The position numbers and the translations under genes were made by a program. Of a stretch of DNA of 64,000 nucleotides, positions 1 through 64,000 are shown piece after piece (position 1 is the stretch's first letter; each line of letters begins with the position of its first letter). The stretch is taken from the NCBI RefSeq assembly GCF_000317535.1, contig NC_019757.1, positions 1,773,001 to 1,837,000 of the forward strand. Direction: 5' to 3'. The notes below the pieces were generated by a model that was given only the letters and a program-made list of their open reading frames with translations, searched no databases and was not told where the DNA came from. The DNA is from Cylindrospermum stagnale PCC 7417. GTDB lineage: Bacteria > Cyanobacteriota > Cyanobacteriia > Cyanobacteriales > Nostocaceae.

Positions 1-1877
1 TAGTGGCTTACATTGTTCCAAATGTTGAGGATAATCAACTGGTGTCGCAACTACGAAACTTCCTCAAACAAAGGCTACCAGATCACATGATACCCTCGGC
101 TTTTGTGCTGTTAGAGGAACTGCCACTGACGCCTAGTGGCAAGATAGATCGGAAAGCACTACCAATGCCTGATATGCAAGGGTCTAATATAGCAGAAACC
201 TTTGTCGCTCCTTCTACAGTTGTGGAGGAAACATTAGCCAGGATTTGGGAAAAAGTTTTAGGTGTTAACCAGGTGGGGATTCATGATAACTTCTTTGAAT
301 TAGGCGGAGATTCCATCCTCTGCATTCAGGTTATTGCCAAAGCACACCAGGCAGAATTTAATATTACACCCAAGCAATTGTTTCAACACCAGACAATTGC
401 TGAATTAGCTAAGATAATTGGTACAAATCAAGCTATCCAAGCAGAACAGGGTTTAGTGATAGGTAATGTACCCTTAACACCGATTCAGCATTACTTCTTT
501 GAGCAGAATTTGCAAAACCCAAATCACTGGAATGAAGCAGTATTACTAGAAGTTTTAGAACCTTGGAATCCGCAGTTGTTAAACAAGGTTGTACAACAAT
601 TACTGGTACACCATGATGCACTTAGACTACGGTTTGAACCAACAGAATCTAGCTGGCAGCAAATTAATTTTTCACCTGATGATAGTATTCCTTTCTCATA
701 CATCGACTTGTCAGCTTTACCACCAGATGCACAAGCACCTGCTCTAGAGACGGCTGCTACTAAAATACAGGACAGCTTAAACTTATCACAAGGTTATTTA
801 ATACAGGTAGCGTTGTTTAATCTGGGTGCAAGTAAAACCAGTCGCCTGTTGATAGTTATTCACCATCTATTAGTTGATGGCTTTTCTTGGCGGATTTTAA
901 TTGATGATTTTCAGACAGCCTACCAGCAGTTGAAACAAGGGCAAGAAATAATCCAATTGCCAGCGAAAACAACCTCGTTTAAACAGTGGTCTCAACGGTT
1001 GCAAGAGTATGCAAACTCAGCAATAGTAGAACAAGAAATCGATTATTGGCTGATGAAATCCCGCGAGCAGGTGTCTCCCATCCCAGTAGATTATTCGGGA
1101 GGTGCGAATACTGAGGCTTTAGCTTGTACGGTGTCAGTAAAGCTGAGTGTGGCAGAAACTCAAGTTTTGCTCAAGGAAGTGCCTGTGCTATATCGCACCC
1201 AAATTAACGATGTTTTATTAACGGGACTTGTACTGGCATTTTCCCAATGGACAGAGAAGACATCGCTGCTGATTAACCTAGAAGGTCATGGACGAGAGGA
1301 AATATTTGCTGATGTCAATCTCTCACGGACTGTAGGTTTGTTTTCGTCTATTTTCCCTGTACTTTTGGATTTGGGAGAAGTTTCTCGTCCAGGGGATGCG
1401 TTGAAAGCAATTAAAGAGCAGCTAAGAAGTATTCCAAATCGAGGAATAGGCTATGGCGTGCTGCGGTATCTCAGTAATAACGCGGTTGTGGTTAATTCCC
1501 TAGGGTTACTTCCACAAGCGGAGGTTGTTTTTAATTATCTTGGTCAATTTGACCAGACATTATCTGAGTCATCGCTTTTGAAATTGTCTCAAGAGCCTAT
1601 TGGCCCACAAAGCAGTCTAGAAAACAACCGCAGTTACTTACTCAGCTTCAATAGTTTTGTAGTTGGTGGTCAATTGCAACTGAATTGTACTTACAGTCAG
1701 GCTGTTCATTGTCAGACGACTATAGAAGCTTTAGCTCAGGAATTTGTAGAGGCATTGCGATCGCTCATCGTTCACTGTCAGTCTCCTGATGCAGGTGGCT
1801 TTACGCCTTCAGATTTCCCCCTAGTACAGCTAAGTCAAGACGAACTCGATCAAGCATTAGGAATAGTTGAGTTTTAA
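1..1877 (+). CDS. Nonribosomal peptide synthetase, 3' part (A C-terminal end, PCP, epimerization)
   Basis: The reading frame is open to the left edge, so this is the C-terminal part of a larger gene. The GTG at 3 reads as Val inside the A-domain tail (LVAYIVP) and is not a start. Residues are counted from base 3. First comes the A10 motif of an adenylation domain (TPSGKIDRKALP, about 43-54). Next is a carrier domain with LGGDS near 100-104, the GGDS form usual before an epimerization domain. From about 155 there is a complete E domain with HHLLVDG near 287, NLEGHGRE, and NYLGQFD near 515. The module therefore delivers a D-residue. Its substrate cannot be read because the A4-A5 region lies outside the window. 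It ends 14 bases before the likely start of the next NRPS gene, so the two are co-transcribed. Confidence 0.95.
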   Translation, partial: VAYIVPNVEDNQLVSQLRNFLKQRLPDHMIPSAFVLLEELPLTPSGKIDRKALPMPDMQGSNIAETFVAPSTVVEETLARIWEKVLGVNQVGIHDNFFELGGDSILCIQVIAKAHQAEFNITPKQLFQHQTIAELAKIIGTNQAIQAEQGLVIGNVPLTPIQHYFFEQNLQNPNHWNEAVLLEVLEPWNPQLLNKVVQQLLVHHDALRLRFEPTESSWQQINFSPDDSIPFSYIDLSALPPDAQAPALETAATKIQDSLNLSQGYLIQVALFNLGASKTSRLLIVIHHLLVDGFSWRILIDDFQTAYQQLKQGQEIIQLPAKTTSFKQWSQRLQEYANSAIVEQEIDYWLMKSREQVSPIPVDYSGGANTEALACTVSVKLSVAETQVLLKEVPVLYRTQINDVLLTGLVLAFSQWTEKTSLLINLEGHGREEIFADVNLSRTVGLFSSIFPVLLDLGEVSRPGDALKAIKEQLRSIPNRGIGYGVLRYLSNNAVVVNSLGLLPQAEVVFNYLGQFDQTLSESSLLKLSQEPIGPQSSLENNRSYLLSFNSFVVGGQLQLNCTYSQAVHCQTTIEALAQEFVEALRSLIVHCQSPDAGGFTPSDFPLVQLSQDELDQALGIVEF

Positions 1878-1891
1878 AGAGGATGTATAAA

Positions 1892-4800
1892 ATGAAGTCA
1901 AGAAATATCGAAGATGTTTATCCTCTATCTCCGATGCAACAGGGGATGCTATTCCATAGCCTTTTTGCTCCTGGCTCTGGGGTTTATATCGGACAAATCA
2001 CCTATGAATTACATGGAAGCTTGGATATCTCAGCCCTGGAGCGTTCTTGGCAGCAGGTTATCGATCGACATCCGATTTTGCGGACTGCATTTGTCTGGGA
2101 AAATTTAGAAAAGTCTCTTCAAGTAGTTGGTCGGCATGTCAAACTACCACTGCTACACCATGATTGGCGCGGGTTAGCTCCTAGTCAACAACAAAAGCAA
2201 CTAGAGATTTTTCTGCAATGCGATCGCCATCAGGACTTTGAATTGTCCAAAGCTCCACTGATCCGCCTCAGTCTGATTCAATTTTCCAATGAAATCTACC
2301 AATTAATTGTGAGTCACCATCATTTGGTGCTGGATGGATGGTCTTTGCCCTTACTATTTAGGGAAGTCATAGCCTATTATGAAGCATTTCGTTTTGGGAA
2401 AAAGCTATCTTTGGAACGCCCTCATCCCTATCGAAATTACATCGCTTGGTTACAACAGCAGGATATAGTTCAGGCTCAGAAGTTTTGGCAGGATTATCTT
2501 CAGCGTTTCACTACACCAACTCCTTTGGTAGTTGATAAAGTTGCTGATACTTTAGTTAATCAAAATCAAACTGCTGCCGTACAACAGATGCGGTTATCGG
2601 CAGAAAATACAGATGCACTCCAATCCTTTGCTCGCCAGCATCGGCTGACTATAAACACAATTGTCCAGGGTGTTTGGGCTTTGCTATTAAGCCGTTATAG
2701 CAATGAAAAAGATGTAGTTTTTGGAGCTACTTCTTCCGGTCGTCCGGTGGATTTGGTTGGATCTGAATCGATTGTAGGGAACTTGATCAACACCTTACCT
2801 GTGCGGGTGAATGTAGATTTTGATCAGTTGATTCTGCCTTGGCTACAGCAGCTACAAACTCAGCAAATCGAGTCAAGGCAGTATGAATACAGTCCATTGG
2901 TAGATATTCAAGGGTGGAGTGAAATTTATCGGGGAGTACCACTATTCGAGAGTATTATTGTTTTTGAGAACTATCCAACAGACGCCTCTCTACAAGAGCG
3001 GGCTGGGGATTTAAAGATACGTAAAACTTATTCGATCTTAGAAACAAATTATCCCCTGACAATCTCTGTGGGAGTTTTTTCAGAGTTTTATATCAATATT
3101 TTATATAACGCCCATCGTTTTGAAGTAGCCACTATCACCAGAATGCTGGGGCATTTGCAGACAATGCTCACCAGTATTATTGTTAATCCCAAGCAGCATC
3201 TGGCAGACTTACCGTTATTAACAGAGGCAGAACGGTATCAGGTACTCAAAGAATGGAATCACACTTCAGCAGAGTATGCATTAGATAAGTGTATTCATCA
3301 GCTATTTGCAGAGCAGGTAGAACGGACACCTGATGCTATTGCGGCAGTATTGGCAGAGCAAGAATTAACTTACCAAGAATTAAACACTAAAGCGAATCAG
3401 TTAGCTTTTTATTTGCAAAAACTAGGTGTTGGGGCTGATGTTTTGGTAGGAATTTGTGTAGAGCGTTCTTTAGAAATGGTGGTGGGACTGCTGGGCATTT
3501 TGAAAGCTGGTGGTGCATATCTGCCACTTGACCCAAATTATCCCCAAGAACGTCTGGAGTTTATGCTCAATGATGCTGATGTATCGGTGTTGTTGACTCA
3601 GGAACGGTTGGTTGGGTTGCTTCCCAAACAGCGGCAGATTGTCTGCTTAGATAAAGACTGGGAAGTTATTGCTCAACAGAATAGTTTCACTCCAGAAAAC
3701 ACAGTCCAACCGGATAATTTAGCATATGTTATTTATACATCAGGATCTACGGGAAAACCCAAGGGTGTGACAATTTCTCACCGCTCCCTTTGCAACCATA
3801 CATTATGGATGCAGGCTGAATTTCCCTTAAATGAATCAGATCGGGTTTTGCAAAAAACAGCTTTTAGCTTTGATGCTTCTGTTTGGGAGTTCTACGCACC
3901 ATTGTTAGCTGGTGGACAGTTAATTTTAGCTAAACCAGGGGGACAGCAAGACAGCGCTTATCTTGTGGAATTGATTGCTGAACAAAAAATTACGATTTTA
4001 CAATTAGTTCCTTCTCAGTTGCGAGTGTTGTTGGAGGAACAAAAGATACAACACTGTCAAAGCCTGCGACAGGTATTTTGTGGTGGTGAAGTATTAGCGA
4101 TTGATTTACAAAATAAGTTCTTTAAGCTTTTGCCTGGTGTAGAACTGTGTAATCTCTATGGGCCAACAGAAGCTACTATTGATACGACTTACTTTAAATG
4201 CAAATATGAAGATGAGCGGCCAGTCGTACCGATTGGAAGTGCGATCGCAAATGTCCAAATATATATCTTAGACTCCCACCTCCAACCTGTTCCCATCGGT
4301 GTACGGGGTGAAATCTACATCGGTGGTGCAGGTTTAGCGCGGGGTTATCTCAACCGCCCAGATTTGACTGCTGAAAAATTTATCTCCAACCCGTTCTTTG
4401 CTGGCACACGACTGTATAAAACAGGTGATTTAGCTCGTTATCGCCCAGATGGTACTGTTGAATTTTGCGATCGCATCGATGGGCAAATCAAGCTTCGAGG
4501 CTTCCGCATTGAACTAGGAGAAATAGAAGCACAATTAAGGCAGCATTCAGCAGTAAAACAAGCTGTAGTCTTAGTTAGGGAAGATTTCCCCGGTGAACAA
4601 CGTTTAGTAGCTTATCTTATTCCCATCCCAAATCATGCCCCTACAGTCAGCGAACTGCGTAATTTCTTAAAGCAGAATCTGCCTGACTACATGATACCAA
4701 CGGTGTTTATCCTGTTAGATACTCTGCCATTTTTAGCTAATGGTAAAATAGACCGCCAAGCATTACCAGCACCCGATAACGCCAGACCAGATTTACAAGA

Positions 4801-6472
4801 AGTTTTTGTCGCCCCATGCACTCCAATTGAAGAAACTCTCGTGCAGATATGGTCGGAAGTTCTGCGAGTAGAGAAAGTTGGTATTTATGATAACTTTTTT
4901 GAGTTGGGTGGAGATTCTATTCTTAGCCTGCAAGTAATAGCTAAAGCTAATCAAGCGGGTTTACAGCTAACTCCTAAACAGATATTTGAATATCAAACAA
5001 TTGCCGATTTAGCATTAGTAGCAGGTACAAATAAAAAAGTTGAAACTGAACAAGGCATTGTTACAGGTTTTCTGCCCCTAACGCCTATTCAACATTGGTT
5101 TTTTGAACAGGAACTTATTGATTTCCATCATTGGAATCAGGCAGTAATCCTGGAAGTTAATCAAACTTGTGAACCAATTTTATTAAAGCAGGTTATTCAG
5201 CAATTATTCATTCATCACGATGCCCTACGTTTGCGGTTTGTGCAAACAGAATTTGGTTGGCAATCAAACATCGCTGCTCCTGACCAAATTACACCTTTTT
5301 CGATAATTGATTTGTCAACCTTACCCCAAACTGAACAGAGACAGGCGATTGAGGCTAAAGCGACTGCACTACAAGCCAGCCTGAATTTATCAGATGGGCC
5401 ATTATTGCAAATTGCTTTATTTGTACTAGGTGAAAACCAACCAGATAGACTGTTAATTATCATTCATCATCTCGCAGTTGATGGGGTCTCTTGGCGAATT
5501 TTATTAGAGGATATACAAACGGCTTATCAACAACTTAGTCATGGTAAAAAAATACAACTGCCGGCTAAAACTACTTCAGTGAAACAGTGGTCTAAAAAAC
5601 TGCAAGAATATGCTAATTTAGAGACCGTACATTCAGAAGTTAATTACTGGCTGAGTCAGTCTAATAAACACATTTCTCCTTTGCCTACTGACTACCCAGC
5701 CGATAAAAATACTGTAGCTTCAGCTTGCACAGTTTCAGTTACTCTTACTCAAGAAGAAACCGAATCTTTATTATCTGAAGTACCAGCAGCTTATCAAACT
5801 CAAATTAATGATATTTTGCTGACTGCCCTTGTCCAAACTTTTCAGCAATGGACTGGTAAAAGTTCGCTTTTAGTTAACTTAGAAGGTCACGGACGGGAAG
5901 ACCTTCTAGAAAATGTTGATTTATCAAATACAGTCGGTTGGTTTACTACTATTTTCCCGGTTTTATTGGATATCACAGCAGTTTTTGACCCTGGAGACGC
6001 ATTAAAAGCAATAAAAGAGCAATTGCGGAGTATTCCCCATCGAGGCATTAACTATGGCGTATTACGTTATCTCAGTCAACAGCCAATTGCGAAACAACTG
6101 CAAGCCTTACCCCAAGCAGAAGTGACATTTAACTACTTAGGTCAGTTTGACCAAGTAATTTCCGAATCATCGATGTTTCGACCGGCTGCTGAATCCACTG
6201 GACAAACTCAAAGTCCAAAGGGAAACCGTAACAGCCTGCTAGAGGTGAATGGGTTAATCGTGGGTGGTCAGTTGCGGCTAAATTGGACTTATAGCAAGGC
6301 ATTGCATCAACAAACAACAGTAGAAAAGCTAGCTCAAGGATATATCGAAAAATTGCAGCAGCTGATTGCTCACTGTCAATCCCCCACTTCTGGAGGCTAC
6401 ACTCCCTCTGATTTCTCCCAAATGCGCTTGAACCAAGAAGAACTCGATCAGTTAATTGCAGAACTCGACTAA
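1892..6472 (+). CDS. Nonribosomal peptide synthetase, one module C-A-PCP-E (predicted D-Gln)
   Basis: Single-module NRPS. Numbering is from the upstream ATG at 1883: condensation domain 5-440 with HHLVLDGW near 143, adenylation domain about 470-965 with YTSGSTGKPKG near 617, YGPTEAT and YKTGDLARY, carrier with GGDS near 1009, then an epimerization domain with HHLAVDG near 1194. The ATG at 1883 directly abuts the Shine-Dalgarno-like AAGAGG (1877-1882). The ATG at 1892 sits 9 bases after it and is the better start. The C domain follows an E domain upstream and is expected to be of the DCL type. Aligning the A domain by eye to GrsA-PheA gives the ten-residue code DAWQFGLIDK (the final K assumed), which I recall as a glutamine code. 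The protein should incorporate Gln and epimerize it. The substrate call is inference. Confidence 0.96.
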   Translation: MKSRNIEDVYPLSPMQQGMLFHSLFAPGSGVYIGQITYELHGSLDISALERSWQQVIDRHPILRTAFVWENLEKSLQVVGRHVKLPLLHHDWRGLAPSQQQKQLEIFLQCDRHQDFELSKAPLIRLSLIQFSNEIYQLIVSHHHLVLDGWSLPLLFREVIAYYEAFRFGKKLSLERPHPYRNYIAWLQQQDIVQAQKFWQDYLQRFTTPTPLVVDKVADTLVNQNQTAAVQQMRLSAENTDALQSFARQHRLTINTIVQGVWALLLSRYSNEKDVVFGATSSGRPVDLVGSESIVGNLINTLPVRVNVDFDQLILPWLQQLQTQQIESRQYEYSPLVDIQGWSEIYRGVPLFESIIVFENYPTDASLQERAGDLKIRKTYSILETNYPLTISVGVFSEFYINILYNAHRFEVATITRMLGHLQTMLTSIIVNPKQHLADLPLLTEAERYQVLKEWNHTSAEYALDKCIHQLFAEQVERTPDAIAAVLAEQELTYQELNTKANQLAFYLQKLGVGADVLVGICVERSLEMVVGLLGILKAGGAYLPLDPNYPQERLEFMLNDADVSVLLTQERLVGLLPKQRQIVCLDKDWEVIAQQNSFTPENTVQPDNLAYVIYTSGSTGKPKGVTISHRSLCNHTLWMQAEFPLNESDRVLQKTAFSFDASVWEFYAPLLAGGQLILAKPGGQQDSAYLVELIAEQKITILQLVPSQLRVLLEEQKIQHCQSLRQVFCGGEVLAIDLQNKFFKLLPGVELCNLYGPTEATIDTTYFKCKYEDERPVVPIGSAIANVQIYILDSHLQPVPIGVRGEIYIGGAGLARGYLNRPDLTAEKFISNPFFAGTRLYKTGDLARYRPDGTVEFCDRIDGQIKLRGFRIELGEIEAQLRQHSAVKQAVVLVREDFPGEQRLVAYLIPIPNHAPTVSELRNFLKQNLPDYMIPTVFILLDTLPFLANGKIDRQALPAPDNARPDLQEVFVAPCTPIEETLVQIWSEVLRVEKVGIYDNFFELGGDSILSLQVIAKANQAGLQLTPKQIFEYQTIADLALVAGTNKKVETEQGIVTGFLPLTPIQHWFFEQELIDFHHWNQAVILEVNQTCEPILLKQVIQQLFIHHDALRLRFVQTEFGWQSNIAAPDQITPFSIIDLSTLPQTEQRQAIEAKATALQASLNLSDGPLLQIALFVLGENQPDRLLIIIHHLAVDGVSWRILLEDIQTAYQQLSHGKKIQLPAKTTSVKQWSKKLQEYANLETVHSEVNYWLSQSNKHISPLPTDYPADKNTVASACTVSVTLTQEETESLLSEVPAAYQTQINDILLTALVQTFQQWTGKSSLLVNLEGHGREDLLENVDLSNTVGWFTTIFPVLLDITAVFDPGDALKAIKEQLRSIPHRGINYGVLRYLSQQPIAKQLQALPQAEVTFNYLGQFDQVISESSMFRPAAESTGQTQSPKGNRNSLLEVNGLIVGGQLRLNWTYSKALHQQTTVEKLAQGYIEKLQQLIAHCQSPTSGGYTPSDFSQMRLNQEELDQLIAELD

Positions 6473-6489
6473 GCCTAAGGTAACTTTTA

Positions 6490-9400
6490 ATGAATAAGAA
6501 GAATATAGAAAATATCTATCCCCTTTCCCCTACCCAGCAAGGGATACTTTTTCATACTCTCCGCGCCCCAGAATCAGGAGTGTATGTTGTTCAAAGTTGT
6601 TATACCTTCAGCAAATCTGTTAACTTTACAGCTTTTAAACAAGCTTGGGAACAAGTCATCAATCAGCACCCAATTTTACGCACTTCTTTTCACTGGAAAC
6701 AGCAAAAAGAACCTTTTCAAGTAGTATATAAATCTGTAGACTTACCTTGGCAAACAGATAATTGGCAAGAGTTATCTGTAGTTAAACAGCAAAAGCAACT
6801 AGAAGTTTTATTAGCAGCAGACTATCAGCAAGGATTTGATATTTCTCAAGCACCATTAATGCGCTTGACATTTATTCAAGTAGCCAAAGAAACTTACCAT
6901 TTTATTTGGAGTAGCCACCATTTAATTTTAGATGGGTGGTCTGCGGCTTTGGTACTACACCAAGTTTTTCAAGCTTACGAGGCACTTTGTCAAGGACAAG
7001 TTTTAACATTACCACGCTGTCGTCCATATCAAGATTATATTGCTTGGCTGCAACAGCAAAACTTAGTTCAAGCGGAAACATTTTGGCGTCAGATTCTCAA
7101 GGGTTTTACAGCACCTACTCAACTGAGTATAGGGAATTTGTCAAACAATTCAGCAACAGGTTCTGGAGAAGAATTAACCAAGCTATCACCAGCGACAACA
7201 GCCGCGTTGCAATCTTTGGTAAGACAGCACAAGTTAACCTTAAACACCTTGATACAAGGGGCTTGGTCTATACTCCTCAGTCGTTATAGCGGTGAAAAAG
7301 ATGTAGTTTTTGGAGCTACTGCTGCTGGTCGTCCACCTGCATTAACAGGTTCTGAATCAATGGTGGGGCTGTTTATCAACACTTTGCCAGTAAGAGTACA
7401 GATTTCTGGGGAAGAGTTATTAATTCCCTGGCTGCAAAAACTCCAAGCGCAACAAGTAGAAGCGCAGCAGTACGAATACAGCCCTCTGGTACAAGTGCAG
7501 GGGTGGAGTGAAGTTCCTAGAAATTTGCCTTTGTTTGAAACTATTTTAGTATTTGAAAACTACCCTGTAGATGCTTCCTTAAAAGTAAAAGCTACAGAAA
7601 TGCAAATCCATGATATTCGGTCTGCGGAATCAACAAATTATGCCATCACTCTGTCAGTAGAAGTAAGTACAGAGTTAAAGCTAGAGATTTTATATGATCG
7701 CACTCGTTTTGATGCAGACACCATCACCCGCATCTTAGGTCATCTGCAAAAATTATTAGAGAGTATAGTTACAAATCCTCACCAATCTCTGTCTTCATTA
7801 CCTATATTGACAACAGCCGAAATACATCAACAGTTGGTGGAATGGAATAATACCCAAACAGATTACCCCCAAGATAAATGCATTCATCAATTATTTGAGG
7901 AACAGGTAGAAAAAACACCGGATGCAGTAGCTGTGGTGTTTGAAAATGAACAACTCACCTATCGAGAACTTAACCAGCAAACAAATCAATTAGCTCACTA
8001 TTTACAAAAATTGGGTGTTTCTCCAGATGTATTGGTAGGTATTTGTGTAGAGCGCAGCTTGGAGATGATAATCGCAGTTTTGGGAGTTTTGAAAGCTGGT
8101 GGTGCTTATGTACCTCTAGATTCAAATCTACCTCCGCAGCGACTAGCTTTCATGTTGCAAGATGCAGATTGTCCAGTCCTATTGACTCAGACGAATTTAC
8201 TAGATACCTTGCCCTCTTATCAGGGAAATATCGTTTGTCTGGATGCTGATTGGCAGCTGATTTTACAGGAATCAGAATCTAATTTATCTAGTAGCACTGT
8301 TAAAGCTGAAAATTTAGCATATCTCATCTATACTTCAGGTTCAACTGGTCAAGCAAAAGGGGTGATGGTTGAGCATAGAGGTGTTGTCAATGCCTACTTT
8401 AGCTGGGAAGAAGCTTATCAACTGCGATCGCTTGTACATGATCATCTGCAAATGGCCAGTTTCTCTTTTGATGTTTTTGTCGGTGATCTGAGTCGTGCTT
8501 TATGCTCTGGTGGCAAGTTAGTTTTGTGTCCTCGTGATTTTTTACTAGAACCAAAGCAACTGTATGCTTACATCTGCCAACACAAAGTTGATTGTGCTGA
8601 ATTTGTGCCGACTGTTTTAAATAACCTCATACAGTATTTAGAAAGCAGTCAGCAGTGTCTCAAATTTATGCGGTTGGTAATTTGTGGTTCTGATAGTTGG
8701 TATGGCTCAGAATACCGCAAATATCAAACCTTCCTTGGGGAAGAAACACGGCTAATTAACTCTTTTGGTTTAACTGAAGCCACAATTGACAGTTCCTACT
8801 TTGAAAGCACTACGGGGAACTTATCAACAGAGCATTTAGTACCGATTGGGCGACCCTTTTCTAACACCCAACTCTATATTTTAGATTCGTGCTTGCAGCC
8901 AGTACCGATTGGTGTTTCTGGAGAACTTTACATTGGTGGTGTCGGTTTAGCAAGAGGTTATCATAATCGCCCAGATTTAACTGAAGAGAAATTTATACCT
9001 AATATCTTCAGCAATGACCCAGGAACACGTCTGTATAAAACTGGCGATTTAGCTTATTACCTACCTGATGGAAACATCGTCTTTGTTGGCCGAATTGATC
9101 ATCAAGTCAAAATTCGCGGTTTCCGCATTGAACTCTTAGAAATTGAAGCAGTATTGGCAAAACACTCAGATGTGCAACAGACAGTTGTGATCGCCAATCA
9201 AAATTCACTTGTCGCTTACGTAGTTGCTAATTGCCAAAATACACCCACAGTTAGCCAACTGCGAGACTTCCTCAAGCAGCAACTGCCATATTATATGGTT
9301 CCTAACACTTTTGTGTTCTTGGAAAGCCTGCCTTTAACACCAAATGGCAAAGTTGACCGCAAAGCCTTGCCAGAAATCGATGCAACTGAAGTAAACGAAA

Positions 9401-12400
9401 TTAAGGGCTTTGTTGTACCTCGTACCCCTGCGGAGGAAATGCTGGTGGAAATTTGGGCCAACATCCTTGGGTTAGAGAAAGTAGGTATCCACGATAACTT
9501 TTTTGAACTAGGTGGACACTCCTTATTAGCTACTCAAGTAATTTCCCAAGTGCGAAAAGCATTTCAGGTAGAAATACCACTGAGAACTCTGTTTGAAAAT
9601 TCGACAGTAGCAACCTTTAGCGATCGCTTACAAACTATCCGTCAACAACAACTGGGCTTACCACCACAGTCTCTACAAGTGTGCGATCGCCCTTCAGAAC
9701 TGCCCCTATCCTTTGCTCAAGCCAGGCTGTGGTTCTTGGATCAGCTAGAGTCGGAGAAATCCGTCTACAATATGCCATCTGCGGTCAAATTAATAGGCAA
9801 TCTCAGTATTGGCGCACTAGAGCAAAGCTTCAACGAAATTATCAGTCGTCACGAAGCCTTACGCACTACCTTGGTCATGGGAAGCAAGCAACTGATGCAG
9901 GTAATCGCTTGCCAACAGACACTCTCATTAACAATAGTAGATCTACAAGACTTAAACGCTGAAGAGCAAGAGGAGGAAGTACAACGGTTGGCTTTAGCAG
10001 AAGCAAAACATCCCTTTGACTTAAGTATAGGGCCATTGCTGCGAGTCACCTTGTTACAGTTAAATCAGACAGAAAATATCTTGCTGTTGACGATGCACCA
10101 TATTGTTGGTGATGCCTGGTCAATGGGCGTATTAGTTCAGGAATTAGGAGCATTATACGAAGGTTTTGTTTCCGGTCAGCAACCGCAACTTCCTGAACTA
10201 CCGATTCAATATGCAGACTTTGCGGTTTGGCAACGGCAATGGTTGCAAGGAGAGGTACTAGAAACTCAACTCGCCTACTGGAAACAGCAACTCGGTGGCG
10301 CTCCCGCTAGCTTGAATTTACCGACAGATAGACCGCGACCTCCTGTGCAGACTTTCCGGGGAGAAACCACTAGTTTTGTGTTGTCTGTTGAGCTATCTGA
10401 AGCTATCAAAACCTTAAGTCGGCAGGAGGGAGTGACATTATTTATGACCCTGCTGGCAGCTTTCAAAGTGCTGTTATACCGCTACAGTGATACTGGCGAT
10501 ATTGTAGTCGGTTCACCAATTGCCAATCGTCACCGTGCTGAATTAGAACGATTAATTGGCTTTTTTGTCAATACCCTAGTGCTGCGAACTGACCTATCAG
10601 ATAATCCGACTTTTCGAGGGTTACTCACTAGGGTACGCGAAGTTACCTTGGGAGCCTATGACCACCAAGATTTACCCTTTGATTTGCTGGTGGAAGAATT
10701 AAAGCCGGAGCGAGACTTGAGCTATACACCGCTATTCCAAGTCATGTTTATTCTCCAGAATGCACCAATGTCGGCTATAGAGTTGTCGGACTTAACTTTG
10801 CAGTCTGTGGAAACCAGCAGCAAAACTGCTAAGTTTGACTTGACACTCTCAATTCAGGAAAACGAGTCAGGAATTAGTGGTGAGTTAGAGTACAACTGCG
10901 ATTTGTTTGATGCAACCACTATTGCCCGTATGGCAGAACATTTTCAAATATTGCTTGCGGGTATTGTGGCTAATCCCCAAGAGCGAGTTGCACAACTGCC
11001 TCTACTGACCCCAACTGAGAAGCACCGATTACTTGTGGAGTGGAATGACACCCAAACAGATTACCCCCAAGATAAATGCATTGATCAATTATTTGAAGAA
11101 CAGGTAGAAAAAACACCGAATGCGGTAGCTGTGGTGTTTGAAAACCAACAACTAACCTACCGGGAGTTAAACCGGCGAGCAAATCAACTAGCTCACTATT
11201 TACAAAAATGCGGTGTCGGCCCAGAAGTACCAGTTTGTATTTGTGTGGAACGTTCCCTAGAGATGATAGTTGGGCTGTTGGGAATATTAAAAGCAGGTGG
11301 TGCTTATGTACCGCTCGACCCTGGTTATCCCCAGGAACGTTTGGAATATATCAAGCAGGATGTGCAAGCGCCATTGCTGCTTACCCAACAGAAACTGAAA
11401 TTACAACTGTTCAACGAAGCAGCACAAGTGATGTGTCTGGATTCAGACTGGGAAAAGATTACACAACAAAGTCAAGAAAACCTCGTAACTGCTGCCAACG
11501 CCGACAACCTGGCTTATGTCATTTACACCTCAGGTTCGACAGGCAACCCCAAGGGAGTAGAAATAGCTCATGGCAACGTTGCCAACTTCTTAAATGCGAT
11601 GCAGCAATCTGTAGGAATACAACAACAGGATGTACTGCTAGCAGTTACTACGCTGGCATTTGATATTGCCGCCTTAGAAATATTTTTACCATTAATAATT
11701 GGTGGGCGTGTCGTGATAGCTAGCCGAGAAGTTGTGAGCGATGGTGTGCAACTATCAGCATTGCTGGCGAATTCTCAAGCAACAGTCATGCAAGCAACGC
11801 CAGCTACTTGGCGAATGCTGCTGGCAGTCGGTTGGCTCTCTAACAAGCAACTCAAGATACTTTGCGGTGGTGAAGCGTTACCACGTCAATTAGCCAATCA
11901 GTTGTTACAGCAGTGTCATAGTTTGTGGAATTTGTATGGCCCAACAGAAACAACAATCTGGTCTACAGTGCATCAAGTAGAGTATGGTGATCAGCCTGTT
12001 TCGATTGGTCGCGCGATCGCCAATACTCAGGTATATATTTTAGATAGCCAGTTGCAGCCAACACCAATTGGGGTTCCGGGTGAACTGTACATTGGTGGTG
12101 CTGGGATAGCCCGTGGTTATTGGCATCGACCCGAATTAACTGCTCAACGGTTCATAGATAATCCTTTCACAATCGAGAGCGCACAAAAGCTTTATAAGAC
12201 TGGTGATTTAGTCCGCTACTTAAGCGATCGCCAGATTGAATATCTCGGACGGCTTGACCATCAGGTGAAGATTCGCGGTTTCCGCATTGAACTCTTAGAA
12301 ATCGAGGCAGCGCTAGCAAAACACCAAGATGTGCTACAAGCAGTGGCGATCGCTAATCAAGATTCTCTTGTAGCCTATGTAGTGGCTCGTTCTCTCAATA

Positions 12401-14046
12401 CACCCACAGTTAATGAATTGCGGGATTTCCTTAAGCAGAAACTGCCGTATTATATGGTTCCTAACACTTTTGTGTTCTTGGAAAGTCTACCACTAACACC
12501 AAACGGCAAAGTTAACCGCAAAGATTTGCCAGCACCTGACGAAATAGCGAAAATCAAACCAGAAAAAGTCCTTAAACTACCTTGTACCCTCTTGGAGAAA
12601 CAATTAGTTGCTATCTGGAGTGAAATTCTCAACATCCAACAAATTAGCATTGATGACAACTTTTTCGATTTAGGTGGACATTCTTTACTGATAGTACAGT
12701 TATTTTCTCGTATCCGAGCCGCTTTCCAAGTAAATTTGCCACTACAGACTTTGTTTGAAGCACCTACGGTAGAAACCCTCGCAGCAAAACTGGAAATAGC
12801 CCATCAAGCACAATCATCAACAGTTACTACGGCTAATCCTACTTTGAATCTCGAAGCTGAGGCTGTTCTTGATCCAGCAATAACTGCTGACGGCAAACCT
12901 ATTGACTACATAACTGAACCAGCCTGTATCTTTCTTACAGGTGCAACAGGGTTCTTAGGCGCTTTTTTACTGGACGAACTTCTCCAACAAACTCAAGCAG
13001 ATATTTATTGCTTAGTACGTGCAGCTAATGCTGAGGAAGGTAAGCAGAAAATTCGGCGCAGTTTAGAATCTTACTTAATTGGGAATGAATCGCAAAGTTC
13101 TAGAATTATCCCAGTTTTAGGAGATTTATCTCAGCCACTTTTAGGTCTTTCCCAAACACAATTTACAGCCCTAGCCAAGAAACTTGATGTTATCTATCAC
13201 AATGGTGCATGGGTGCATCATGCTTCTCCCTACTCCACACTCAAAGCTGCTAATGTACTGGGAACCCAGGAAGTTTTGAGATTAGCCAGCCAAGTCAAAA
13301 TCAAGCCAGTACATTTCATTTCTACTATTAGCGTCTTTTCTGCACCCGTGGGGACTGGAAGGCAATTGATTCGAGAACAGTCTAGCCTTGATGATTATCC
13401 TGTACCAAAAGATGGCTATACTCAAAGTAAATGGGTGGCAGAAAAGTTAGTGAATATTGCCCGTAAGCGTGGCTTGCCAGTTTCTATCTATAGACCAGGA
13501 CGTATATCTGGACATAGCAAAACGGGTGCATTTAATCCTAATGATTTTTTCTACAAATTACTCATTGGGTGCATTCAATTGGGAAGTGTACCTGATGAAA
13601 AATATTTAGAAAATTTAGCTCCTGTAGATTATATCAGCAAAGCTATTGTTTATTTATCTAGCCAAAAACAATCTTCTGGTAAAGCTTTTCACTTGCTTAA
13701 TTCTCAGCCTCTTGAATTAAGAACCCTATTCAATGTCATTCGTTCCTTTGGCTATTCACTGCAACAGATTCCTATTGATCAATGGCGACAAGAACTAGCA
13801 AAAATTGCTGAAAATTTTCCCAACCATCCCTTGTATTCGCTTGTACCACTTTTGTCTACACAAGAATCTACAGCCACAACTTCTCAAACCCAATTACTAA
13901 AATTCGATTGTCAAAATACTCTTGATCTACTTTCAGGGACATCTATAGTTTGTCCACCTGTAGACCATGAATTGTTTAATATCTATATTTCATACTTAAT
14001 TAAAATTGGCCTTCTTAATTCATCGCAGACAAAAAGTAAAGTCTAG
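6490..14046 (+). CDS. Nonribosomal peptide synthetase, C-A-PCP-C-A-PCP-reductase (terminal)
   Basis: Two-module terminal NRPS of 2518 residues. The order is C (1-440), A (about 455-950), PCP with LGGHS near 1008, C (from about 1071, HHIVGDAW near 1202, Ala replacing the usual Gly of HHxxxDG), A (about 1530-2020), PCP with LGGHS near 2064, and a thioester reductase domain from about 2140. The reductase shows the NAD(P)H motif TGATGFLG near 2150 and the catalytic YTQSK near 2310. There is no thioesterase, so the peptide should leave by NADPH-dependent reduction to an aldehyde or alcohol. Codes read by eye are DVGEVCSID(K) for A1, resembling Orn/basic codes, and DILQLGLIW(K) for A2, a glycine code. 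The first C follows an E domain and the second follows a non-epimerizing module, which fits DCL then LCL types. Confidence 0.97.
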   Translation: MNKKNIENIYPLSPTQQGILFHTLRAPESGVYVVQSCYTFSKSVNFTAFKQAWEQVINQHPILRTSFHWKQQKEPFQVVYKSVDLPWQTDNWQELSVVKQQKQLEVLLAADYQQGFDISQAPLMRLTFIQVAKETYHFIWSSHHLILDGWSAALVLHQVFQAYEALCQGQVLTLPRCRPYQDYIAWLQQQNLVQAETFWRQILKGFTAPTQLSIGNLSNNSATGSGEELTKLSPATTAALQSLVRQHKLTLNTLIQGAWSILLSRYSGEKDVVFGATAAGRPPALTGSESMVGLFINTLPVRVQISGEELLIPWLQKLQAQQVEAQQYEYSPLVQVQGWSEVPRNLPLFETILVFENYPVDASLKVKATEMQIHDIRSAESTNYAITLSVEVSTELKLEILYDRTRFDADTITRILGHLQKLLESIVTNPHQSLSSLPILTTAEIHQQLVEWNNTQTDYPQDKCIHQLFEEQVEKTPDAVAVVFENEQLTYRELNQQTNQLAHYLQKLGVSPDVLVGICVERSLEMIIAVLGVLKAGGAYVPLDSNLPPQRLAFMLQDADCPVLLTQTNLLDTLPSYQGNIVCLDADWQLILQESESNLSSSTVKAENLAYLIYTSGSTGQAKGVMVEHRGVVNAYFSWEEAYQLRSLVHDHLQMASFSFDVFVGDLSRALCSGGKLVLCPRDFLLEPKQLYAYICQHKVDCAEFVPTVLNNLIQYLESSQQCLKFMRLVICGSDSWYGSEYRKYQTFLGEETRLINSFGLTEATIDSSYFESTTGNLSTEHLVPIGRPFSNTQLYILDSCLQPVPIGVSGELYIGGVGLARGYHNRPDLTEEKFIPNIFSNDPGTRLYKTGDLAYYLPDGNIVFVGRIDHQVKIRGFRIELLEIEAVLAKHSDVQQTVVIANQNSLVAYVVANCQNTPTVSQLRDFLKQQLPYYMVPNTFVFLESLPLTPNGKVDRKALPEIDATEVNEIKGFVVPRTPAEEMLVEIWANILGLEKVGIHDNFFELGGHSLLATQVISQVRKAFQVEIPLRTLFENSTVATFSDRLQTIRQQQLGLPPQSLQVCDRPSELPLSFAQARLWFLDQLESEKSVYNMPSAVKLIGNLSIGALEQSFNEIISRHEALRTTLVMGSKQLMQVIACQQTLSLTIVDLQDLNAEEQEEEVQRLALAEAKHPFDLSIGPLLRVTLLQLNQTENILLLTMHHIVGDAWSMGVLVQELGALYEGFVSGQQPQLPELPIQYADFAVWQRQWLQGEVLETQLAYWKQQLGGAPASLNLPTDRPRPPVQTFRGETTSFVLSVELSEAIKTLSRQEGVTLFMTLLAAFKVLLYRYSDTGDIVVGSPIANRHRAELERLIGFFVNTLVLRTDLSDNPTFRGLLTRVREVTLGAYDHQDLPFDLLVEELKPERDLSYTPLFQVMFILQNAPMSAIELSDLTLQSVETSSKTAKFDLTLSIQENESGISGELEYNCDLFDATTIARMAEHFQILLAGIVANPQERVAQLPLLTPTEKHRLLVEWNDTQTDYPQDKCIDQLFEEQVEKTPNAVAVVFENQQLTYRELNRRANQLAHYLQKCGVGPEVPVCICVERSLEMIVGLLGILKAGGAYVPLDPGYPQERLEYIKQDVQAPLLLTQQKLKLQLFNEAAQVMCLDSDWEKITQQSQENLVTAANADNLAYVIYTSGSTGNPKGVEIAHGNVANFLNAMQQSVGIQQQDVLLAVTTLAFDIAALEIFLPLIIGGRVVIASREVVSDGVQLSALLANSQATVMQATPATWRMLLAVGWLSNKQLKILCGGEALPRQLANQLLQQCHSLWNLYGPTETTIWSTVHQVEYGDQPVSIGRAIANTQVYILDSQLQPTPIGVPGELYIGGAGIARGYWHRPELTAQRFIDNPFTIESAQKLYKTGDLVRYLSDRQIEYLGRLDHQVKIRGFRIELLEIEAALAKHQDVLQAVAIANQDSLVAYVVARSLNTPTVNELRDFLKQKLPYYMVPNTFVFLESLPLTPNGKVNRKDLPAPDEIAKIKPEKVLKLPCTLLEKQLVAIWSEILNIQQISIDDNFFDLGGHSLLIVQLFSRIRAAFQVNLPLQTLFEAPTVETLAAKLEIAHQAQSSTVTTANPTLNLEAEAVLDPAITADGKPIDYITEPACIFLTGATGFLGAFLLDELLQQTQADIYCLVRAANAEEGKQKIRRSLESYLIGNESQSSRIIPVLGDLSQPLLGLSQTQFTALAKKLDVIYHNGAWVHHASPYSTLKAANVLGTQEVLRLASQVKIKPVHFISTISVFSAPVGTGRQLIREQSSLDDYPVPKDGYTQSKWVAEKLVNIARKRGLPVSIYRPGRISGHSKTGAFNPNDFFYKLLIGCIQLGSVPDEKYLENLAPVDYISKAIVYLSSQKQSSGKAFHLLNSQPLELRTLFNVIRSFGYSLQQIPIDQWRQELAKIAENFPNHPLYSLVPLLSTQESTATTSQTQLLKFDCQNTLDLLSGTSIVCPPVDHELFNIYISYLIKIGLLNSSQTKSKV

Positions 14047-14132
14047 TTCTAAATTCAGCACATTAGACAGAATTTAAGACTATACAAATCTCGATTATAA
14101 TTTCAAAACTCAAATTTTTGGTACAGCTAAAA

Positions 14133-15335
14133 ATGAACATGACAATACCAGGCAGAGCTACTCTAGAAGGGACACAGCGTTACCAGAAAAAACATGCAAA
14201 TCATTGTTCACCAGATCATTTTCGAGCATCTAGCGAATTGATTGCCAGTTCTATTGGTATTGGAACCTATCTTGGTGTATCTGATGAGCAAACAGATGAT
14301 CTTGTTAATCAAGCAATCATTGAATCAGTTCGACGCGGTGTTAATTTAATTGATACCGCTATTGGCTATCGCAATCAGCAAGCAGAACGTTGCGTAGGAA
14401 ATGCCATCAGATATCTTGTGCAGTCTGCTGAAGTATCAAGGGATGAATTAATTATCTGTACTAAAGGTGGTTTTCTCACCCATGAAAACCCAGAATATGT
14501 AGATTGGTTTCGTCAACATTATATAAATTCCAACAGTTTCACCATCAATGAAAAAGACTTCATTGAAAATTGTCATTGTATACATCCCGAATACTTGCGC
14601 GAGCAAATTGACTTGAGTTTAGAGAATTTGGGTGTACAAACAATTGATATCTATTATATTCACAATCCAGAAGTTCAACTTTCTGAAATTGACCCTAGTA
14701 TATTGTATGAAAGATTGCGAGATGCTTTTGAGGTAATGGAAGAAGCAGTAGATAGCGGTAAAATTGCCGCTTATGGTTTAGCAACTTGGGACGGTTTGCG
14801 TGTACCTGCTAATTCTGATAAATATTTGAATTTAGCACGAATAAAATCTATTGCTAGGGAAGTAGCTAGAAATAAAGTTGATAGTTTTAGATTTATTGAA
14901 TTTCCCTATAATATGTCTATGCTAGAAGCATTGCTCTTACCAAATCAGAACGTCCAAGGAGAACAAATTCCATTATTAGAAGCAGCTTATCGTTTGGGTT
15001 TAACTTCCATAGCTAGTGCTTCCCTTTGCCAAGCACAAGTTAATGGTCAGATACCAGACACAATTTCTATCGGCTTCGACGAAAACTTCAAAACTGATTG
15101 TCAACGCGCACTTCAATATACACGTAGCGTCCCTGGTCTTCTCACTGCTCTTGTTGGAATGAAAGCTCCAAACCATGTGCAAGAAAATCTCATAATCTCA
15201 GCTTATCCACTACTAGCAATGGACAAGTTTACAGAACTTACTCACGACATTATAGAAGTTTTAAAGAGGATGAAAATAGTTAGTGGAAAATCTGATTTTG
15301 ACTTATCCCATCTATCTTGTATCGCCAAAAAATAA
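14133..15335 (+). CDS. Aldo/keto reductase
   Basis: NADPH-dependent AKR-fold oxidoreductase of about 400 residues. Visible motifs are IGIGTYLG at the first strand, LIDTAIGYRNQQAE (the catalytic Asp and Tyr), ICTKGG (catalytic Lys), YYIHNPE (catalytic His), and GKIAAYGLATW. The frame also has a TTG at 14118, but the ATG at 14133 (or 14139) is preferred; no strong ribosome site is seen for any of them. It lies 86 bases after the reductase-terminated NRPS and 27 bases before the dioxygenase gene, all in one direction. An attractive but untested role is to reduce the peptide aldehyde released by the NRPS reductase domain, or to make a building block. Confidence 0.9.
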   Translation: MNMTIPGRATLEGTQRYQKKHANHCSPDHFRASSELIASSIGIGTYLGVSDEQTDDLVNQAIIESVRRGVNLIDTAIGYRNQQAERCVGNAIRYLVQSAEVSRDELIICTKGGFLTHENPEYVDWFRQHYINSNSFTINEKDFIENCHCIHPEYLREQIDLSLENLGVQTIDIYYIHNPEVQLSEIDPSILYERLRDAFEVMEEAVDSGKIAAYGLATWDGLRVPANSDKYLNLARIKSIAREVARNKVDSFRFIEFPYNMSMLEALLLPNQNVQGEQIPLLEAAYRLGLTSIASASLCQAQVNGQIPDTISIGFDENFKTDCQRALQYTRSVPGLLTALVGMKAPNHVQENLIISAYPLLAMDKFTELTHDIIEVLKRMKIVSGKSDFDLSHLSCIAKK

Positions 15336-15362
15336 CGATATTTTTCATCCAAGGAACTAGAT

Positions 15363-16166
15363 ATGAATCTTCAACCTATTGAACGCATTGATAATCCATC
15401 AGTTGCCGAATTTCAAAATGAGTTTGTCAAGCAAGACAAGCCAGTAATTATTTCTGGTGTCGCAAATGAATGGAAAGCATATTTCCATTGGAAACCTGAA
15501 ACATTTAAAGCTATGTTTGGAGATGTAATTGCTCCTTTAAGAGCAAGTGACGATGAAATAGATGTTTTTTTTGGGGGATTAGGAGAAAAAAAAGTAATTA
15601 CTATTGCTGATTATATAGACAGTATTTTGTCTGAACCAATAGAGGGTAAAAAACGCTTATATCTAGGTAACATTCCCTTTGATTCTCCTTTGGCTAAACC
15701 ATATCTTGATCAGGTTAGACCAGATTTCGAGTTTCCTAATTACTTTCCTGAAAATAGCGGTTATGACTTACGTCTTTGGATTGGAGGAGCTAACCAAAAA
15801 TCAACTATACATAATGATGACTACCATAATTTTAATGCACAGATTTTTGGAGAAAAAATATTTTTACTATTTGCCCCTGAAGAATATAAAAAACTATATG
15901 TTGAAAAGATTAATGATGGACTATGGTCAAGTCCTATTAATTCCCAGCAACCAGACTTAGCCAAATTTCCTTTATTTGATGAACTTATTGGATTAAAAGC
16001 TGTGCTTAATCAGGGGGATATACTTTTTATTCCTGCTTTTTGGTGGCATCAAGCATTTTCAATTACAACTTCTATTAATGTTAATATGTGGGTTTATACA
16101 CATAAAATATGTGAATTTTGGGAACAACATCCAGCTTTTAATAAAAATATGGCTAACAGTGCCTAA
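15363..16166 (+). CDS. JmjC/cupin-8 family Fe(II)/2-oxoglutarate dioxygenase
   Basis: 267-residue protein of the FIH-like cupin_8 class. The iron-binding facial triad is visible as H150-N-D152 (in STIHNDDYHN) and H229 (in AFWWHQA). GEKIFLLF after the HxD motif supplies the lysine expected to bind 2-oxoglutarate, and QGDILFIPAFWWH is the typical second metal-site strand. Members of this class hydroxylate amino-acid side chains in proteins or peptides. The gene follows the aldo/keto reductase by 27 bases and starts at an ATG preceded by AAGGAACTAG. In this context it is probably a tailoring hydroxylase acting on the peptide or on a carrier-bound residue. That assignment is inference; the family assignment is firm. 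Confidence 0.88.
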   Translation: MNLQPIERIDNPSVAEFQNEFVKQDKPVIISGVANEWKAYFHWKPETFKAMFGDVIAPLRASDDEIDVFFGGLGEKKVITIADYIDSILSEPIEGKKRLYLGNIPFDSPLAKPYLDQVRPDFEFPNYFPENSGYDLRLWIGGANQKSTIHNDDYHNFNAQIFGEKIFLLFAPEEYKKLYVEKINDGLWSSPINSQQPDLAKFPLFDELIGLKAVLNQGDILFIPAFWWHQAFSITTSINVNMWVYTHKICEFWEQHPAFNKNMANSA

Positions 16167-16197
16167 TACAAAAGTTTAATCGAAAGAGGAAAATACC

Positions 16198-16222
16198 TAA
16201 AGTGGCATTCTCTGCCACTTTA
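16198..16222 (+). promoter_or_regulatory. Intercistronic hairpin before the MFS gene
   Basis: Perfect inverted repeat with 10-bp arms (TAAAGTGGCA at 16198-16207 and TGCCACTTTA at 16213-16222) and a 5-base loop. It ends 2 bases before the ribosome-binding site AGGAGA (16225-16230). There is no T-tract, so it is not a standard intrinsic terminator. It may be an mRNA-stabilising or attenuating element that sets exporter expression. Confidence 0.5.
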
Positions 16223-16236
16223 GTAGGAGAAGTAAT

Positions 16237-17559
16237 TTGAAAAAAGAAGATATAGAACAGACTAATTTCCGCACTTTTACTCTCATCTGGGCAAGTCAGT
16301 TGTTGTCAGCTATTGGCTCAGAAATGACTTATTTTGCAATTACTATTTGGGCATGGGATGTTACTGGACAAGCTACTTCTTTATCTTTAATTCTTTTCTT
16401 TAATCAAATACCAAAGTTATTCACTGCTCTATTTATCGGCGTATTTGTTGATAGATGGAATCGCCAGATGTTAATGATTATAGGAGATACGGTAACTGGT
16501 ATCTCGACGATTGCTATCCTATTAATCTTTTTAGCGAATCATCTGGAAGTTTGGCACATCTACGTCATTGCGCTGATTATTGGGCCTTTTCGTCATTTCC
16601 AGTATTTTGCTTTTTCAACTTCTATCTCTACCCTTGTACCAAAACAGCATTACACGCGAGCTGTTGTGATGACTGAACATATCGGGGGGTTTGCTTCAAA
16701 TATCATAGCACCAGGTTTGGCTGGCGCAATTTATTATGTAATGGGCTTGCAAGGTATCCTGACGATTGATATTGTCACATTTATCATTGCACTCTGCACC
16801 ATTTGCTTAGTGCATATACCCCAACCTCTAGTTAGTGAAGTTGAACAAAAAGACGCAAAAATTTGGCAAGATATAACTTTTGGGTGTCGCTACATTATCC
16901 AAAATCCAGGTTTACTAGCTCTCCTACTGTTTCTAGTAATTTTTCACTCAGTTGATTCCATTCTTCTAGGAATACATTCGTCTTTTATTTTGGCTCGGAG
17001 TAATAATGATGCCGGCGTGTTTGCTAGTGTGCAGTCTGCTATTGGTTTAGGTGGTCTAGTTGGCGCTGTGTTATTGAGCGTTTGGGGTGGATTTAAGCGC
17101 CGCATTGATGGTTTATTGCTAGGTACAATATTCTACTATGGCCTGATGGTAGTATTTACCTTAGTCAATCTGCCTGCACTTTGGATGATTATCGGCTTTT
17201 TGGCAACTGTTTTTTGGCCATTGATAGCTAGTTCTAATCAAGTTATTTGGCTGTCTAAAGTACCACCGAATGTACAAGGACGGGTATTTACTACTCGCTA
17301 TCTGCTGACTTTGATAGCTTCGCCGATAGGACTGGCGGTCTCCGGGCCGCTAGCTGATAATTTTTTCCGACCGGCGATGATGGCTGGAGGTAGCCTATCA
17401 CCTATATTTGGCGGCTTATTCGGTACTAGTTCTAGTTCAGGGATAGTACTTCAATATAGTTTATTCTCTTTATTGGGTGTACTTCTTGGTTTAGCTGGGT
17501 ATAGCTGGCGTAAATTGCGAGACGTAGAAATTATTGTGCCTGACTACAAGAGCGATTAA
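16237..17559 (+). CDS. MFS transporter, probable peptide exporter
   Basis: 440-residue integral membrane protein with about 12 hydrophobic segments. It has the MFS loop signature GVFVDRWNRQ after the second helix, as in the EntS/MFS_3 type of drug and siderophore exporters. The start is TTG at 16237, six bases after AGGAGA (16225-16230). No in-frame ATG lies near the N-terminus and the second residue run KKEDIEQTNFR is a normal cytoplasmic start. It is the last gene of the co-directional NRPS cluster. Export of the peptide, and so self-protection, is the likely role. The substrate is inferred from context only. Confidence 0.9.
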   Translation: MKKEDIEQTNFRTFTLIWASQLLSAIGSEMTYFAITIWAWDVTGQATSLSLILFFNQIPKLFTALFIGVFVDRWNRQMLMIIGDTVTGISTIAILLIFLANHLEVWHIYVIALIIGPFRHFQYFAFSTSISTLVPKQHYTRAVVMTEHIGGFASNIIAPGLAGAIYYVMGLQGILTIDIVTFIIALCTICLVHIPQPLVSEVEQKDAKIWQDITFGCRYIIQNPGLLALLLFLVIFHSVDSILLGIHSSFILARSNNDAGVFASVQSAIGLGGLVGAVLLSVWGGFKRRIDGLLLGTIFYYGLMVVFTLVNLPALWMIIGFLATVFWPLIASSNQVIWLSKVPPNVQGRVFTTRYLLTLIASPIGLAVSGPLADNFFRPAMMAGGSLSPIFGGLFGTSSSSGIVLQYSLFSLLGVLLGLAGYSWRKLRDVEIIVPDYKSD

Positions 17560-17654
17560 ATTTAAGCCACGTTGTCACAAGCCATCAAAGTAAACGGATG
17601 CTCTGCTCTACAGTTGCACAGATACTAACAGGACTTACGCAACTGGCACGGCTT

Positions 17655-17722
17655 TGTAGGGTGCGTCAGATGTCAAAAATCTGTTTATTTGCCAGATTTA
17701 TCGAGTCTGACGCACCCTACAA
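17655..17722. repeat. Small inverted-repeat element (GTAGGGTGCGTCAG type)
   Basis: 17-bp perfect inverted ends (17655-17671 against 17706-17722, beginning TTGTAGGGTGCGTCAGA) around a 34-base centre. The same GTAGGGTGCGT core recurs at 23341 and twice between 27251 and 27438, so this is a dispersed repeat family in this genome. It lies between the convergent MFS and purU genes, where it could also terminate transcription from both sides. Confidence 0.75.
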
Positions 17723-17739
17723 TCGATGTTTATTCTAAA

Positions 17740-18594
17740 TCACTCAAATACTACTGTCCTATTTCCATAAACTAACACGCGATTTTGTAAATGCGATCGC
17801 ACTGCTCTGGCTAACACCACTCTTTCCAAATCCTTCCCCTTTCTCACCAAATCGTCCACTTCATCACGGTGACTTACCCGCACCACATCCTGCTCAATAA
17901 TTGGCCCGGCATCTAAATCGGCAGTAGCATAATGAGCCGTTGCCCCAATAATTTTTACACCACGTTCAAAAGCTCGGTGGTAAGGGTTTGCACCGATAAA
18001 AGCTGGTAAAAATGAGTGATGAATATTGATAATTAGCGGAAACTGGCTAATAAAGTCTGCACTGACAATTTGCATATATTTTGCTAAAACAACTAAATCA
18101 ATCTTGTAATGCCGCAGTAATTCTAGTTGTTTAGCTTCTTGTTCTTGTTTATTGTCCTTAGTAATGGGAATATGTTGAAAGTCAATTCCAAATTGATCTG
18201 CTACCACTTTTAAATCAGGATGATTGCTAATAATTAAGGGAATTTCAGCAGTAAACTCTTTAGCCCGTTGTCGCCAGATCAAATCAAATAAACAATGGTC
18301 TTGCCGACTAACCCAAATAGCAATGCGAGGCACGGTATCAGAAAAGTGCAGTTCCCACTTAGCCCCTAAAGGTTGACCAATAGAATTAAATGCTGGGCTA
18401 ATCAAATCTCTGGGCAAATTAAATCCATCTAACTGCCATTCTATGCGGGTGAGAAATAACCCAGCGGCAAAATCTGTATGCTGATCTGCATGGATGATAT
18501 TACCACCATTAGAATAGATGAAATTGGCAAATTTCGCCACCAATCCCCGCTGGTCAGGACAGGAAATTAGCAAAGTTGCTTTTGAATTTTTCAT
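17740..18594 (-). CDS. purU: Formyltetrahydrofolate deformylase
   Basis: Hydrolyses 10-formyltetrahydrofolate to formate and tetrahydrofolate, supplying formate and balancing one-carbon pools. The N-terminal ACT-type regulatory domain begins ATLLISCPDQRGLVAKFANF. The C-terminal formyltransferase-like domain has NIHHSFLPAF and AHYATADLDAGPIIEQ, which supply the catalytic Asn, His and Asp of the family. The length of 284 residues is normal. It is the last gene of a minus-strand run, 27 bases after the DUF4340 gene. No metabolic link to the upstream ABC genes is evident. Confidence 0.96.
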   Translation of the reverse strand: MKNSKATLLISCPDQRGLVAKFANFIYSNGGNIIHADQHTDFAAGLFLTRIEWQLDGFNLPRDLISPAFNSIGQPLGAKWELHFSDTVPRIAIWVSRQDHCLFDLIWRQRAKEFTAEIPLIISNHPDLKVVADQFGIDFQHIPITKDNKQEQEAKQLELLRHYKIDLVVLAKYMQIVSADFISQFPLIINIHHSFLPAFIGANPYHRAFERGVKIIGATAHYATADLDAGPIIEQDVVRVSHRDEVDDLVRKGKDLERVVLARAVRSHLQNRVLVYGNRTVVFE

Positions 18595-18621
18595 GAAAAT
18601 ATGGCAATAATTAATAATTAC

Positions 18622-19245
18622 TTATTTGCTGGTTGTCGGAGTTGGTTGGGGACTGATGGGTGTAGGTTTTGGCTCAATGTTAATTTCGGGTTGTTTCCAC
18701 TCTGATAGCTCTCGGTTAACTGCATTGCCAAAATCTGTAGAAACCAACAGCAAATTGATATTTCCATTTGGTTTAGCAGCAGGGTCAACTTGAGCATACA
18801 AGAAACGCTTGTTATAATCGGGTCTACCTAAAATCAACTGATGACGTTGCTGATTTTTTAGGTTGATGCTGATAGTTGCCTGGGGTTGATCTAAACCAAA
18901 TTCTCCCAGTTGGTTGTCGGAGGTTGATAAAGTGTTATTGTTATTACCTTTGACCAACAAATCCAGCAAATAAGAGACAATAGCATCATTTGCTGGTGCC
19001 GATATTGGAGATTTGATTAACCACTTGGGCTTCTCAGATTGATTGTTGCGTTCTAGATTCAAGGCGTAATTTTGATTTTTTACTGTCAAAGACTGGACAT
19101 CATCGGCGGTAAAAGCGAAAAGTTGCGGCTGTTTATCCTGATTTTCTGCTTGTTGAGTCGCACCTTGAATTTCATGGAAGTAAACAAACCCACCTAAAGC
19201 TAGGGCTAGTAGTATCAAAATTAAAGTGGTTCGCGGCAATTTCAT
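18622..19245 (-). CDS. DUF4340 domain-containing protein
   Basis: 207-residue protein with an N-terminal hydrophobic anchor (LILILLALALGGFVYF), probably facing the periplasm. DUF4340 features include FTADDVQSLTV, LGEFGLDQPQATI and ILGRPDYNKRFLYAQV. The C-terminus is Pro/Thr-rich (TPISPQPTPTTSK), echoing the repeat tract of the neighbouring GldG-like protein. It follows a GldG-like gene in the same operon, the arrangement usual for this family. It is probably an accessory part of the ABC exporter; the function is unknown. Confidence 0.88.
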   Translation of the reverse strand: MKLPRTTLILILLALALGGFVYFHEIQGATQQAENQDKQPQLFAFTADDVQSLTVKNQNYALNLERNNQSEKPKWLIKSPISAPANDAIVSYLLDLLVKGNNNNTLSTSDNQLGEFGLDQPQATISINLKNQQRHQLILGRPDYNKRFLYAQVDPAAKPNGNINLLLVSTDFGNAVNRELSEWKQPEINIEPKPTPISPQPTPTTSK

Positions 19246-19381
19246 GTTTAGTCAGTTATCAGTTATCAACAGCTAATAATTAACGTCGTCGCCACCAAAT
19301 AATACCCTGAATTATCTGTGTAAATCTCGTGGTTTATCTGTGGTTCCATTTTCCTAAAATTGACTTTTGTACTCTTGTGTA

Positions 19382-21301
19382 TTAACGTCGTCGCCACCAG
19401 ATAATAGCTGCGGTGACTAAACCAACTAGGGGTAAAACCAACAGAGAAGACAAGATTAAAAGATTAGCTTGGTTAGTTGACAGGGTGATGCGACGATTTT
19501 TCGGTTCTTTGGGGCGAATCGAAAGGGGTTGCTGATCTTGCTGACTCAGCCAAGTAACGGAGTTGAGGAAGACATCTCCATTTAGTTGCTGCTGAAATAA
19601 GCCATCGGTAGCAAAATCTGAATTTCCTAACACTACCAATCTTGATTCGGTGGGAGTGGGTGCGGGTTTGGGTTCGGCTTGATTTGTTGGTGTCGGGCTA
19701 GGTTGACTTTGAGGTGTTGGCGATGTTGTTGGTGTCGGGCTAGGTTGACTTTGAGGTGTTGGTGATGTTGTTGGCGTCGGGCTAGGTTGACTTTGAGGTG
19801 TTGGTGATGTTGTTGGCGTCGGGCTAGGTTGACTTTGAGGTGTTGGTGATGTTGTTGGCGTCGGGCTAGGTTGACTTTGAGGTGTTGGTGATGTTGTTGG
19901 CGTCGGGCTAGGTTGACTTTGAGGTGTTGGTGATGTTGTTGGCGTCGGGCTAGGTTGACTTTGAGGTGTTGGTGATGTTGTTGGTGTCGGGCTAGGTTGA
20001 CTTTGAGGTGTTGGTGATGTTGTTGGTGTCGGGCTAGATTTGGCTGTTAGTTTTCTTTTAAACGCCATGCCCAAAGTCAGAGGCCCTTTGAGGTCTTTAC
20101 CTTCGTTAAACTCTAACTTTTCGTTTTGTTGGTCGCTTTCTGCCCAACTGTTGGGATAGGGTTTGGTTCGCAGTAGGGGAGTTGACTCAACACCAGCCAC
20201 TGGGGTAATTTCCAGAGGTCGGGCAACAGGGTAAAAAGAAATGCCGTTACCAAAATCTTTGGTGATTGGATGTTGTCCGTATTCTGTCACTAAGGGGGCA
20301 GCAGGGCCAAGTCCTAGGCTTTCTCCAGAGACATCAATTGCTAAACGATTATCTAGGCGCACTCCCCACTCTTTTAGCAGGTTGTCAATTTTAGGATCGG
20401 TTTTGGGATCTATCATCAGCAGTAAGTTACCGCCACGATTGAGATAATCTTGTAAGGCTTTGACTTCACCCTCAAATAGCGATCGCGTGGGTCCAGCTAC
20501 GATCAAGACAGTGGCATCTTCCGGAATTTTGGCATTGTCTGCTAAATTCAGCGGTGAGGTTGTGAAGTTTTTGTCACCTAATGCCTGAACCGCTTGTGAG
20601 ACTGCCTCTTTGCCGGCTGATAGTTGGTGTTCGCCGTGACCTTGGAGGAAATAAACTTTAACAGTAGTTGGACTGATGATTTGTTGCAGGCGATTAGTTA
20701 ATCTAATTTCTGTGAGGCGTACATTCTGATTTAATACATCTACTAATTGCCGTTTATCCCCAGATTCTAGGTAAACTTCACCAGGTTCTTTGACGGCAAA
20801 TTTTTCTGCTAGTCCTGGTTTTGCTTGGGGATTAATGTACTCAAAGGTAAACTTTGAACTTTGCCGCTGATAATTTTCTAGTAATTCTCGGTCTTGGGGA
20901 TTTTGAGTTGTGTCGAATATCCACACCTTAACTGGCTGTGGCAAAGTCCGCACCAATTCCCGTGATTGAGGGGCAAGGGTAAACAACTGGGTTTCTGTTA
21001 AATCTCTTCGCAGGTGGTAGCGAGTACCCAAAAAGTTAATTAATCCCAAAATTACCAAGACGGCGATAGTTGCTATTAGGGCATTAGTCCCGGCTTGGGT
21101 AGAACGACTCCTCCACCATTTACTCTGCTGGGTTTGCCAGACTATCCACAACCCACAGATGACAATGCCCGTAATTAGAAATGCTAAGGGGATTCGTCCC
21201 CAGGTTTCCGAGATTAACCCAGCTGTTAAGCCGACAACAACACAGAAGGGGCCCAGCCAAAACAGAAATGTCCAAAATTGCTTTTTTGCGAAATTAGTCA
21301 T
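19382..21301 (-). CDS. GldG-like ABC transporter auxiliary membrane protein with PT-repeat tract
   Basis: 639-residue protein of the Gldg family (ABC-type uncharacterised transport, IFT52/GldG-like). Several N-terminal hydrophobic segments (residues about 10-95) are followed by a large soluble domain with RDLTETQLFTLAPQSRELVRTL, VYFLQGHGE and LLLMIDPKTDP. Next is a low-complexity Pro/Thr/Ser tract of eight 14-residue units (SPTPTTSPTPQSQP type), then a short domain with RLVVLGNSDFATDG. A final transmembrane helix ends in WWRRR. The PT tract is absent from the family core and probably arose by slippage. The start codon is embedded in the heptamer array upstream. It is co-transcribed with an ABC permease and ATPase. 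Confidence 0.9.
   Translation of the reverse strand: MTNFAKKQFWTFLFWLGPFCVVVGLTAGLISETWGRIPLAFLITGIVICGLWIVWQTQQSKWWRSRSTQAGTNALIATIAVLVILGLINFLGTRYHLRRDLTETQLFTLAPQSRELVRTLPQPVKVWIFDTTQNPQDRELLENYQRQSSKFTFEYINPQAKPGLAEKFAVKEPGEVYLESGDKRQLVDVLNQNVRLTEIRLTNRLQQIISPTTVKVYFLQGHGEHQLSAGKEAVSQAVQALGDKNFTTSPLNLADNAKIPEDATVLIVAGPTRSLFEGEVKALQDYLNRGGNLLLMIDPKTDPKIDNLLKEWGVRLDNRLAIDVSGESLGLGPAAPLVTEYGQHPITKDFGNGISFYPVARPLEITPVAGVESTPLLRTKPYPNSWAESDQQNEKLEFNEGKDLKGPLTLGMAFKRKLTAKSSPTPTTSPTPQSQPSPTPTTSPTPQSQPSPTPTTSPTPQSQPSPTPTTSPTPQSQPSPTPTTSPTPQSQPSPTPTTSPTPQSQPSPTPTTSPTPQSQPSPTPTTSPTPQSQPSPTPTNQAEPKPAPTPTESRLVVLGNSDFATDGLFQQQLNGDVFLNSVTWLSQQDQQPLSIRPKEPKNRRITLSTNQANLLILSSLLVLPLVGLVTAAIIWWRRR
19686..20036 (-). 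repeat. 42-bp in-frame tandem repeat, eight full units
   Basis: Eight near-identical 42-bp units (19686-20021) plus a partial ninth, each encoding 14 residues of the PT-rich linker of the GldG-like protein. Units differ only by scattered single-base changes such as ggcgtc/ggtgtc. The period is a multiple of three, so copy-number change keeps the frame. Confidence 0.95.
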
Positions 21302-21363
21302 TGGTCATTGGTCATTGGTCATTGGTCATTGGTCATTGGTCATTGGTCATTGGTCATTGGTCA
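21301..21363. repeat. STRR heptamer array (TTGGTCA)9
   Basis: Nine perfect tandem TTGGTCA units. This is the short tandemly repeated repetitive (STRR) type described from heterocystous cyanobacteria. On the minus strand it reads TGACCAA and runs into the ATG of the GldG-like gene (21299-21301), replacing the usual ribosome-binding region between it and the upstream permease gene. Confidence 0.95.
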
Positions 21364-21401
21364 ATTGTCTTTGCTAATGACTACTAACTAATGACTAATA
21401 A

Positions 21402-22214
21402 CTAATTACGTTGGAAGCGTAGGGCATCTATTGATTGGGCGGTGAGAAAGATGCCCAAAACAATGTAACTGGCAAATAAAAGCAAGGCGCTGGTGTCGAA
21501 AATGCCTTGAACTAAGATGTTGTAGTGTTTGAGTAACGACAAATGACCCAAGGCTTCACCCAGGGGGCCGGGGATAGTTTTGGCGATCAAATCAACGAAT
21601 AATAGCAATAAAATTACGGCAAAGGTGAGGACAGCAGACAAAATTGTGCTGTCTGTTAATGAGGAAATAAACATTCCCAAGGACAATATTGCCGCTGCTA
21701 GCAAGATTAAGCCCAAATGACCCAGTAAGGGAATTGTGGGTGACATTGGTGGATTTGAGCCGTTGATGGCGATCGCTTCCAAGACTAGCATCGGCATCAG
21801 CATAGTGATAAAAAACGTTAGCACTCCTAATAACTTACCCACCGCTACTGCCCAATTGGTGACTGGTGACGTGGCTAAAAGTTCCAAAGTGCCCCGCTTG
21901 CGTTCTTCGGCGTAAAGTCCCATCGAGAGAATTGGCAGCACGAACAACAACAGCCACCCCATCCGGTCTAAAAATGCCCGCACAAATTCGTAAGGTACAT
22001 CTATCGGCGGTATTGGTACTCCTAATTGTTGCCCTTGTAAATCTATGTCGGCGACTGCTGGCAAAATCCCATCTGGGCCTAGCAAAATCATGACTAGGAA
22101 TAACCCTGCGATGAACCAAAACGCGCCTGCGATCGCATAAGCCAAAGGTGAAACAAAATAACTCTGTAACTCTCGGCGATAAATGGCAATAATATTACCC
22201 AGTACTATACCCAT
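21402..22214 (-). CDS. ABC transporter permease (ABC-2 / GldF-like)
   Basis: 270-residue polytopic membrane protein. It begins with IYRRELQSYFVSPLAYAIAG, typical of GldF/NosY-type ABC-2 permeases, and has about six hydrophobic segments. The cytoplasmic signature YAEERKRGTLELLATSPV is diagnostic of this family. Its start directly abuts the stop of the ATPase gene (22215), so the two are translationally coupled. It forms the membrane part of an exporter with the ATPase and the GldG-like protein. The substrate is unknown. Confidence 0.94.
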   Translation of the reverse strand: MGIVLGNIIAIYRRELQSYFVSPLAYAIAGAFWFIAGLFLVMILLGPDGILPAVADIDLQGQQLGVPIPPIDVPYEFVRAFLDRMGWLLLFVLPILSMGLYAEERKRGTLELLATSPVTNWAVAVGKLLGVLTFFITMLMPMLVLEAIAINGSNPPMSPTIPLLGHLGLILLAAAILSLGMFISSLTDSTILSAVLTFAVILLLLFVDLIAKTIPGPLGEALGHLSLLKHYNILVQGIFDTSALLLFASYIVLGIFLTAQSIDALRFQRN

Positions 22215-23222
22215 TTATGGGGTTTCTCCTTCTATGGCTGCTGCTGAGTCTACTTCAGTCTGCAAGTTCTTTTCTTCCGTAGTCAATTGCAAAAACACAT
22301 CTTCCAGAGTAGCGCTGACTCGCCGCATTTCATTTAAACTAAATCCTGCACGCATCAAGGCTGTAGCAATATCCCGTCCTGGTTCTTTTCCCGGTTGCGA
22401 TATTACCCGCAGATAGGCGCGGTTATCTTGGGGGGAACTATGCATGAGCGCCGTCGGCATTGATTCTACCAGACTGACACCGGAGATATTTTGCAATACT
22501 TGTTTTGCTAAAGCCGCTTCTCCCACTATCTCTAACTCATATCCTGAACCCCCTGACAACTGCGCCATCAGGTTTTCTGGGGTATTAGTCGCGACTATTT
22601 GACCACGATTAATGATGGCGACACGGCTGCAAGTCATGCTCACTTCTGGCAGAATGTGGGTAGACAGAATAATGGTGTGCGTCCCTGCAAGGCTTTTAAT
22701 TAAATTCCGCACCTCGATGATTTGCCGGGGATCAAGTCCGACGGTGGGTTCATCTAAAATGATCGCGGGTGGATCATGAACGATCGCTTGGGCGATGCCA
22801 ACTCTTTGACGATATCCTTTAGACAGTTTGCGAATAATTACCCGGCGTTTGTCTTGTAAATTGCAGCGTTCCATCGCTGCTTTGACCTTGTTGGGGCGAT
22901 CGCCTGCGGGTACTCCCTTAATTCGCGCGACAAAGTCCAAAAATCCCTCAACTGTCATTTCGGGGTATAACGGCGGTGTTTCCGGTAAATAGCCGATTCT
23001 CTGGCGCACAGAGAGGGAATTATCATGGACATCATAGCCGGCAATTCGGGCTGTACCGCTGGACGCTGGTAAATAGCCGGCTAAAATTCGCATGGTTGTA
23101 GTTTTGCCAGCGCCATTCGGCCCCAAAAACCCTAATATTTCCCCTGGTTCAACCCTAAAAGTGACATCATTTATCGCTGGGGTAGAACCGTATATTTTAC
23201 TTAAATGTTCAACTTCAATCAT
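22215..23222 (-). CDS. ABC transporter ATP-binding protein (GldA-like)
   Basis: 335-residue ATPase. It has Walker A GPNGAGKTT near residue 35, the Q-loop GYLPETPPLYPEM, the signature KLSKGYRQRVGIAQA (an LSKGY variant of LSGGQ), and Walker B AIILDEPTVGLDP with the switch His in LSTHILPEV. About 100 residues follow the nucleotide-binding domain, as in the CcmA/GldA class that partners ABC-2 permeases. It is the first gene of the minus-strand operon with the permease, the GldG-like and DUF4340 genes and possibly purU. Confidence 0.95.
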   Translation of the reverse strand: MIEVEHLSKIYGSTPAINDVTFRVEPGEILGFLGPNGAGKTTTMRILAGYLPASSGTARIAGYDVHDNSLSVRQRIGYLPETPPLYPEMTVEGFLDFVARIKGVPAGDRPNKVKAAMERCNLQDKRRVIIRKLSKGYRQRVGIAQAIVHDPPAIILDEPTVGLDPRQIIEVRNLIKSLAGTHTIILSTHILPEVSMTCSRVAIINRGQIVATNTPENLMAQLSGGSGYELEIVGEAALAKQVLQNISGVSLVESMPTALMHSSPQDNRAYLRVISQPGKEPGRDIATALMRAGFSLNEMRRVSATLEDVFLQLTTEEKNLQTEVDSAAAIEGETP

Positions 23223-23897
23223 CGGTCTGCTAGCGATCGCAATTTAATATCCACAATAGTGGCATTTTCTCCACATTCTTGTCTTGCGGCTACCATGTTA
23301 GCTTTCTCACACCACCTCCCATTCCTGCGACCCCTTCCAAGTAGGGTGCGTTAGGGAACGCACCTTCATAAAATTATCCATGCGTCTCTTCGACAATTAA
23401 ATATGCATTATCCAAAACCCTTATAGAGACCTTGCATGCAACGTCTTTACATTGTTTACCACCAGATGTCTAATAGAGAAACTTTAGATTTCAACCGATA
23501 AATTAAATTATATTTCTCCACAATTGACAAAATTCTTATTAATTAAGAATTTCATATTTTTCTCTAGCGAGAGAAATTCCAAAAAGGTAATTTCCCCGTG
23601 ATTTTATTAATAAAGCACCGTAATTCATACCAATAAAACATAAAAGATCACTTAGATATTTAGGCATTTGCCAAATAATCTATTCAGGAAATCTAGCAAT
23701 ACAAACGTATCAATTGACTAAGTATTATCAGTACACTTATTCTACTAAAAGCGAAAATAATTACTAAACAATCAAGTCTGCTGCTTCCTCTCAGCAATAC
23801 ATTTTCACTTTCTAATAGGAGTGCAAATAGAGAATGTACCCCCCCTCTTTTAAGTGGGTTTGGGGGCGATATTCAATGAACACGCTAACCGAACAGC
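23223..23897. other. Intergenic region with two small palindromic repeats
   Basis: 675 bases between divergent operons with no convincing gene. It holds a HIP1 site near 23234, a GTAGGGTGCGTT hairpin at 23341-23366 (GGTGCGTT and AACGCACC arms) and a degenerate copy of the GAGACGTTGCATGCAACGTC palindrome at 23424-23449. A C-run/G-run hairpin lies near 23839-23866, just upstream of the methylase gene. Promoters for both operons must lie here, but I cannot place them with confidence. Confidence 0.6.
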
Positions 23898-26800
23898 ATG
23901 AATTCCTCTACCGTTATGGGTGTGCTTATGTCAACATCACAACTACAAGATTCTGTCTCAAAATCACTCCAAAGTCTGAGAAACATTGATACACTCAAAA
24001 AAATGTTTTGGAGTCAACTGAACTACGAAAGAGTCAACCAACATCTTTCGCGTCGGACACTAAATAAAGCAGTTGCTAATCAACTGACAGAAGACCCATT
24101 GTTATTGGCTTCTGGGGGAATAGATAACGATTTTCATATTATTTACACCCATCTAAAATCAGAAGCTTTATCAAGACAAAGTGAAAGAATTATAGTTAAT
24201 GCATTACTCAAAGAACATCCTTATACACTATTTGTATTTTCTAACAAATCACAATCCCGCTGGCATTTTATCAACGTCAAATACGACAAAACACCTAAAA
24301 AACAAAGGCTATTTCGACGGATAACAGTTGGAGAAGGAGAACCATTACGCACAGCGACAGAAAGATTAAGTAAATTAGATTTAGAAAATCATCCCAATGC
24401 ATCAACCTTAGACATTCAAACACTCCATGATGAAGCCTTTGATGTCGAGAAAGTCACCCAAGAATTTTTTAGGGAATATCGAAAAACCTTTAAAAAAGTT
24501 GAAGCATTAATTACAGGAATTCAAGACAACGAACAAAAGCGGTTATTCACCCAAAAGCTTTTTAACCGCATCATGTTTATTGCCTTTATTCAAAAAAAAG
24601 GCTGGTTAGATTTTAAAGGTAATAGAGATTATCTCTCAGCCTTATGGAAAGATTACCAAGACGACAAAGACACATCAAACAAAAACTTTTATAGAGACAG
24701 ACTTGCACATCTTTTTTTTAGATGTTTAAATAACCCCCAGCAACATGATATTATTGGCATCAACAATGGTGGTTTTCTCAAAGAATTAATAGGTACTGTA
24801 CCCTACCTGAATGGTGGCTTATTTGAGGAAGACAACGATGATAAAAATCCTCAAATAATCATTCCTGATAATTGCATAGATAGCATTTTGCATGATTTAT
24901 TTCAACGCTTTGCATTTACCGTTACCGAAAGCACACCCTTCGATGTAGATGTCGCAGTTGACCCAGAAATGTTGGGTAAAATATTTGAAGAATTAGTTAC
25001 AGGTAGACATGAATCGGGAAGTTATTACACACCTAAACCGATAGTTTCTTTTATGTGTCGTGAAGCCATTAAAGGCTACTTGGAAAAATTCATAATTGAT
25101 AACTCAGGATTCATAATTAATCAAAAGGAGAATAGTAAAAGCATAGATGAATTTGTTGATGAACATGACGCATCTAATTTAAATAATCCAGAAGTGATTT
25201 TAGACGCATTGCATAAAGTCAAATGTTGTGATTTAGCTTGCGGAAGTGGAGCATATTTATTAGGAATGCTGCACGAATTGCTAGATTTACATCAGAGTTT
25301 AATTGCTGCTAACAATGAAATTCCCTTTAAAAGCATTTATGAAAGCAAGTTAGAAATTATCCAAAACAACCTTTATGGTGTAGATATTGATGTATTTGCG
25401 GTAAATATTGCTAGGTTGCGGTTGTGGTTATCTCTAGCTGTAGACTACGAAGGTGATAAACCCGAACCCTTACCCAACCTGAAATATAAAATTGAAATTG
25501 GTGATAGTTTAACAGCACCTAGTCCAGCAACCACAGGAATGATTAGGAGTGAGGTAATAAATCAATATCGTCAGAAAAAAGCCGAATATTTGCGAACTTC
25601 GGAAGGAGGTAAAAAGGAGAATTTAGAAAAAGAAATTGATAATTTAAAAAAAGAAGTTAGGTTGATAACCTATGGAACTCCCACAGCACAAGCTGGTTTT
25701 GATTGGGGTGTAGAGTTTGCAGAAGTATTTGCAGATGGTGGTTTTGATATTATTGTAGCCAACCCTCCTTATGTTAGACAGGAATTAATTAAACATTTAA
25801 AACCTGCATTGCAAAAAATTTATGCTTCTGTTTATACAGGAACATCTGATTTATATTGTTTCTTTTACGCGCGTGCTTTGCAACTGTTACGCGATGGAGG
25901 AATGTTAACGTTTATTACTCCTAATAAATGGTTTCGTGCAAAGTATGGGGAAAAGCTGAGAAAGTATATTGCTGAAACTTGTCAAGTTTACAGTATTACA
26001 GATTTTGGTGAGTTACCTGTATTTGCAAGTGCTGCTACTTTCCCGATGATTTTTATTTGTCAGAATGGAAAACTAGGAAGTAACTCAACTATTTTTACTC
26101 AAGTTAAATCTTTAGAACCTCCTTATCCTGATGTTTCAGAAATTATTCGAGATAAGGGTCAAAGTTTACCACATACAGCTATCAAGGATGCGAATTGGGT
26201 ACTAACACATACATCTTCTGCTAACCGTTTGCAAAAAATGGAAGCAGCAGGTATTCCCTTAGGTGAATATGTCAAAGGTCAGATTTATCGAGGTATAGTT
26301 ACTGGTTTTAATAAAGCCTTTTACATTGACGCATTAACAAGAGCCGAATTGATTGATAAAGACCCTAAAAGCGCAGAAATTATCAAGGCTCTAGTTGTTG
26401 GTGATAATGTTCGTAAATGGCAAATAAATTACCAAAATAAATGGGTTATATTTACTAAGCGGGGTCTTAATATAAACGCTTATCCTGCGGTTAAACAATA
26501 TCTTACTCAATTACGTCCGCTACTAGAACCAAAACCGCGAAATTGTTCATCATTAGATAAATGGCAAGGCCGTAAATCAGGCTCTTACCAATGGTATGAA
26601 ATTCAAGACAATATTTCCTTTTTTCAAGAATTTCAAAAAAATAAAATTGTCTTTCCTGATATTGGTAAATCTGCGAGATTTACCTTGGACAAAACAGGTT
26701 ATTATCTCGATGCAACTGCTAGTTGTATCGCTGTTGATGACTTGTATCTTCTTGGATTATTAAATTCTAATACAGTCTGGTCTTATGTAGTAGAACAGTG

Positions 26801-27005
26801 TGCTGTACTTGGTGACGCGGATAAAGGTGGACGCATTCGACTTAAATCATTTTACGTTGAAAAAATTCCCATTCCCAACGCATCAATAAAAGAACGAGAA
26901 ACAATAACTAAATTAGTTCAAAAATGCCTAGACGCAAAAGGTGTTAACTGTGAACAATGGGAAAAAGAAATAGATGAAAGAGTCGCAACCCTGTATGGAC
27001 TCTGA
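23898..27005 (+). CDS. Eco57I/type IIG-like N6-adenine DNA methyltransferase
   Basis: 1035-residue protein. The SAM-binding motif I is CDLACGSGAYLL (from residue 443) and the catalytic motif IV is NPPY (622-625, in DIIVANPPYVRQE), which specifies amino-methylation of adenine. PDVDVAVDPEMLGKIFEELV and the SGSYYTPKPIVSFM stretch are typical of the Eco57I/type ISP methylase class. The C-terminal 350 residues look like a TaqI-type target-recognition domain (LLGLLNSNTVWSYV). The N-terminal 350 residues have no PD-(D/E)xK nuclease that I can identify by eye. Alternative ATGs at 23919 and 23931 are possible; ribosome sites are weak. The PLD-helicase gene downstream suggests that nuclease and translocase functions sit in the partner. 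I infer self-DNA marking in a defence system. Confidence 0.9.
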   Translation: MNSSTVMGVLMSTSQLQDSVSKSLQSLRNIDTLKKMFWSQLNYERVNQHLSRRTLNKAVANQLTEDPLLLASGGIDNDFHIIYTHLKSEALSRQSERIIVNALLKEHPYTLFVFSNKSQSRWHFINVKYDKTPKKQRLFRRITVGEGEPLRTATERLSKLDLENHPNASTLDIQTLHDEAFDVEKVTQEFFREYRKTFKKVEALITGIQDNEQKRLFTQKLFNRIMFIAFIQKKGWLDFKGNRDYLSALWKDYQDDKDTSNKNFYRDRLAHLFFRCLNNPQQHDIIGINNGGFLKELIGTVPYLNGGLFEEDNDDKNPQIIIPDNCIDSILHDLFQRFAFTVTESTPFDVDVAVDPEMLGKIFEELVTGRHESGSYYTPKPIVSFMCREAIKGYLEKFIIDNSGFIINQKENSKSIDEFVDEHDASNLNNPEVILDALHKVKCCDLACGSGAYLLGMLHELLDLHQSLIAANNEIPFKSIYESKLEIIQNNLYGVDIDVFAVNIARLRLWLSLAVDYEGDKPEPLPNLKYKIEIGDSLTAPSPATTGMIRSEVINQYRQKKAEYLRTSEGGKKENLEKEIDNLKKEVRLITYGTPTAQAGFDWGVEFAEVFADGGFDIIVANPPYVRQELIKHLKPALQKIYASVYTGTSDLYCFFYARALQLLRDGGMLTFITPNKWFRAKYGEKLRKYIAETCQVYSITDFGELPVFASAATFPMIFICQNGKLGSNSTIFTQVKSLEPPYPDVSEIIRDKGQSLPHTAIKDANWVLTHTSSANRLQKMEAAGIPLGEYVKGQIYRGIVTGFNKAFYIDALTRAELIDKDPKSAEIIKALVVGDNVRKWQINYQNKWVIFTKRGLNINAYPAVKQYLTQLRPLLEPKPRNCSSLDKWQGRKSGSYQWYEIQDNISFFQEFQKNKIVFPDIGKSARFTLDKTGYYLDATASCIAVDDLYLLGLLNSNTVWSYVVEQCAVLGDADKGGRIRLKSFYVEKIPIPNASIKERETITKLVQKCLDAKGVNCEQWEKEIDERVATLYGL

Positions 27006-27117
27006 TAATTGATAATTAATATTGTAGGTGGGGTTTCAGATTCTAGCCAACAATTCATCATATATATTCAGTATCAAATGTTGGGTTTCGTTCCTCAAGC
27101 CAACCTGTATATATACT

Positions 27118-27438
27118 GAGTTTAGCTCCTTAAATGAATTGTAATGAGAGCTATTTGCTAACTTTGTGATGCGTCAGGGGACGCATCCTACCTGTAAAAT
27201 TTGTTTCTTAACCCACCTTCTTAATTTTGTGAGATATGAGAAGATTATCTGTAGGGTGCGTTCCCTAACGCACCTTTTGAGTTTAGCTCCTTAAATGAAC
27301 CGTAATGAGAGCTATTTGTTAAATTTGTGATGCGTCAGGGGACGCATCCTACCTGTAAAATGTGTTTCTTAACCCAGCTTCTTAATTTTGTGATATATCA
27401 GAAGATTAACTGTAGGGTGCGTTCCCTAACGCACCTTA
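27118..27438. repeat. 161-bp tandem duplication carrying paired hairpins
   Basis: Two adjacent, roughly 95% identical copies (27118-27278 and 27279-27438). Each contains an ATGCGTC/GACGCAT hairpin and a GGTGCGTT/AACGCACC hairpin of the GTAGGGTGCGT family seen elsewhere in the window. They fill most of the roughly 520-base gap between the methylase and helicase genes. No gene is visible in the gap. Confidence 0.92.
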
Positions 27439-27527
27439 TTAAGACTTTTAACGACACAAACCATACCCGATATTTGCTGTTTATTGTTAATGCGTAAGTT
27501 CTAAATTTGATTAAACAATTAAAAACT

Positions 27528-30500
27528 ATGCCCACACACGACATAATAGACAACCGAAATCAAAAATTAGTAGACCAAATAAACCGCATACTCGACACTA
27601 CAGAATCTGCAAAATTTGCAGTTGGTTACTTCTTTCTTTCCGGTTTCACCGCTATAGCTAAACCCCTCACCAATATTAAACAACTCCGCTTATTAATTGG
27701 AAACACCAGCAACCGCGAAACTATCGAACAAATAGCCCAAGGATATCGCAGATTAGAATTAATAGCCGATAAAATCGAAGCCCAAACCTACCCAAAACGC
27801 AGCGAAGAAAAACGGATGGCTCAAGATACAGCAGCTAATATCCGTTCTAGCATAGAACTAATGGATCAGACAGACGAAGCTGAAACATTAGTTAAAAATC
27901 TCGTGCAGATGATAGAAGAAAAACGGCTGCAAGTCCGTGTTTACACCAAAGGAACATTACACGCTAAAGCCTATATTTTCGATTATGGTACTATATATGA
28001 TGCTAAAGGTAGATTATTAGAACGGACAGAGAAAGGTATCGCTGTAGTTGGTTCTTCCAACCTTACCCTTTCTGGTATCTCCCATAATACAGAACTCAAC
28101 GTCATCATTCACGGTAACGATAACCATAGAGAATTAACTAACTGGTTTGAAGAACTTTGGAACGAAGCAGAAGATTTTAATGAAGCTTTAATGCGGGAAA
28201 TGAAACAATCTTGGGCTGTTTCTCCAGTCACTCCTTATGATATTTATATGAAAACTCTCTATAGTTTAGTCAAAGATAGATTAGAAGATATAAACCCCAA
28301 AGATTTAATTTTACAAGATGACGAAATTACTAAACAATTAGCTGAGTTTCAAAAAGTTGCTGTTAATAACGCAGTTCAAAATATCCGCGACTATGGAGGT
28401 GCTTTTGTTTCTGATGTTGTCGGACTAGGTAAAAGCTTTATCGGTGCTGCAATTGTTAAACGTTTTGAACAAACAGAACGCGCACGTCCTTTAATTATTT
28501 GTCCCGCACCGCTGCTAGAAATGTGGGAACGTTATAATGAAGTTTACCAGCTAAATGCTCGCATTTTATCAATGGGAATGCTGAAAGAAGGTGAGGAAAG
28601 CGGGTTTAAGGTTTTATTAGAAGATTTCAAATATAAGGATAGAGATTTTGTTTTAATTGACGAAAGTCATAATTTGCGAAATCACAATACCCAAAGATAT
28701 AAAGTTTTAGAAACTTTTTTAGCTGCTGGTAAACGTTGTTGCTTGCTAACTGCAACTCCCCGCAATAAAAGTGCTTGGGATATTTACCACCAATTAAAGC
28801 TATTTCACCAAGATGATAATACAGATTTACCGATAGACCCCCCAAACTTAAAGGAATATTTCCAGTTAGTCGAAAAAGGAGAGAAAAAATTACCAGAATT
28901 ACTCTCGCATATTCTGATTCGTCGCACCCGTAACCATATCTTACGTTTTTATGGACGTGACTCACAAACCCATAAAGATGTAGACTCAACTAACTTTCGA
29001 GAATACCTCGACGGAACCCGACGCGCTTATGTGGTTGTCGGTGGTAAACATCGTTTTTTCCCGAAGCGAGAATTAGAAACTATTGAGTACAGTATTGAGG
29101 ATACATACCAAGGACTGTACCAGGAATTACGTCAATACATGGGTAAGTCTCGCAAGCGTCAATTAGTCAAACCACCCACTAATGAACTTAGCTATGCGCG
29201 ATATGGACTTTGGAATTATGTTTTAAAGGATAAACAAAAGCAAGAACCTTATAATACTTTACAGCGTGCGGGTTCTAATCTGCGCGGACTGATGCGAGTG
29301 TTGTTATTTAAACGCTTTGAGTCGAGTGTTTATGCTTTCCAAGAAACTATTAAAAAATTATTGTTAGTCCATGAAAGATTTGTCAATGCGCTATCTCAAG
29401 GTTTTATTCCCGCAGGAGAAGAAGCGCAAACTCTGCTATCGGAAGATGTTAACGCAGGGGAGGAGCAAGATTTGATTGATGGGTTACGTCAAGTTTCTGA
29501 TAAATATGATTTAGCAGACTTTGATGGAAAGAAGTTACAGCAGCATATCGCACATGATATTAATATTTTTAAAAAGATTATAGCATTAGTTGAGCCAATT
29601 ACGCCTGATAAAGATGCTAAATTACAAACTTTGCTTAAATGGTTAAATAAACCTCTTCTTAGGGATAAAAAAAGGTTAATTTTTACTCAATATGCTGATA
29701 CTGCTAGATACCTTTATGAGAATTTAAACCCCCAAGGTAAATGTGATGATATTGAGGTAATTTATAGCGGTAGCAATAAGAATAAATCTCGTTTGGTGGG
29801 AAGATTTGCACCTAATGCTAATCGGGAATATAAATTTAAGTCTGGGGAATCGGAAATAAATACCCTTGTTGCTACCGATGTTTTAGCAGAAGGGTTAAAT
29901 CTCCAAGATGGGGATTTAATTATAAATTATGATTTACACTGGAACCCAGTTAAATTAATTCAACGTTTTGGCAGAATTGATAGAATTGGCAGCGAAAAGG
30001 ATATAATTTATGGATATAATTTTTTACCTGAGTTAGGTATTGAACGCAATTTAGGTTTAAGGCAAAAGCTGAAAAATAGGATTCAGGAAATTCATGATAC
30101 TATCGGTGAAGATGCAGCGATTCTTGATGGTAGTGAACAATTAAATGAAGAAGCAATGTATGCTATTTATGAGCAAGAAGCTAAACAATTGAGTCTCTTT
30201 GATAATGACGAAGAGGATTTTTTGAATTTAAATGAAGCTGAGGAAATTCTCAGAAAATTACAGAAAGATAATCCAGAAGAATTTGAGCGAATTGCTAATT
30301 TACCCCAGGGTATCCGCACTGCTAAATTCTCATTACAGCATCAGGGTACTTTTGTTTTTTGTGAAGCATCAGACCCAAATCGACCGGATATCAAGGGTTA
30401 TCAACAATTGTTTTTATTAGATAATAAGGGAAATATAGTTTCTAGAGACATTCCCCGCATTTTGGGTGCAATTAAAGCTGATTCTACTATTCCTAGTATA

Positions 30501-30911
30501 ACAGTTCCTCAAAACCATAACTCTCAGGTTATGGGTGTGAAAAATCTATTTGCTGAAGAGGTGAAACATCGTCAAGCAGAAAGAGAATTTAACCAGCGCT
30601 TGACTCAGGGACAACGATATATTTTACGTGAGTTAAGAATGTTATTTAAAATAATAGTTGACGAAGAAGTAAAAAGTCAAATAAATATTTTAGAAAAGGC
30701 GTTTCGCAGTTCTCTGACTCAAGTGGTCAATCGGGAATTAAATATACTGCGACGCAATGGAATAACAGGTGAAGAATTGTTTAATCAACTGGTGCGTATT
30801 TACCGCCAGCATAATATACAGGAGTGGGTGAATCATCATAGTATTTCAGAATTATCTCGGCCAATTCCCATGATTATATGCAGTGAGGGATTTATAATTC
30901 ATAATTCATAA
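27528..30911 (+). CDS. PLD-nuclease/SNF2-type helicase fusion, putative restriction protein
   Basis: About 1130 residues, numbered from the TTG at 27507; the ATG at 27528 is preferred. The N-terminal phospholipase-D-like domain has the HxK(x)4D half-site at H152 (LHAKAYIFD) and GSSNLTLSG beyond it. One HKD per chain suggests a dimeric nuclease, as in BfiI. A superfamily-2 ATPase follows, with GLGKS at 306-310, DESH at 385-388 and LLTATP. The helicase C domain has IFTQYADTARYL, VLAEGLNLQ and QRFGRIDRIG. A roughly 250-residue C-terminal region is unassigned. This architecture belongs to ATP-driven nucleases of defence systems. Paired with the adenine methylase, it probably restricts unmodified DNA. 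Confidence 0.92.
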   Translation: MPTHDIIDNRNQKLVDQINRILDTTESAKFAVGYFFLSGFTAIAKPLTNIKQLRLLIGNTSNRETIEQIAQGYRRLELIADKIEAQTYPKRSEEKRMAQDTAANIRSSIELMDQTDEAETLVKNLVQMIEEKRLQVRVYTKGTLHAKAYIFDYGTIYDAKGRLLERTEKGIAVVGSSNLTLSGISHNTELNVIIHGNDNHRELTNWFEELWNEAEDFNEALMREMKQSWAVSPVTPYDIYMKTLYSLVKDRLEDINPKDLILQDDEITKQLAEFQKVAVNNAVQNIRDYGGAFVSDVVGLGKSFIGAAIVKRFEQTERARPLIICPAPLLEMWERYNEVYQLNARILSMGMLKEGEESGFKVLLEDFKYKDRDFVLIDESHNLRNHNTQRYKVLETFLAAGKRCCLLTATPRNKSAWDIYHQLKLFHQDDNTDLPIDPPNLKEYFQLVEKGEKKLPELLSHILIRRTRNHILRFYGRDSQTHKDVDSTNFREYLDGTRRAYVVVGGKHRFFPKRELETIEYSIEDTYQGLYQELRQYMGKSRKRQLVKPPTNELSYARYGLWNYVLKDKQKQEPYNTLQRAGSNLRGLMRVLLFKRFESSVYAFQETIKKLLLVHERFVNALSQGFIPAGEEAQTLLSEDVNAGEEQDLIDGLRQVSDKYDLADFDGKKLQQHIAHDINIFKKIIALVEPITPDKDAKLQTLLKWLNKPLLRDKKRLIFTQYADTARYLYENLNPQGKCDDIEVIYSGSNKNKSRLVGRFAPNANREYKFKSGESEINTLVATDVLAEGLNLQDGDLIINYDLHWNPVKLIQRFGRIDRIGSEKDIIYGYNFLPELGIERNLGLRQKLKNRIQEIHDTIGEDAAILDGSEQLNEEAMYAIYEQEAKQLSLFDNDEEDFLNLNEAEEILRKLQKDNPEEFERIANLPQGIRTAKFSLQHQGTFVFCEASDPNRPDIKGYQQLFLLDNKGNIVSRDIPRILGAIKADSTIPSITVPQNHNSQVMGVKNLFAEEVKHRQAEREFNQRLTQGQRYILRELRMLFKIIVDEEVKSQINILEKAFRSSLTQVVNRELNILRRNGITGEELFNQLVRIYRQHNIQEWVNHHSISELSRPIPMIICSEGFIIHNS

Positions 30912-31096
30912 TTCATAACTGGGGGCGATCGCACGAGTCGGCAGATTATTAAGAAATATAAATAAAAATTGTATAATTTATATATAAGTGTAGCCAGCGA
31001 CAGCGAGGGGTAGCGACGGATATATTTTCTACCAGGAGGATACTACTGGAAAAAAATCGGTTACAAGTATGTTAAGCAATTAACTCTCAAGAATCA

Positions 31097-33190
31097 ATGG
31101 TGAACTCTACCCTCGTTGCCACACTCTATGTCAACCCTGTGACAGGGAATGATGCCAATGCTGGTTCCCGGTTGAGTGCCTTTAAAAGCCTTAGCCGTGC
31201 CCTTAAAGTTGTCAAATCACCGGGAATCATTCAACTGGCACCTGGAACTTACAGCGCTGCTAGTGGTGAGGTTTTTCCCCTTGTCATTCCTACGGGGTTG
31301 CTGGTGGTGGGTAACGAAGCAAAAAAAGGTCAGGGGATTGTGATTTCCGGGAGTGGCGAGTATCAAAGCCCTAGCTTTGGGGTGCAAAATATCACAATCC
31401 TGTTGCTAGGCGATGCCAGTCTTTTGGGTGTAACGGTGACGAATTCTACAGCCAAAGGTACTGGTATCTGGATTGAATCGACAGCACCCACTTTGGCTAA
31501 TAATACTTTGGCTAACTGTGGACGGGAAGGTATATTTACGACCGGCACTGCCAAACCTGCCATTGTGGATAATCTGTTTGTGCAAAATCTTGCCAGTGGG
31601 TTATTTATGGCACGTAATAGCAAGGGGGAAGTGCTGCGGAATGTTTTTCAAAATAACTCTTTGGGCATAGCTATTAGTGACTTTGCGGCTCCTTTGGTAG
31701 CAAATAACAAACTATCAGCAAACCGCACGGCGATCGCGCTTTCTCGCGATGCTAAACCAGTATTGCGGCAAAATCTGATTACCAAAAATACCCAAGGTGG
31801 TCTGTTGGTGAACGGAAATGCTGTTCCTGACTTAGGTAACGCCCAAGATCCTGCTGACAATATTTTTCGTGAACAGGGGGAATTTGATTTACAAAATTTA
31901 TCATCACAAAAGCTGATATCTGTGGGTAATCAGTTGAATCCTACCCAGGTGAAGGGCCTAGTAGAATTTATCGCCACTACAGCAGATACACCTAATTTAG
32001 TAGGAGTTAATTCTGGCTTTTCTGATTTGGATGGACATTGGGCGGCGGCTTTTGTCTCAGCTTTGGCAAATAAAGGCTTGATTAGTGGCTTTGGAGATGG
32101 CACTTTTCAACCAGAAACGCCAATTACTCGCGCTCAATATGCGGCTTTGATTACTAAAACCTTTCAGTTATCTGCCAGTAATAAACAGAGTAAATTTACG
32201 GATATTAAACCGGACTTTTGGGCAGCTTCAGCTATTTTGAGTGCTGCTGAGATGGGTTTTGCCAGTGGTTTTCCTGATGGGACATTTCGACCAGGGCAAA
32301 ATTTGACTAAGGTTCAGGCTCTAGTATCAGTTGTCAATGGGTTAAAATACAGCGGCGGCAATCCGAATGTATTAAGTGTTTACACTGACCGCGGCCAAAT
32401 TCCCAGTTATGCCACCAATGCGATCGCCGTTGCTACCCAAAAACTGCTAGTGGTGAATTACCCGCAAATAGACCAAATAGAACCAATGCGGGATATCACT
32501 CGCGCTGAGGTGGCGGCATTAATTTATCAGGCATTAGTCGCCAGCGGCAAAGAAAAAGCGATCGCCTCGCCCTATATTGTCAATCCTGATGCTGATATTC
32601 CCGGATTCAGCGACTTGGTGGGACATTGGGCCGAAGGATTTATCCGGGGTTTAGTGAGTATGGAATTAACTCAAGGTTTTGCCGATGGCACTTACCAACC
32701 AGATAAACCGATGACTCGCGGCCAATATGCGGCTTTAGTGACGGCTGCCTTTAACCCTGCACCCAAACGGACAGCGCCGGAATTTACCGACGTACCCAAA
32801 GATTTTTGGGCAGCTAGCGCCATCCAGATAGCTGCTAGCGGTGGTTTTGTCAGCGGATTTAGCGATCGCACCTTCCGCCCTGGACAAAACGTGCAACGGC
32901 TACAGGTAATTGTTTCCTTAGTCAATGGACTGGGACTATCTACCAGCGATAACGAAGTTTTATTGTCATATAGCGATCGCAATACTATTCCCGAATATGC
33001 CCGGCCAGCCATAGCCACTGCCACCAAACAAACAATTATTGTTAATTATCCCGACCTAAAGCTGCTGGCGCCAACGCGAGAAGCTACACGGGCCGAAGTT
33101 GCAGCAATGGTTTATCAGGCATTAGTTGCCATCGGACGCGCCAAAGCCATCAACTCGCCCTACATTGTGGTGTTGCATATTACCAGTTGA
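31097..33190 (+). CDS. DUF1565 beta-helix protein with six S-layer homology modules
   Basis: 697 residues. Residues 8-290 form a DUF1565 right-handed beta-helix (YVNPVTGNDANAGS, LAPGTYSAASGEVFPL, then repeated NxxxxN turns). SLH modules start near 305, and six can be drawn as two tandem triplets. Each triplet runs F(S/T)D..GHWA, (F/Y)TD...DFWAASAI, Y(T/S)DR..IP.YA and ends in SPYIV. SLH modules bind secondary cell-wall polymer and anchor surface proteins. There is no signal peptide, and an in-frame TAA lies just upstream of the only ATG, so the N-terminus looks truncated compared with the paralogue at 40437-42197. Confidence 0.9.
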   Translation: MVNSTLVATLYVNPVTGNDANAGSRLSAFKSLSRALKVVKSPGIIQLAPGTYSAASGEVFPLVIPTGLLVVGNEAKKGQGIVISGSGEYQSPSFGVQNITILLLGDASLLGVTVTNSTAKGTGIWIESTAPTLANNTLANCGREGIFTTGTAKPAIVDNLFVQNLASGLFMARNSKGEVLRNVFQNNSLGIAISDFAAPLVANNKLSANRTAIALSRDAKPVLRQNLITKNTQGGLLVNGNAVPDLGNAQDPADNIFREQGEFDLQNLSSQKLISVGNQLNPTQVKGLVEFIATTADTPNLVGVNSGFSDLDGHWAAAFVSALANKGLISGFGDGTFQPETPITRAQYAALITKTFQLSASNKQSKFTDIKPDFWAASAILSAAEMGFASGFPDGTFRPGQNLTKVQALVSVVNGLKYSGGNPNVLSVYTDRGQIPSYATNAIAVATQKLLVVNYPQIDQIEPMRDITRAEVAALIYQALVASGKEKAIASPYIVNPDADIPGFSDLVGHWAEGFIRGLVSMELTQGFADGTYQPDKPMTRGQYAALVTAAFNPAPKRTAPEFTDVPKDFWAASAIQIAASGGFVSGFSDRTFRPGQNVQRLQVIVSLVNGLGLSTSDNEVLLSYSDRNTIPEYARPAIATATKQTIIVNYPDLKLLAPTREATRAEVAAMVYQALVAIGRAKAINSPYIVVLHITS

Positions 33191-33270
33191 CAAGTAGAAT
33201 GAAGAACACTGCCTATTAACTAAGAAACTCGTGGGAATAAACTCATGTAGCCAAAAGAACGCTAGGCTAT

Positions 33271-34119
33271 ATGCGATGGGTCGAAAATTTATACCTATTG
33301 CCTGGAACTAACAGCCCAATGTTAACAACAGCCCCAAACACCTCTGCCGACTTGGCAGCAAACTTATTAGCTCACTATAGTTTTGATCTCAATGGTCATA
33401 GCACCAGTGAGTTAATTAACCGATGGCGAGTAGACTACCCAATCGATTGGCTACATTTAGCAGTGATTGAGGCACTCTATCTAGGTCGTTATAAAGCAAT
33501 ATCAGTACAGCAATTATTAAACTTTTGGCAGCGGCGCGGACAGGTGATTTACCATTTCAACATGGAATTTGAACGCCTGATTTGCAACCAGTTCCCCGAA
33601 ACCTTAACGGCAACGGCTGCACCAGTTTTATCGCCAGGCCAAAAACACACCCCGATTGAGCAACTGACAAATTCTCACTTATCACCTGCTAAGGTTGAGA
33701 ATAGTTACCGACAAACCAAGGCTACACCCCTACAGCCGGCGAGTGGCAAAGAAGAGGGGCGGTGGCGCAGTCGGGATGAGGGCAGCGTTTTAACATCTCC
33801 CTCTTTTACCGTTGTGGCAGAAAAAGCTGTGGCAGAACCAGCACCTCGTCAGCTGGCTGCTGCTGTTAGCCAAAGGGCTGTTTTCCCAGTCAGCCAGCCC
33901 CTGAAGGAACAACCAGAACCGTTGCCAGCAAAGGCGAATAATCCGCCAATTGGGCAATTTATCCCCCAAAAAAGCGAGCGCCTTCCCCATAAACTGCTAG
34001 AACCCTTGCCAGCAACGGCAAATAACCCGCCAATTGGGCAATTTACCCCCCAAAAAAGCGATCGCGCCGAATCATTCACATCCAAACTCAAAGCGATGTC
34101 TGTTGAAAGTGTTGAATAA
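33271..34119 (+). CDS. Hypothetical protein with helical N-domain and Pro-rich repeat tail
   Basis: 282 residues; function not recognised. Residues about 20-110 are a compact, probably helical domain (LINRWRVDYPIDWLHLAVIE, then YLGRYKAISVQQLLNFWQRR). The pattern faintly recalls DnaD-type replication domains, but this is a weak resemblance read by eye. The rest is low complexity, and the segment EPLPA(K/T)ANNPPIGQF.PQKS occurs twice about 34 residues apart. The ATG at 33271 is used; the ATG at 33319 is an alternative. A strong terminator follows at 34127, so it is the end of its transcript. Confidence 0.7.
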   Translation: MRWVENLYLLPGTNSPMLTTAPNTSADLAANLLAHYSFDLNGHSTSELINRWRVDYPIDWLHLAVIEALYLGRYKAISVQQLLNFWQRRGQVIYHFNMEFERLICNQFPETLTATAAPVLSPGQKHTPIEQLTNSHLSPAKVENSYRQTKATPLQPASGKEEGRWRSRDEGSVLTSPSFTVVAEKAVAEPAPRQLAAAVSQRAVFPVSQPLKEQPEPLPAKANNPPIGQFIPQKSERLPHKLLEPLPATANNPPIGQFTPQKSDRAESFTSKLKAMSVESVE

Positions 34120-34126
34120 TTAGTGT

Positions 34127-34167
34127 CTATCCACAAGCGTTTTGAGTGTGGATAGCTTAATTTTTTT
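34127..34167 (+). terminator. Rho-independent terminator
   Basis: 9-bp perfect stem (CTATCCACA at 34127-34135, TGTGGATAG at 34147-34155) with an 11-base loop, followed by CTTAA and a run of seven T. It lies 8 bases after the stop of the hypothetical gene at 33271. Confidence 0.85.
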
Positions 34168-34263
34168 CTTCCGTAGAATATTGATTTTTCTGATAACTAA
34201 TTGACATTAGATTAAGTATATATAAGGCTGTTTGTCAGAGCTTTTACTTAAAGGGTGGAGTAA

Positions 34264-35361
34264 ATGTATAGCAAACAGCACAGAAGTTATAAAAATCCTT
34301 CAAATTCCTCTGACACACCAGCGCCAAATCGTTTCGCACCCCGTCGCTTTGTGGTTCAGCCTAAAACGGAGGAAGTCGAGCCAGTACAAGAGCAAACACT
34401 AGATGCACAGGCTAAAGCTGAAAGATTAAAGCAAGTTGGTACTAGTTTCATTGATGGAGCAATATTTGCTCATCGTCCGACACCACCAAAGCCACCAAGA
34501 ATTCAGATGAAGCTTACCCTAGGTCAGCCTAGGGATATGTATCAGCAAGAGGCGGATAAATCGCGCCCAGATTTATACCCAACACAAAAATCTCTACAAA
34601 ATAGCATTAGCGATGTACAACTGGAGCAGTCTAGTGATGTTGTGCAAGGTAAATGCAGCAAGTGCGAAACAGATAAAAGTACAGGGATGTCTAAATCAAA
34701 TCCAGCAGCAGATTTGCTAGCAATGAACCGCAATGGTAGATGCATTAAGCCAGAAGAAGTAAATCAATGGATAATTGAAGGGAACCTAGCAGCAGCAAAG
34801 GGAGGCGAAGCTCTCTTAGAATTTTGTCAGAGATTAGGTGAACTGATTGGTGACTGTCATGGTGAATTAGAAAAACGCTATGGCGAGATGCTTAATGACC
34901 GTAGAACAGGTCAAAACCTATATGAAACTCGCCACTCCAGAGAACTGGGATCAAATACATGGGAAGGGCATCAGGATTATTACGACAAAATCCGAACAGA
35001 ATCAATGCCGAACTTATTAAATTTTTTCGATGATCATTGTGCAAATATGGCACAGCTAGCATACTTGGCGCTAGATGTACGTAATGCCGAGTTGGCAATG
35101 ACTAGACCCGCACCAAAGAAACCTCTACCAAAAGAGTCGAATTCCTTTATGGACAAAGTTATTAAAGCAATGGAAGGACTGGGTATAGGATTATCACTTC
35201 TATGGGGGATTCTCAAGATCCTAAATCCTTTCAACCCTTTCAACGGCGCTCAAAGGTATGCCTCTGGTGGACAAGATACCAAGCAAATCACAGCAAGTCT
35301 AGCCGCATTAGGCTTAAATCAAAGGCAGATTGAAGGATTGTTAAAACTGATTACCCCATAA
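34264..35361 (+). CDS. Protein with eCIS-core (DUF4157)-type linker motif, unknown C-terminal domain
   Basis: 365 residues, start ATG preceded by GGGTGGAG. The N-terminus is disordered and Pro-rich. Residues about 80-98 read IQMKLTLGQPRDMYQQEAD, very close to the IQ.KLT.G.PGD.YEQEAD linker that precedes the DUF4157 domain in proteins tied to extracellular contractile injection systems. A VQGKCSKCE cysteine motif follows, also usual in those proteins. The HExxH-bearing DUF4157 core is absent. Instead a charged helical domain (about 155-280) and a short hydrophobic helix (LGIGLSLLWGILKIL) close the protein. It could be an injected cargo or toxin with its core deleted, or a decayed relative. No injection-system structural genes are in the window. 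Confidence 0.7.
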   Translation: MYSKQHRSYKNPSNSSDTPAPNRFAPRRFVVQPKTEEVEPVQEQTLDAQAKAERLKQVGTSFIDGAIFAHRPTPPKPPRIQMKLTLGQPRDMYQQEADKSRPDLYPTQKSLQNSISDVQLEQSSDVVQGKCSKCETDKSTGMSKSNPAADLLAMNRNGRCIKPEEVNQWIIEGNLAAAKGGEALLEFCQRLGELIGDCHGELEKRYGEMLNDRRTGQNLYETRHSRELGSNTWEGHQDYYDKIRTESMPNLLNFFDDHCANMAQLAYLALDVRNAELAMTRPAPKKPLPKESNSFMDKVIKAMEGLGIGLSLLWGILKILNPFNPFNGAQRYASGGQDTKQITASLAALGLNQRQIEGLLKLITP

Positions 35362-35391
35362 GCTAAGACAGCTAAAATCACCCAAAAAGTT

Positions 35392-36201
35392 ATGAGTTAC
35401 GATGATCTCTGGCATGATACACCAAGTCTCAGGTGGATGAAAGCATTATCTCTGCCTATACTTCCTTGGGCAAAGCCTTTTGTAGCCATCATCGGCTTAC
35501 CTGATGCTCTAGTAGAAAACTTAGAAGTTTGGGCATCTATCTATGCAAAAGCGGTTTTAGAGAAAAAAAGACTCGAAATAACACAAACTTGGCCTGTGGA
35601 AAGGCGTGGTGAACCTATACGCCTAGTTGTCACTCAAGCTATGCAAGAGTTAGCTGAACAATTGGGGCGGGATGTAGCAATAGACTTTGAGCGTTGGGCA
35701 CAACGGCATTTTTTTTGTCATGAAGTCGAAGTAGCACTTTCAAGGTGGCGCTCTGTTTTAAATCATGGCTGTGTTCTGCCCTTGGGTTCCCGCAAAACCC
35801 AAGTTCCTCCCCCTCCCGTGCTGATGCCAATTGTGCCAGAGATTGCGACGATTTTGGATCGTTTACAGTCGTACATAATTGAGAGAGAGATTGACCGTGT
35901 TGCTCCACTATCTCCCTATAAAATGTGGGATGAAGAAGAACTGGGCAAGTGTTTTGAGGCCACAATGCTTACCGTCGCTATGAGGCAAACAGAAACTATG
36001 AAGGCATTGCAAGCGATCGCTAAAAACTTAAATCAGGCAGAGCGTCAAGAAGTAGCAGCATGGGGTATAGCTCAAGCCTTAGCTCTGTCACCCCGCATTA
36101 AACCAGAAACACTTTGTGGAGACAAATACTTGCAAATTGAGTTACCCTGGTGTGATTTTCCCTCAGTCCTTGATTCTCAAAGCGATATCTATCCAAGCTG
36201 A
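35392..36201 (+). CDS. Hypothetical protein, partner of the eCIS-motif gene
   Basis: 269 residues with no domain I recognise. It is rich in Trp and acidic/basic helices (VWASIYAKAVLEKKRLEITQ, FERWAQRHFF) with a Pro run QVPPPPVLMP in the middle. It starts 30 bases after the eCIS-linker gene, so the two form one transcript. Its 3' end overlaps the convergent GH13 gene by 13 bases. If the upstream protein is a cargo toxin, this could be its chaperone or immunity partner. That is speculation from position only. Confidence 0.7.
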   Translation: MSYDDLWHDTPSLRWMKALSLPILPWAKPFVAIIGLPDALVENLEVWASIYAKAVLEKKRLEITQTWPVERRGEPIRLVVTQAMQELAEQLGRDVAIDFERWAQRHFFCHEVEVALSRWRSVLNHGCVLPLGSRKTQVPPPPVLMPIVPEIATILDRLQSYIIEREIDRVAPLSPYKMWDEEELGKCFEATMLTVAMRQTETMKALQAIAKNLNQAERQEVAAWGIAQALALSPRIKPETLCGDKYLQIELPWCDFPSVLDSQSDIYPS

Positions 36202-38729
36202 AGCGGGTTTAAATTGTTTTGGAACACAACAAATCCGTTTGCTGGGACTATGGGATGAATATATCCGTTAATTGCAGAAATATTAGTGCCAAAGTTGCCG
36301 ATATTATCTCCTCCGTAGAGCGCAGCATCACTATTGAATATCTCCCGCCATTGACCATCTTTGATTCGGGAATTGTTAATGGTGTAGCCTGAAGAGAATG
36401 GGCGGTTATTCAAACTGGCTATAATTAAAAATTCTTCAGTTACATCCCAACGTCTAAAAGCAATGACTCGGTTGGCATTATGGACATAGATAATATCAAT
36501 CAAGTGAGAGCGCAGTTCTTCATGACTGAGCCGCAGCTGAATCAGGTCTTGGTAAAATCGAAATAGTCGTTGACCAGAGGTGTGGCGATCGCTTAACAAA
36601 TCCTCCCGGTTCTTGATAAAATCGCTATATCTGTAGGGTTTTTGGGCGCCAATTTCCTCACCCATCAAAAACATTGGCGTCCCCGCAGACAAAACAGACA
36701 TACCGAAAGCAAAGCGGCAACGGGCTTCGGCATAACGTCGAGTTTCTCCAATTAAAGGTGCTGAGTTGGCAGCCGATACAATAGTGCGCCGAGATTCAAC
36801 TCTATAACCTCCTTGTTCATAATAAGCGTTGCCTGCTTCATCATGAGATTCATGATAGACAACCTTGTTACGACCAGACCATCCCAAGGCCCCGGCAAAT
36901 TTATCCATAGCTAGGGGTTCGTCTGTACCGTATCCAGCAGTAGGAATTAATTTGGCATATTCTGTTCCTGCTTTAGCATCACCAATTAAATGGTGATAAA
37001 AGTCGGCATACCAAGCTGCATCAAAGCCTAAACCCCCAACATCAGGTGATTGAGTAACTTTTTCCCAATCAGAGTGATCTTCTGCGATCAGAATGGCCTT
37101 CGGTTGGATTAACTTCATTGTCCGAGTCCATTCTCGAAGGAATTTAGCACCAAAAATATTGGCATTGCCGACAGCTTGACCATTAGCGTGCAATTGGTTG
37201 TACGAATGCATGGAAGTTGTTTGGTCTACCCTGAACCCATCTACATGAAACTCTTCTATCAGAGTTACTGCACTGCTAATGAACATTTTCCGCACCATCT
37301 CTTCATAGAACCGAGGTGCGTAACCCGTAGACAAATTATCAAGATAGCCACCTTCAGGGAAAGGTTTGCTGTCTGGGTAGTAATAATCGGTAGAGTTGCC
37401 CTCATACCAGTGATAGATATTGTGTTCGGGAATGTCCGAGTCATAAGCCCATTCAGCCCGTTCTCCATCGGGGTTGAAGTGGTTGTATACCACATCTAAA
37501 ATCACCGCAATTCCATGACGATGGCATTCCCTGACAAAATATTTCAGTTGGTCTCTACCACCAGCACTATATTCAAGAGCAAAGTAGTGGGATGTTTCGT
37601 ATCCCCAATTGACTTCATCTCGAAATTCTGCCATCGGTAGGAGTTCGACAGCGTTAACTCCCAGGTCTACTAAATAGGGTAGTAATGCGATCGCATCCTC
37701 AAAGTTTCCTGGTCTGTTTTGACAATACCCTAAAGACCCTAGATGGAGTTCATAAATCACTAAATCTTCCACACGCTGCGGCACAGGACGGGAGAGTGAA
37801 AACTCATTACTCCAGAACTCTTCTTCAGGAATAAATTCCTGTTCTGGCCAGACTGGTTCCTGAAAATGTTTAGTCACCGTATCTGGATTGATAACTACAG
37901 AACAGCCTTTAGTACCATCCAAATCTTGATATTTTCCTGAAAAAGGTCTTCCCTGTTTATCTGTATATCTCCCAGAGAAAGGTTTACCATCAGGATTTAT
38001 GTTACCTTTACCAATTTGACAGCGAGAGTACAAATCAGTTCGATAAACGATTCTTCCCCCTTCATTCACAATCCTAAACATATAAGGAATATGGTCAAAG
38101 CGGGAGAAATTTGCCAGTTCTGGTGATACTTTCACATCTGTTTGCCAAATACCCTCCTCTGTCTTCGACATGGGTAATGGCTTTAAGTGGCGATCTATGC
38201 CAAAATCAGGATCATCTCGAAAAGCATCGTCTGCAATATAGCCACTGCTGCTGTTACCAAACACCACTTCCACATTACGGGCATTTGGTGCCCACACAGC
38301 AAACCGCAATGCTGAAGCTTGGCTTCCGGGAGGATAATATTTTTGTGCCCCTAGTCTGCGGCTATCAACTAGATCATACCTTTCTTGCTGAGGCTGACCG
38401 CTGTTAGAAGACTGTAAAGTAAAACTACAGTAGCGATCGCTCGAATTGCGATCGTTTATCTCGGTTGGGATTCCCCAGAAGTTACTACCTGCTGGACTAT
38501 TTAGCATCACACCCCAGCGAAATAACCAACCAATTTGTGAATCATCAAGTTCAACGGTTCCTTGGAAACAGGGACAGCCATCTTCCCCAATGATTTGCTG
38601 CATCGGGAAAGAAGTCCACTGTTGAGAGTAGCGTCCATTTTGATCCCAACTGCCAATTAAGCGGGGGTTGGTAAAAATTGCTCTTTTGATGCCTGTAAAA
38701 TAGGTAAAACAAACGGGAATCCTAACCAT
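36189..38729 (-). CDS. GH13 alpha-amylase family enzyme (branching-enzyme-like)
   Basis: 846 residues. The N-terminus resembles a starch-binding domain (LIGSWDQNGRYSQQW), followed by a CBM48-like segment (ALRFAVWAPNARNVEVVFG). The GH13 barrel carries all four conserved regions: DVVYNHFNPDG, DGFRVDQTTSM (nucleophile Asp), LIAEDHSDWE (acid/base Glu) and YHESHDEAGN (His-Asp). A C-terminal beta domain follows. The LGVNAVELLPMAEF and WGYETSHYFA stretches suggest an alpha-1,4-glucan branching or trehalohydrolase-like specificity. It acts on glycogen or related glucans in the cytoplasm, as no signal peptide is seen. The exact activity cannot be fixed from sequence alone. Confidence 0.9.
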   Translation of the reverse strand: MVRIPVCFTYFTGIKRAIFTNPRLIGSWDQNGRYSQQWTSFPMQQIIGEDGCPCFQGTVELDDSQIGWLFRWGVMLNSPAGSNFWGIPTEINDRNSSDRYCSFTLQSSNSGQPQQERYDLVDSRRLGAQKYYPPGSQASALRFAVWAPNARNVEVVFGNSSSGYIADDAFRDDPDFGIDRHLKPLPMSKTEEGIWQTDVKVSPELANFSRFDHIPYMFRIVNEGGRIVYRTDLYSRCQIGKGNINPDGKPFSGRYTDKQGRPFSGKYQDLDGTKGCSVVINPDTVTKHFQEPVWPEQEFIPEEEFWSNEFSLSRPVPQRVEDLVIYELHLGSLGYCQNRPGNFEDAIALLPYLVDLGVNAVELLPMAEFRDEVNWGYETSHYFALEYSAGGRDQLKYFVRECHRHGIAVILDVVYNHFNPDGERAEWAYDSDIPEHNIYHWYEGNSTDYYYPDSKPFPEGGYLDNLSTGYAPRFYEEMVRKMFISSAVTLIEEFHVDGFRVDQTTSMHSYNQLHANGQAVGNANIFGAKFLREWTRTMKLIQPKAILIAEDHSDWEKVTQSPDVGGLGFDAAWYADFYHHLIGDAKAGTEYAKLIPTAGYGTDEPLAMDKFAGALGWSGRNKVVYHESHDEAGNAYYEQGGYRVESRRTIVSAANSAPLIGETRRYAEARCRFAFGMSVLSAGTPMFLMGEEIGAQKPYRYSDFIKNREDLLSDRHTSGQRLFRFYQDLIQLRLSHEELRSHLIDIIYVHNANRVIAFRRWDVTEEFLIIASLNNRPFSSGYTINNSRIKDGQWREIFNSDAALYGGDNIGNFGTNISAINGYIHPIVPANGFVVFQNNLNPLQLG

Positions 38730-38767
38730 ATTGATATCCCTTTTTGAGCATTCAAGAACTACAGAAT

Positions 38768-39370
38768 TTAAACAGTCATCGCTGCGTGGAGACTGCGCTG
38801 TTTATTTTCAACTTCTCTCACCAAAGTTTCCATAAATTTATTTACAAGGTCAGGATGTCTACCTGTAACCAAATTTTCATCAATCACAATGTCAGCAGCT
38901 ATATCATTTTCGTAGATAATATCTGCCCCAGCGTTTTCCACATCAACCAAAATATTATGAGCGCAAGTTACTCGGCGATTATCGAGGACATCAGCAGCAC
39001 AAAGTAGCCATAAACCATGACAAATTACCCCTATTTTGACATTAGGTTCTTCCATAGCTTGGCGAATAAACACAACTGCTGGGGCTTGACTTGGCTGACC
39101 TTTTCTTACGTTTACCTCATATCTCAATCGATCTTCTTGGGGAGTGGTGTAGTCTATCCCGTCAATAGTTGGCCAAACACCGCCTTCATTATGTGCTACA
39201 TGAAGCTGCCAGTATTGATACTGACCAGGTAAGCGGGCACAGACTGGTCCGTGAACGTTTCGCCAATAGTCATCGAACAACTCTAAAGAAATACCTTTTC
39301 TTTTCCACAGTGGGACGTAAAAAACAACTTGTGCAGCTTGATCTCGCTGTGCATAATTAGCTGTTCTCAT
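38768..39370 (-). CDS. EthD-like / DJ-1-PfpI chimeric protein
   Basis: 200 residues with a hybrid build. Residues 1-75 look like an EthD-type dimeric ferredoxin fold (VFYVPLWKRKGISLELFDDY, WRNVHGPVCARL). From about residue 80 the protein is the C-terminal half of a DJ-1/PfpI domain, including the nucleophile elbow GVICHGLWLL and VTGRHPDLVNKFMETLV. The first half of the DJ-1 Rossmann fold is missing. The joint lies near TPQEDRLRYE, which aligns with VRLRYFEPP of the neighbouring DJ-1 gene. AAGGAG (39378-39383) is well placed before the ATG, so it can be translated. It may be a deletion product joining two formerly separate genes, and stable folding is doubtful. Confidence 0.85.
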   Translation of the reverse strand: MRTANYAQRDQAAQVVFYVPLWKRKGISLELFDDYWRNVHGPVCARLPGQYQYWQLHVAHNEGGVWPTIDGIDYTTPQEDRLRYEVNVRKGQPSQAPAVVFIRQAMEEPNVKIGVICHGLWLLCAADVLDNRRVTCAHNILVDVENAGADIIYENDIAADIVIDENLVTGRHPDLVNKFMETLVREVENKQRSLHAAMTV

Positions 39371-39386
39371 TTCTGCACTCCTTAAG

Positions 39387-40053
39387 TCACGGTGTGGCTC
39401 CGATCAATTCTTCTTTTTGGACTGGTTCTGCATCTTGTTGGATAATTAGTTGAGCGATCGCATCAATAAATGCATCTACATCATGGGCTGACCGCCCTGT
39501 AACCAAGTCACCATCAACAACAACTCCAGATGGAGATGGCACATAAACAGCGCCAGCATTAGTGATATCTGCAAGGGTAACTTCGTGACAGATGATTTTT
39601 CGCCCTCGGAGTAGTTCTGGCATCGGTGTCAGCAGCCACAGTCCATGACAAAGTGCTCCTTTGACAATCTGCGGATTGGCGATCGCTTGGGCAAAAAATC
39701 TCACGGCTGGTGCAGTCCGCGCTTGTTCTGGAATGATGGGACAACCTTGTGGAGGCTCGAAGTAACGCAGACGCACACTCGTGTAGCCAGCAGCGACAAT
39801 CACAGCCCCATAGCTATTAAGATCGACATCTTGAAAGTCAATGTTTACATCTAGGTATTCCAAAGACTTGCCTACTGTATCGACATCGCTCACAAAACGC
39901 AAACTTTCATAACCCCACAGCCGAGACATGAAATGCACAGTCGCCCCAAGATCCTCAAAGCGTTGCCGATAAGCTGCAATTTCCTCAGGAATGAACTCAT
40001 TTTCTACAAGAATGGCGATTTTTTTTGGCGAATAGCATTCGGGTTGCCATCAT
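39387..40053 (-). pseudogene. DJ-1/PfpI family protein, frameshifted at an A8 run
   Basis: The downstream frame encodes a DJ-1/PfpI protein (GALCHGLWLLTP elbow with nucleophile Cys, VVDGDLVTGRSAHDVDAF). The conserved N-terminal strand KKIAILVENEFIPEE lies upstream in this frame but has no start codon there. A good start (ATGATG at 40053-40048 behind AGGAGA) is in the next frame and reaches a stop after about 18 codons. Removing one A from the eight-A run (plus-strand T8 at 40019-40026) joins them into an intact protein of about 221 residues. This is an inactivating mutation, a slippage or phase-variable site, or a sequencing error. Without the fix, only a truncated product from the internal ATG at 39938 is possible. 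Confidence 0.85.
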
Positions 40054-40060
40054 TGCTCTC

Positions 40061-40324
40061 CTAAGCCCTCGGTTTAAATTCCACGATGATTTCTGCTTCT
40101 GAACCCAATTGAAATTCTTGCTCTCCTAGTTCCAGGCGGAAATTGTCAGGGTCTAGGGATGTGCGATCCCTACCATTAATGCTGACTCGGCTGACTTCCA
40201 GAGTATTAGGTCTAAAGAAATCTGGTAAGACATTGAGCGATCTCTGGCGACAATGTTTGTCAGGTTTGAAATACAAACAGAACGGTTCTTTTGTCACATA
40301 GCTACTGATATAGATATGAGCCAA
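40061..40324 (-). CDS. Small hypothetical protein, possibly 5'-truncated
   Basis: Open frame of 87 codons with no ATG; the only start candidate is TTG at 40324. It is not recognised. The sequence is a plausible small beta-rich protein (VSRVSINGRDRTSLDPDNFR, EIIVEFKPRA). Its stop TAG overlaps the AGGAGA site of the downstream DJ-1 gene, which supports a real operon member. The frame stays open for six codons above the TTG (AFELNY) and then meets a stop within repeat-like DNA, so the original 5' end may have been lost. Confidence is moderate for coding and low for the start. Confidence 0.5.
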   Translation of the reverse strand: MAHIYISSYVTKEPFCLYFKPDKHCRQRSLNVLPDFFRPNTLEVSRVSINGRDRTSLDPDNFRLELGEQEFQLGSEAEIIVEFKPRA

Positions 40325-40380
40325 ATAATTTAGTTCAAAGGCAGGTTAAAGCCTCAGTATAGTTAGCGGGCTGATGTCAG

Positions 40381-40410
40381 CCTACACTCACCGCTTGCGG
40401 TGAGTGTAGG
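40381..40410. repeat. Perfect 14-bp-arm palindrome
   Basis: Inverted repeat with arms CCTACACTCACCGC (40381-40394) and GCGGTGAGTGTAGG (40397-40410) and a 2-base centre. It lies 27 bases downstream of the DUF1565-SPOR gene and upstream of the DJ-1 operon. There is no T-tract. It could act as a REP-like mRNA end or be part of a mobile mini-element. Confidence 0.8.
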
Positions 40411-40436
40411 AGTATGTAACTGATCAACACTCAGCA

Positions 40437-42197
40437 CTAATTCAATCGCTCAACGACAGCTCTTAAACCCTTGCTATTGAATTTTTTGAGCATTCCCCTG
40501 GCGTTAGATTGACTGCTAAAAACACCTGCTTGCATGACTTTGCGGCCTTGTCTGACTGTAGAAAAAGCACCGGGAGCTAGCGATCGCACTAATGCCATAT
40601 CTTTATCAGTTGTAACTTGCACCACCACACGATAACGGGCATTCACCGAAGAATCTCCACCATAAGCCCCAGTTGCAAAACTTTTAGGTGCTGGCGCTGA
40701 TCGCCCTTGATTCCTTACTCTGGGTTGTGGTGCTAGGGGTGCGTTAAACTCGATCACGTTAGTATCAATTTGGACATAATTCAATTGCGGCATCCCCGAC
40801 TGCAATGTTGGTAAGTTGCTCGAAATCGGAGATTCAGCCACAGTATTATTATATTCCTGTTGGTCAGTGTCAGAAACTCGGATATCGGCTGGCAACTGTG
40901 GCAACTGGTTTTTTAATGGTCGAGAATTATTCCTAGCAACAGGTTTAGTCGGTGTAATTCTAGCGCTAGGCAAAGGTGCAGTCTGCTGAGTAGGAATTTC
41001 AGGAATTGTGGGAGCAGAGAAAACGATTTCTCCGTTAGTTGGTAATTCCTGTAACCTACCGTTAGGCAAAAGTTCAGTTGGCGAATTTTCGGCTATGGAA
41101 GCTGTTAGCCCTTGAATATCAACCTTACCAGCAATGCGATTATTCGCCAGGTTGTTGCCAGGAGCAGAAATTAGCTGTTTGGCAGCACTGGCATTAATGT
41201 CATAGCGGGCATTATTCTGAAATTCATTACCCCCTGGTTCCGAGGTGCTACCCAAATCTGGCATTGCTTGGGCTATGACTACCAAACCATCTTCTTTACT
41301 GTCTTGAATTAAATTATGCCGTAAAGTTGGGCGGGCATTGGCTTGAACTATCACACCCGATCTGTTGGACTGAATTTGATTGCCTACCACTACAGGATTA
41401 GCATTTTGGGCAATATTGATGCCAAAGCCCGTTTGTTGAAAGACATTTTCCCGCACTTGGGGCACAGATCGACCTGTAACTGTCAACCCATTGGCACCAT
41501 TGCGATAAAAATAATTTTTGCTAATAGTAGGAGCAGCGTTACCAGTAACGGAAATGCCATCCTGAGTATTTTCAGTAAATGTATTTTCCTGAATTATGGG
41601 GTTGCTGGACTCAATCCATAAACCGTAACCACGGGGGTTGGTGTTGGTGACTGTCACCCCACTCAACCCCGCTTCATTGGCACCAACAATGGTGACATTT
41701 TGACCACCAAAACTACGACTGAGGTATTCACCACCACCAGCGATGGTGATCCCCCTGCCTTTGTTGCCTGTGTCTCCTTGAATAGAAACACCCTGTTTGA
41801 GCATTAAGGGGAATACCTCACCTGTTTCGGCGCTGTATGTCCCTGAAGAAAGCATAATTACAGAATTTGGCCCGGCTACTTGCAAGGCTTGGGTAATGGT
41901 TTTCCAAGGAGTCGCTTCACCACCATTACCTGCTTTGTCATCTCCAACACTTGGGTTGACAAACAGGATGTTAACCTGAGAAATTGTTTTTTCACCCTGA
42001 AGCGTTTGTCCTGATGCTGTAGGGATTTGAGCAAAGGCACGGCTGAAATTGGTGCCCAAGAGTGACAGACTGATAACTCCCAGACCGATGCTAAAACTCA
42101 ATGCTGTAGCTAGTTCTCGGAAAATCAGCTTGGCCCTACGGTAGTAAAAAAACTTAAGAGGGAGCATCAACTTAATCCAACTCCTGAGAAAGTACAA
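40437..42197 (-). CDS. Exported DUF1565 beta-helix protein with C-terminal SPOR domain
   Basis: 586 residues. The N-terminus has a long signal (hydrophobic LSFSIGLGVISLSLL followed by SRAFAQI, a likely cleavage site). Residues about 75-365 are a DUF1565 right-handed beta-helix (FVNPSVGDDKAGN, LSSGTYSAETGEVFPL, repeated NxxxxN turns). A Pro-rich linker follows, and the last 75 residues look like a SPOR domain (YRVVVQVTTDKDMALVRSL, MQAGVFSSQSNARGMLKKF). SPOR domains bind denuded peptidoglycan, so this is likely a periplasmic or wall-bound protein. It is a paralogue of the SLH protein at 31097-33190, with a different anchoring domain. Confidence 0.92.
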   Translation of the reverse strand: MYFLRSWIKLMLPLKFFYYRRAKLIFRELATALSFSIGLGVISLSLLGTNFSRAFAQIPTASGQTLQGEKTISQVNILFVNPSVGDDKAGNGGEATPWKTITQALQVAGPNSVIMLSSGTYSAETGEVFPLMLKQGVSIQGDTGNKGRGITIAGGGEYLSRSFGGQNVTIVGANEAGLSGVTVTNTNPRGYGLWIESSNPIIQENTFTENTQDGISVTGNAAPTISKNYFYRNGANGLTVTGRSVPQVRENVFQQTGFGINIAQNANPVVVGNQIQSNRSGVIVQANARPTLRHNLIQDSKEDGLVVIAQAMPDLGSTSEPGGNEFQNNARYDINASAAKQLISAPGNNLANNRIAGKVDIQGLTASIAENSPTELLPNGRLQELPTNGEIVFSAPTIPEIPTQQTAPLPSARITPTKPVARNNSRPLKNQLPQLPADIRVSDTDQQEYNNTVAESPISSNLPTLQSGMPQLNYVQIDTNVIEFNAPLAPQPRVRNQGRSAPAPKSFATGAYGGDSSVNARYRVVVQVTTDKDMALVRSLAPGAFSTVRQGRKVMQAGVFSSQSNARGMLKKFNSKGLRAVVERLN

Positions 42198-42355
42198 TAA
42201 ATTCTTATACTCTGCTATGTGGGAGTATGTCGATAATGTTACTCATATATTGACATATTGACCACTGAGCTTTTTTGAATACAAAGTTTCAAAGTAAATC
42301 ATTTCAGATGAAACAAGCTGGCTGTTACGATGAAAAAACTAATGGGGTTGTTGTA

Positions 42356-43414
42356 ATGGTCGAAGCCCACAGCCAAGAAAAACAGATACAGCAAGTGGTT
42401 TATCGCATTTTAGATGCCAATTTAGATCGCGCCCGTGAAGGCTTGCGAATTATCGAGGAATGGTGCCGTTTTGGATTGAATAACGCCCAGTTGGCTGGGG
42501 AATGTAAGGATTTGCGCCAAGAGGTAGGTAAGTGGCATACCCCTGAACTAAGGGCAGCGAGAGATACACTCGGTGATCCTGGTACTGGTTTATCCCATCC
42601 CCAGGAAGAACTCCGCGCTAGCATTACCTCGTTGTTACAAGCTAACTTTTGCCGTGTCCAAGAAGCACTGCGGGTGCTGGAAGAATATGGCAAGCTTTAC
42701 CACCCGAATATGGGGGCAGCTTTTAAGCAGATGCGCTATCGGGTTTACGCCCTAGAAAGTAATTTAATGGGTTATCAGCGGCACCAACTGCTGTGGCGAT
42801 CGCGTTTATATCTTGTAACTTCCCCCACAGATAGTTTGTGCCAAACAGTGGAAGCGGCTCTCAAAGGCGGTTTAACGCTCCTACAGTATCGCGAAAAAAC
42901 TGCCGATGATGTTTTGCGTCTGGAACGAGCTACGAAACTGCGGCAGCTATGCCACACCTATGGTGCTTTATTTATTGTCAATGACCGGGTAGATTTGGCT
43001 TTAGCGGTAGATGCCGATGGGGTGCATTTGGGGCAGCAGGATCTGCCGATTGCGGTGGCCCGGCAATTACTCGGAACCCAGCGGTTGATAGGACGCTCTA
43101 CCACAAATCCCGAAGAAATGCAAGCGGCAATTGCCGAAGGCGCAGATTATATTGGCGTGGGCCCAGTTTATGAAACACCTACGAAAGTAGGTAAGGCAGC
43201 AGCAGGCTTAGAATATGTGAGATATGCCGCCAAAAACTGTGCTATTCCCTGGTTTGCGATTGGGGGAATCGATGCGAATAATATCAATGATCTGATTGAT
43301 GCGGGAGCAGAACGGGTGGCGGTGGTGCGATCGCTAATGCAAGCGGAACAACCTACTTTAGTCACGCAATATTTCCTTTCCCAAATCCAGCGCGTGAAAC
43401 TCAAACCGGAATAA
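42356..43414 (+). CDS. thiE: Thiamine-phosphate synthase with N-terminal extra domain
   Basis: Condenses HMP-pyrophosphate with the thiazole phosphate to form thiamine phosphate. The C-terminal TIM-barrel (from about residue 145 of 352) has LLQYREKTADD, FIVNDRVDLALAVDADGVHL, LIGRSTTNPEEM, GVGPVYETPTKV and FAIGGIDANN. The N-terminal 140 residues (YRILDANLDRAREGLRIIEE and FCRVQEALRVLEEYGK) are the extra domain usual in cyanobacterial ThiE. The frame runs back to a TTG at 42275, but the ATG at 42356 (MVEAHSQ) fits the family start better. No TPP riboswitch could be recognised upstream. The stop is followed directly by the thiS frame. Confidence 0.95.
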   Translation: MVEAHSQEKQIQQVVYRILDANLDRAREGLRIIEEWCRFGLNNAQLAGECKDLRQEVGKWHTPELRAARDTLGDPGTGLSHPQEELRASITSLLQANFCRVQEALRVLEEYGKLYHPNMGAAFKQMRYRVYALESNLMGYQRHQLLWRSRLYLVTSPTDSLCQTVEAALKGGLTLLQYREKTADDVLRLERATKLRQLCHTYGALFIVNDRVDLALAVDADGVHLGQQDLPIAVARQLLGTQRLIGRSTTNPEEMQAAIAEGADYIGVGPVYETPTKVGKAAAGLEYVRYAAKNCAIPWFAIGGIDANNINDLIDAGAERVAVVRSLMQAEQPTLVTQYFLSQIQRVKLKPE

Positions 43415-43432
43415 ATGCACAAGCGACAACTT

Positions 43433-43645
43433 ATGTCTATTCAAATTGCACTTCAGGTAAATGGGGAAACTCGCAATTGTTTATCCCAAACGCCATTACC
43501 CGACTTACTCCAAGAGTTGGGTTTTAATCCCCGCTTGGTGGCGGTGGAGTATAATGGCGAAATCTTACACCGTCAATTTTGGCAGCAAACTCAAGTGCAG
43601 CCAGGCGATCGCTTAGAAGTAGTCACCATCGTTGGTGGTGGTTAA
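43433..43645 (+). CDS. thiS: Sulfur carrier protein ThiS
   Basis: About 70-residue ubiquitin-like carrier ending in VTIVGGG, the Gly-Gly tail that is thiocarboxylated to donate sulfur to the thiazole ring. IALQVNGETRNC, LLQELGFNPRLVAVEYNGEI and VQPGDRLEVVTI are typical. An ATG at 43415 directly abuts the thiE stop; the ATG at 43433 gives the usual family length and is preferred. It sits in a thiE-thiS operon and overlaps the convergent glycosyltransferase gene by 4 bases. Confidence 0.95.
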   Translation: MSIQIALQVNGETRNCLSQTPLPDLLQELGFNPRLVAVEYNGEILHRQFWQQTQVQPGDRLEVVTIVGGG

Positions 43646-44877
43646 TTTAATAAACACGAATAGCGAGATTCAGGTTTGTACAGCCAGCGGTGCAAATTCT
43701 TCCGTTTGGCTAACTCTTGGCCTTGGCGTCCGAGTCTTTCCCGTAGCGGCTTATCCTGACACAAACGTTTGAAAGCCTGAAAAACTTCATAGCCAGAATT
43801 GGGGTTCACCAAGAGGCCATTTTCTTCGTGATGGACTGCATCAAGAACACTACCCAAGCGAGAAGCAATTACAGGCTTACCAAAGTAGCTGGCTTCTGAG
43901 TAAACCATGCCAAAACCTTCGAGAATTTGAGTTTTTTGATTCAACAAAGTCAGCATGGCAAATATATCACAGGCTGCATAGTAGCCGGCTAATTCTCGTT
44001 CGGGTACATAGCCAGCAAAATGTACCCGCTTGTCTACTCGCAAGCGCTGAGATAATGATTTCAATTGGAATTCACTAGGTCCTTGACCGCAGATTATATA
44101 GTGGACATCTAGCCCAAGAGTTAACAATAGTGGTAAGTTGTCAATCACGCGATCAAAGCTTTTATGCTTCACCAGTCGTCCGACAGAGAGAATAACGATC
44201 GCTGTTTCGGGAATATTGTACGCCTGACGCAACCGCATTCTTAAATCATCAAGATGACTGGGACTAGTCGCAGTCCCAAATCTTTCAGGTCTAACGACTG
44301 GGTTAATTACGTGGGTAGGGGAATCAACCCGAAAAGCGGATCTCAGGTAATCTCTTGTATGGGAACTGTTACAAACAATGCCTTCGGCCCGTTTCAGTGT
44401 TAATTTAAATAGCGATCGCCATAAGGGGTTGCGTGAAGCACAAACAATATCGTTACCGTGCAGGTAGATAAAAAAGCGAATAGGTAAGATATAGCTGAGT
44501 AGCAATAGTGCCGGAAAGTCATAGCCATGACACCACTCAATATAGCGGTAATGATAGCGAAAATAGAGTTTACAGGCTAGCAGTATTGACCAGACGATAT
44601 TCAACAGAGACTTGAAGATATTTCCCAGAAAACCACTAGGCCAGAAGCTAGAGTGGGGCCAGCGATAAACCGGAAACTGCTGCGCCTGATCAAATACTTT
44701 ATCTCCTAAGCAACCAGCAGCCAGCACAATCACCCTGTCTGGGTCTTGCAAACAACGATTATAGACATATTCTCCAATCACAGCATCTTGCGGTCGGAAG
44801 CTCCGAGATATAACTAAGATGTCTGGGTAGGCAGTTTTGTCCCTGATCTGTGTCCCTAGCTGTGAAATATGTTCCAT
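43642..44877 (-). CDS. GT4-type glycosyltransferase
   Basis: 411 residues, two-domain GT-B fold of the retaining GT4 family. N-terminal part: ILVISRSFRPQDAVIGEYVY, FFIYLHGNDI, GIVCNSSHTRDYL. C-terminal nucleotide-sugar domain: ILSVGRLVKHKSFDRVIDNL, YIICGQGP, VHFAGYVPERELAGYYAACD and the E-x7-E motif EGFGMVYSEA. A hydrophobic patch near 85-125 suggests membrane association. It probably builds an exopolysaccharide or glycolipid; donor and acceptor are not readable. It is transcribed towards thiS. Confidence 0.92.
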   Translation of the reverse strand: MEHISQLGTQIRDKTAYPDILVISRSFRPQDAVIGEYVYNRCLQDPDRVIVLAAGCLGDKVFDQAQQFPVYRWPHSSFWPSGFLGNIFKSLLNIVWSILLACKLYFRYHYRYIEWCHGYDFPALLLLSYILPIRFFIYLHGNDIVCASRNPLWRSLFKLTLKRAEGIVCNSSHTRDYLRSAFRVDSPTHVINPVVRPERFGTATSPSHLDDLRMRLRQAYNIPETAIVILSVGRLVKHKSFDRVIDNLPLLLTLGLDVHYIICGQGPSEFQLKSLSQRLRVDKRVHFAGYVPERELAGYYAACDIFAMLTLLNQKTQILEGFGMVYSEASYFGKPVIASRLGSVLDAVHHEENGLLVNPNSGYEVFQAFKRLCQDKPLRERLGRQGQELAKRKNLHRWLYKPESRYSCLLN

Positions 44878-46758
44878 AAATAATTTTGAATTTGTTTATA
44901 TTGACCGCTGGTGAGAGAAGTTGATAATTTCCGACAACCCTAGAAAAGGGAATTTTTCTGCACATAAAATTTCCATCAGTATTGACTTAACTTGCAGCTA
45001 CAGGTTGCGAGTCAACTGAAAGATGATGCCTAGACTATGAAATCTCAACAATCAAGTTAGAAGTACACCCCACAAATCAAGCTGGGGAAGGGAACTGGTA
45101 GCCTTGAAAACTCGCAGAGATCCTGACAGTCAAGATATCTGTGTGTTCCTAGGAGATTGTTGCCAACTAAACCATATTTTGAGGAGAAACAATTGTTTGT
45201 GATTCCAGTTGGAAATTCGCTGACTATGTATCTTCTTTCCCTTTTATTACATCCTTTCTCCTTGATTCTAGTTAACAATCTAGCAGCGAAAAAACCAGGA
45301 GTCTACGTTATTTCTGTGTCAGTACTTCTCTGGTTCCCTAATTAACTTAGGTATAGTAGAGATATTAATTGTCTTGATTGTCGCTTTGGAGTACGTGGCA
45401 GGCGAAACCACAATTACCAAACCTCCTTGAATCCTAAACAGCACAAAAACTTCAGCAATATCTTAGTGCATGAACTAAGGAGTTTTATTTTTTAATTTGA
45501 TTAATTTTATTTTTGACTGCCAATTTATCACCACTGGAGAATTTGTATGCATGATAAACCCTAGCCAGAATATCGTTGATATCCAAAGCAATTGCTCAGA
45601 GACTGCTGTAGATATTACTAAATCTAGCTGTTACTAATAGATTATACTGAATACCGCCTAAAATTATGCCAAATTGCCAAAAATATTCCGGTAATTTGGT
45701 AACCGATGTCATAGACTTTACGCGCTGATCATGATTTTCAATTGCTGAATTTTTCTCCCTTTGATGCTTTAACTTGTGTAAGTGGATACTAGAAAAATAA
45801 TTACGTCGAGAAAGCTTTCATCGGTAATTTCTTAACTAAAGATTAATTGACTGTAGAATGTTTATAACACAGTTTTAAGTATGATTTTTGACAAATTACA
45901 TAGTTATCGCGCCTTAACCCACAATTCGCTGCAATGAGTTTATCCCAAAATTATCAATTACTGTCAATTTCACCAGTTCTAGCGTTGTAACATACTGCCT
46001 TAACTATGAATCTAGAATTTACTTGATAAATTAATTGTGGTAAAGAGGGTTTTTACGGTGGGATATGTTTTATAAATATACAAGAAATATTTCTGATGAA
46101 GCTGTTTGTATTAGTAACTTCTACCAATCACTGTATTTTTGATGACTGACTATTGCTATTAACACATGAGATCCTCAAAATCTACATTACCTGGCTAATT
46201 TCTATTCATCTAGGTGGATGCTTAAAGTCAAATTTTGGCGTAAAGGCAAGATTATCAAAGCTATCTGCTAACATCTGCTCAAGATTGTTTCTTTTTACTC
46301 AAAAAATCAGTCAAAACAAGACTTAGAAACTACGAAGATTTGTATAGTTGAAAACTAAATCTATAGAGTTAGAAATTACAAAGATTTGTATAGTTGAGAA
46401 ATGAAAAAGTTTCTCCCCTGTCTCCTGCCAATTCACAGATCCGAATATCGGTTAGTGTGTATTGCATCCAATCGAAAACCTCTCTATTTCTCAGAGATGG
46501 TGTAGTACTGAGCGGCGGGAATAATTAATTGATGCCTAAATTGCACGGTTATGGCGATGTTTTGCGGTACGGTTATCAATGTGAGAAATCCCCCCTGCGA
46601 TCGCACCACACCGAATAACAGACGCGGTAGATTAAATATGTAGCTGACAATTAATCAAAAACTTGCTTGTTACGGGCTGGCGTCACCTACACACCGCAAC
46701 ACCAATACCAGTAGTGCGAGCAATCATCACTAAATACTGTTTTCCCAGCGACTGTGCT
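44878..46758. other. 1.9-kb gene-poor AT-rich region
   Basis: No convincing gene on either strand. Short frames occur, such as a hydrophobic 50-codon frame from TTG 45193 behind GAGGAG, but none has coding character I trust. A 32-base direct repeat occurs at 46323-46354 and 46369-46400 (period 46, core AAGATTTGTATAGTTGA). The region probably holds the promoters of the two flanking genes, which diverge from it. A small RNA cannot be excluded. Confidence 0.5.
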
Positions 46759-47733
46759 ATGCGTAAAAAACTACAACAAACCATCAAACCCCTGCTAAAA
46801 ACGTTCTTTGTTCTTAGCCTAGTAATAGCTTTAGCCTTTGGTCAAACCGATGGCGCATTAGCGGCCCGCAGTGGTGGTCGCATAGGTGGTGGTTCGTTCA
46901 GAGCACCCTCTAGCCGCAGTTACACACCGCGCACTTATGCACCTCCTGGTGGTGGTGGATACTACGCTCCCTATCCTGGTGGTGGTTTTGGCTTTCCTTT
47001 CCTGATTCCTTTTTGGGGTATTGGAGGAGGATTTGGCGGTGTGTTTAGCATCTTAATCTTTTTAGCGATCGCTAATTTCTTGGTGCAATCCTTCCGTCGC
47101 GTCACCAATAACGACACCGAAGAAGCAGACTACAACAACAATTCCACAGTTTCCATCACTCGTTTGCAAGTCGGTTTATTAGCTCAAGCCCGTGGTTTGC
47201 AAACCGAACTCAACCACATCGCCGAAACTGCTGACACCAACACCCCAGAGGGGAGAGCAGAAATCTTACAAGAAGCCAGCCTTGCATTACTACGCCATCC
47301 CGAATACTGGGTATATGCAGGTGGTGGCACCCAGCAAGCTAAATTAAATGCAGCTGAATCTCAATTCAACCGTTTGTCATTGGCAGAACGCAGCAAATTC
47401 AGCGAAGAAACACTTTCCAACGTCAACAACCAGCTAAAAGCGGCTCTAGCCAAAGAAGCCTTACCCCCTGCTGAACTCGATAACCCCACCCGTTTAATTA
47501 GCGAAGGCCCTGGGGAATATCTAATCGTCACCTTATTAGCAGCAACTCTAGGCAAATTTGGCATCCCCGCAATTAACAGCGCTGACGACCTACGTCAAGC
47601 CTTGCGGATAATTGGTAGCCTCCCCAGCGAACAACTTTTAGCAATTGAAGTTCTTTGGACTCCCCAAGCAGAAGGCGACACCCTAACAACTGATGATTTG
47701 TTCGCCGAGTATCCTGATTTGAAACTGGTTTAA
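46759..47733 (+). CDS. DUF1517 domain-containing membrane protein
   Basis: 324 residues from the ATG at 46759; the frame extends to TTG 46663 but the extra residues precede the signal sequence. N-terminal signal: LLKTFFVLSLVIALAFG then ALAARSGG. A Gly/Pro-rich linker with aromatic residues (RTYAPPGGGGYYAPYPGGG) leads to a transmembrane helix (SILIFLAIANFLVQSF). A soluble DUF1517 domain follows (STVSITRLQVGLLAQARGLQ, GEYLIVTLLAA, LLAIEVLWTPQ). It is a cyanobacterial and plastid membrane family of unknown role. A strong terminator follows it. Confidence 0.92.
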   Translation: MRKKLQQTIKPLLKTFFVLSLVIALAFGQTDGALAARSGGRIGGGSFRAPSSRSYTPRTYAPPGGGGYYAPYPGGGFGFPFLIPFWGIGGGFGGVFSILIFLAIANFLVQSFRRVTNNDTEEADYNNNSTVSITRLQVGLLAQARGLQTELNHIAETADTNTPEGRAEILQEASLALLRHPEYWVYAGGGTQQAKLNAAESQFNRLSLAERSKFSEETLSNVNNQLKAALAKEALPPAELDNPTRLISEGPGEYLIVTLLAATLGKFGIPAINSADDLRQALRIIGSLPSEQLLAIEVLWTPQAEGDTLTTDDLFAEYPDLKLV

Positions 47734-47766
47734 TCTGGAAGCGCTTCAGCGCCGACCACGAACAAG

Positions 47767-47800
47767 AAAACCGCTTGCCATCAGACACGCGGTTTTTTTT
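47767..47800 (+). terminator. Intrinsic terminator after the DUF1517 gene
   Basis: Stem AAAACCGC/GCGGTTTT around a 14-base loop (TTGCCATCAGACAC), ending in a run of eight T, 34 bases after the stop codon. A near copy with a loop differing at 3 of 14 bases occurs at 55972-56005, so it belongs to a dispersed family. Confidence 0.85.
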
Positions 47801-47901
47801 AGAAGCTCAGATACCTGAACTTAATTTAGGGTAGTTCTTCCTTATCAACTTCATGATAACAAATATAGAAATAATAGTCAACATCAATTTCACCCAAAAA
47901 C

Positions 47902-49761
47902 CTAAATTATCTCTTCAGCAGAAAATACCACCCGAAAGCCGCATATCCTCAACCCACCGTCAGACTCATTCCAGCTACGACTAGCGCTGCGGCAAAGTTC
48001 TGCACTGAAACTCCAAGAACCACCGCGCAAAACCCGGCGATGTTCATCACCGCCAATTTCCCAAACCTTACCATCAGCCGGTGCGCCATTGTAATTGTTA
48101 TGCCAAGGGTCAGCACACCACTCCCAAACTAGCCCATGCATATCATACAATCCAAAGGCGTTTGCCACCTCATAACTGCCGACACTTGTTGTTTGTTTGC
48201 GGAATTTGCTTTTTGCTTCCACAGCATAAGTATCGCCACCGCTACAGTTAACCAAATCAGCAGTAATGGTTTCGCCAAAGTGGAATGATGTCGTAGTTCC
48301 AGCGCGACAAGCATATTCCCATTCAGCTTCACTCGGTAAACGATAATCGCGTCCAGTTTTTGCCGATACCCGAGCACAAAATTCTACAGCTTCGTGCCAA
48401 GATACATTTTCTACGGGTAGATTTAACCCCTTAAATTTAGCGGGGTTGGGATTTAAAGTTTGTTGGATTTTAGGTAAAGCTGCCACAGCCCGCCATTGTG
48501 CTTGAGTAATCGGAAACTTCCCCATAAAAAAGGGTTCAACTATCACTTGATGTTGGGGACGTTCATCTGCGTCTCCTTCCAACTCTGGCGAGCCCATCAT
48601 ATATATACCATCAGGAATCGATACCATTTCTAGAGTGATGGCTTTACTCAATTCTTCCGCCAATAATTTTGCACTGCGTCTATCTCGGCTAACTTCTCTA
48701 CCGGCTGTATCTACTGTCACTACATGAAAATCAAAACTTTTTAAAGGCGGTAACGGTAATTTTACTTTTGGCTGTGTTGGTGGTGGTGAAGGCGGTAATG
48801 GTGGTTGGGGCATTACCGCAAATTTTAGTGTCACAGGGGATGTTGTAAACTTTAAGTCGTTGATAACTTCTGCTGCTGATTGATATCTCTCACTAGGAAA
48901 ATGCTTCAGCAATTTATCTAAAATTTTCCCTAAGTCATCGCTGATAGTAATGCCTTTTTCTAGTAATCGTTCATGCCATAACCATTTAGCGTTCATGGCA
49001 TCATAAAGAGGATCATTAATCTGACCGTAAGCATTATGTGAAGGTAAATCTTGTGTTAAAAGCCGGACACAAGTTACGCCTAAGGCATATAAATCACTGG
49101 CGTGACAAGCAAATCCAGCCATTTGCTCAGTTGGGGCATAACCTAGGGTATAAATTACTGTAGCTTGTCTGGCTAAACTGGTTTGTGTTACTTGCTTGGC
49201 GCCGCCGAAGTCAATTAATACAGGTTTGCCATCAGCATCACGGCGGATGATATTTTCTGGTTTGATATCCCGATGAATAACGTTATGTTCATGAATGAAT
49301 TCAAGAACTGGTAATAAATCACTTAACAGTTTGCGAATTTCTGCTTCGCTATAAGCTTGCTGTTGAACTTCTTTTAAAAGAGTTGGCCCTAAAATAAATT
49401 CTTGTACGAGGTACAAACTAGCAGCCTGCTCAAAATAAGCTAGCAATCTGGGAATTTGAGTATGATTTTCTCCTAGTTCATACAACCGAAAAGCCTCTTC
49501 TTTAAAAAAATCTGCTGCTTTGTTGCGTTGTCTTGTTCCCTGAACTTGGGGAAAAAATTGCTTGATGACGCAAGGTGCGTTGAGTCTATCTGCATCTTCT
49601 GCGGCATAGGTTCTACTAAACCCGCCTTCACCTAATAATCTCAATACACGGTAGCGGTTTCTCAGGAGGTTACTAAATTTGCCTTGTCCGCAACTTTGGC
49701 AAAATTTATTGCTGTCAGGGTTGAATGGATTTGAGCAATTGGGATTTTGGCAGATTTGCAT
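47902..49761 (-). CDS. Ser/Thr protein kinase fused to a formylglycine-generating-enzyme (SUMF1) domain
   Basis: 619 residues. Residues 1-28 form a zinc ribbon (C4/C9 and C21/C24, ICQNPNCSNPF and FCQSCGQG). The Hanks-type kinase domain (about 37-300) has LGEGGFSRTY, the Lys in CVIKQFF, HRDIKPENII and DFGGAKQ. A Pro-rich linker (about 322-345) leads to a C-terminal FGE-sulfatase domain (from about 380: MVSIPDGIYMMGSPELEGD, PVENVSWHEAVEFCARV, RLPSEAEWEYACRAGTTTSF, VLRGGSWSF). Such kinase-FGE fusions are common in filamentous cyanobacteria. The FGE-like part is probably a ligand-binding module. The gene stands alone on its strand. Confidence 0.95.
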   Translation of the reverse strand: MQICQNPNCSNPFNPDSNKFCQSCGQGKFSNLLRNRYRVLRLLGEGGFSRTYAAEDADRLNAPCVIKQFFPQVQGTRQRNKAADFFKEEAFRLYELGENHTQIPRLLAYFEQAASLYLVQEFILGPTLLKEVQQQAYSEAEIRKLLSDLLPVLEFIHEHNVIHRDIKPENIIRRDADGKPVLIDFGGAKQVTQTSLARQATVIYTLGYAPTEQMAGFACHASDLYALGVTCVRLLTQDLPSHNAYGQINDPLYDAMNAKWLWHERLLEKGITISDDLGKILDKLLKHFPSERYQSAAEVINDLKFTTSPVTLKFAVMPQPPLPPSPPPTQPKVKLPLPPLKSFDFHVVTVDTAGREVSRDRRSAKLLAEELSKAITLEMVSIPDGIYMMGSPELEGDADERPQHQVIVEPFFMGKFPITQAQWRAVAALPKIQQTLNPNPAKFKGLNLPVENVSWHEAVEFCARVSAKTGRDYRLPSEAEWEYACRAGTTTSFHFGETITADLVNCSGGDTYAVEAKSKFRKQTTSVGSYEVANAFGLYDMHGLVWEWCADPWHNNYNGAPADGKVWEIGGDEHRRVLRGGSWSFSAELCRSASRSWNESDGGLRICGFRVVFSAEEII

Positions 49762-49953
49762 AAATGAGGGGTAAATAGCATCTTTTCCAAAGAGAACCCC
49801 AGTATTATCTACTTGAAAACAAAAATAAAGACGAAGGAACTATCTTTAGTTGTGTATCAATAGTGAGACTTATCTGAGCTTAAGTATTAAATCTGCATAT
49901 ATATGGGCGCACAGATTTCGACCATAAAATAATATTAGGAGAAACAGTCGATT

Positions 49954-50079
49954 ATGTCAAGTAGATGGATAGTTAATTTAGAGCAAATCGGTGTAAATTT
50001 TTATAATGAGAATCCTAGATTACTCAGCAAACAATATGGTATAACCACATACAAAAATCCAGTTTCAGCAAGAGATTAA
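49954..50079 (+). CDS. Possible 41-residue small protein
   Basis: ATG behind AGGAGA (49937-49942, 11 bases away) opens a 41-codon frame (MSSRWIVNLEQIGVNFYNEN, then PRLLSKQYGITTYKNP). It has a balanced composition, ends in TAA, and is followed about 14 bases later by a T-run that could terminate transcription. It lies in the otherwise gene-free 49762-50766 interval. No family is recognised; coding status is uncertain. Confidence 0.35.
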   Translation: MSSRWIVNLEQIGVNFYNENPRLLSKQYGITTYKNPVSARD

Positions 50080-50182
50080 GTTACCCGATCTCTAGTTTTT
50101 TTTTAAAAGTTGCCTTGATTTTCTCTTTCTTCGTTTATTTTGGGGAACTCCCTTAACTGTCTTAACTTCTGTCTAAGTATGA

Positions 50183-50224
50183 GAAGTTTTCGGTTAATTT
50201 CCTGAAGTTTTCGGTTAATTTTCT
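50183..50224. repeat. 21-bp tandem duplication
   Basis: Two adjacent 21-base units (GAAGTTTTCGGTTAATTTCCT and the same with TTTTCT at the end) in the AT-rich interval before the DUF2235 gene. The rest of 50080-50766 shows no gene or clear structure. Confidence 0.8.
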
Positions 50225-50766
50225 TAACTATTTTGCATTATCTTAATAAAAATATGTAAAAAATTTTTCAACCACTAGCAAGGTTTGGAGCTTTATTTTA
50301 ATTCCTGGGAGAAAATAAAATTTATACATAGCCAAAATCTGAAAACTCAAGCCCCGCAAGCTTTTTACCTAGGGCATAATCCCAAAGTAGCAAAAGAGGC
50401 TGTGCTACTTGATTTTTTTCAGACAATCAAGAATAATACCTATTAGTCAAATCCCATAGCAATCCTAAATAGTTTGTGAATATCTTCTAGGTTGATTTAG
50501 ACGGGGTAATTAACTGATGACGCTAACAGATTTTCAAACCGCATCGTCACCCAACATCCACTATAAAATATAAATAAGTTCACGACTCATTTAGGATGGC
50601 GATCCTAAGCAAATAGTGAGATAACATGATGAATTTGATACTTCAGTTATGTATTGAGCAGAATTTTTTTCAAGGCTAGTTCAAATGCGTTTGCCCTGGC
50701 TCTATGCCGAACCCACATTTTGATCAAACGTTGATCTAAATTTCTCACAGACTTTGAAATAGAACT

Positions 50767-51792
50767 ATGAAACGTCTTGTTATTTGTTGTGATGGAACCT
50801 GGCAACAGTTAACGAATCCTTACCCAACCAATGTGGTGAAGCTGGCTCAATCCGTGAAACCGATCGCCAGTGACGGGGTTACACAAATCGTCTTCTATGA
50901 CGAGGGCATTGGCACCGAAGGTCAAAAACTTTTAGGCGGAATTACCGGATTAGGAATCGATAGAAATATAGAAGATGGCTACCGATTTCTGAGCCTGAAT
51001 TATGTGCCTGGTGACGAAATCTATCTGTTCGGCTTCAGTCGCGGTGCTTACACAGTTAGGAGTCTAGCGGGGATGATCTATTGCTCCGGTCTCCTAAAGC
51101 GCCCCTACGTCACGAAAACACATGAAGCTTACGAGCTTTACCGTAACCGGGGAGTTAAACCCAGGGATAAGGCAGCAGTAGAATACCGTGAAAGTTATGG
51201 CGATCGCGTCCCCATCACCTTGCTTGGTTGTTTTGACACCGTTGGCGCCCTTGGTATTCCTGGGCTACCCGCTTTCCGAAGGTTTAGCAACCAGCTAAAT
51301 CAGCTAAATCAGCGGTACAGATTCCACGACACCACTTTAAACAAATTTATTGGGAATGCATTACACGCGATGGCGATCGACGAAATCCGCGAAATCTTTG
51401 ATGTCACCCCTATGAAAAAGCATCCTGAAGCTGAAAACCAGCGGTTAATTCAAAAGTGGTTTCCGGGTGAACACGGCTGCATCGGCGGTGGTAAGAAAGA
51501 ACACATCGGGTTGTCAGATACTGCCTTACAGTGGATGATTGATTCCATCGGCGACTTGAAATTGGGGCTTGACCTCGATCCAAATTTGATTCCCACACGC
51601 ATCAACCCCAATTATGAATGTGACTTTAAGAACGATGCTGGATTCTTTAAATTGGCAGGAATCAAGTTTCGTGATGTCAGCGACACCATTGAAGACCTTC
51701 ATGAAAGCGTGCTCAACCGTTTGAAAAGTCGCGGTGACTATCGACCCAAAAATCTACAAAAGATTCTCGCCAAACTAAATAAAGTTGAATGA
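50767..51792 (+). CDS. DUF2235 alpha/beta-hydrolase
   Basis: 341 residues. Family marks are KRLVICCDGTWQQ at the N-terminus, FYDEGIGTEG, and the nucleophile elbow GFSRGAYTVR with Ser91. LLGCFDTVGALGIPGLP, HAMAIDEIREIF and WFPGEHGCIGGG are also typical and provide the Asp and His of a Ser-Asp-His triad. DUF2235 includes the catalytic domain of Tle1-type phospholipases. It lies 72 bases upstream of the cyclooxygenase-like gene in the same direction. Releasing a fatty acid substrate for that enzyme is an attractive inferred role. No signal peptide is present. Confidence 0.92.
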   Translation: MKRLVICCDGTWQQLTNPYPTNVVKLAQSVKPIASDGVTQIVFYDEGIGTEGQKLLGGITGLGIDRNIEDGYRFLSLNYVPGDEIYLFGFSRGAYTVRSLAGMIYCSGLLKRPYVTKTHEAYELYRNRGVKPRDKAAVEYRESYGDRVPITLLGCFDTVGALGIPGLPAFRRFSNQLNQLNQRYRFHDTTLNKFIGNALHAMAIDEIREIFDVTPMKKHPEAENQRLIQKWFPGEHGCIGGGKKEHIGLSDTALQWMIDSIGDLKLGLDLDPNLIPTRINPNYECDFKNDAGFFKLAGIKFRDVSDTIEDLHESVLNRLKSRGDYRPKNLQKILAKLNKVE

Positions 51793-51864
51793 ACTGAGCA
51801 ATTGAAGCCAAGAGATTTAGGGTACATTGAATATAGAATTTGAAACCAGAAGGTAAAAACAATT

Positions 51865-53493
51865 ATGGCGGCACAAAGAGACACATCCAAAGATGGGTTA
51901 AATAACAAAATTCAAACATATGTTTTAACCCACTTTAAAGGTATTTGGCAATTTCTCCAAAGCAACAAATCTATTGCCCGGAAAGTTAATAAAGCTTTGA
52001 TTAATAGTCTCATCTACAAAATTCCTACTCGTCCTAATCCCTACAGTATGATGACGCTAGATGAGTATATTCCTGATACTAAAATTCCTAAGAAAACTGA
52101 TACTTATACTTCCTGGGAATCACTCAACGATCGCACTTATACAGGACGCCATCTGCCACCAGATCCAAAGTTAAACGCTGAGGGCAATCTACCAAAAGTT
52201 GAAGACCTAGCTATTTTATTCCGTAAAAGAGATGGTAAAACCATTTATTCTAGCAAATCAACTATGCTGTTTCCCTATTGGGTGCAGTGGTTCACTGATA
52301 GTTTTCTCCGCATTGATAACTATAATAAATTAAAAAATACCTCCAACCATGAAATTGAATTATCTAATGTTTATGGTTTAACCAGAAAACAAACACATCT
52401 TTTAAGAACCTTTCAAGGAGGTAAATTTAAAACTCAGAAACTCCAGCGCCAAGATGGTGTAGAAGAAGAATATCCCTTGTTTTATTATGCCGACCCAGCG
52501 CAGGGTATAGTTGACCCTCAATTTGTCGGTCTTTATGAACCCATCAATGATGAAAAAAGACAGCCCACAGATAAAAAACAATATCTGTTCGCGATGGGAG
52601 TAGAACGAGCAAATGTGCAAATTGGCTATGTCATGCTCAATACTCTGTGTATCCGTGAACATAATCGTCTTTGTGATGTATTAGCCAGCAATTATCCAGA
52701 TTGGGATGATGAACGGCTCTTCCAAACTTCGAGAAATATTCTCATGGCGATGATTCTTAAAATCATCATGGAAGAGTACATTAACCACATAACTCCTTAC
52801 CACTTCAAATTGTTTGCTGATCCTGAAGCTTTTACTAAGGAAAGTTGGCATCGCCCCAATTGGATGGCAATTGAATTTGACTTTGTTTATCGCTGGCATA
52901 GTGCGATTCCAGAAACCTTTAAATATAACGGTCAACCAACTCACATTGCTGACACTCTCTGGAACAATAAGCTGTTTATTGACCAAGGTTTAGGTGCATT
53001 GATGGAAGAAACTTGTTCCCAAGCAGGTACAAGAATTGGTTTATTCAACACACCTGATATATTAGTTGAGTTAACCGAATTACCCTCAATCAAACTAGGA
53101 CGACAACTGCAATTAGCAAGCTACAACGATTATCGGGAATTGTGCGGTTTCCCCAGAGTGACTAAATTTGAGCAAATTACCAGCAATGAATTTGCTCAGA
53201 AGAAACTCAAAGAATTATATGGTCATGTTGATAATATTGAGTTTTATGTGGGAATCTACGCCGAGGAGGTGCGGCAAAATTCAACTATTCCTCCCCTAGT
53301 AGCACGCATAATTGGAATTGATGCCTTTTCTGAGGCTCTGACTAATTCTTTACTATCACCCAATATCTTCAATAAAGACACTTTTTCTCCTGTGGGTTGG
53401 GAAATTATTCAAAATACCAAAACCGTCTCAGATTTAGTGAATCGGAATGTGCCTCCATCAGGCAAGAAGTACAAAGTTACTTTTGACCTTTAA
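51865..53493 (+). CDS. Cyclooxygenase-like haem peroxidase / fatty-acid dioxygenase
   Basis: 542 residues of the animal-type haem peroxidase superfamily, strikingly similar to prostaglandin H synthase. IREHNRLCDVL then DERLFQTSRNIL match the PGHS core, and FVYRWHSAIP carries the candidate catalytic Tyr342 and proximal haem ligand His345 (PGHS YHWH motif). YHFKLFADPEAF and GQPTHIADTLWNN are also typical. At the position of the PGHS distal His (Q-x-F-T-H) this protein reads WFTDSF, so Asp145 replaces His. There is no EGF domain and no signal peptide. Likely chemistry is oxygenation of a polyunsaturated fatty acid to a hydroperoxide, as in bacterial 10S-DOX-type enzymes. Confidence 0.92.
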   Translation: MAAQRDTSKDGLNNKIQTYVLTHFKGIWQFLQSNKSIARKVNKALINSLIYKIPTRPNPYSMMTLDEYIPDTKIPKKTDTYTSWESLNDRTYTGRHLPPDPKLNAEGNLPKVEDLAILFRKRDGKTIYSSKSTMLFPYWVQWFTDSFLRIDNYNKLKNTSNHEIELSNVYGLTRKQTHLLRTFQGGKFKTQKLQRQDGVEEEYPLFYYADPAQGIVDPQFVGLYEPINDEKRQPTDKKQYLFAMGVERANVQIGYVMLNTLCIREHNRLCDVLASNYPDWDDERLFQTSRNILMAMILKIIMEEYINHITPYHFKLFADPEAFTKESWHRPNWMAIEFDFVYRWHSAIPETFKYNGQPTHIADTLWNNKLFIDQGLGALMEETCSQAGTRIGLFNTPDILVELTELPSIKLGRQLQLASYNDYRELCGFPRVTKFEQITSNEFAQKKLKELYGHVDNIEFYVGIYAEEVRQNSTIPPLVARIIGIDAFSEALTNSLLSPNIFNKDTFSPVGWEIIQNTKTVSDLVNRNVPPSGKKYKVTFDL

Positions 53494-53514
53494 GAAATTG
53501 TAATATCCCATTCT

Positions 53515-53651
53515 GTAGTGGCGTGGCCAGGCTAAAATAATGCATAAAATATAGTTCTTGTGATGTGGGCATCTTGCCCGCCCAAAACAGGCGTCTCGCC
53601 CGTTCTACAAGAAAAGCATCATGCAGTACATAAGTCTTGCCACGCCACTAC
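53515..53651. mobile_element. MITE-like element with 13-bp terminal inverted repeats
   Basis: 137 bp bounded by GTAGTGGCGTGGC (53515-53527) and its exact reverse complement (53639-53651). It has no coding capacity, and an internal imperfect repeat of GGGC.TCTTGCCCG / GGCGTCTCGCCCG type. No clear target-site duplication was seen. It lies between the dioxygenase and catalase-like genes and so interrupts what looks like one transcription unit. Confidence 0.75.
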
Positions 53652-53769
53652 GAATATCTGACGGTTTATTTTTTTGCACAAATCCTCGAAGCTGGGTGAG
53701 TAATAACAGCAAACAAGCGATGGCAGCTTAAAATAAACTCAATTGATTCATTAACCCTACTTGAAAAAC

Positions 53770-54951
53770 ATGAAACTATTTACAGAATATCCAGAAAAAG
53801 ACGAAGCTAAATATTGCGCTCTTATGAGTGAGCTAGTCAAAAAGAACATGGACAATCTTTACGGAGGTGAGAAGAAAAAAATTGCCAAGAGAGATACTCA
53901 CGCTAAAACCCACGCTGCTGTTCAAGGTACTCTAGAAATCTTTGACTTTGATGAAGCAGCAATTAAGCAAGAATTGAGCAAACGCACCTCATTAACTGAA
54001 GCTCAACTTTCTGCAATTTCCCTAAAACAAGGTTTATTTGCCAAACCGAAACAATATCCGGTTTGGCTACGATTTGCAAGTGGTGCGTTCTCAGTCAAGA
54101 GTGATTATGAAGGAGATACGCGCTCTATGTCCGTAAAAGTGATAGGGGTAGAAGGAGAACGACTACCGCAAAGTCACGAGTTAAAAACCCAAGATATTAT
54201 TGTCCACAATACCGAACTCTTTTTTGTTAGAACTATTAAAGACTTCTACGGCTTTTTCTTGGCGATTTATCGAGCAGGGTTGTTTCCGCTTTTTAAGCTG
54301 TTGGTGCTTTTATGGCTAAAGTTGCATCCCTACGAATCCACTCTTTTACAAACCAGTTTCAAACGGTTTCCTAAGAGTTTGCTCATAGAACGCTATTGGA
54401 GTGCTTCGGCGTATTCTGTGGGACTCAAATCTGATTTTGATCCCTACAAACCAGGTCGAGTTCCTGTGGAATATCCGGCTGTGATTAAATATGGATTTAT
54501 TCCGGTTTCCAGTCAACCACCTCATCAACATCTTCCTCTAGAGTCCAGACCAGAAAGTGAACTTAAGAACGCCAAAGCCTCAGGTTCAGAGGACAACTAT
54601 TACCGAGAGGATATCATTCAAGCTTTAGCAAAGCCTGATGCTGAATACACCTGGGACTTTCAAATCCAATTTCAAACTAGCCCAGAGATGTCCATTGATG
54701 ATACCACCATTCCTTGGAATGAAGAGGAAGCACCTTTCTTTACAGTTGGTCGTCTGACAGTTAAGCATCAAAAGGTTGATTCTCCCCAAGAAAGTAACTT
54801 TGGGGAAAATCTCAGTTTTTCTCCTGGGAATGGTCTAGCAGTGCATCGTCCTGTCGGTGCGATTAATCGGTTACGCAGCATTGTTTATCCTATTGTTGCT
54901 GAGTCCCGTCATAATAAACGAGGAGTCAAATACCAGGAACCCACTGTCTGA
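53770..54951 (+). CDS. Catalase-related haem protein (allene oxide synthase / hydroperoxide lyase-like)
   Basis: About 393 residues. The ATG at 53770 is chosen over the TTG at 53761. The catalase-fold marks are THAAVQGTLEI with the distal His (about residue 48), VWLRFASGAFSV, DTRSMSVKVIGV and DIIVHNTELFFV. ERYWSASAYSVG near 208-217 is the segment expected to hold the proximal haem Tyr. The protein is shorter than true catalases and resembles the catalase-related proteins that turn fatty-acid hydroperoxides into allene oxides or cleave them. Together with the dioxygenase upstream it could form a two-step oxylipin pathway. The reaction specificity cannot be read from sequence. Confidence 0.85.
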   Translation: MKLFTEYPEKDEAKYCALMSELVKKNMDNLYGGEKKKIAKRDTHAKTHAAVQGTLEIFDFDEAAIKQELSKRTSLTEAQLSAISLKQGLFAKPKQYPVWLRFASGAFSVKSDYEGDTRSMSVKVIGVEGERLPQSHELKTQDIIVHNTELFFVRTIKDFYGFFLAIYRAGLFPLFKLLVLLWLKLHPYESTLLQTSFKRFPKSLLIERYWSASAYSVGLKSDFDPYKPGRVPVEYPAVIKYGFIPVSSQPPHQHLPLESRPESELKNAKASGSEDNYYREDIIQALAKPDAEYTWDFQIQFQTSPEMSIDDTTIPWNEEEAPFFTVGRLTVKHQKVDSPQESNFGENLSFSPGNGLAVHRPVGAINRLRSIVYPIVAESRHNKRGVKYQEPTV

Positions 54952-55214
54952 CTTTTCACAGCAATTGATGAACCTATCCCACTAAAAGTATGGGAATCTA
55001 CCTCTCAACAAGGAGGGGTAGATTGCTGGACGTATTGTTCGCGTTGGCGAGGCCTCTCGTAGAGAAGCGTTACGCAGGAAATGATTGAGTTAGCTGGAAT
55101 AGAAGTTATTTGAGGATATTTTCCTCTTCAGCAGGAGCGTGTTCAGGGAACACCTCATATTCCGTATTAAAATCGACTATGATGGCGGGACGATGTCAAA
55201 CTTGATAACTGACA

Positions 55215-56024
55215 TTACCTAGAGCTTTGATTGTCAGCATTCGCGCGAATAAATTCAGCTATACCAGCGACGGTGGCAGATACAGAAATTAACATCACAC
55301 TGAGAGCATTAATATCAGGTTTGACTCCTGATCTGATGCGACTAAAAATTTCCATTGGCAGGGTGTTAGAACCGCTACCAGAAGTAAAACTGGCGATGAG
55401 AAAATCATCTAAGCTGAGGACAAAGGCTAGTAAGCACCCAGAGATAATTCCCGGCATTAATTGCGGTAGTAAGACTTGGATAAAAGCTTGTACTGGTGTA
55501 GCGCCTAAATCAAGCGCAGCTTCTTCTAAGTGGGGATCTAAGTTGGTGAGTCGTGAACTTACTACTAGCCCAACGTAGGAAAGGCAGAAGACTACATGAG
55601 CCGCAGCAATTGTCCACACACTCAGGGGGATGGCAAATGCTGCTAGACAGACTAGGGTAGCAACGGCGATCGCAATATCGGGAATCATAAAGGGTAGGTA
55701 AGACATACCACGATATAATTTTTTCCCCGGAAATTCATAACGTGCCAACCCCACCGCCATCAAGGTTCCCAGGACTGAGGAAACCAACACGGCGCTAAAG
55801 GCAACTATTAAGCTATTGTTCAAAGCCGATAAAATGCGATCGTCACTGAACAGTTTGCGATACCAATCAAGGGTGAATCCTTGCCAAGTTGCACTGTAGG
55901 GTGACTGATTGAAGCTATAAAAGCTAAGTACCACAATAGGCAGGTACATAAATACAAATACCAGTAGTGATAAAACCGCCTGCCATGGGACACGCGGTTT
56001 TTTTTGATGCTGAGAAATATTCAT
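55215..56024 (-). CDS. potC: ABC transporter permease, PotC-type (spermidine/putrescine)
   Basis: About 270 residues from the ATG at 56024. The frame also opens at 56108, but that adds 28 residues read through a CACGAC/GTCGTG hairpin and exceeds the family length. There are six hydrophobic segments. LVVSSRLTNLDPHLEEAALD, LGATPVQAFIQVLLPQLMPG is the EAA loop that contacts the ATPase. VLSFYSFNQSPYSATWQGFT is typical of PotC. The PotA, PotB and PotD partners are not adjacent on either side, so it is an orphan here. A terminator-like repeat overlaps its 5' coding region. Confidence 0.88.
   Translation of the reverse strand: MNISQHQKKPRVPWQAVLSLLVFVFMYLPIVVLSFYSFNQSPYSATWQGFTLDWYRKLFSDDRILSALNNSLIVAFSAVLVSSVLGTLMAVGLARYEFPGKKLYRGMSYLPFMIPDIAIAVATLVCLAAFAIPLSVWTIAAAHVVFCLSYVGLVVSSRLTNLDPHLEEAALDLGATPVQAFIQVLLPQLMPGIISGCLLAFVLSLDDFLIASFTSGSGSNTLPMEIFSRIRSGVKPDINALSVMLISVSATVAGIAEFIRANADNQSSR
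55972..56005 (+). repeat. Terminator-like dispersed hairpin inside the potC 5' end
   Basis: AAAACCGC and GCGGTTTT arms around CTGCCATGGGACAC, followed by T-run (eight T in all) on the plus strand, nearly identical to the terminator at 47767-47800. Here it encodes QKKPRVPWQAV of the permease on the minus strand. Confidence 0.75.
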
Positions 56025-56568
56025 AAAATTTTGTGGGAAGTTTGCGCTGGACAGCATCACGACTAAACGTCGTGGGTTTTTAATATTTATATTTTTTATG
56101 ATCGACAACTAAAGTACCACATTTTATATTAAAAGTCAATCAGAGTTGGGCATCGGGTTTCCTAGCTTGTGTTAACTGGTGTTATGCAGCATTCTAGAGC
56201 AGAAGCCCTAGGTAAATTAAAGGTATTTTAGCTATATTTGTTTGAGTTTCTTTAACGAAAGGGGAAGAGAGAAATCCAAAAATAATTTTGACTGTGGTAC
56301 AGTTACAAGCAAATCTTACCCCTTTTTATTTGGTACTTCATATTTCTTCTTTTGGATGATTTGGCAGGTATTTTACCTCTTTAGGAGAGGATAATGTCCC
56401 TACCTAAGGTAGACGATAAATCTAGAAGTAAAGGCATAAGATTTTGAAGCGGATATTTATCTAGTTGGTGTTCTAAGTAGGTTTGTGGTGCAGAAAAAAT
56501 CACTAAAATGCACTATTTAAACAGAAAAAACACCGTTAATTCCAGTCTGATAGCTTAGGAGATTGATC
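56025..56568. other. Intergenic region between potC-like and glycosyltransferase genes
   Basis: About 540 bases without a recognisable gene. It contains a CACGAC(TAAAC)GTCGTG hairpin at 56058-56074. The two flanking genes are divergent, so promoters for both should lie here. Confidence 0.5.
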
Positions 56569-57654
56569 ATGCGAATTGCTCAAATTGCCCCATTATGGGA
56601 GAGAGTACCACCTCCAGCTTATGGCGGCATAGAGTTGGTCGTAGCATTGCTAACTGATGAATTAGTCCGACGGGGTCACGAAGTTACCCTATTTGCATCG
56701 GGAGATTCTCTCAGTTTGGCAAAGTTAGTGTCAGTTCATCCCCGTGCGCTTCGACTTGATCCTACTGTCAAAGATTGCGCTATCTATGACTCGCTACAAC
56801 TAGCTACAGTCTACGAGCGGGCAGAAGAGTTTGATATTATTCACTCCCATTTGGGACATGGGACACTGCCCTACGTCAATCTTGTCAACACACCCACGGT
56901 TCACACGTTGCACGGGATTTTTACACCTGACAACGAAAAGATGTTTAAATTTGCGAAGAAACAACCCTATATCAATATTTCCCAGTCACAAAAGGAACCC
57001 AGGTTAGGGCTGAATTATGTAGCCACGGTCTACAACGGTATTGATGTCAGTAGTTATAAGTTTCACGCCCAACCAGAAGATCCTCCTTACCTGGCGTTTT
57101 TGGGTCGGTTGTCTCCAGAGAAGGGGCCGCATCTAGCAATTGCTGTTGCTAAAAAAGCCGGTTGGCGGTTGAAAATAGCAGGTAAGGTGGATGTGGTGGA
57201 CGTGGAATATTTTGAGCAGGAAATTAAACCGCATATTGACGGCGAGCAAATTCAGTATTTAGGTGAAGCTAACCATACTCAAAAAAATGCCTTGATGGGA
57301 GGGGCTGTGGCAACTTTGTTCCCCATCACCTGGCGGGAACCTTTTGGGTTGGTGATGGTAGAATCAATGGCTTCGGGTACGCCAGTGATTGCGATGAAAC
57401 TAGGGTCTACTGAAGAAGTAATTACCCACGGAGAAACAGGTTTTCTCTGCAATAACACAGAAGAGTTTATTAGTGCGCTTGATAAAATAGCCGATTTAGA
57501 CCGCTATGCTTGTCGGCAGTATGTAGAAAAGCATTTTAGTGTGCAGCAGATGACCGATGGCTATGAGGCGGTTTATCAACAAGTCTTAGCCGAAAAATTT
57601 GCTAAGAATGGCCATTCCCGGAGTTTTGCCGGTTTAGCTAAGAGCCGCACTTAG
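56569..57654 (+). CDS. GT4 family glycosyltransferase
   Basis: 361 residues. The start is the ATG at 56569, six bases after TTAGGAGA (56555-56562); an upstream TTG at 56563 overlaps that spacer. N-domain: RIAQIAPLWERVPPPAYGGI, LVRRGHEVTLFASGDS, FDIIHSHLGH. C-domain: LAFLGRLSPEKGPHLAIAVA, KIAGKVD, and the E-x7-E motif EPFGLVMVESMASGTPVIA. The PPPAYGGIE start is typical of a subgroup that transfers mannose or glucose in compatible-solute or glycolipid synthesis. The exact donor is unknown. Confidence 0.93.
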   Translation: MRIAQIAPLWERVPPPAYGGIELVVALLTDELVRRGHEVTLFASGDSLSLAKLVSVHPRALRLDPTVKDCAIYDSLQLATVYERAEEFDIIHSHLGHGTLPYVNLVNTPTVHTLHGIFTPDNEKMFKFAKKQPYINISQSQKEPRLGLNYVATVYNGIDVSSYKFHAQPEDPPYLAFLGRLSPEKGPHLAIAVAKKAGWRLKIAGKVDVVDVEYFEQEIKPHIDGEQIQYLGEANHTQKNALMGGAVATLFPITWREPFGLVMVESMASGTPVIAMKLGSTEEVITHGETGFLCNNTEEFISALDKIADLDRYACRQYVEKHFSVQQMTDGYEAVYQQVLAEKFAKNGHSRSFAGLAKSRT

Positions 57655-57659
57655 GCAGT

Positions 57660-58055
57660 CTAAACTGAGATGAATTTAGCTCTAATTGTTTCTATGCGTT
57701 GGCGATTTACCCCTAAATCGCTTTCGCCCAAGCGGGAGGCCGAACGAACTTGGATGACCTTAGTTTTAGGGTCTAGATAGAATTCCACATCGTCTACAAA
57801 TCCCATCAAAGCACTTTTGAATTCTGCATATATATAATCCTCACTTTCAGTAATTATCTTAGTTCTAGGTAAGGACTGAATGATTCTTTCGAGAAAGGCG
57901 ATCGCTTTTTCTGGGGTAGTTGTGAAAGTCAACGGTGCAATTTGGTGTGTGGGATCGGAACTTTGACTGGAAACGCAGTTAGGGCTGTTAGGGCAGGGTG
58001 CTAATCTACCGTCACGAACACCTAAATTACTTGGTCTTTGTCCTGCAAAAATCAT
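57660..58055 (-). CDS. DUF1499 domain-containing protein
   Basis: 131 residues. LAPCPNSPNCVSSQ at residues 18-31 is the DUF1499 signature, followed by IAPLTF, EDYIYAEFKSALMGFVDDVE and VIQVRSASRLGESDLGVNRQ. It is a small conserved family of unknown function, in some members exported. No signal peptide is seen here. It converges on the glycosyltransferase gene, with 5 bases between the stops. Confidence 0.92.
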   Translation of the reverse strand: MIFAGQRPSNLGVRDGRLAPCPNSPNCVSSQSSDPTHQIAPLTFTTTPEKAIAFLERIIQSLPRTKIITESEDYIYAEFKSALMGFVDDVEFYLDPKTKVIQVRSASRLGESDLGVNRQRIETIRAKFISV

Positions 58056-58490
58056 AATGCTGTATGTTGGTAAAGAAATAATTCAACTGTTATCCAGTAT
58101 AGTTTACCAGGATTTACATATATTAAGAGGATTCTGTCATTTTCTAGGCGTAGTCCAAAAGTCTGGAAAAACCAGCTATCAGCAGGGGTAAGAGGGTCTA
58201 GACAGATGCAATGAAAATGAAAATCAGGGTTGCGGAATCTATTTTAATCTGGTTCTTATTTGGATACCTCATTTGGCATTGTCTCGATAAATAAGTGTAT
58301 TAATTTAGTCTAAATAAAAAGCAGACATTTTATCTATATTTACCCCTTCTTTATTTCTTCCCAGGTAGTTGAGTACCCATTTCAGTTAATGCTGAGAAAA
58401 TGAGCTAAACGATGAGTAACCCAACACCTGTAACAAAAGTTAGTAAATGGTGATTCATCAGTATAGAAATAACCTGTTACTCTGTAGTAT
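58056..58490. other. Intergenic region before the tRNA-like cluster
   Basis: 435 AT-rich bases with no gene recognised on either strand. A promoter for the tRNA-like array or the SDR gene may be here, but none could be placed. Confidence 0.4.
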
Positions 58491-58563
58491 GGAAGTGGTA
58501 GCTCAACTGGAAGAGCGCTCGACAGCCAATCGGGAGGTTGTGAGTTCAAGTCTCACCCCTTCC
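58491..58563 (+). tRNA. Degenerate tRNA-like gene, anticodon GCC (Gly-like)
   Basis: Cloverleaf by hand: acceptor GGAAGTG/CCCTTCC with one T-C mismatch, D stem GCTC/GAGC, anticodon stem CTCGA/TCGGG with one T-G pair, loop CAGCCAA, T stem GTGAG/CTCAC with loop TTCAAGT. The anticodon would be GCC, but base 33 is A instead of the invariant T, and there are three bases instead of two between acceptor and D stems. Probably non-functional or an unusual array tRNA. Confidence 0.6.
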
Positions 58564-58592
58564 AAAAAAAATAATGTACTACACTGTAATAT

Positions 58593-58665
58593 GGAAGTGG
58601 TAGTTTAATTGGAAAAACGCTTGACTTTCACTCAAGAGGTTGTGAGTTCAAATCTCACCCCTTCC
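58593..58665 (+). tRNA. tRNA-Glu(UUC)-like gene
   Basis: Acceptor GGAAGTG/CCCTTCC (the same single mismatch as its neighbour), D stem GTTT/AAAC, perfect anticodon stem CTTGA/TCAAG with loop CTTTCAC (T33, anticodon TTC at 58627-58629), and T stem GTGAG/CTCAC with loop TTCAAAT. It shares acceptor and T arm with the first gene, so the two arose by duplication. The standard cyanobacterial tRNA-Glu has a different acceptor stem. Confidence 0.7.
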
Positions 58666-58675
58666 AACATTTTAC

Positions 58676-58747
58676 GGGGGCTGTAGCTCAACGGAGGAGC
58701 AGGGGAATCATAACCCAAGGTTGGAGGTTCAACTCCTCCCAGTCTCC
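58676..58747 (+). tRNA. Degenerate tRNA-Met-like gene, anticodon CAU
   Basis: Acceptor GGGGCTG/CAGTCTC with two G-T pairs, D stem GCTC/GAGC with a short loop, T stem GGAGG/CCTCC with loop TTCAACT, anticodon loop ATCATAA (CAT at 58709-58711). The anticodon stem GGGGA/CCCAA pairs at only two positions. It ends 25 bases before the SDR start codon. Confidence 0.6.
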
Positions 58748-58772
58748 ACTTGTCACACTAGTGAGGGGAAGA

Positions 58773-60101
58773 ATGATTCCACCAGAGGAATTGGAAATTT
58801 GTCTCAAGGTTTTGCAGCAGATATCAGAAGATCCGACGCTGATTAATTCTCATGAGCGTTGTAAAAGTCTGATTGCTAAAATTTATAAAAATGGCAAGAA
58901 AGGCACGCGTCGGGCAATTCAGCAACATGAAAAGGCTGAAGACAGACAGATTCAGGCGATGACTTTAATGGTACAAAGCCAACATTTTCCAAAACCCCCG
59001 GTGGCTTTACCCGATGCCTCTAAGTTAATCACCAAAAAGCTGAATAATCCAAAAAACTGCTATATCTGCAAAGCACCTTACAGCGATATTCATTTCTTTT
59101 ACCATTGCCTGTGTCCCACCTGCGCTGCATTTAACTATGACCAGCGTAGTCAGCGAACAGATTTAACTGGACGTGTGGCTTTGGTGACTGGGGGACGGGT
59201 GAAAATTGGCTATCAGGTGGCATTAAGAATGCTCCGCGATGGTGCTAGGGTGATTGTTACAACGAGGTTTCCTGGTGATAGTGTACGCCGCTTTAGTGAG
59301 GAACCTGATTTTGCCGAATGGCGATCGCATTTGCAAATACATGGGCTAGATTTACGTTATATTCCCGCTGTGGAAGCATTTGTAGGGCATCTTTGCCAGA
59401 CGGAATCGGCAATTGATATCATCATCAACAACGCCGCTCAAACTATCAAACGTCCTCTGGAATTCTATCAACATCTGTTGGCAAAGGAAGAAAACCCACA
59501 GAATTGTTTACTAGAAACGCAACCAAACTACAGCAATCTCCTTTCCACAACCAGTGCTTATTTTCCAGCTAATACCTTTGATGCAGATGGTCAACAATTA
59601 GATATGCGACCTAGCAATAGTTGGCTAATGAAATTGGCACAAGTGAATACAATGGAAATGTTAGAGGTGCAGTTAGTCAACGCCGTAGCACCATTTATGT
59701 TCAACAGTCAACTGAAGCCGTTAATCATGCGATCGCCATTTGAGCGACGTTTTATTATTAACGTATCGGCAATGGAGGGGCAATTTAACCGGGAAAATAA
59801 AACGGTATACCATCCTCATACAAACATGGCTAAAGCTGCTTTGAACATGATGACTCGGACATCAGCAGCAGATTATGCCCATGATGGCATTTTTATGAAC
59901 AGCGTTGATACTGGCTGGATTACTGATGAAAATCCATACAATAAAAAAACTTATTTACAGGAAACTAGAGGCTTTTATCCCCCACTGGATGTAATTGATG
60001 GGATGGCACGGATTTATGATCCGATTGTTCAAGGGTTGAAAGATATTGCCGAGCCTTTGTATGGTCATTTTCTCAAAGATTATGCCCCACACCCTTGGTA
60101 A
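58773..60101 (+). CDS. Atypical SDR oxidoreductase with N-terminal zinc ribbon
   Basis: 442 residues from the ATG at 58773, behind GAGGGG (58763-58768); the upstream GTG at 58761 is less likely. Residues 1-85 are helical. A CYIC...CLCPTC zinc ribbon follows near 100-120. From about 130 there is a Rossmann SDR domain (GRVALVTGGRVKIGYQVALR, DIIINNAAQTI, INVSAMEG). The usual YxxxK catalytic pair is replaced: the segment reads HTNMAKAALNMMTRTSA, with Thr where Tyr is expected. The enzyme is therefore either inactive as a classical dehydrogenase or uses a different residue. An LRR protein gene follows 29 bases later. Confidence 0.9.
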   Translation: MIPPEELEICLKVLQQISEDPTLINSHERCKSLIAKIYKNGKKGTRRAIQQHEKAEDRQIQAMTLMVQSQHFPKPPVALPDASKLITKKLNNPKNCYICKAPYSDIHFFYHCLCPTCAAFNYDQRSQRTDLTGRVALVTGGRVKIGYQVALRMLRDGARVIVTTRFPGDSVRRFSEEPDFAEWRSHLQIHGLDLRYIPAVEAFVGHLCQTESAIDIIINNAAQTIKRPLEFYQHLLAKEENPQNCLLETQPNYSNLLSTTSAYFPANTFDADGQQLDMRPSNSWLMKLAQVNTMEMLEVQLVNAVAPFMFNSQLKPLIMRSPFERRFIINVSAMEGQFNRENKTVYHPHTNMAKAALNMMTRTSAADYAHDGIFMNSVDTGWITDENPYNKKTYLQETRGFYPPLDVIDGMARIYDPIVQGLKDIAEPLYGHFLKDYAPHPW

Positions 60102-60130
60102 GCGATTTAAAATTTAAAATCCAAAATTAT

Positions 60131-61297
60131 ATGAACGAACAAATTATTCATTGCCCAATTCATGATGTTATGGAAACAGCATCCGATGTGCTGGAGGCAA
60201 TTTTCCCTTTAATTGAACATCTGCAAACTAATATCCCTGTGACCCGACAAACAACCTTTCCCCGTGGTATAGTGATGCCAGATGGGCGACTAGATTTGTG
60301 CAAACAAGGTCTTGGTTATTTGGGATTTCAGCCGATTGCTGAAGCATTAGCAGCTAATAAGACGATCGCTAGTTTGCTTTTGGGTACTAATGGTATTGGT
60401 AATGCTGGGGCTGCTGATGTGGCCAAGTTGATTGAATGCAACCAGCATTTAGAAGTTGTTTATCTAGGCTGTAATCAGATTGCAGATATTAGTGAACTAG
60501 CTAACGCCTTGACTAAAAATACATCCGTGACAGGACTATGGCTAAAGCGTAACCCTATTGGTTTATCGGGGGCAAGTTTTATTGCTGAGATGCTATGTCA
60601 TAATCACAGTATCCGCACCCTTGATTTAGTGAATACTAACATTGGTGATCAAGGGTTGGCGATAATAATTGATGCTCTAATTCATCAAAATCGTACAGTT
60701 GAGCGTTTATATTTGGGAGGAAATCAAATTGATTGTAAAGGGGCGCAACTCCTAGCAACTTTACTCAGAAAAAACTCGGCAATTAAGGCAATTTTGCTTA
60801 ACGTTAATGATTTGGGTGATGCTGGTGCTGTGGCGTTAGCTGAAGCTTTACAGCAGAATCATACCTTAGTTGAACTTGGAGTTGCTAGTAATGGTATTAC
60901 GCCTCAAGGGGGAATTCGCTTAATCGAAGCTATCCAAAAACATCCCGCATTAGTAAATGTGGATTTGGGCTATAGTCAATCAACGCGAGTGCTTGGTGCA
61001 ATTGCTAACTCGCTGGGTGATGCGGGTGCAGAGGCGATCGCTAATTTGTTGGTAAATAACCAAACTCTCCGAAAAATCAATCTGCGGCGTAATGGCATCA
61101 CAGAACAGGGTAAACTTTCCCTGATTGCTGGATTGCAGCACAACAGAACAATCCGCCAACTGATTCTTGATGGTAAACAGCATTCGCAGATTACAGCACT
61201 AATCCAACGCAATTTTAACTTAGAACTAGAGAAAGATTTGGCTATTGCTCGTGATGTTGCCCTGATTAAGAGCGTATATCGGGGGCAGATACAGTAG
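60131..61297 (+). CDS. Leucine-rich repeat protein (ribonuclease-inhibitor type)
   Basis: About 388 residues from the ATG at 60131; the frame opens at a TTG at 60095 inside the upstream gene. After about 60 N-terminal residues come about nine 28-residue LRRs of the RI/NLR type (IAEALAANKTIASLLLGTNG, LEVVYLGCNQI, TGLWLKRNPIG, VERLYLGGNQID and so on). There is no signal peptide, so it is probably a cytoplasmic protein-interaction scaffold. It lies directly downstream of the atypical SDR in the same direction, which suggests that the two act together. Confidence 0.9.
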   Translation: MNEQIIHCPIHDVMETASDVLEAIFPLIEHLQTNIPVTRQTTFPRGIVMPDGRLDLCKQGLGYLGFQPIAEALAANKTIASLLLGTNGIGNAGAADVAKLIECNQHLEVVYLGCNQIADISELANALTKNTSVTGLWLKRNPIGLSGASFIAEMLCHNHSIRTLDLVNTNIGDQGLAIIIDALIHQNRTVERLYLGGNQIDCKGAQLLATLLRKNSAIKAILLNVNDLGDAGAVALAEALQQNHTLVELGVASNGITPQGGIRLIEAIQKHPALVNVDLGYSQSTRVLGAIANSLGDAGAEAIANLLVNNQTLRKINLRRNGITEQGKLSLIAGLQHNRTIRQLILDGKQHSQITALIQRNFNLELEKDLAIARDVALIKSVYRGQIQ

Positions 61298-61365
61298 TTT
61301 TCGGATGAAACCACACTGTAGATGTCTCTACAAGATATCTATTCCATTCACATTCCAAGCGCCGT

Positions 61366-63027
61366 ATGGTAGTTCTCCACCCGCTTTCACATTTCCTCAA
61401 CTCTAACTCAACAATTCTCCTCTCACCCCCCAGCTATGACTACGAAGGGCGCTGTCCCGAAAGTGGCGAACGACTGAGACTACCCCGCACTGCTTTGGTA
61501 GAAGCTGTTGCATTTGGTTTAATGCAACAGCTTACCCAAAATCACCTTTATTCCCGTGAAGGCAAGATGTACGGAGTTTTGCTAGTGGAACTACCTACAG
61601 GTGAACAAAGGGTAATCAAAGCCTTTTCCGGTTTGTTGAATAATTGCAGTGTGGTTGAAGGTTGGGTGACACCAATTCCCGGACGTGATCAAGTAGCTTT
61701 AGAAGAAGCCCGGACTTTAGCTGAATTAGAGGCGATTAAGCAAGAACTGATTAGTTTAAAGCAACTCCCGGTTCGTCAACAATCCGCAACCATAGCGAGT
61801 GAATTTGAGCAGCAGTTACAATCAATGTGCATGAGCCATCGCGCCAGCAAACAGCAACGACAAGAAAAACGCCTGCAAATCTGCGAAACCCTGACAGCCG
61901 AAGCACTCACCATCGCCCTAGAACAACTCGATGCCGAAAGCCGTCAGCAAGGAATTGAACGCCGACACCTCAAACGCGAACAAAATGATGCTTTGCAGCC
62001 CCTCCAGCAGCTAATTACAGCCGCAGATGAACGAATTAGCGAACTAAAACAACAGCGCAAAACACTATCTCGCCAACTGCAAGCACAAATGCACGCCGCC
62101 TACAGTTTGACTAATTTTTCTGGGCAATCCTTATCATTACAGCAATTGATGCCAGGAGGTTTGCCAACGGGGACAGGAGATTGTTGTGCGCCAAAGCTGC
62201 TGCACTATGCAGCCACACATAACCTCAAACCCTTGGCAATGGCGGAATTTTGGTGGGGAACATCTTTAGCAAATCAAGACAAAATTCAGGGAGAATTTTA
62301 TGGCGCTTGTGCAGAACGCTGTCAACCATTAATGGGGTTTCTGCTATCAGGATTAAAACCTCACCCCCCAGCCTTCAGCCCCGCTTCTACGATGGGAGAG
62401 GTGCCGATTATTTATGAAGATCAATGGCTGATTGCTGTAAACAAACCCCCAGGATTGCTTTCAGTACCTGGACGTTATCGCCATAACCAAGACAGTGTTC
62501 TCAGTCGCTTGCGTCATCTGTTGCCTGAAAAAGAGGCAATTACATCTGTGCATCGCTTAGATCAAGAAACCTCTGGTATTTTGCTGCTGGCACGCGATCG
62601 CTTAACCTATCGTCAACTAAGTTGGCAATTTCAGCAACGGCAGATTCACAAAGTTTATGAAGCCATACTTGCCGGTACTGTAACAACTGATCAAGGCGTG
62701 ATTGAATTACCGTTATGGGGAAATCCTGAAAACCGCCCCTATCAACAAGTTGATCAACAACGGGGTAAACCCAGCTTGACACACTTCCGGGTGATGGCGC
62801 AGTTTGGAGAGTATACCCGTGTAGAGTTTACACCGCTGACAGGACGCACCCACCAGCTGCGGGTTCACGCTGCCGATGAGCGAGGATTGGGAATAAGGAT
62901 ATTAGGCGATCGCCTTTATGGTTGCAGTGCAGTTGCCCAGCGGTTATATCTGCACGCGCGGGAACTGATTTTTCAGCATCCGCAATCGGGGGAAACTCTG
63001 CATTTGCAAATAGAAACCCCATTTTGA
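61366..63027 (+). CDS. RluA-family pseudouridine synthase with long N-terminal extension
   Basis: 553 residues. The C-terminal catalytic domain (from about 345) has IYEDQWLIAVNKPPGLLSVP, the catalytic HRLDQETSGILLLARD with its Asp, KVYEAILAGTV and LTGRTHQLRVHAA. It isomerises uridine to pseudouridine in rRNA or tRNA. The first 340 residues are not part of the usual enzyme. They include a charged coiled-coil stretch (about 150-245, EEARTLAELEAIKQELISLK onwards) and a Cys-containing segment (GDCCAPKLLHYAA, FYGACAERCQP). This longer form occurs in cyanobacteria and some other bacteria. Target specificity is unknown. Confidence 0.93.
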   Translation: MVVLHPLSHFLNSNSTILLSPPSYDYEGRCPESGERLRLPRTALVEAVAFGLMQQLTQNHLYSREGKMYGVLLVELPTGEQRVIKAFSGLLNNCSVVEGWVTPIPGRDQVALEEARTLAELEAIKQELISLKQLPVRQQSATIASEFEQQLQSMCMSHRASKQQRQEKRLQICETLTAEALTIALEQLDAESRQQGIERRHLKREQNDALQPLQQLITAADERISELKQQRKTLSRQLQAQMHAAYSLTNFSGQSLSLQQLMPGGLPTGTGDCCAPKLLHYAATHNLKPLAMAEFWWGTSLANQDKIQGEFYGACAERCQPLMGFLLSGLKPHPPAFSPASTMGEVPIIYEDQWLIAVNKPPGLLSVPGRYRHNQDSVLSRLRHLLPEKEAITSVHRLDQETSGILLLARDRLTYRQLSWQFQQRQIHKVYEAILAGTVTTDQGVIELPLWGNPENRPYQQVDQQRGKPSLTHFRVMAQFGEYTRVEFTPLTGRTHQLRVHAADERGLGIRILGDRLYGCSAVAQRLYLHARELIFQHPQSGETLHLQIETPF

Positions 63028-63068
63028 CGAGCATCAGGGACTTCCAAATCATAAAATATCCCAAATTT

Positions 63069-63129
63069 TCTTGTGGGGTGGGCTTCTAGCCCGGAATATG
63101 GGACTGGCTTTCCGGCCCATCCCACAAGA
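63069..63129. repeat. Small inverted-repeat element
   Basis: 15-bp imperfect inverted ends (TCTTGTGGGGTGGGC at 63069-63083 and GCCCATCCCACAAGA at 63115-63129, 14 of 15 matching) around a second inner GGGC/GCCC pair. It is non-coding and lies between convergent genes. Confidence 0.75.
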
Positions 63130-63236
63130 TTAGGTAATTTATTTCTTGGAAATCCCTAAGCGACTTCCAAATAAAAAATGGCGTTGCTGATTTTATCTAC
63201 GAAAATGATTTTGGACTTTACCAAAACCTTTGTTTG

Positions 63237-63262
63237 TAGAGACGTTGCATGCAACGTCTCTA
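63237..63262. repeat. 26-bp perfect palindrome
   Basis: Perfect palindrome with half-site TAGAGACGTTGCA. A degenerate copy occurs at 23424-23449, so it is a dispersed element. It lies 34 bases after the stop side of the EAL gene and could end its transcript. Confidence 0.8.
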
Positions 63263-63295
63263 TATTCTATTTTGGAGATGTCTAATTAGTAAAAA

Positions 63296-64000
63296 TCATA
63301 CAGATAAGACGCTGCTGCCGCAGATTTCCAACTGTTGAGAACTTTTTTTCAACATCTGGGGGATTGTATCAGTAGCGACAGGGCGACTAAAGTAGAACCC
63401 CTGAGCTTCGTGGCAGCCTCGCATTTGCAGATATTCAAGCTGTTCTTGAGTTTCCACACCCTCTGCCGTGATCTTTAACCGGAGACTCTTTGCTAGGGCA
63501 ATGATAGCATCGGTTACAGCTGCGCTATCAGGATTGGACATTACATCCTGCACAAATGACCGATCAATCTTGAGTTTATTAACAGGAAGGCGCTTCAAGT
63601 AATTGAGAGAGGAATAGCCGGTGCCGAAGTCATCTAAAGCCAAGGATATGCCTAGTTCTCGTAATTTTTCTAAGGTTTTAATCGATTGCTGAATGTCAGC
63701 CATCAGAAAGCTTTCAGTCACTTCCAATTCCAAATAAGACGCTTCTAGTCCAGTTTCCTGAAGAACTTGGCTGACAATCTCCACTAAATTCGGTTGTTCA
63801 AACTGTCGAGCTGACAGGTTTACCGATATGCGAATTGGCGAAAGTCCAGCAAGCTGCCAAGCACGGTTTTGAGCACAGGCTGTTCGCAATACCCATTCCC
63901 CAAGTGGTACGATCAAACCATTGGCTTCTGCAATCGGAATAAACTTTGCTGGAGAAACTAACCCTTGCGTGGGATGTTGCCAGCGAACTAGCGCTTCAGT
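63296..64000 (-). CDS. EAL-domain protein (c-di-GMP phosphodiesterase), 5' end beyond window
   Basis: The frame stays open to the right edge, so only the C-terminal 234 residues are visible. They cover most of an EAL domain: TEALVRWQHP (the EAL motif), FIPIAEANGLIVPLGEWVLR, ISVNLSARQF, LELEVTESFL, LALDDFGTGYSSLNYLKRLP, KIDRSFVQDV and ITAEGVETQEQL. The acidic and Lys residues needed for metal binding and catalysis are present, so the domain should hydrolyse c-di-GMP. Sensor and GGDEF domains, usual upstream in cyanobacteria, cannot be seen. Confidence 0.93.
   Translation of the reverse strand, partial: TEALVRWQHPTQGLVSPAKFIPIAEANGLIVPLGEWVLRTACAQNRAWQLAGLSPIRISVNLSARQFEQPNLVEIVSQVLQETGLEASYLELEVTESFLMADIQQSIKTLEKLRELGISLALDDFGTGYSSLNYLKRLPVNKLKIDRSFVQDVMSNPDSAAVTDAIIALAKSLRLKITAEGVETQEQLEYLQMRGCHEAQGFYFSRPVATDTIPQMLKKSSQQLEICGSSVLSV

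Follow-up and report, generated by a model that had tools for sequence, protein, structure and literature searches.

An adenine methyltransferase and an HKD-SNF2 helicase of Cylindrospermum stagnale as a probable two-gene ATP-dependent restriction-modification enzyme

In the type ISP enzymes LlaGI and LlaBIII, motor, nuclease, gamma-class methyltransferase (MTase) and one target-recognition domain (TRD) act as one enzyme, and SauUSI is classed as type IV. According to the available part of the source, CglI performs ATP-dependent restriction with a PLD nuclease and a helicase and has an asymmetric site (PMC5737866). The accessible text of a second source describes the PLD-B3 protein and the ATPase of CglI and NgoAVII as separate chains (R2H2) with the B3 domain as TRD, and SauUSI as a single chain of PLD nuclease and SF2 ATPase, whose PLD domains build a dimer with a shared active site, whose own SRA-type TRD reads a methylated target and which has no partner MTase (PMC7913695). 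HKD-SF2 helicases in restriction-modification (R-M)-type operons have been reported earlier, as far as the accessible sections go (PMC2292703, PMC10853773, PMC12839542). The last of these describes the DUF499-centred, Hma-like Type-2 BR systems, which comprise HKD-SNF2, N6-MTase, DUF499 and DUF3780, with DUF3780 in 98% of taxa (PMC12839542). In the literature searched, no published two-gene system of an HKD-SNF2 protein and an Eco57I-type MTase was found, which is not a proof of absence. The parts predicted below are individually known, and no report of a test of the two-gene combination was found.

The window analysed here comprises 64,000 nucleotides of the C. stagnale PCC 7417 genome and contains both genes (Table 1). 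An earlier note on this DNA had proposed an Eco57I-like adenine methylase with its own TRD next to a protein fusing a one-HKD PLD domain to an SNF2-type ATPase. Both open reading frames and both domain assignments stood, but the starts had to be moved in 3' direction (from 23898 to probably 23928, and from a TTG at 27507 to probably 27528), since most homologues match from about residue 11 of the first and about residue 8 of the second frame. The former MTase start was 10 codons and the former helicase start probably 7 codons too early, and the H152 named before is H145 after the correction. Pfam matches above cut-off were obtained for Eco57I (PF07669, 5.8e-47) and TaqI_C (PF12950, 1.2e-11) in the MTase and for PLDc_2 (PF13091, 2.8e-14), SNF2-rel_dom (PF00176, 1.8e-9) and Helicase_C (PF00271, 3.2e-16) in the helicase, which comprises one HKD motif. 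The direct repeats between the genes are 94% identical to each other, and in relatives this gap is occupied by cargo genes.

Table 1. Features of the MTase-helicase pair, in positions of the window.
Feature	Position	Strand	Description
MTase gene	23928..27005	+	1025 aa, gamma-class N6-adenine DNA methyltransferase including its own TRD
MTase N-terminal domain	23928..24527	+	aa 1-200; proposed docking domain
SAM-binding motif I	25230..25256	+	DLACGSGAY, aa 435-443
Catalytic motif IV	25761..25772	+	NPPY, aa 612-615
Exchangeable target-recognition region	26025..26852	+	aa 700-975; overlaps TaqI_C Pfam match
Intergenic region	27006..27527	.	522 bp; two 160-bp direct repeats (27117-27276, 27278-27437)
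Helicase gene	27528..30911	+	1127 aa, HKD (PLD) nuclease-SNF2 ATPase fusion
Single HKD motif	27960..27983	+	H145-x-K147-x4-D152 (HAKAYIFD), then GSSN and NTE (aa 175-189)
Walker A	28422..28436	+	GLGKS, aa 299-303
Walker B / motif II	28659..28670	+	DESH, aa 378-381
Helicase_C domain	29625..29990	+	Pfam; with motif VI QRFGRIDR
C-terminal ~250 aa	30165..30908	+	no Pfam match; candidate contact to MTase or DNA

The NPPY motif was kept in 19 of 19 aligned MTase rows, and a motif of the form [N/D/S]PP[Y/F/W] was present in all 50 paired MTases. A motif check of the first 260 amino acids revealed no PD-(D/E)xK (ExK-type) signature in the window MTase and eight clade mates. On this basis an active type IIG enzyme was rejected, although a diverged active site may escape a motif check and the nearest PADLOC models are of type IIG (1.2e-107); ELK-like motifs occur in the N-terminus of some distant relatives, e.g. 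L141 and L175. AlphaFold models the MTase (pLDDT 65) with an alpha-beta N-terminal domain, and the best match of this model among solved folds is BrxX.

In the helicase alignment, 18 catalytic positions were identical in 25 of 27 rows, among them the window; the exceptions were L009, in which Glu replaces the Walker A Lys, and the distant L033, which has Asn in place of the HKD Asp as well as two Ser/Thr changes. The HKD signature (HxK and G[ST]xN) was found in 57 of 59 MTase-paired helicases, with two truncated frames (L025, L033) as exceptions, and in none of 49 relatives beside a type III-like methylase. The sole type III-linked locus scanned (L145) showed a Res with an endonuclease domain of its own. 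Since the HKD loss beside type III genes falls mostly into one clade, it represents few independent events. For the best 60 of 77 PDB matches, the best stretches all lie inside profile positions 242-907. The AlphaFold model of the helicase is poor (pLDDT 53) and matched SNF2-type and other SF2 folds with low TM-scores.

A survey of gene neighbourhoods, as suggested in the earlier note, showed that 27 of 33 close relatives have MTase sequence alongside the helicase, on the same strand every time. In 18 of the 33 loci the MTase is one frame of at least 900 aa, L025 being counted despite a last part in a frame of its own. In L026, for which no local MTase was counted, an MTase lies 8.2 kb upstream. 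L017 comprises a truncated helicase, and a second MTase in its genome is followed after 114 bp by a helicase that runs off the end of the locus. Both L019 and L030 are situated at contig ends, the L019 genome having a homologue on another contig; L031 shows an internal deletion in the helicase, and the helicase of L008 is a local orphan. Across the phylum, 58 of 386 genomes matched the helicase profile at 1e-60, a count of profile relatives that does not imply an HKD motif in each, and the MTase profile matched in 26 of 39 neighbourhoods taken from these (a 17-bit match in L082 left out). Helicase and MTase distances correlated with r 0.91 for 50 pairs and r 0.76 for 21 dereplicated pairs (0 of 2000 permutations in both cases). 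In the window clade the two genes form no tight operon, with gaps from 166 to 8173 bp between them; eight pairs outside this clade have gaps between -25 and 0 bp. Plasmid matches extend to archaea, Deinococcus and Actinobacteria.

The corresponding interval of the sister genome G030 is not an empty site, as it contains a Uma2 gene and a stretch that aligns over 79 columns at 78% identity with the HKD region of the helicase (window 27931-28008); therefore, the system was probably lost in G030. Set against L078 and L079, the 1496-aa frame of L080 consists of helicase residues 1-761 followed by MTase sequence that starts near residue 488. Since it comprises neither a Helicase_C Pfam match nor motif VI nor the MTase N-terminus, it is an in-frame deletion product and not a natural fusion.

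The TRD varies freely. Among 81 locus pairs with helicases more than 80% identical, TRD identity ranged from 16 to 87% and was unrelated to helicase identity (rho -0.11), whereas the MTase N-terminal parts followed it (0.72 and 0.68). The identities of helicase, MTase core and TRD were 98, 96 and 43% for L014-L022, 96, 83 and 17% for L001-L020, and 98, 79 and 22% for L012-L028. This difference between TRD and N-terminal parts locates the specificity in the MTase. In L098, the MTase and an inverted TaqI_C frame adjoining a Resolvase-family gene have a perfect 300-bp inverted repeat between them, and the Lactococcus plasmid pJM1F (L215) shows the same invertible-TRD layout.

The MTase N-terminal domain was also found on eight sigma-70-type frames in loci with related HKD-SNF2 helicases, matching the domain of the adjacent helicase's clade in 8 of 8 cases, while the rest of the MTase gave no match on these frames. 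Since it recurs clade-matched beside the same helicases, this domain is probably the docking part that connects the MTase to the HKD-SNF2 protein. Six loci (L076, L077, L081, L082, L102, L103) pair the helicase with a sigma-70-type protein and show no MTase beyond the 17-bit match in L082, and thus the HKD-SNF2 protein is not always part of an R-M system. In all five partners scanned, the sigma part matched PADLOC MzaA (7.8e-24 to 2.6e-60); sigma-like parts in defence loci are therefore already catalogued.

In sequence terms, the pair consists of a predicted m6A methylase that carries one TRD and of a single-HKD nuclease joined in one chain to an SNF2 motor; the two are co-inherited, and TRDs are exchanged independently of the helicase. 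The restriction reading of the earlier note, with modification, recognition, motor and cleavage spread over two proteins, gains support from the fact that the two genes stay paired and are inherited together, from the exchange of TRDs and from the retention of the HKD signature. We consider it likely that the pair constitutes a two-gene ATP-dependent R-M enzyme that would work like a type ISP/type III enzyme divided over two proteins; most likely, marked self DNA would be spared and unmarked invading DNA cut. The MTase would mark self by methylating a short asymmetric site on one strand. At an unmethylated site, the same TRD would license the motor of the docked HKD-SNF2 protein, ATP hydrolysis would move the complex along the DNA, and cleavage would require the meeting of two HKD half-sites. 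As the helicase would have no specificity of its own, a change of the TRD would alter marking and cutting together.

A wider model is tentative and, taken as a whole, more doubtful than the R-M assignment. The HKD-SNF2 protein would be a general motor-nuclease platform on which exchangeable readers dock via a common N-terminal domain, the reader being a TRD-methylase in the window and a sigma-70-type protein in relatives. Each complex would contribute half a PLD active site, and a cut would occur only when one motor encounters another that was launched at a different unmethylated asymmetric site, so that methylation of one strand would protect replicating self DNA. Since the docking domain carries sigma-70 regions in relatives, a restriction nuclease would there be directed by a transcription-initiation factor, with promoters or the transcription of invaders as possible targets.

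Among the alternatives, the strongest treats the two genes as mere neighbours: the MTase would be a methylase that stands alone or derives from type IIG, and the HKD-SNF2 protein an independent nuclease-helicase, SauUSI-like or repair-like, that finds its DNA target unaided. The type IIG models nearest to the MTase, the cargo between the genes in the window clade and the sigma-70-type partners found instead of an MTase are in line with it, as is SauUSI as a fusion described as working alone in the accessible part of the source (PMC7913695). Helicases also persist without an intact local MTase: L006, L007, L008, L010, L021 and L027 keep the helicase catalytic residues while their local MTase is broken up, reduced to fragments or missing, and purifying selection acts on the two Calothrix helicases L007/L008 (dN/dS 0.061). 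However, the co-inheritance in the dereplicated pairs, the closed gaps in other clades, the N-domain that MTases and sigma-type partners share in clade-matched form and the missing PD-(D/E)xK signature in the window MTase and eight clade mates argue against separate functions. Furthermore, an independent cutter of fixed specificity would not be compatible with a protecting MTase whose TRD is exchanged time and again. We regard this alternative as rather unlikely.

Less probable still, the pair could block phage replication without cutting, BREX/Hma-like, with a regulatory HKD and further components from other loci. The composition of the Type-2 BR systems, whose effector likewise joins an N-terminal HKD nuclease and an SNF2 helicase to an N6-MTase, and the BrxX fold match would fit. 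The genome also contains one DUF499 match, on another contig (C4), but this gene comes with a separate methylase-like neighbour (957 aa, DUF1156), and a helicase frame lies about 11 kb from it. DUF3780 was detected in 5 of 386 genomes, the window's genome not among them, and no meaningful DUF499 match was obtained in 39 neighbourhoods (one 12-bit match set aside), while the same query did detect the DUF499 genes of L130-L134. Since DUF499 and DUF3780 were not detected at the locus and the DUF499-linked helicases are remote (102-127 bits compared to 1405-2198 for window-clade rows, beyond a branch of 3.36), membership in Type-2 BR or Hma-like systems was rejected. Very improbable is epigenetic regulation with the helicase as a remodeller or decaying leftover, for which the link of M.Ssp6803V methylation to altered gene expression in Synechocystis, as given in the available text (PMC7296061), could be cited, but against which stand a helicase dN/dS of 0.054-0.095 in 10 comparisons, conserved HKD and ATPase residues, and a defence-like patchy distribution with deletion at the same site in the sister genome.

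The two-gene R-M reading is directly testable in a distant pair on plasmid pSYSX of Synechocystis PCC 6803. This pair includes one of the two DNA methylases in the incomplete pSYSX gene table, and the accessible parts of the literature assign M.Ssp6803IV (GAm6AGGC, 1446/1451 sites) and the type I M.Ssp6803V to pSYSX. By elimination from this incomplete table, the pair very probably contains M.Ssp6803IV, a link that concerns distant homologues of the window pair; Pfam gave no TaqI_C match in the pSYSX MTase. No mention of slr6050 together with Synechocystis was found in the literature searched. If the reading is true, a compact ATP-dependent R-M architecture with specificity in one swappable domain would be added, with a bearing on phage resistance and the transformation barrier of cyanobacteria. 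The proposed docking domain, which also occurs on sigma-type partners, raises the wider question of other readers steering the motor-nuclease.

Compared to known systems, the helicase shares its HKD-SNF2 architecture across most of its length with the existing PADLOC model C3a139 'HKD+Snf2' (1.5e-91), returned by the PADLOC search that the earlier note had advised, and with phrog_26785 (3.9e-108). The former is a protein model, whose name could not be traced in the literature searched, and the latter a phage family, neither with a stated function or a described two-gene system in the search output. DISARM (DrmMI, DrmD, DrmC) comprises the same part classes (MTase, SNF2 helicase, PLD), fused and split another way. 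The likeness to DISARM proposed earlier was not borne out and membership was rejected, since the helicase scored far under the cut-offs of the NCBIfam DrmD models (138.1 bits against 610, 87.6 bits against 950) and no DrmA/B-type gene was detected at the locus, the genome's one match to PF09369 (MZB/DUF1998) lying on C4. The statement of the earlier note that no other DISARM genes are present agrees with the lack of a PADLOC match at 1e-5 in 10 further proteins, a subset of the window; among these 10 neighbours, PADLOC matched no Res, HsdR or separate HsdS. As for the Mza system, the sigma-70-type partners that match MzaA differ in carrying the MTase-type N-domain and in sitting beside HKD-SNF2; the window contains no such gene.

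The claim of a split unlike classical restriction types was too strong, as the type ISP and type III logic is shared and HKD-SF2 helicases in R-M-type operons had already been described. Type I enzymes have a separate HsdS, while the window TRD is in the MTase chain. Type ISP enzymes are single chains with an Mrr-type nuclease, compared to two chains, HKD and an SNF2-type motor in the window; the only one-chain case is the deletion product L080. Type ISP enzymes also methylate an asymmetric site on one strand and cleave by converging motors, a behaviour that is a prediction for the window pair, for which a reported motif exists only in a distant homologue. Type III enzymes likewise work with two subunits and recognise their site through the MTase, and a related helicase clade sits next to DUF4391, Mod and Res, but their Mod is of the DPPY beta class and the window MTase of the gamma class (NPPY, TaqI_C TRD). 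SauUSI differs in that the window helicase is accompanied by an MTase. A SauUSI-like type IV enzyme would have a reader of modified cytosine at the C-terminus; Pfam gave no domain in the C-terminal 250 aa of the window helicase, whose model is too poor for a comparison of folds. CglI and NgoAVII resemble the window pair as ATP-dependent restriction with a PLD nuclease and a helicase, with nuclease and ATPase unfused there and fused here.

The two genes lie on the same strand in the interval between an ABC-transporter gene and an SLH/DUF1565 gene, on contig C2 (C2:1773001-1837000) of a 7.6 Mb host genome of four contigs; the nearest matches are cyanobacterial. According to Pfam, the first gene encodes a gamma-class m6A methyltransferase (MTase) with a TaqI_C specificity domain (TRD) and the second a protein in which a single-HKD PLD domain precedes an SNF2-type ATPase, which bears out the earlier note's description of a methylase next to a PLD-SNF2 fusion. 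The starts are likely at 23928 (MTase) and 27528 (helicase). The GC content over 24-30 kb, a range covering most of the pair, was 0.347-0.365 and below that of most of the window. The PADLOC search proposed in the earlier note matched the helicase kind (model C3a139), while ten other window proteins gave no match at 1e-5. Elsewhere in the window, ARAGORN reported a tRNA-like gene whose anticodon comprises two bases (tRNA-???, 58676-58749) directly after tRNA-Gly and tRNA-Glu.

Features of the window and of homologous loci (locus handle before the colon)
Feature	Location	Strand	Remark
ABC-transporter gene	22215-23222	minus	one flank of the pair
Short palindromic repeats, TAGGGTGCGTT...AACGCACC type	23342-23364		5' of the MTase gene
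Two 160-bp direct repeats with inner palindromic repeats, TAGGGTGCGTT...AACGCACC type	27117-27437		between the genes
SLH/DUF1565 gene	31097-33190		other flank of the pair
Sigma-70-type genes by HKD-SNF2 helicases	L076:7838-13486; L077:11273-16921; L081:2-6871; L082:4764-6599; L102:10256-12259; L103:1253-5157; L139:6737-8023; L032:2618-4213		
Invertible MTase TRD beside a serine recombinase	L098:10113-12518; L215:7794-10230		
In-frame deletion	L080:7965-12455		HKD-SNF2 residues 1-761 joined to truncated MTase-TRD
Contig C4 features, listed jointly	L039, 175523-176554, 214613-214849, 259007-259384		

The gene-neighbourhood survey suggested in the earlier note, based on 33 helicase loci from a scan of genome contigs, placed MTase sequence beside the helicase in 27 loci, on the same strand in all of them. 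In 18 of the 33, the MTase ORF reaches 900 aa or more, counting L025, in which the final part forms a separate ORF. Among the loci without a local MTase, one has its MTase 8.2 kb upstream (L026), one comprises a truncated helicase in a genome with another MTase followed by a helicase elsewhere (L017), one lies close to where its contig begins, and a different contig holds a homologue (L019), one is cut by a contig beginning within the helicase (L030), one shows an internally deleted helicase (L031), and L008 is a local orphan helicase with one distant MTase match in its genome.

At 1e-60, the helicase profile matched 58 of 386 genomes of the phylum, and 26 of 39 neighbourhoods fetched from these matches contained an MTase-profile match (27 including a 17-bit match in L082). 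Mechanical partner labels for the 147 helicase-profile proteins of all loci comprised gamma-MTase (59), type III-like (49), DUF499 (4), one-chain (1) and none seen (34, contig-end cases included). In a quick tree of 85 rows, which has several long branches and an unsure deep branching order, the window helicase falls into a fully supported clade of nine rows, seven labelled gamma-MTase and two none seen (L019 and L021, the latter with a 494-aa ORF matching the N-terminal third of the MTase). Separate from it in the tree are the DUF499-linked helicases, a clade that is mostly type III-linked, and further gamma-MTase clades. Helicase and MTase distances were correlated with r of 0.91 for 50 pairs and 0.76 for 21 dereplicated pairs, unequalled in 2000 permutations.

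Evidence against a joint function of the pair comes from six loci (L006, L007, L008, L010, L021, L027) with intact helicase catalytic residues and a local MTase that is split, fragmentary or gone. In L009 a split MTase coincides with a lost Walker lysine, and in L025 both genes are broken. The Calothrix helicases L007 and L008 are intact and under purifying selection (dN/dS of 0.061; 0.054-0.095 in nine other comparisons) without an intact neighbouring MTase; the L007 genome contains a second, distant pair (L136). Such helicases can be explained either by recent MTase loss, by an MTase acting in trans or by another helicase role, and draft-assembly errors may also play a part. A tolerated loss of the MTase agrees with a nuclease that is inactive without it. 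The one-chain ORF of L080, considered as support for one enzyme, was rejected as a deletion product.

In the same-genus genome G030, the corresponding ABC-SLH interval comprises 1,220 bp (between C49:8658 and 9879). It contains a 79-column match to the helicase HKD region with 78% identity and a gene of the Uma2 family, members of which occur elsewhere as cargo separating MTase and helicase. Based on these remnants, the pair was probably once present in G030 and lost, as expected for a defence gene. Within the window clade, the MTase-helicase gap (166 to 8173 bp) is a cargo site: for L002 and L001, Pfam verified Uma2, PIN and 23S_rRNA_IVP genes there, and others were spotted by eye; the window's own gap holds repeats only. 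On contig C4 (431,821 bp) of the host genome, a DUF499 gene neighbours a methylase-like gene; the contig also has an SNF2-like helicase frame and an MTase-like fragment, and gave a match to PF09369 (MZB/DUF1998).

The HxK + G[ST]xN signature of the HKD nuclease was present in every gamma-MTase-paired helicase but two truncated ORFs, L025 and L033 (57 of 59), in all four DUF499-linked helicases and in 17 of 34 without a partner seen, compared to none of the 49 that adjoin a type III-like methylase. L145 was the type III-type locus scanned: its helicase showed no PLD match and lies among DUF4391, N6_N4_Mtase and a ResIII protein that brings an endonuclease domain of its own. Accordingly, the HKD seems dispensable where a second nuclease is present and kept where it is absent, with few evolutionary events behind this contrast. 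The type III-linked sister clade (L142, L145, L154, L161, L168, L106, L214) consists of SNF2 helicases without the signature that are common in viral contigs and adjoin a type III-like Mod (DPPYNTG); in most cases a small DUF4391-like gene and one resembling Res are also present, as shown by Pfam for L145 alone.

The specificity part of the MTase behaves differently from its N-terminal part. Over 81 pairs, helicase identity was tracked by the N-terminal blocks (rho 0.72 and 0.68) and the variable segment 376-475 (0.60), weakly by the catalytic block (0.35), hardly by the last 50 residues (0.11) and not by the TRD blocks (-0.34 and -0.11). Helicases 98%, 98% and 96% identical accompany TRDs of 43%, 22% and 17% identity (L014-L022, L012-L028 and L001-L020). 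In two distant relatives of the window pair, TRD inversion likely causes phase-variable specificity in this family: in L098 the MTase and a spare TaqI_C ORF in inverted orientation are connected by a perfect inverted repeat of 300 bp, and a Resolvase-family gene comes after this ORF; in Lactococcus pJM1F (L215), a TaqI_C fragment is inverted, inverted repeats of 20-23 bp occur, and one gene is annotated as an Mpi-family invertase. No spare TRD was seen in the window. Since a TRD switch would turn a nuclease with a fixed specificity of its own against the host, the simplest reading of these switches is that cutting would be directed by the MTase's own TRD. Type I, III and ISP enzymes likewise rely on a methylase-side TRD for cutting.

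On pSYSX of Synechocystis PCC 6803 lies a distant pair whose two members are separated by a small gene and a VapC gene. Its helicase, WP_011153866, shows 29% identity over its length, and its MTase, WP_011153869, with an Eco57I but no TaqI_C match in Pfam, 27% in the N-terminal block and 25% in the catalytic block. The pSYSX gene table, of an incomplete type, holds two DNA methylases, the pair's MTase and a type I one. Both M.Ssp6803IV and M.Ssp6803V are placed on pSYSX in PMC6604393; PMC7296061 assigns the latter to slr6095-slr6097 and gives the motif GAm6AGGC for the former (1446 of 1451 sites in wild type). By elimination, the pair's MTase very probably corresponds to M.Ssp6803IV, which produces m6A in an asymmetric site.

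Among the 39 fetched neighbourhoods, six (L076, L077, L081, L082, L102, L103) contain a same-strand, mostly adjacent sigma-70-type gene and no MTase except the 17-bit match in L082; L139, from the window's clade, has both. Most of these partners carry an MTase-type N-terminal domain, with an added AAA_22 domain in L076, L077 and L081. This domain was found on eight sigma-70-type ORFs (two in L103), in 8 of 8 solely as that of the own helicase clade, while the remaining MTase regions gave no match on them. The sigma part matched MzaA of PADLOC in all five scanned. The partial helicase of L032 shares 69% identity with that of the window; in this locus a sigma-70-type gene sits between MTase and helicase, with an N-domain match of just 33 residues (E 0.002). 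Among window ORFs of 100 aa or more, no such gene with the N-domain occurs. Read most simply, the N-domain would dock different readers onto the HKD-SNF2 protein.

The sequences themselves show the domains, the conservation of catalytic residues, the joint inheritance of the genes, the exchange of TRDs and the sharing of the N-domain. In the mechanism proposed here, the helicase would be recruited via the MTase, ATP would power movement of the complex on DNA, and two HKD half-sites would together perform cleavage. The SauUSI active site is described as formed by PLD domains of two protomers (PMC7913695); for CglI, each R2H2 complex is described with one active site, a double-strand break being thought to require two complexes (PMC5737866). 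A single HKD per chain is consistent with such a dimerisation requirement. As methylation of one strand would leave unmethylated sites once DNA replicates, a requirement for two complexes would spare replicated self DNA; this self protection is the boldest and least supported step.

Published descriptions of R-M-type operons with HKD-SF2 helicases exist (PMC2292703, PMC10853773, PMC12839542), and a search of the published literature found no report of this pair. By membership tests, the pair was not assigned to type I, type IIG, DISARM or Type-2 BR, and the DISARM likeness drawn in the earlier note was not supported. The claim of a split unlike type I, IIG, ISP and III holds for membership, which also failed for ISP and III; it does not hold for novelty of the protein kind, already catalogued as C3a139 and phrog_26785, nor for the working mode, which is predicted to be like that of type ISP and III enzymes.
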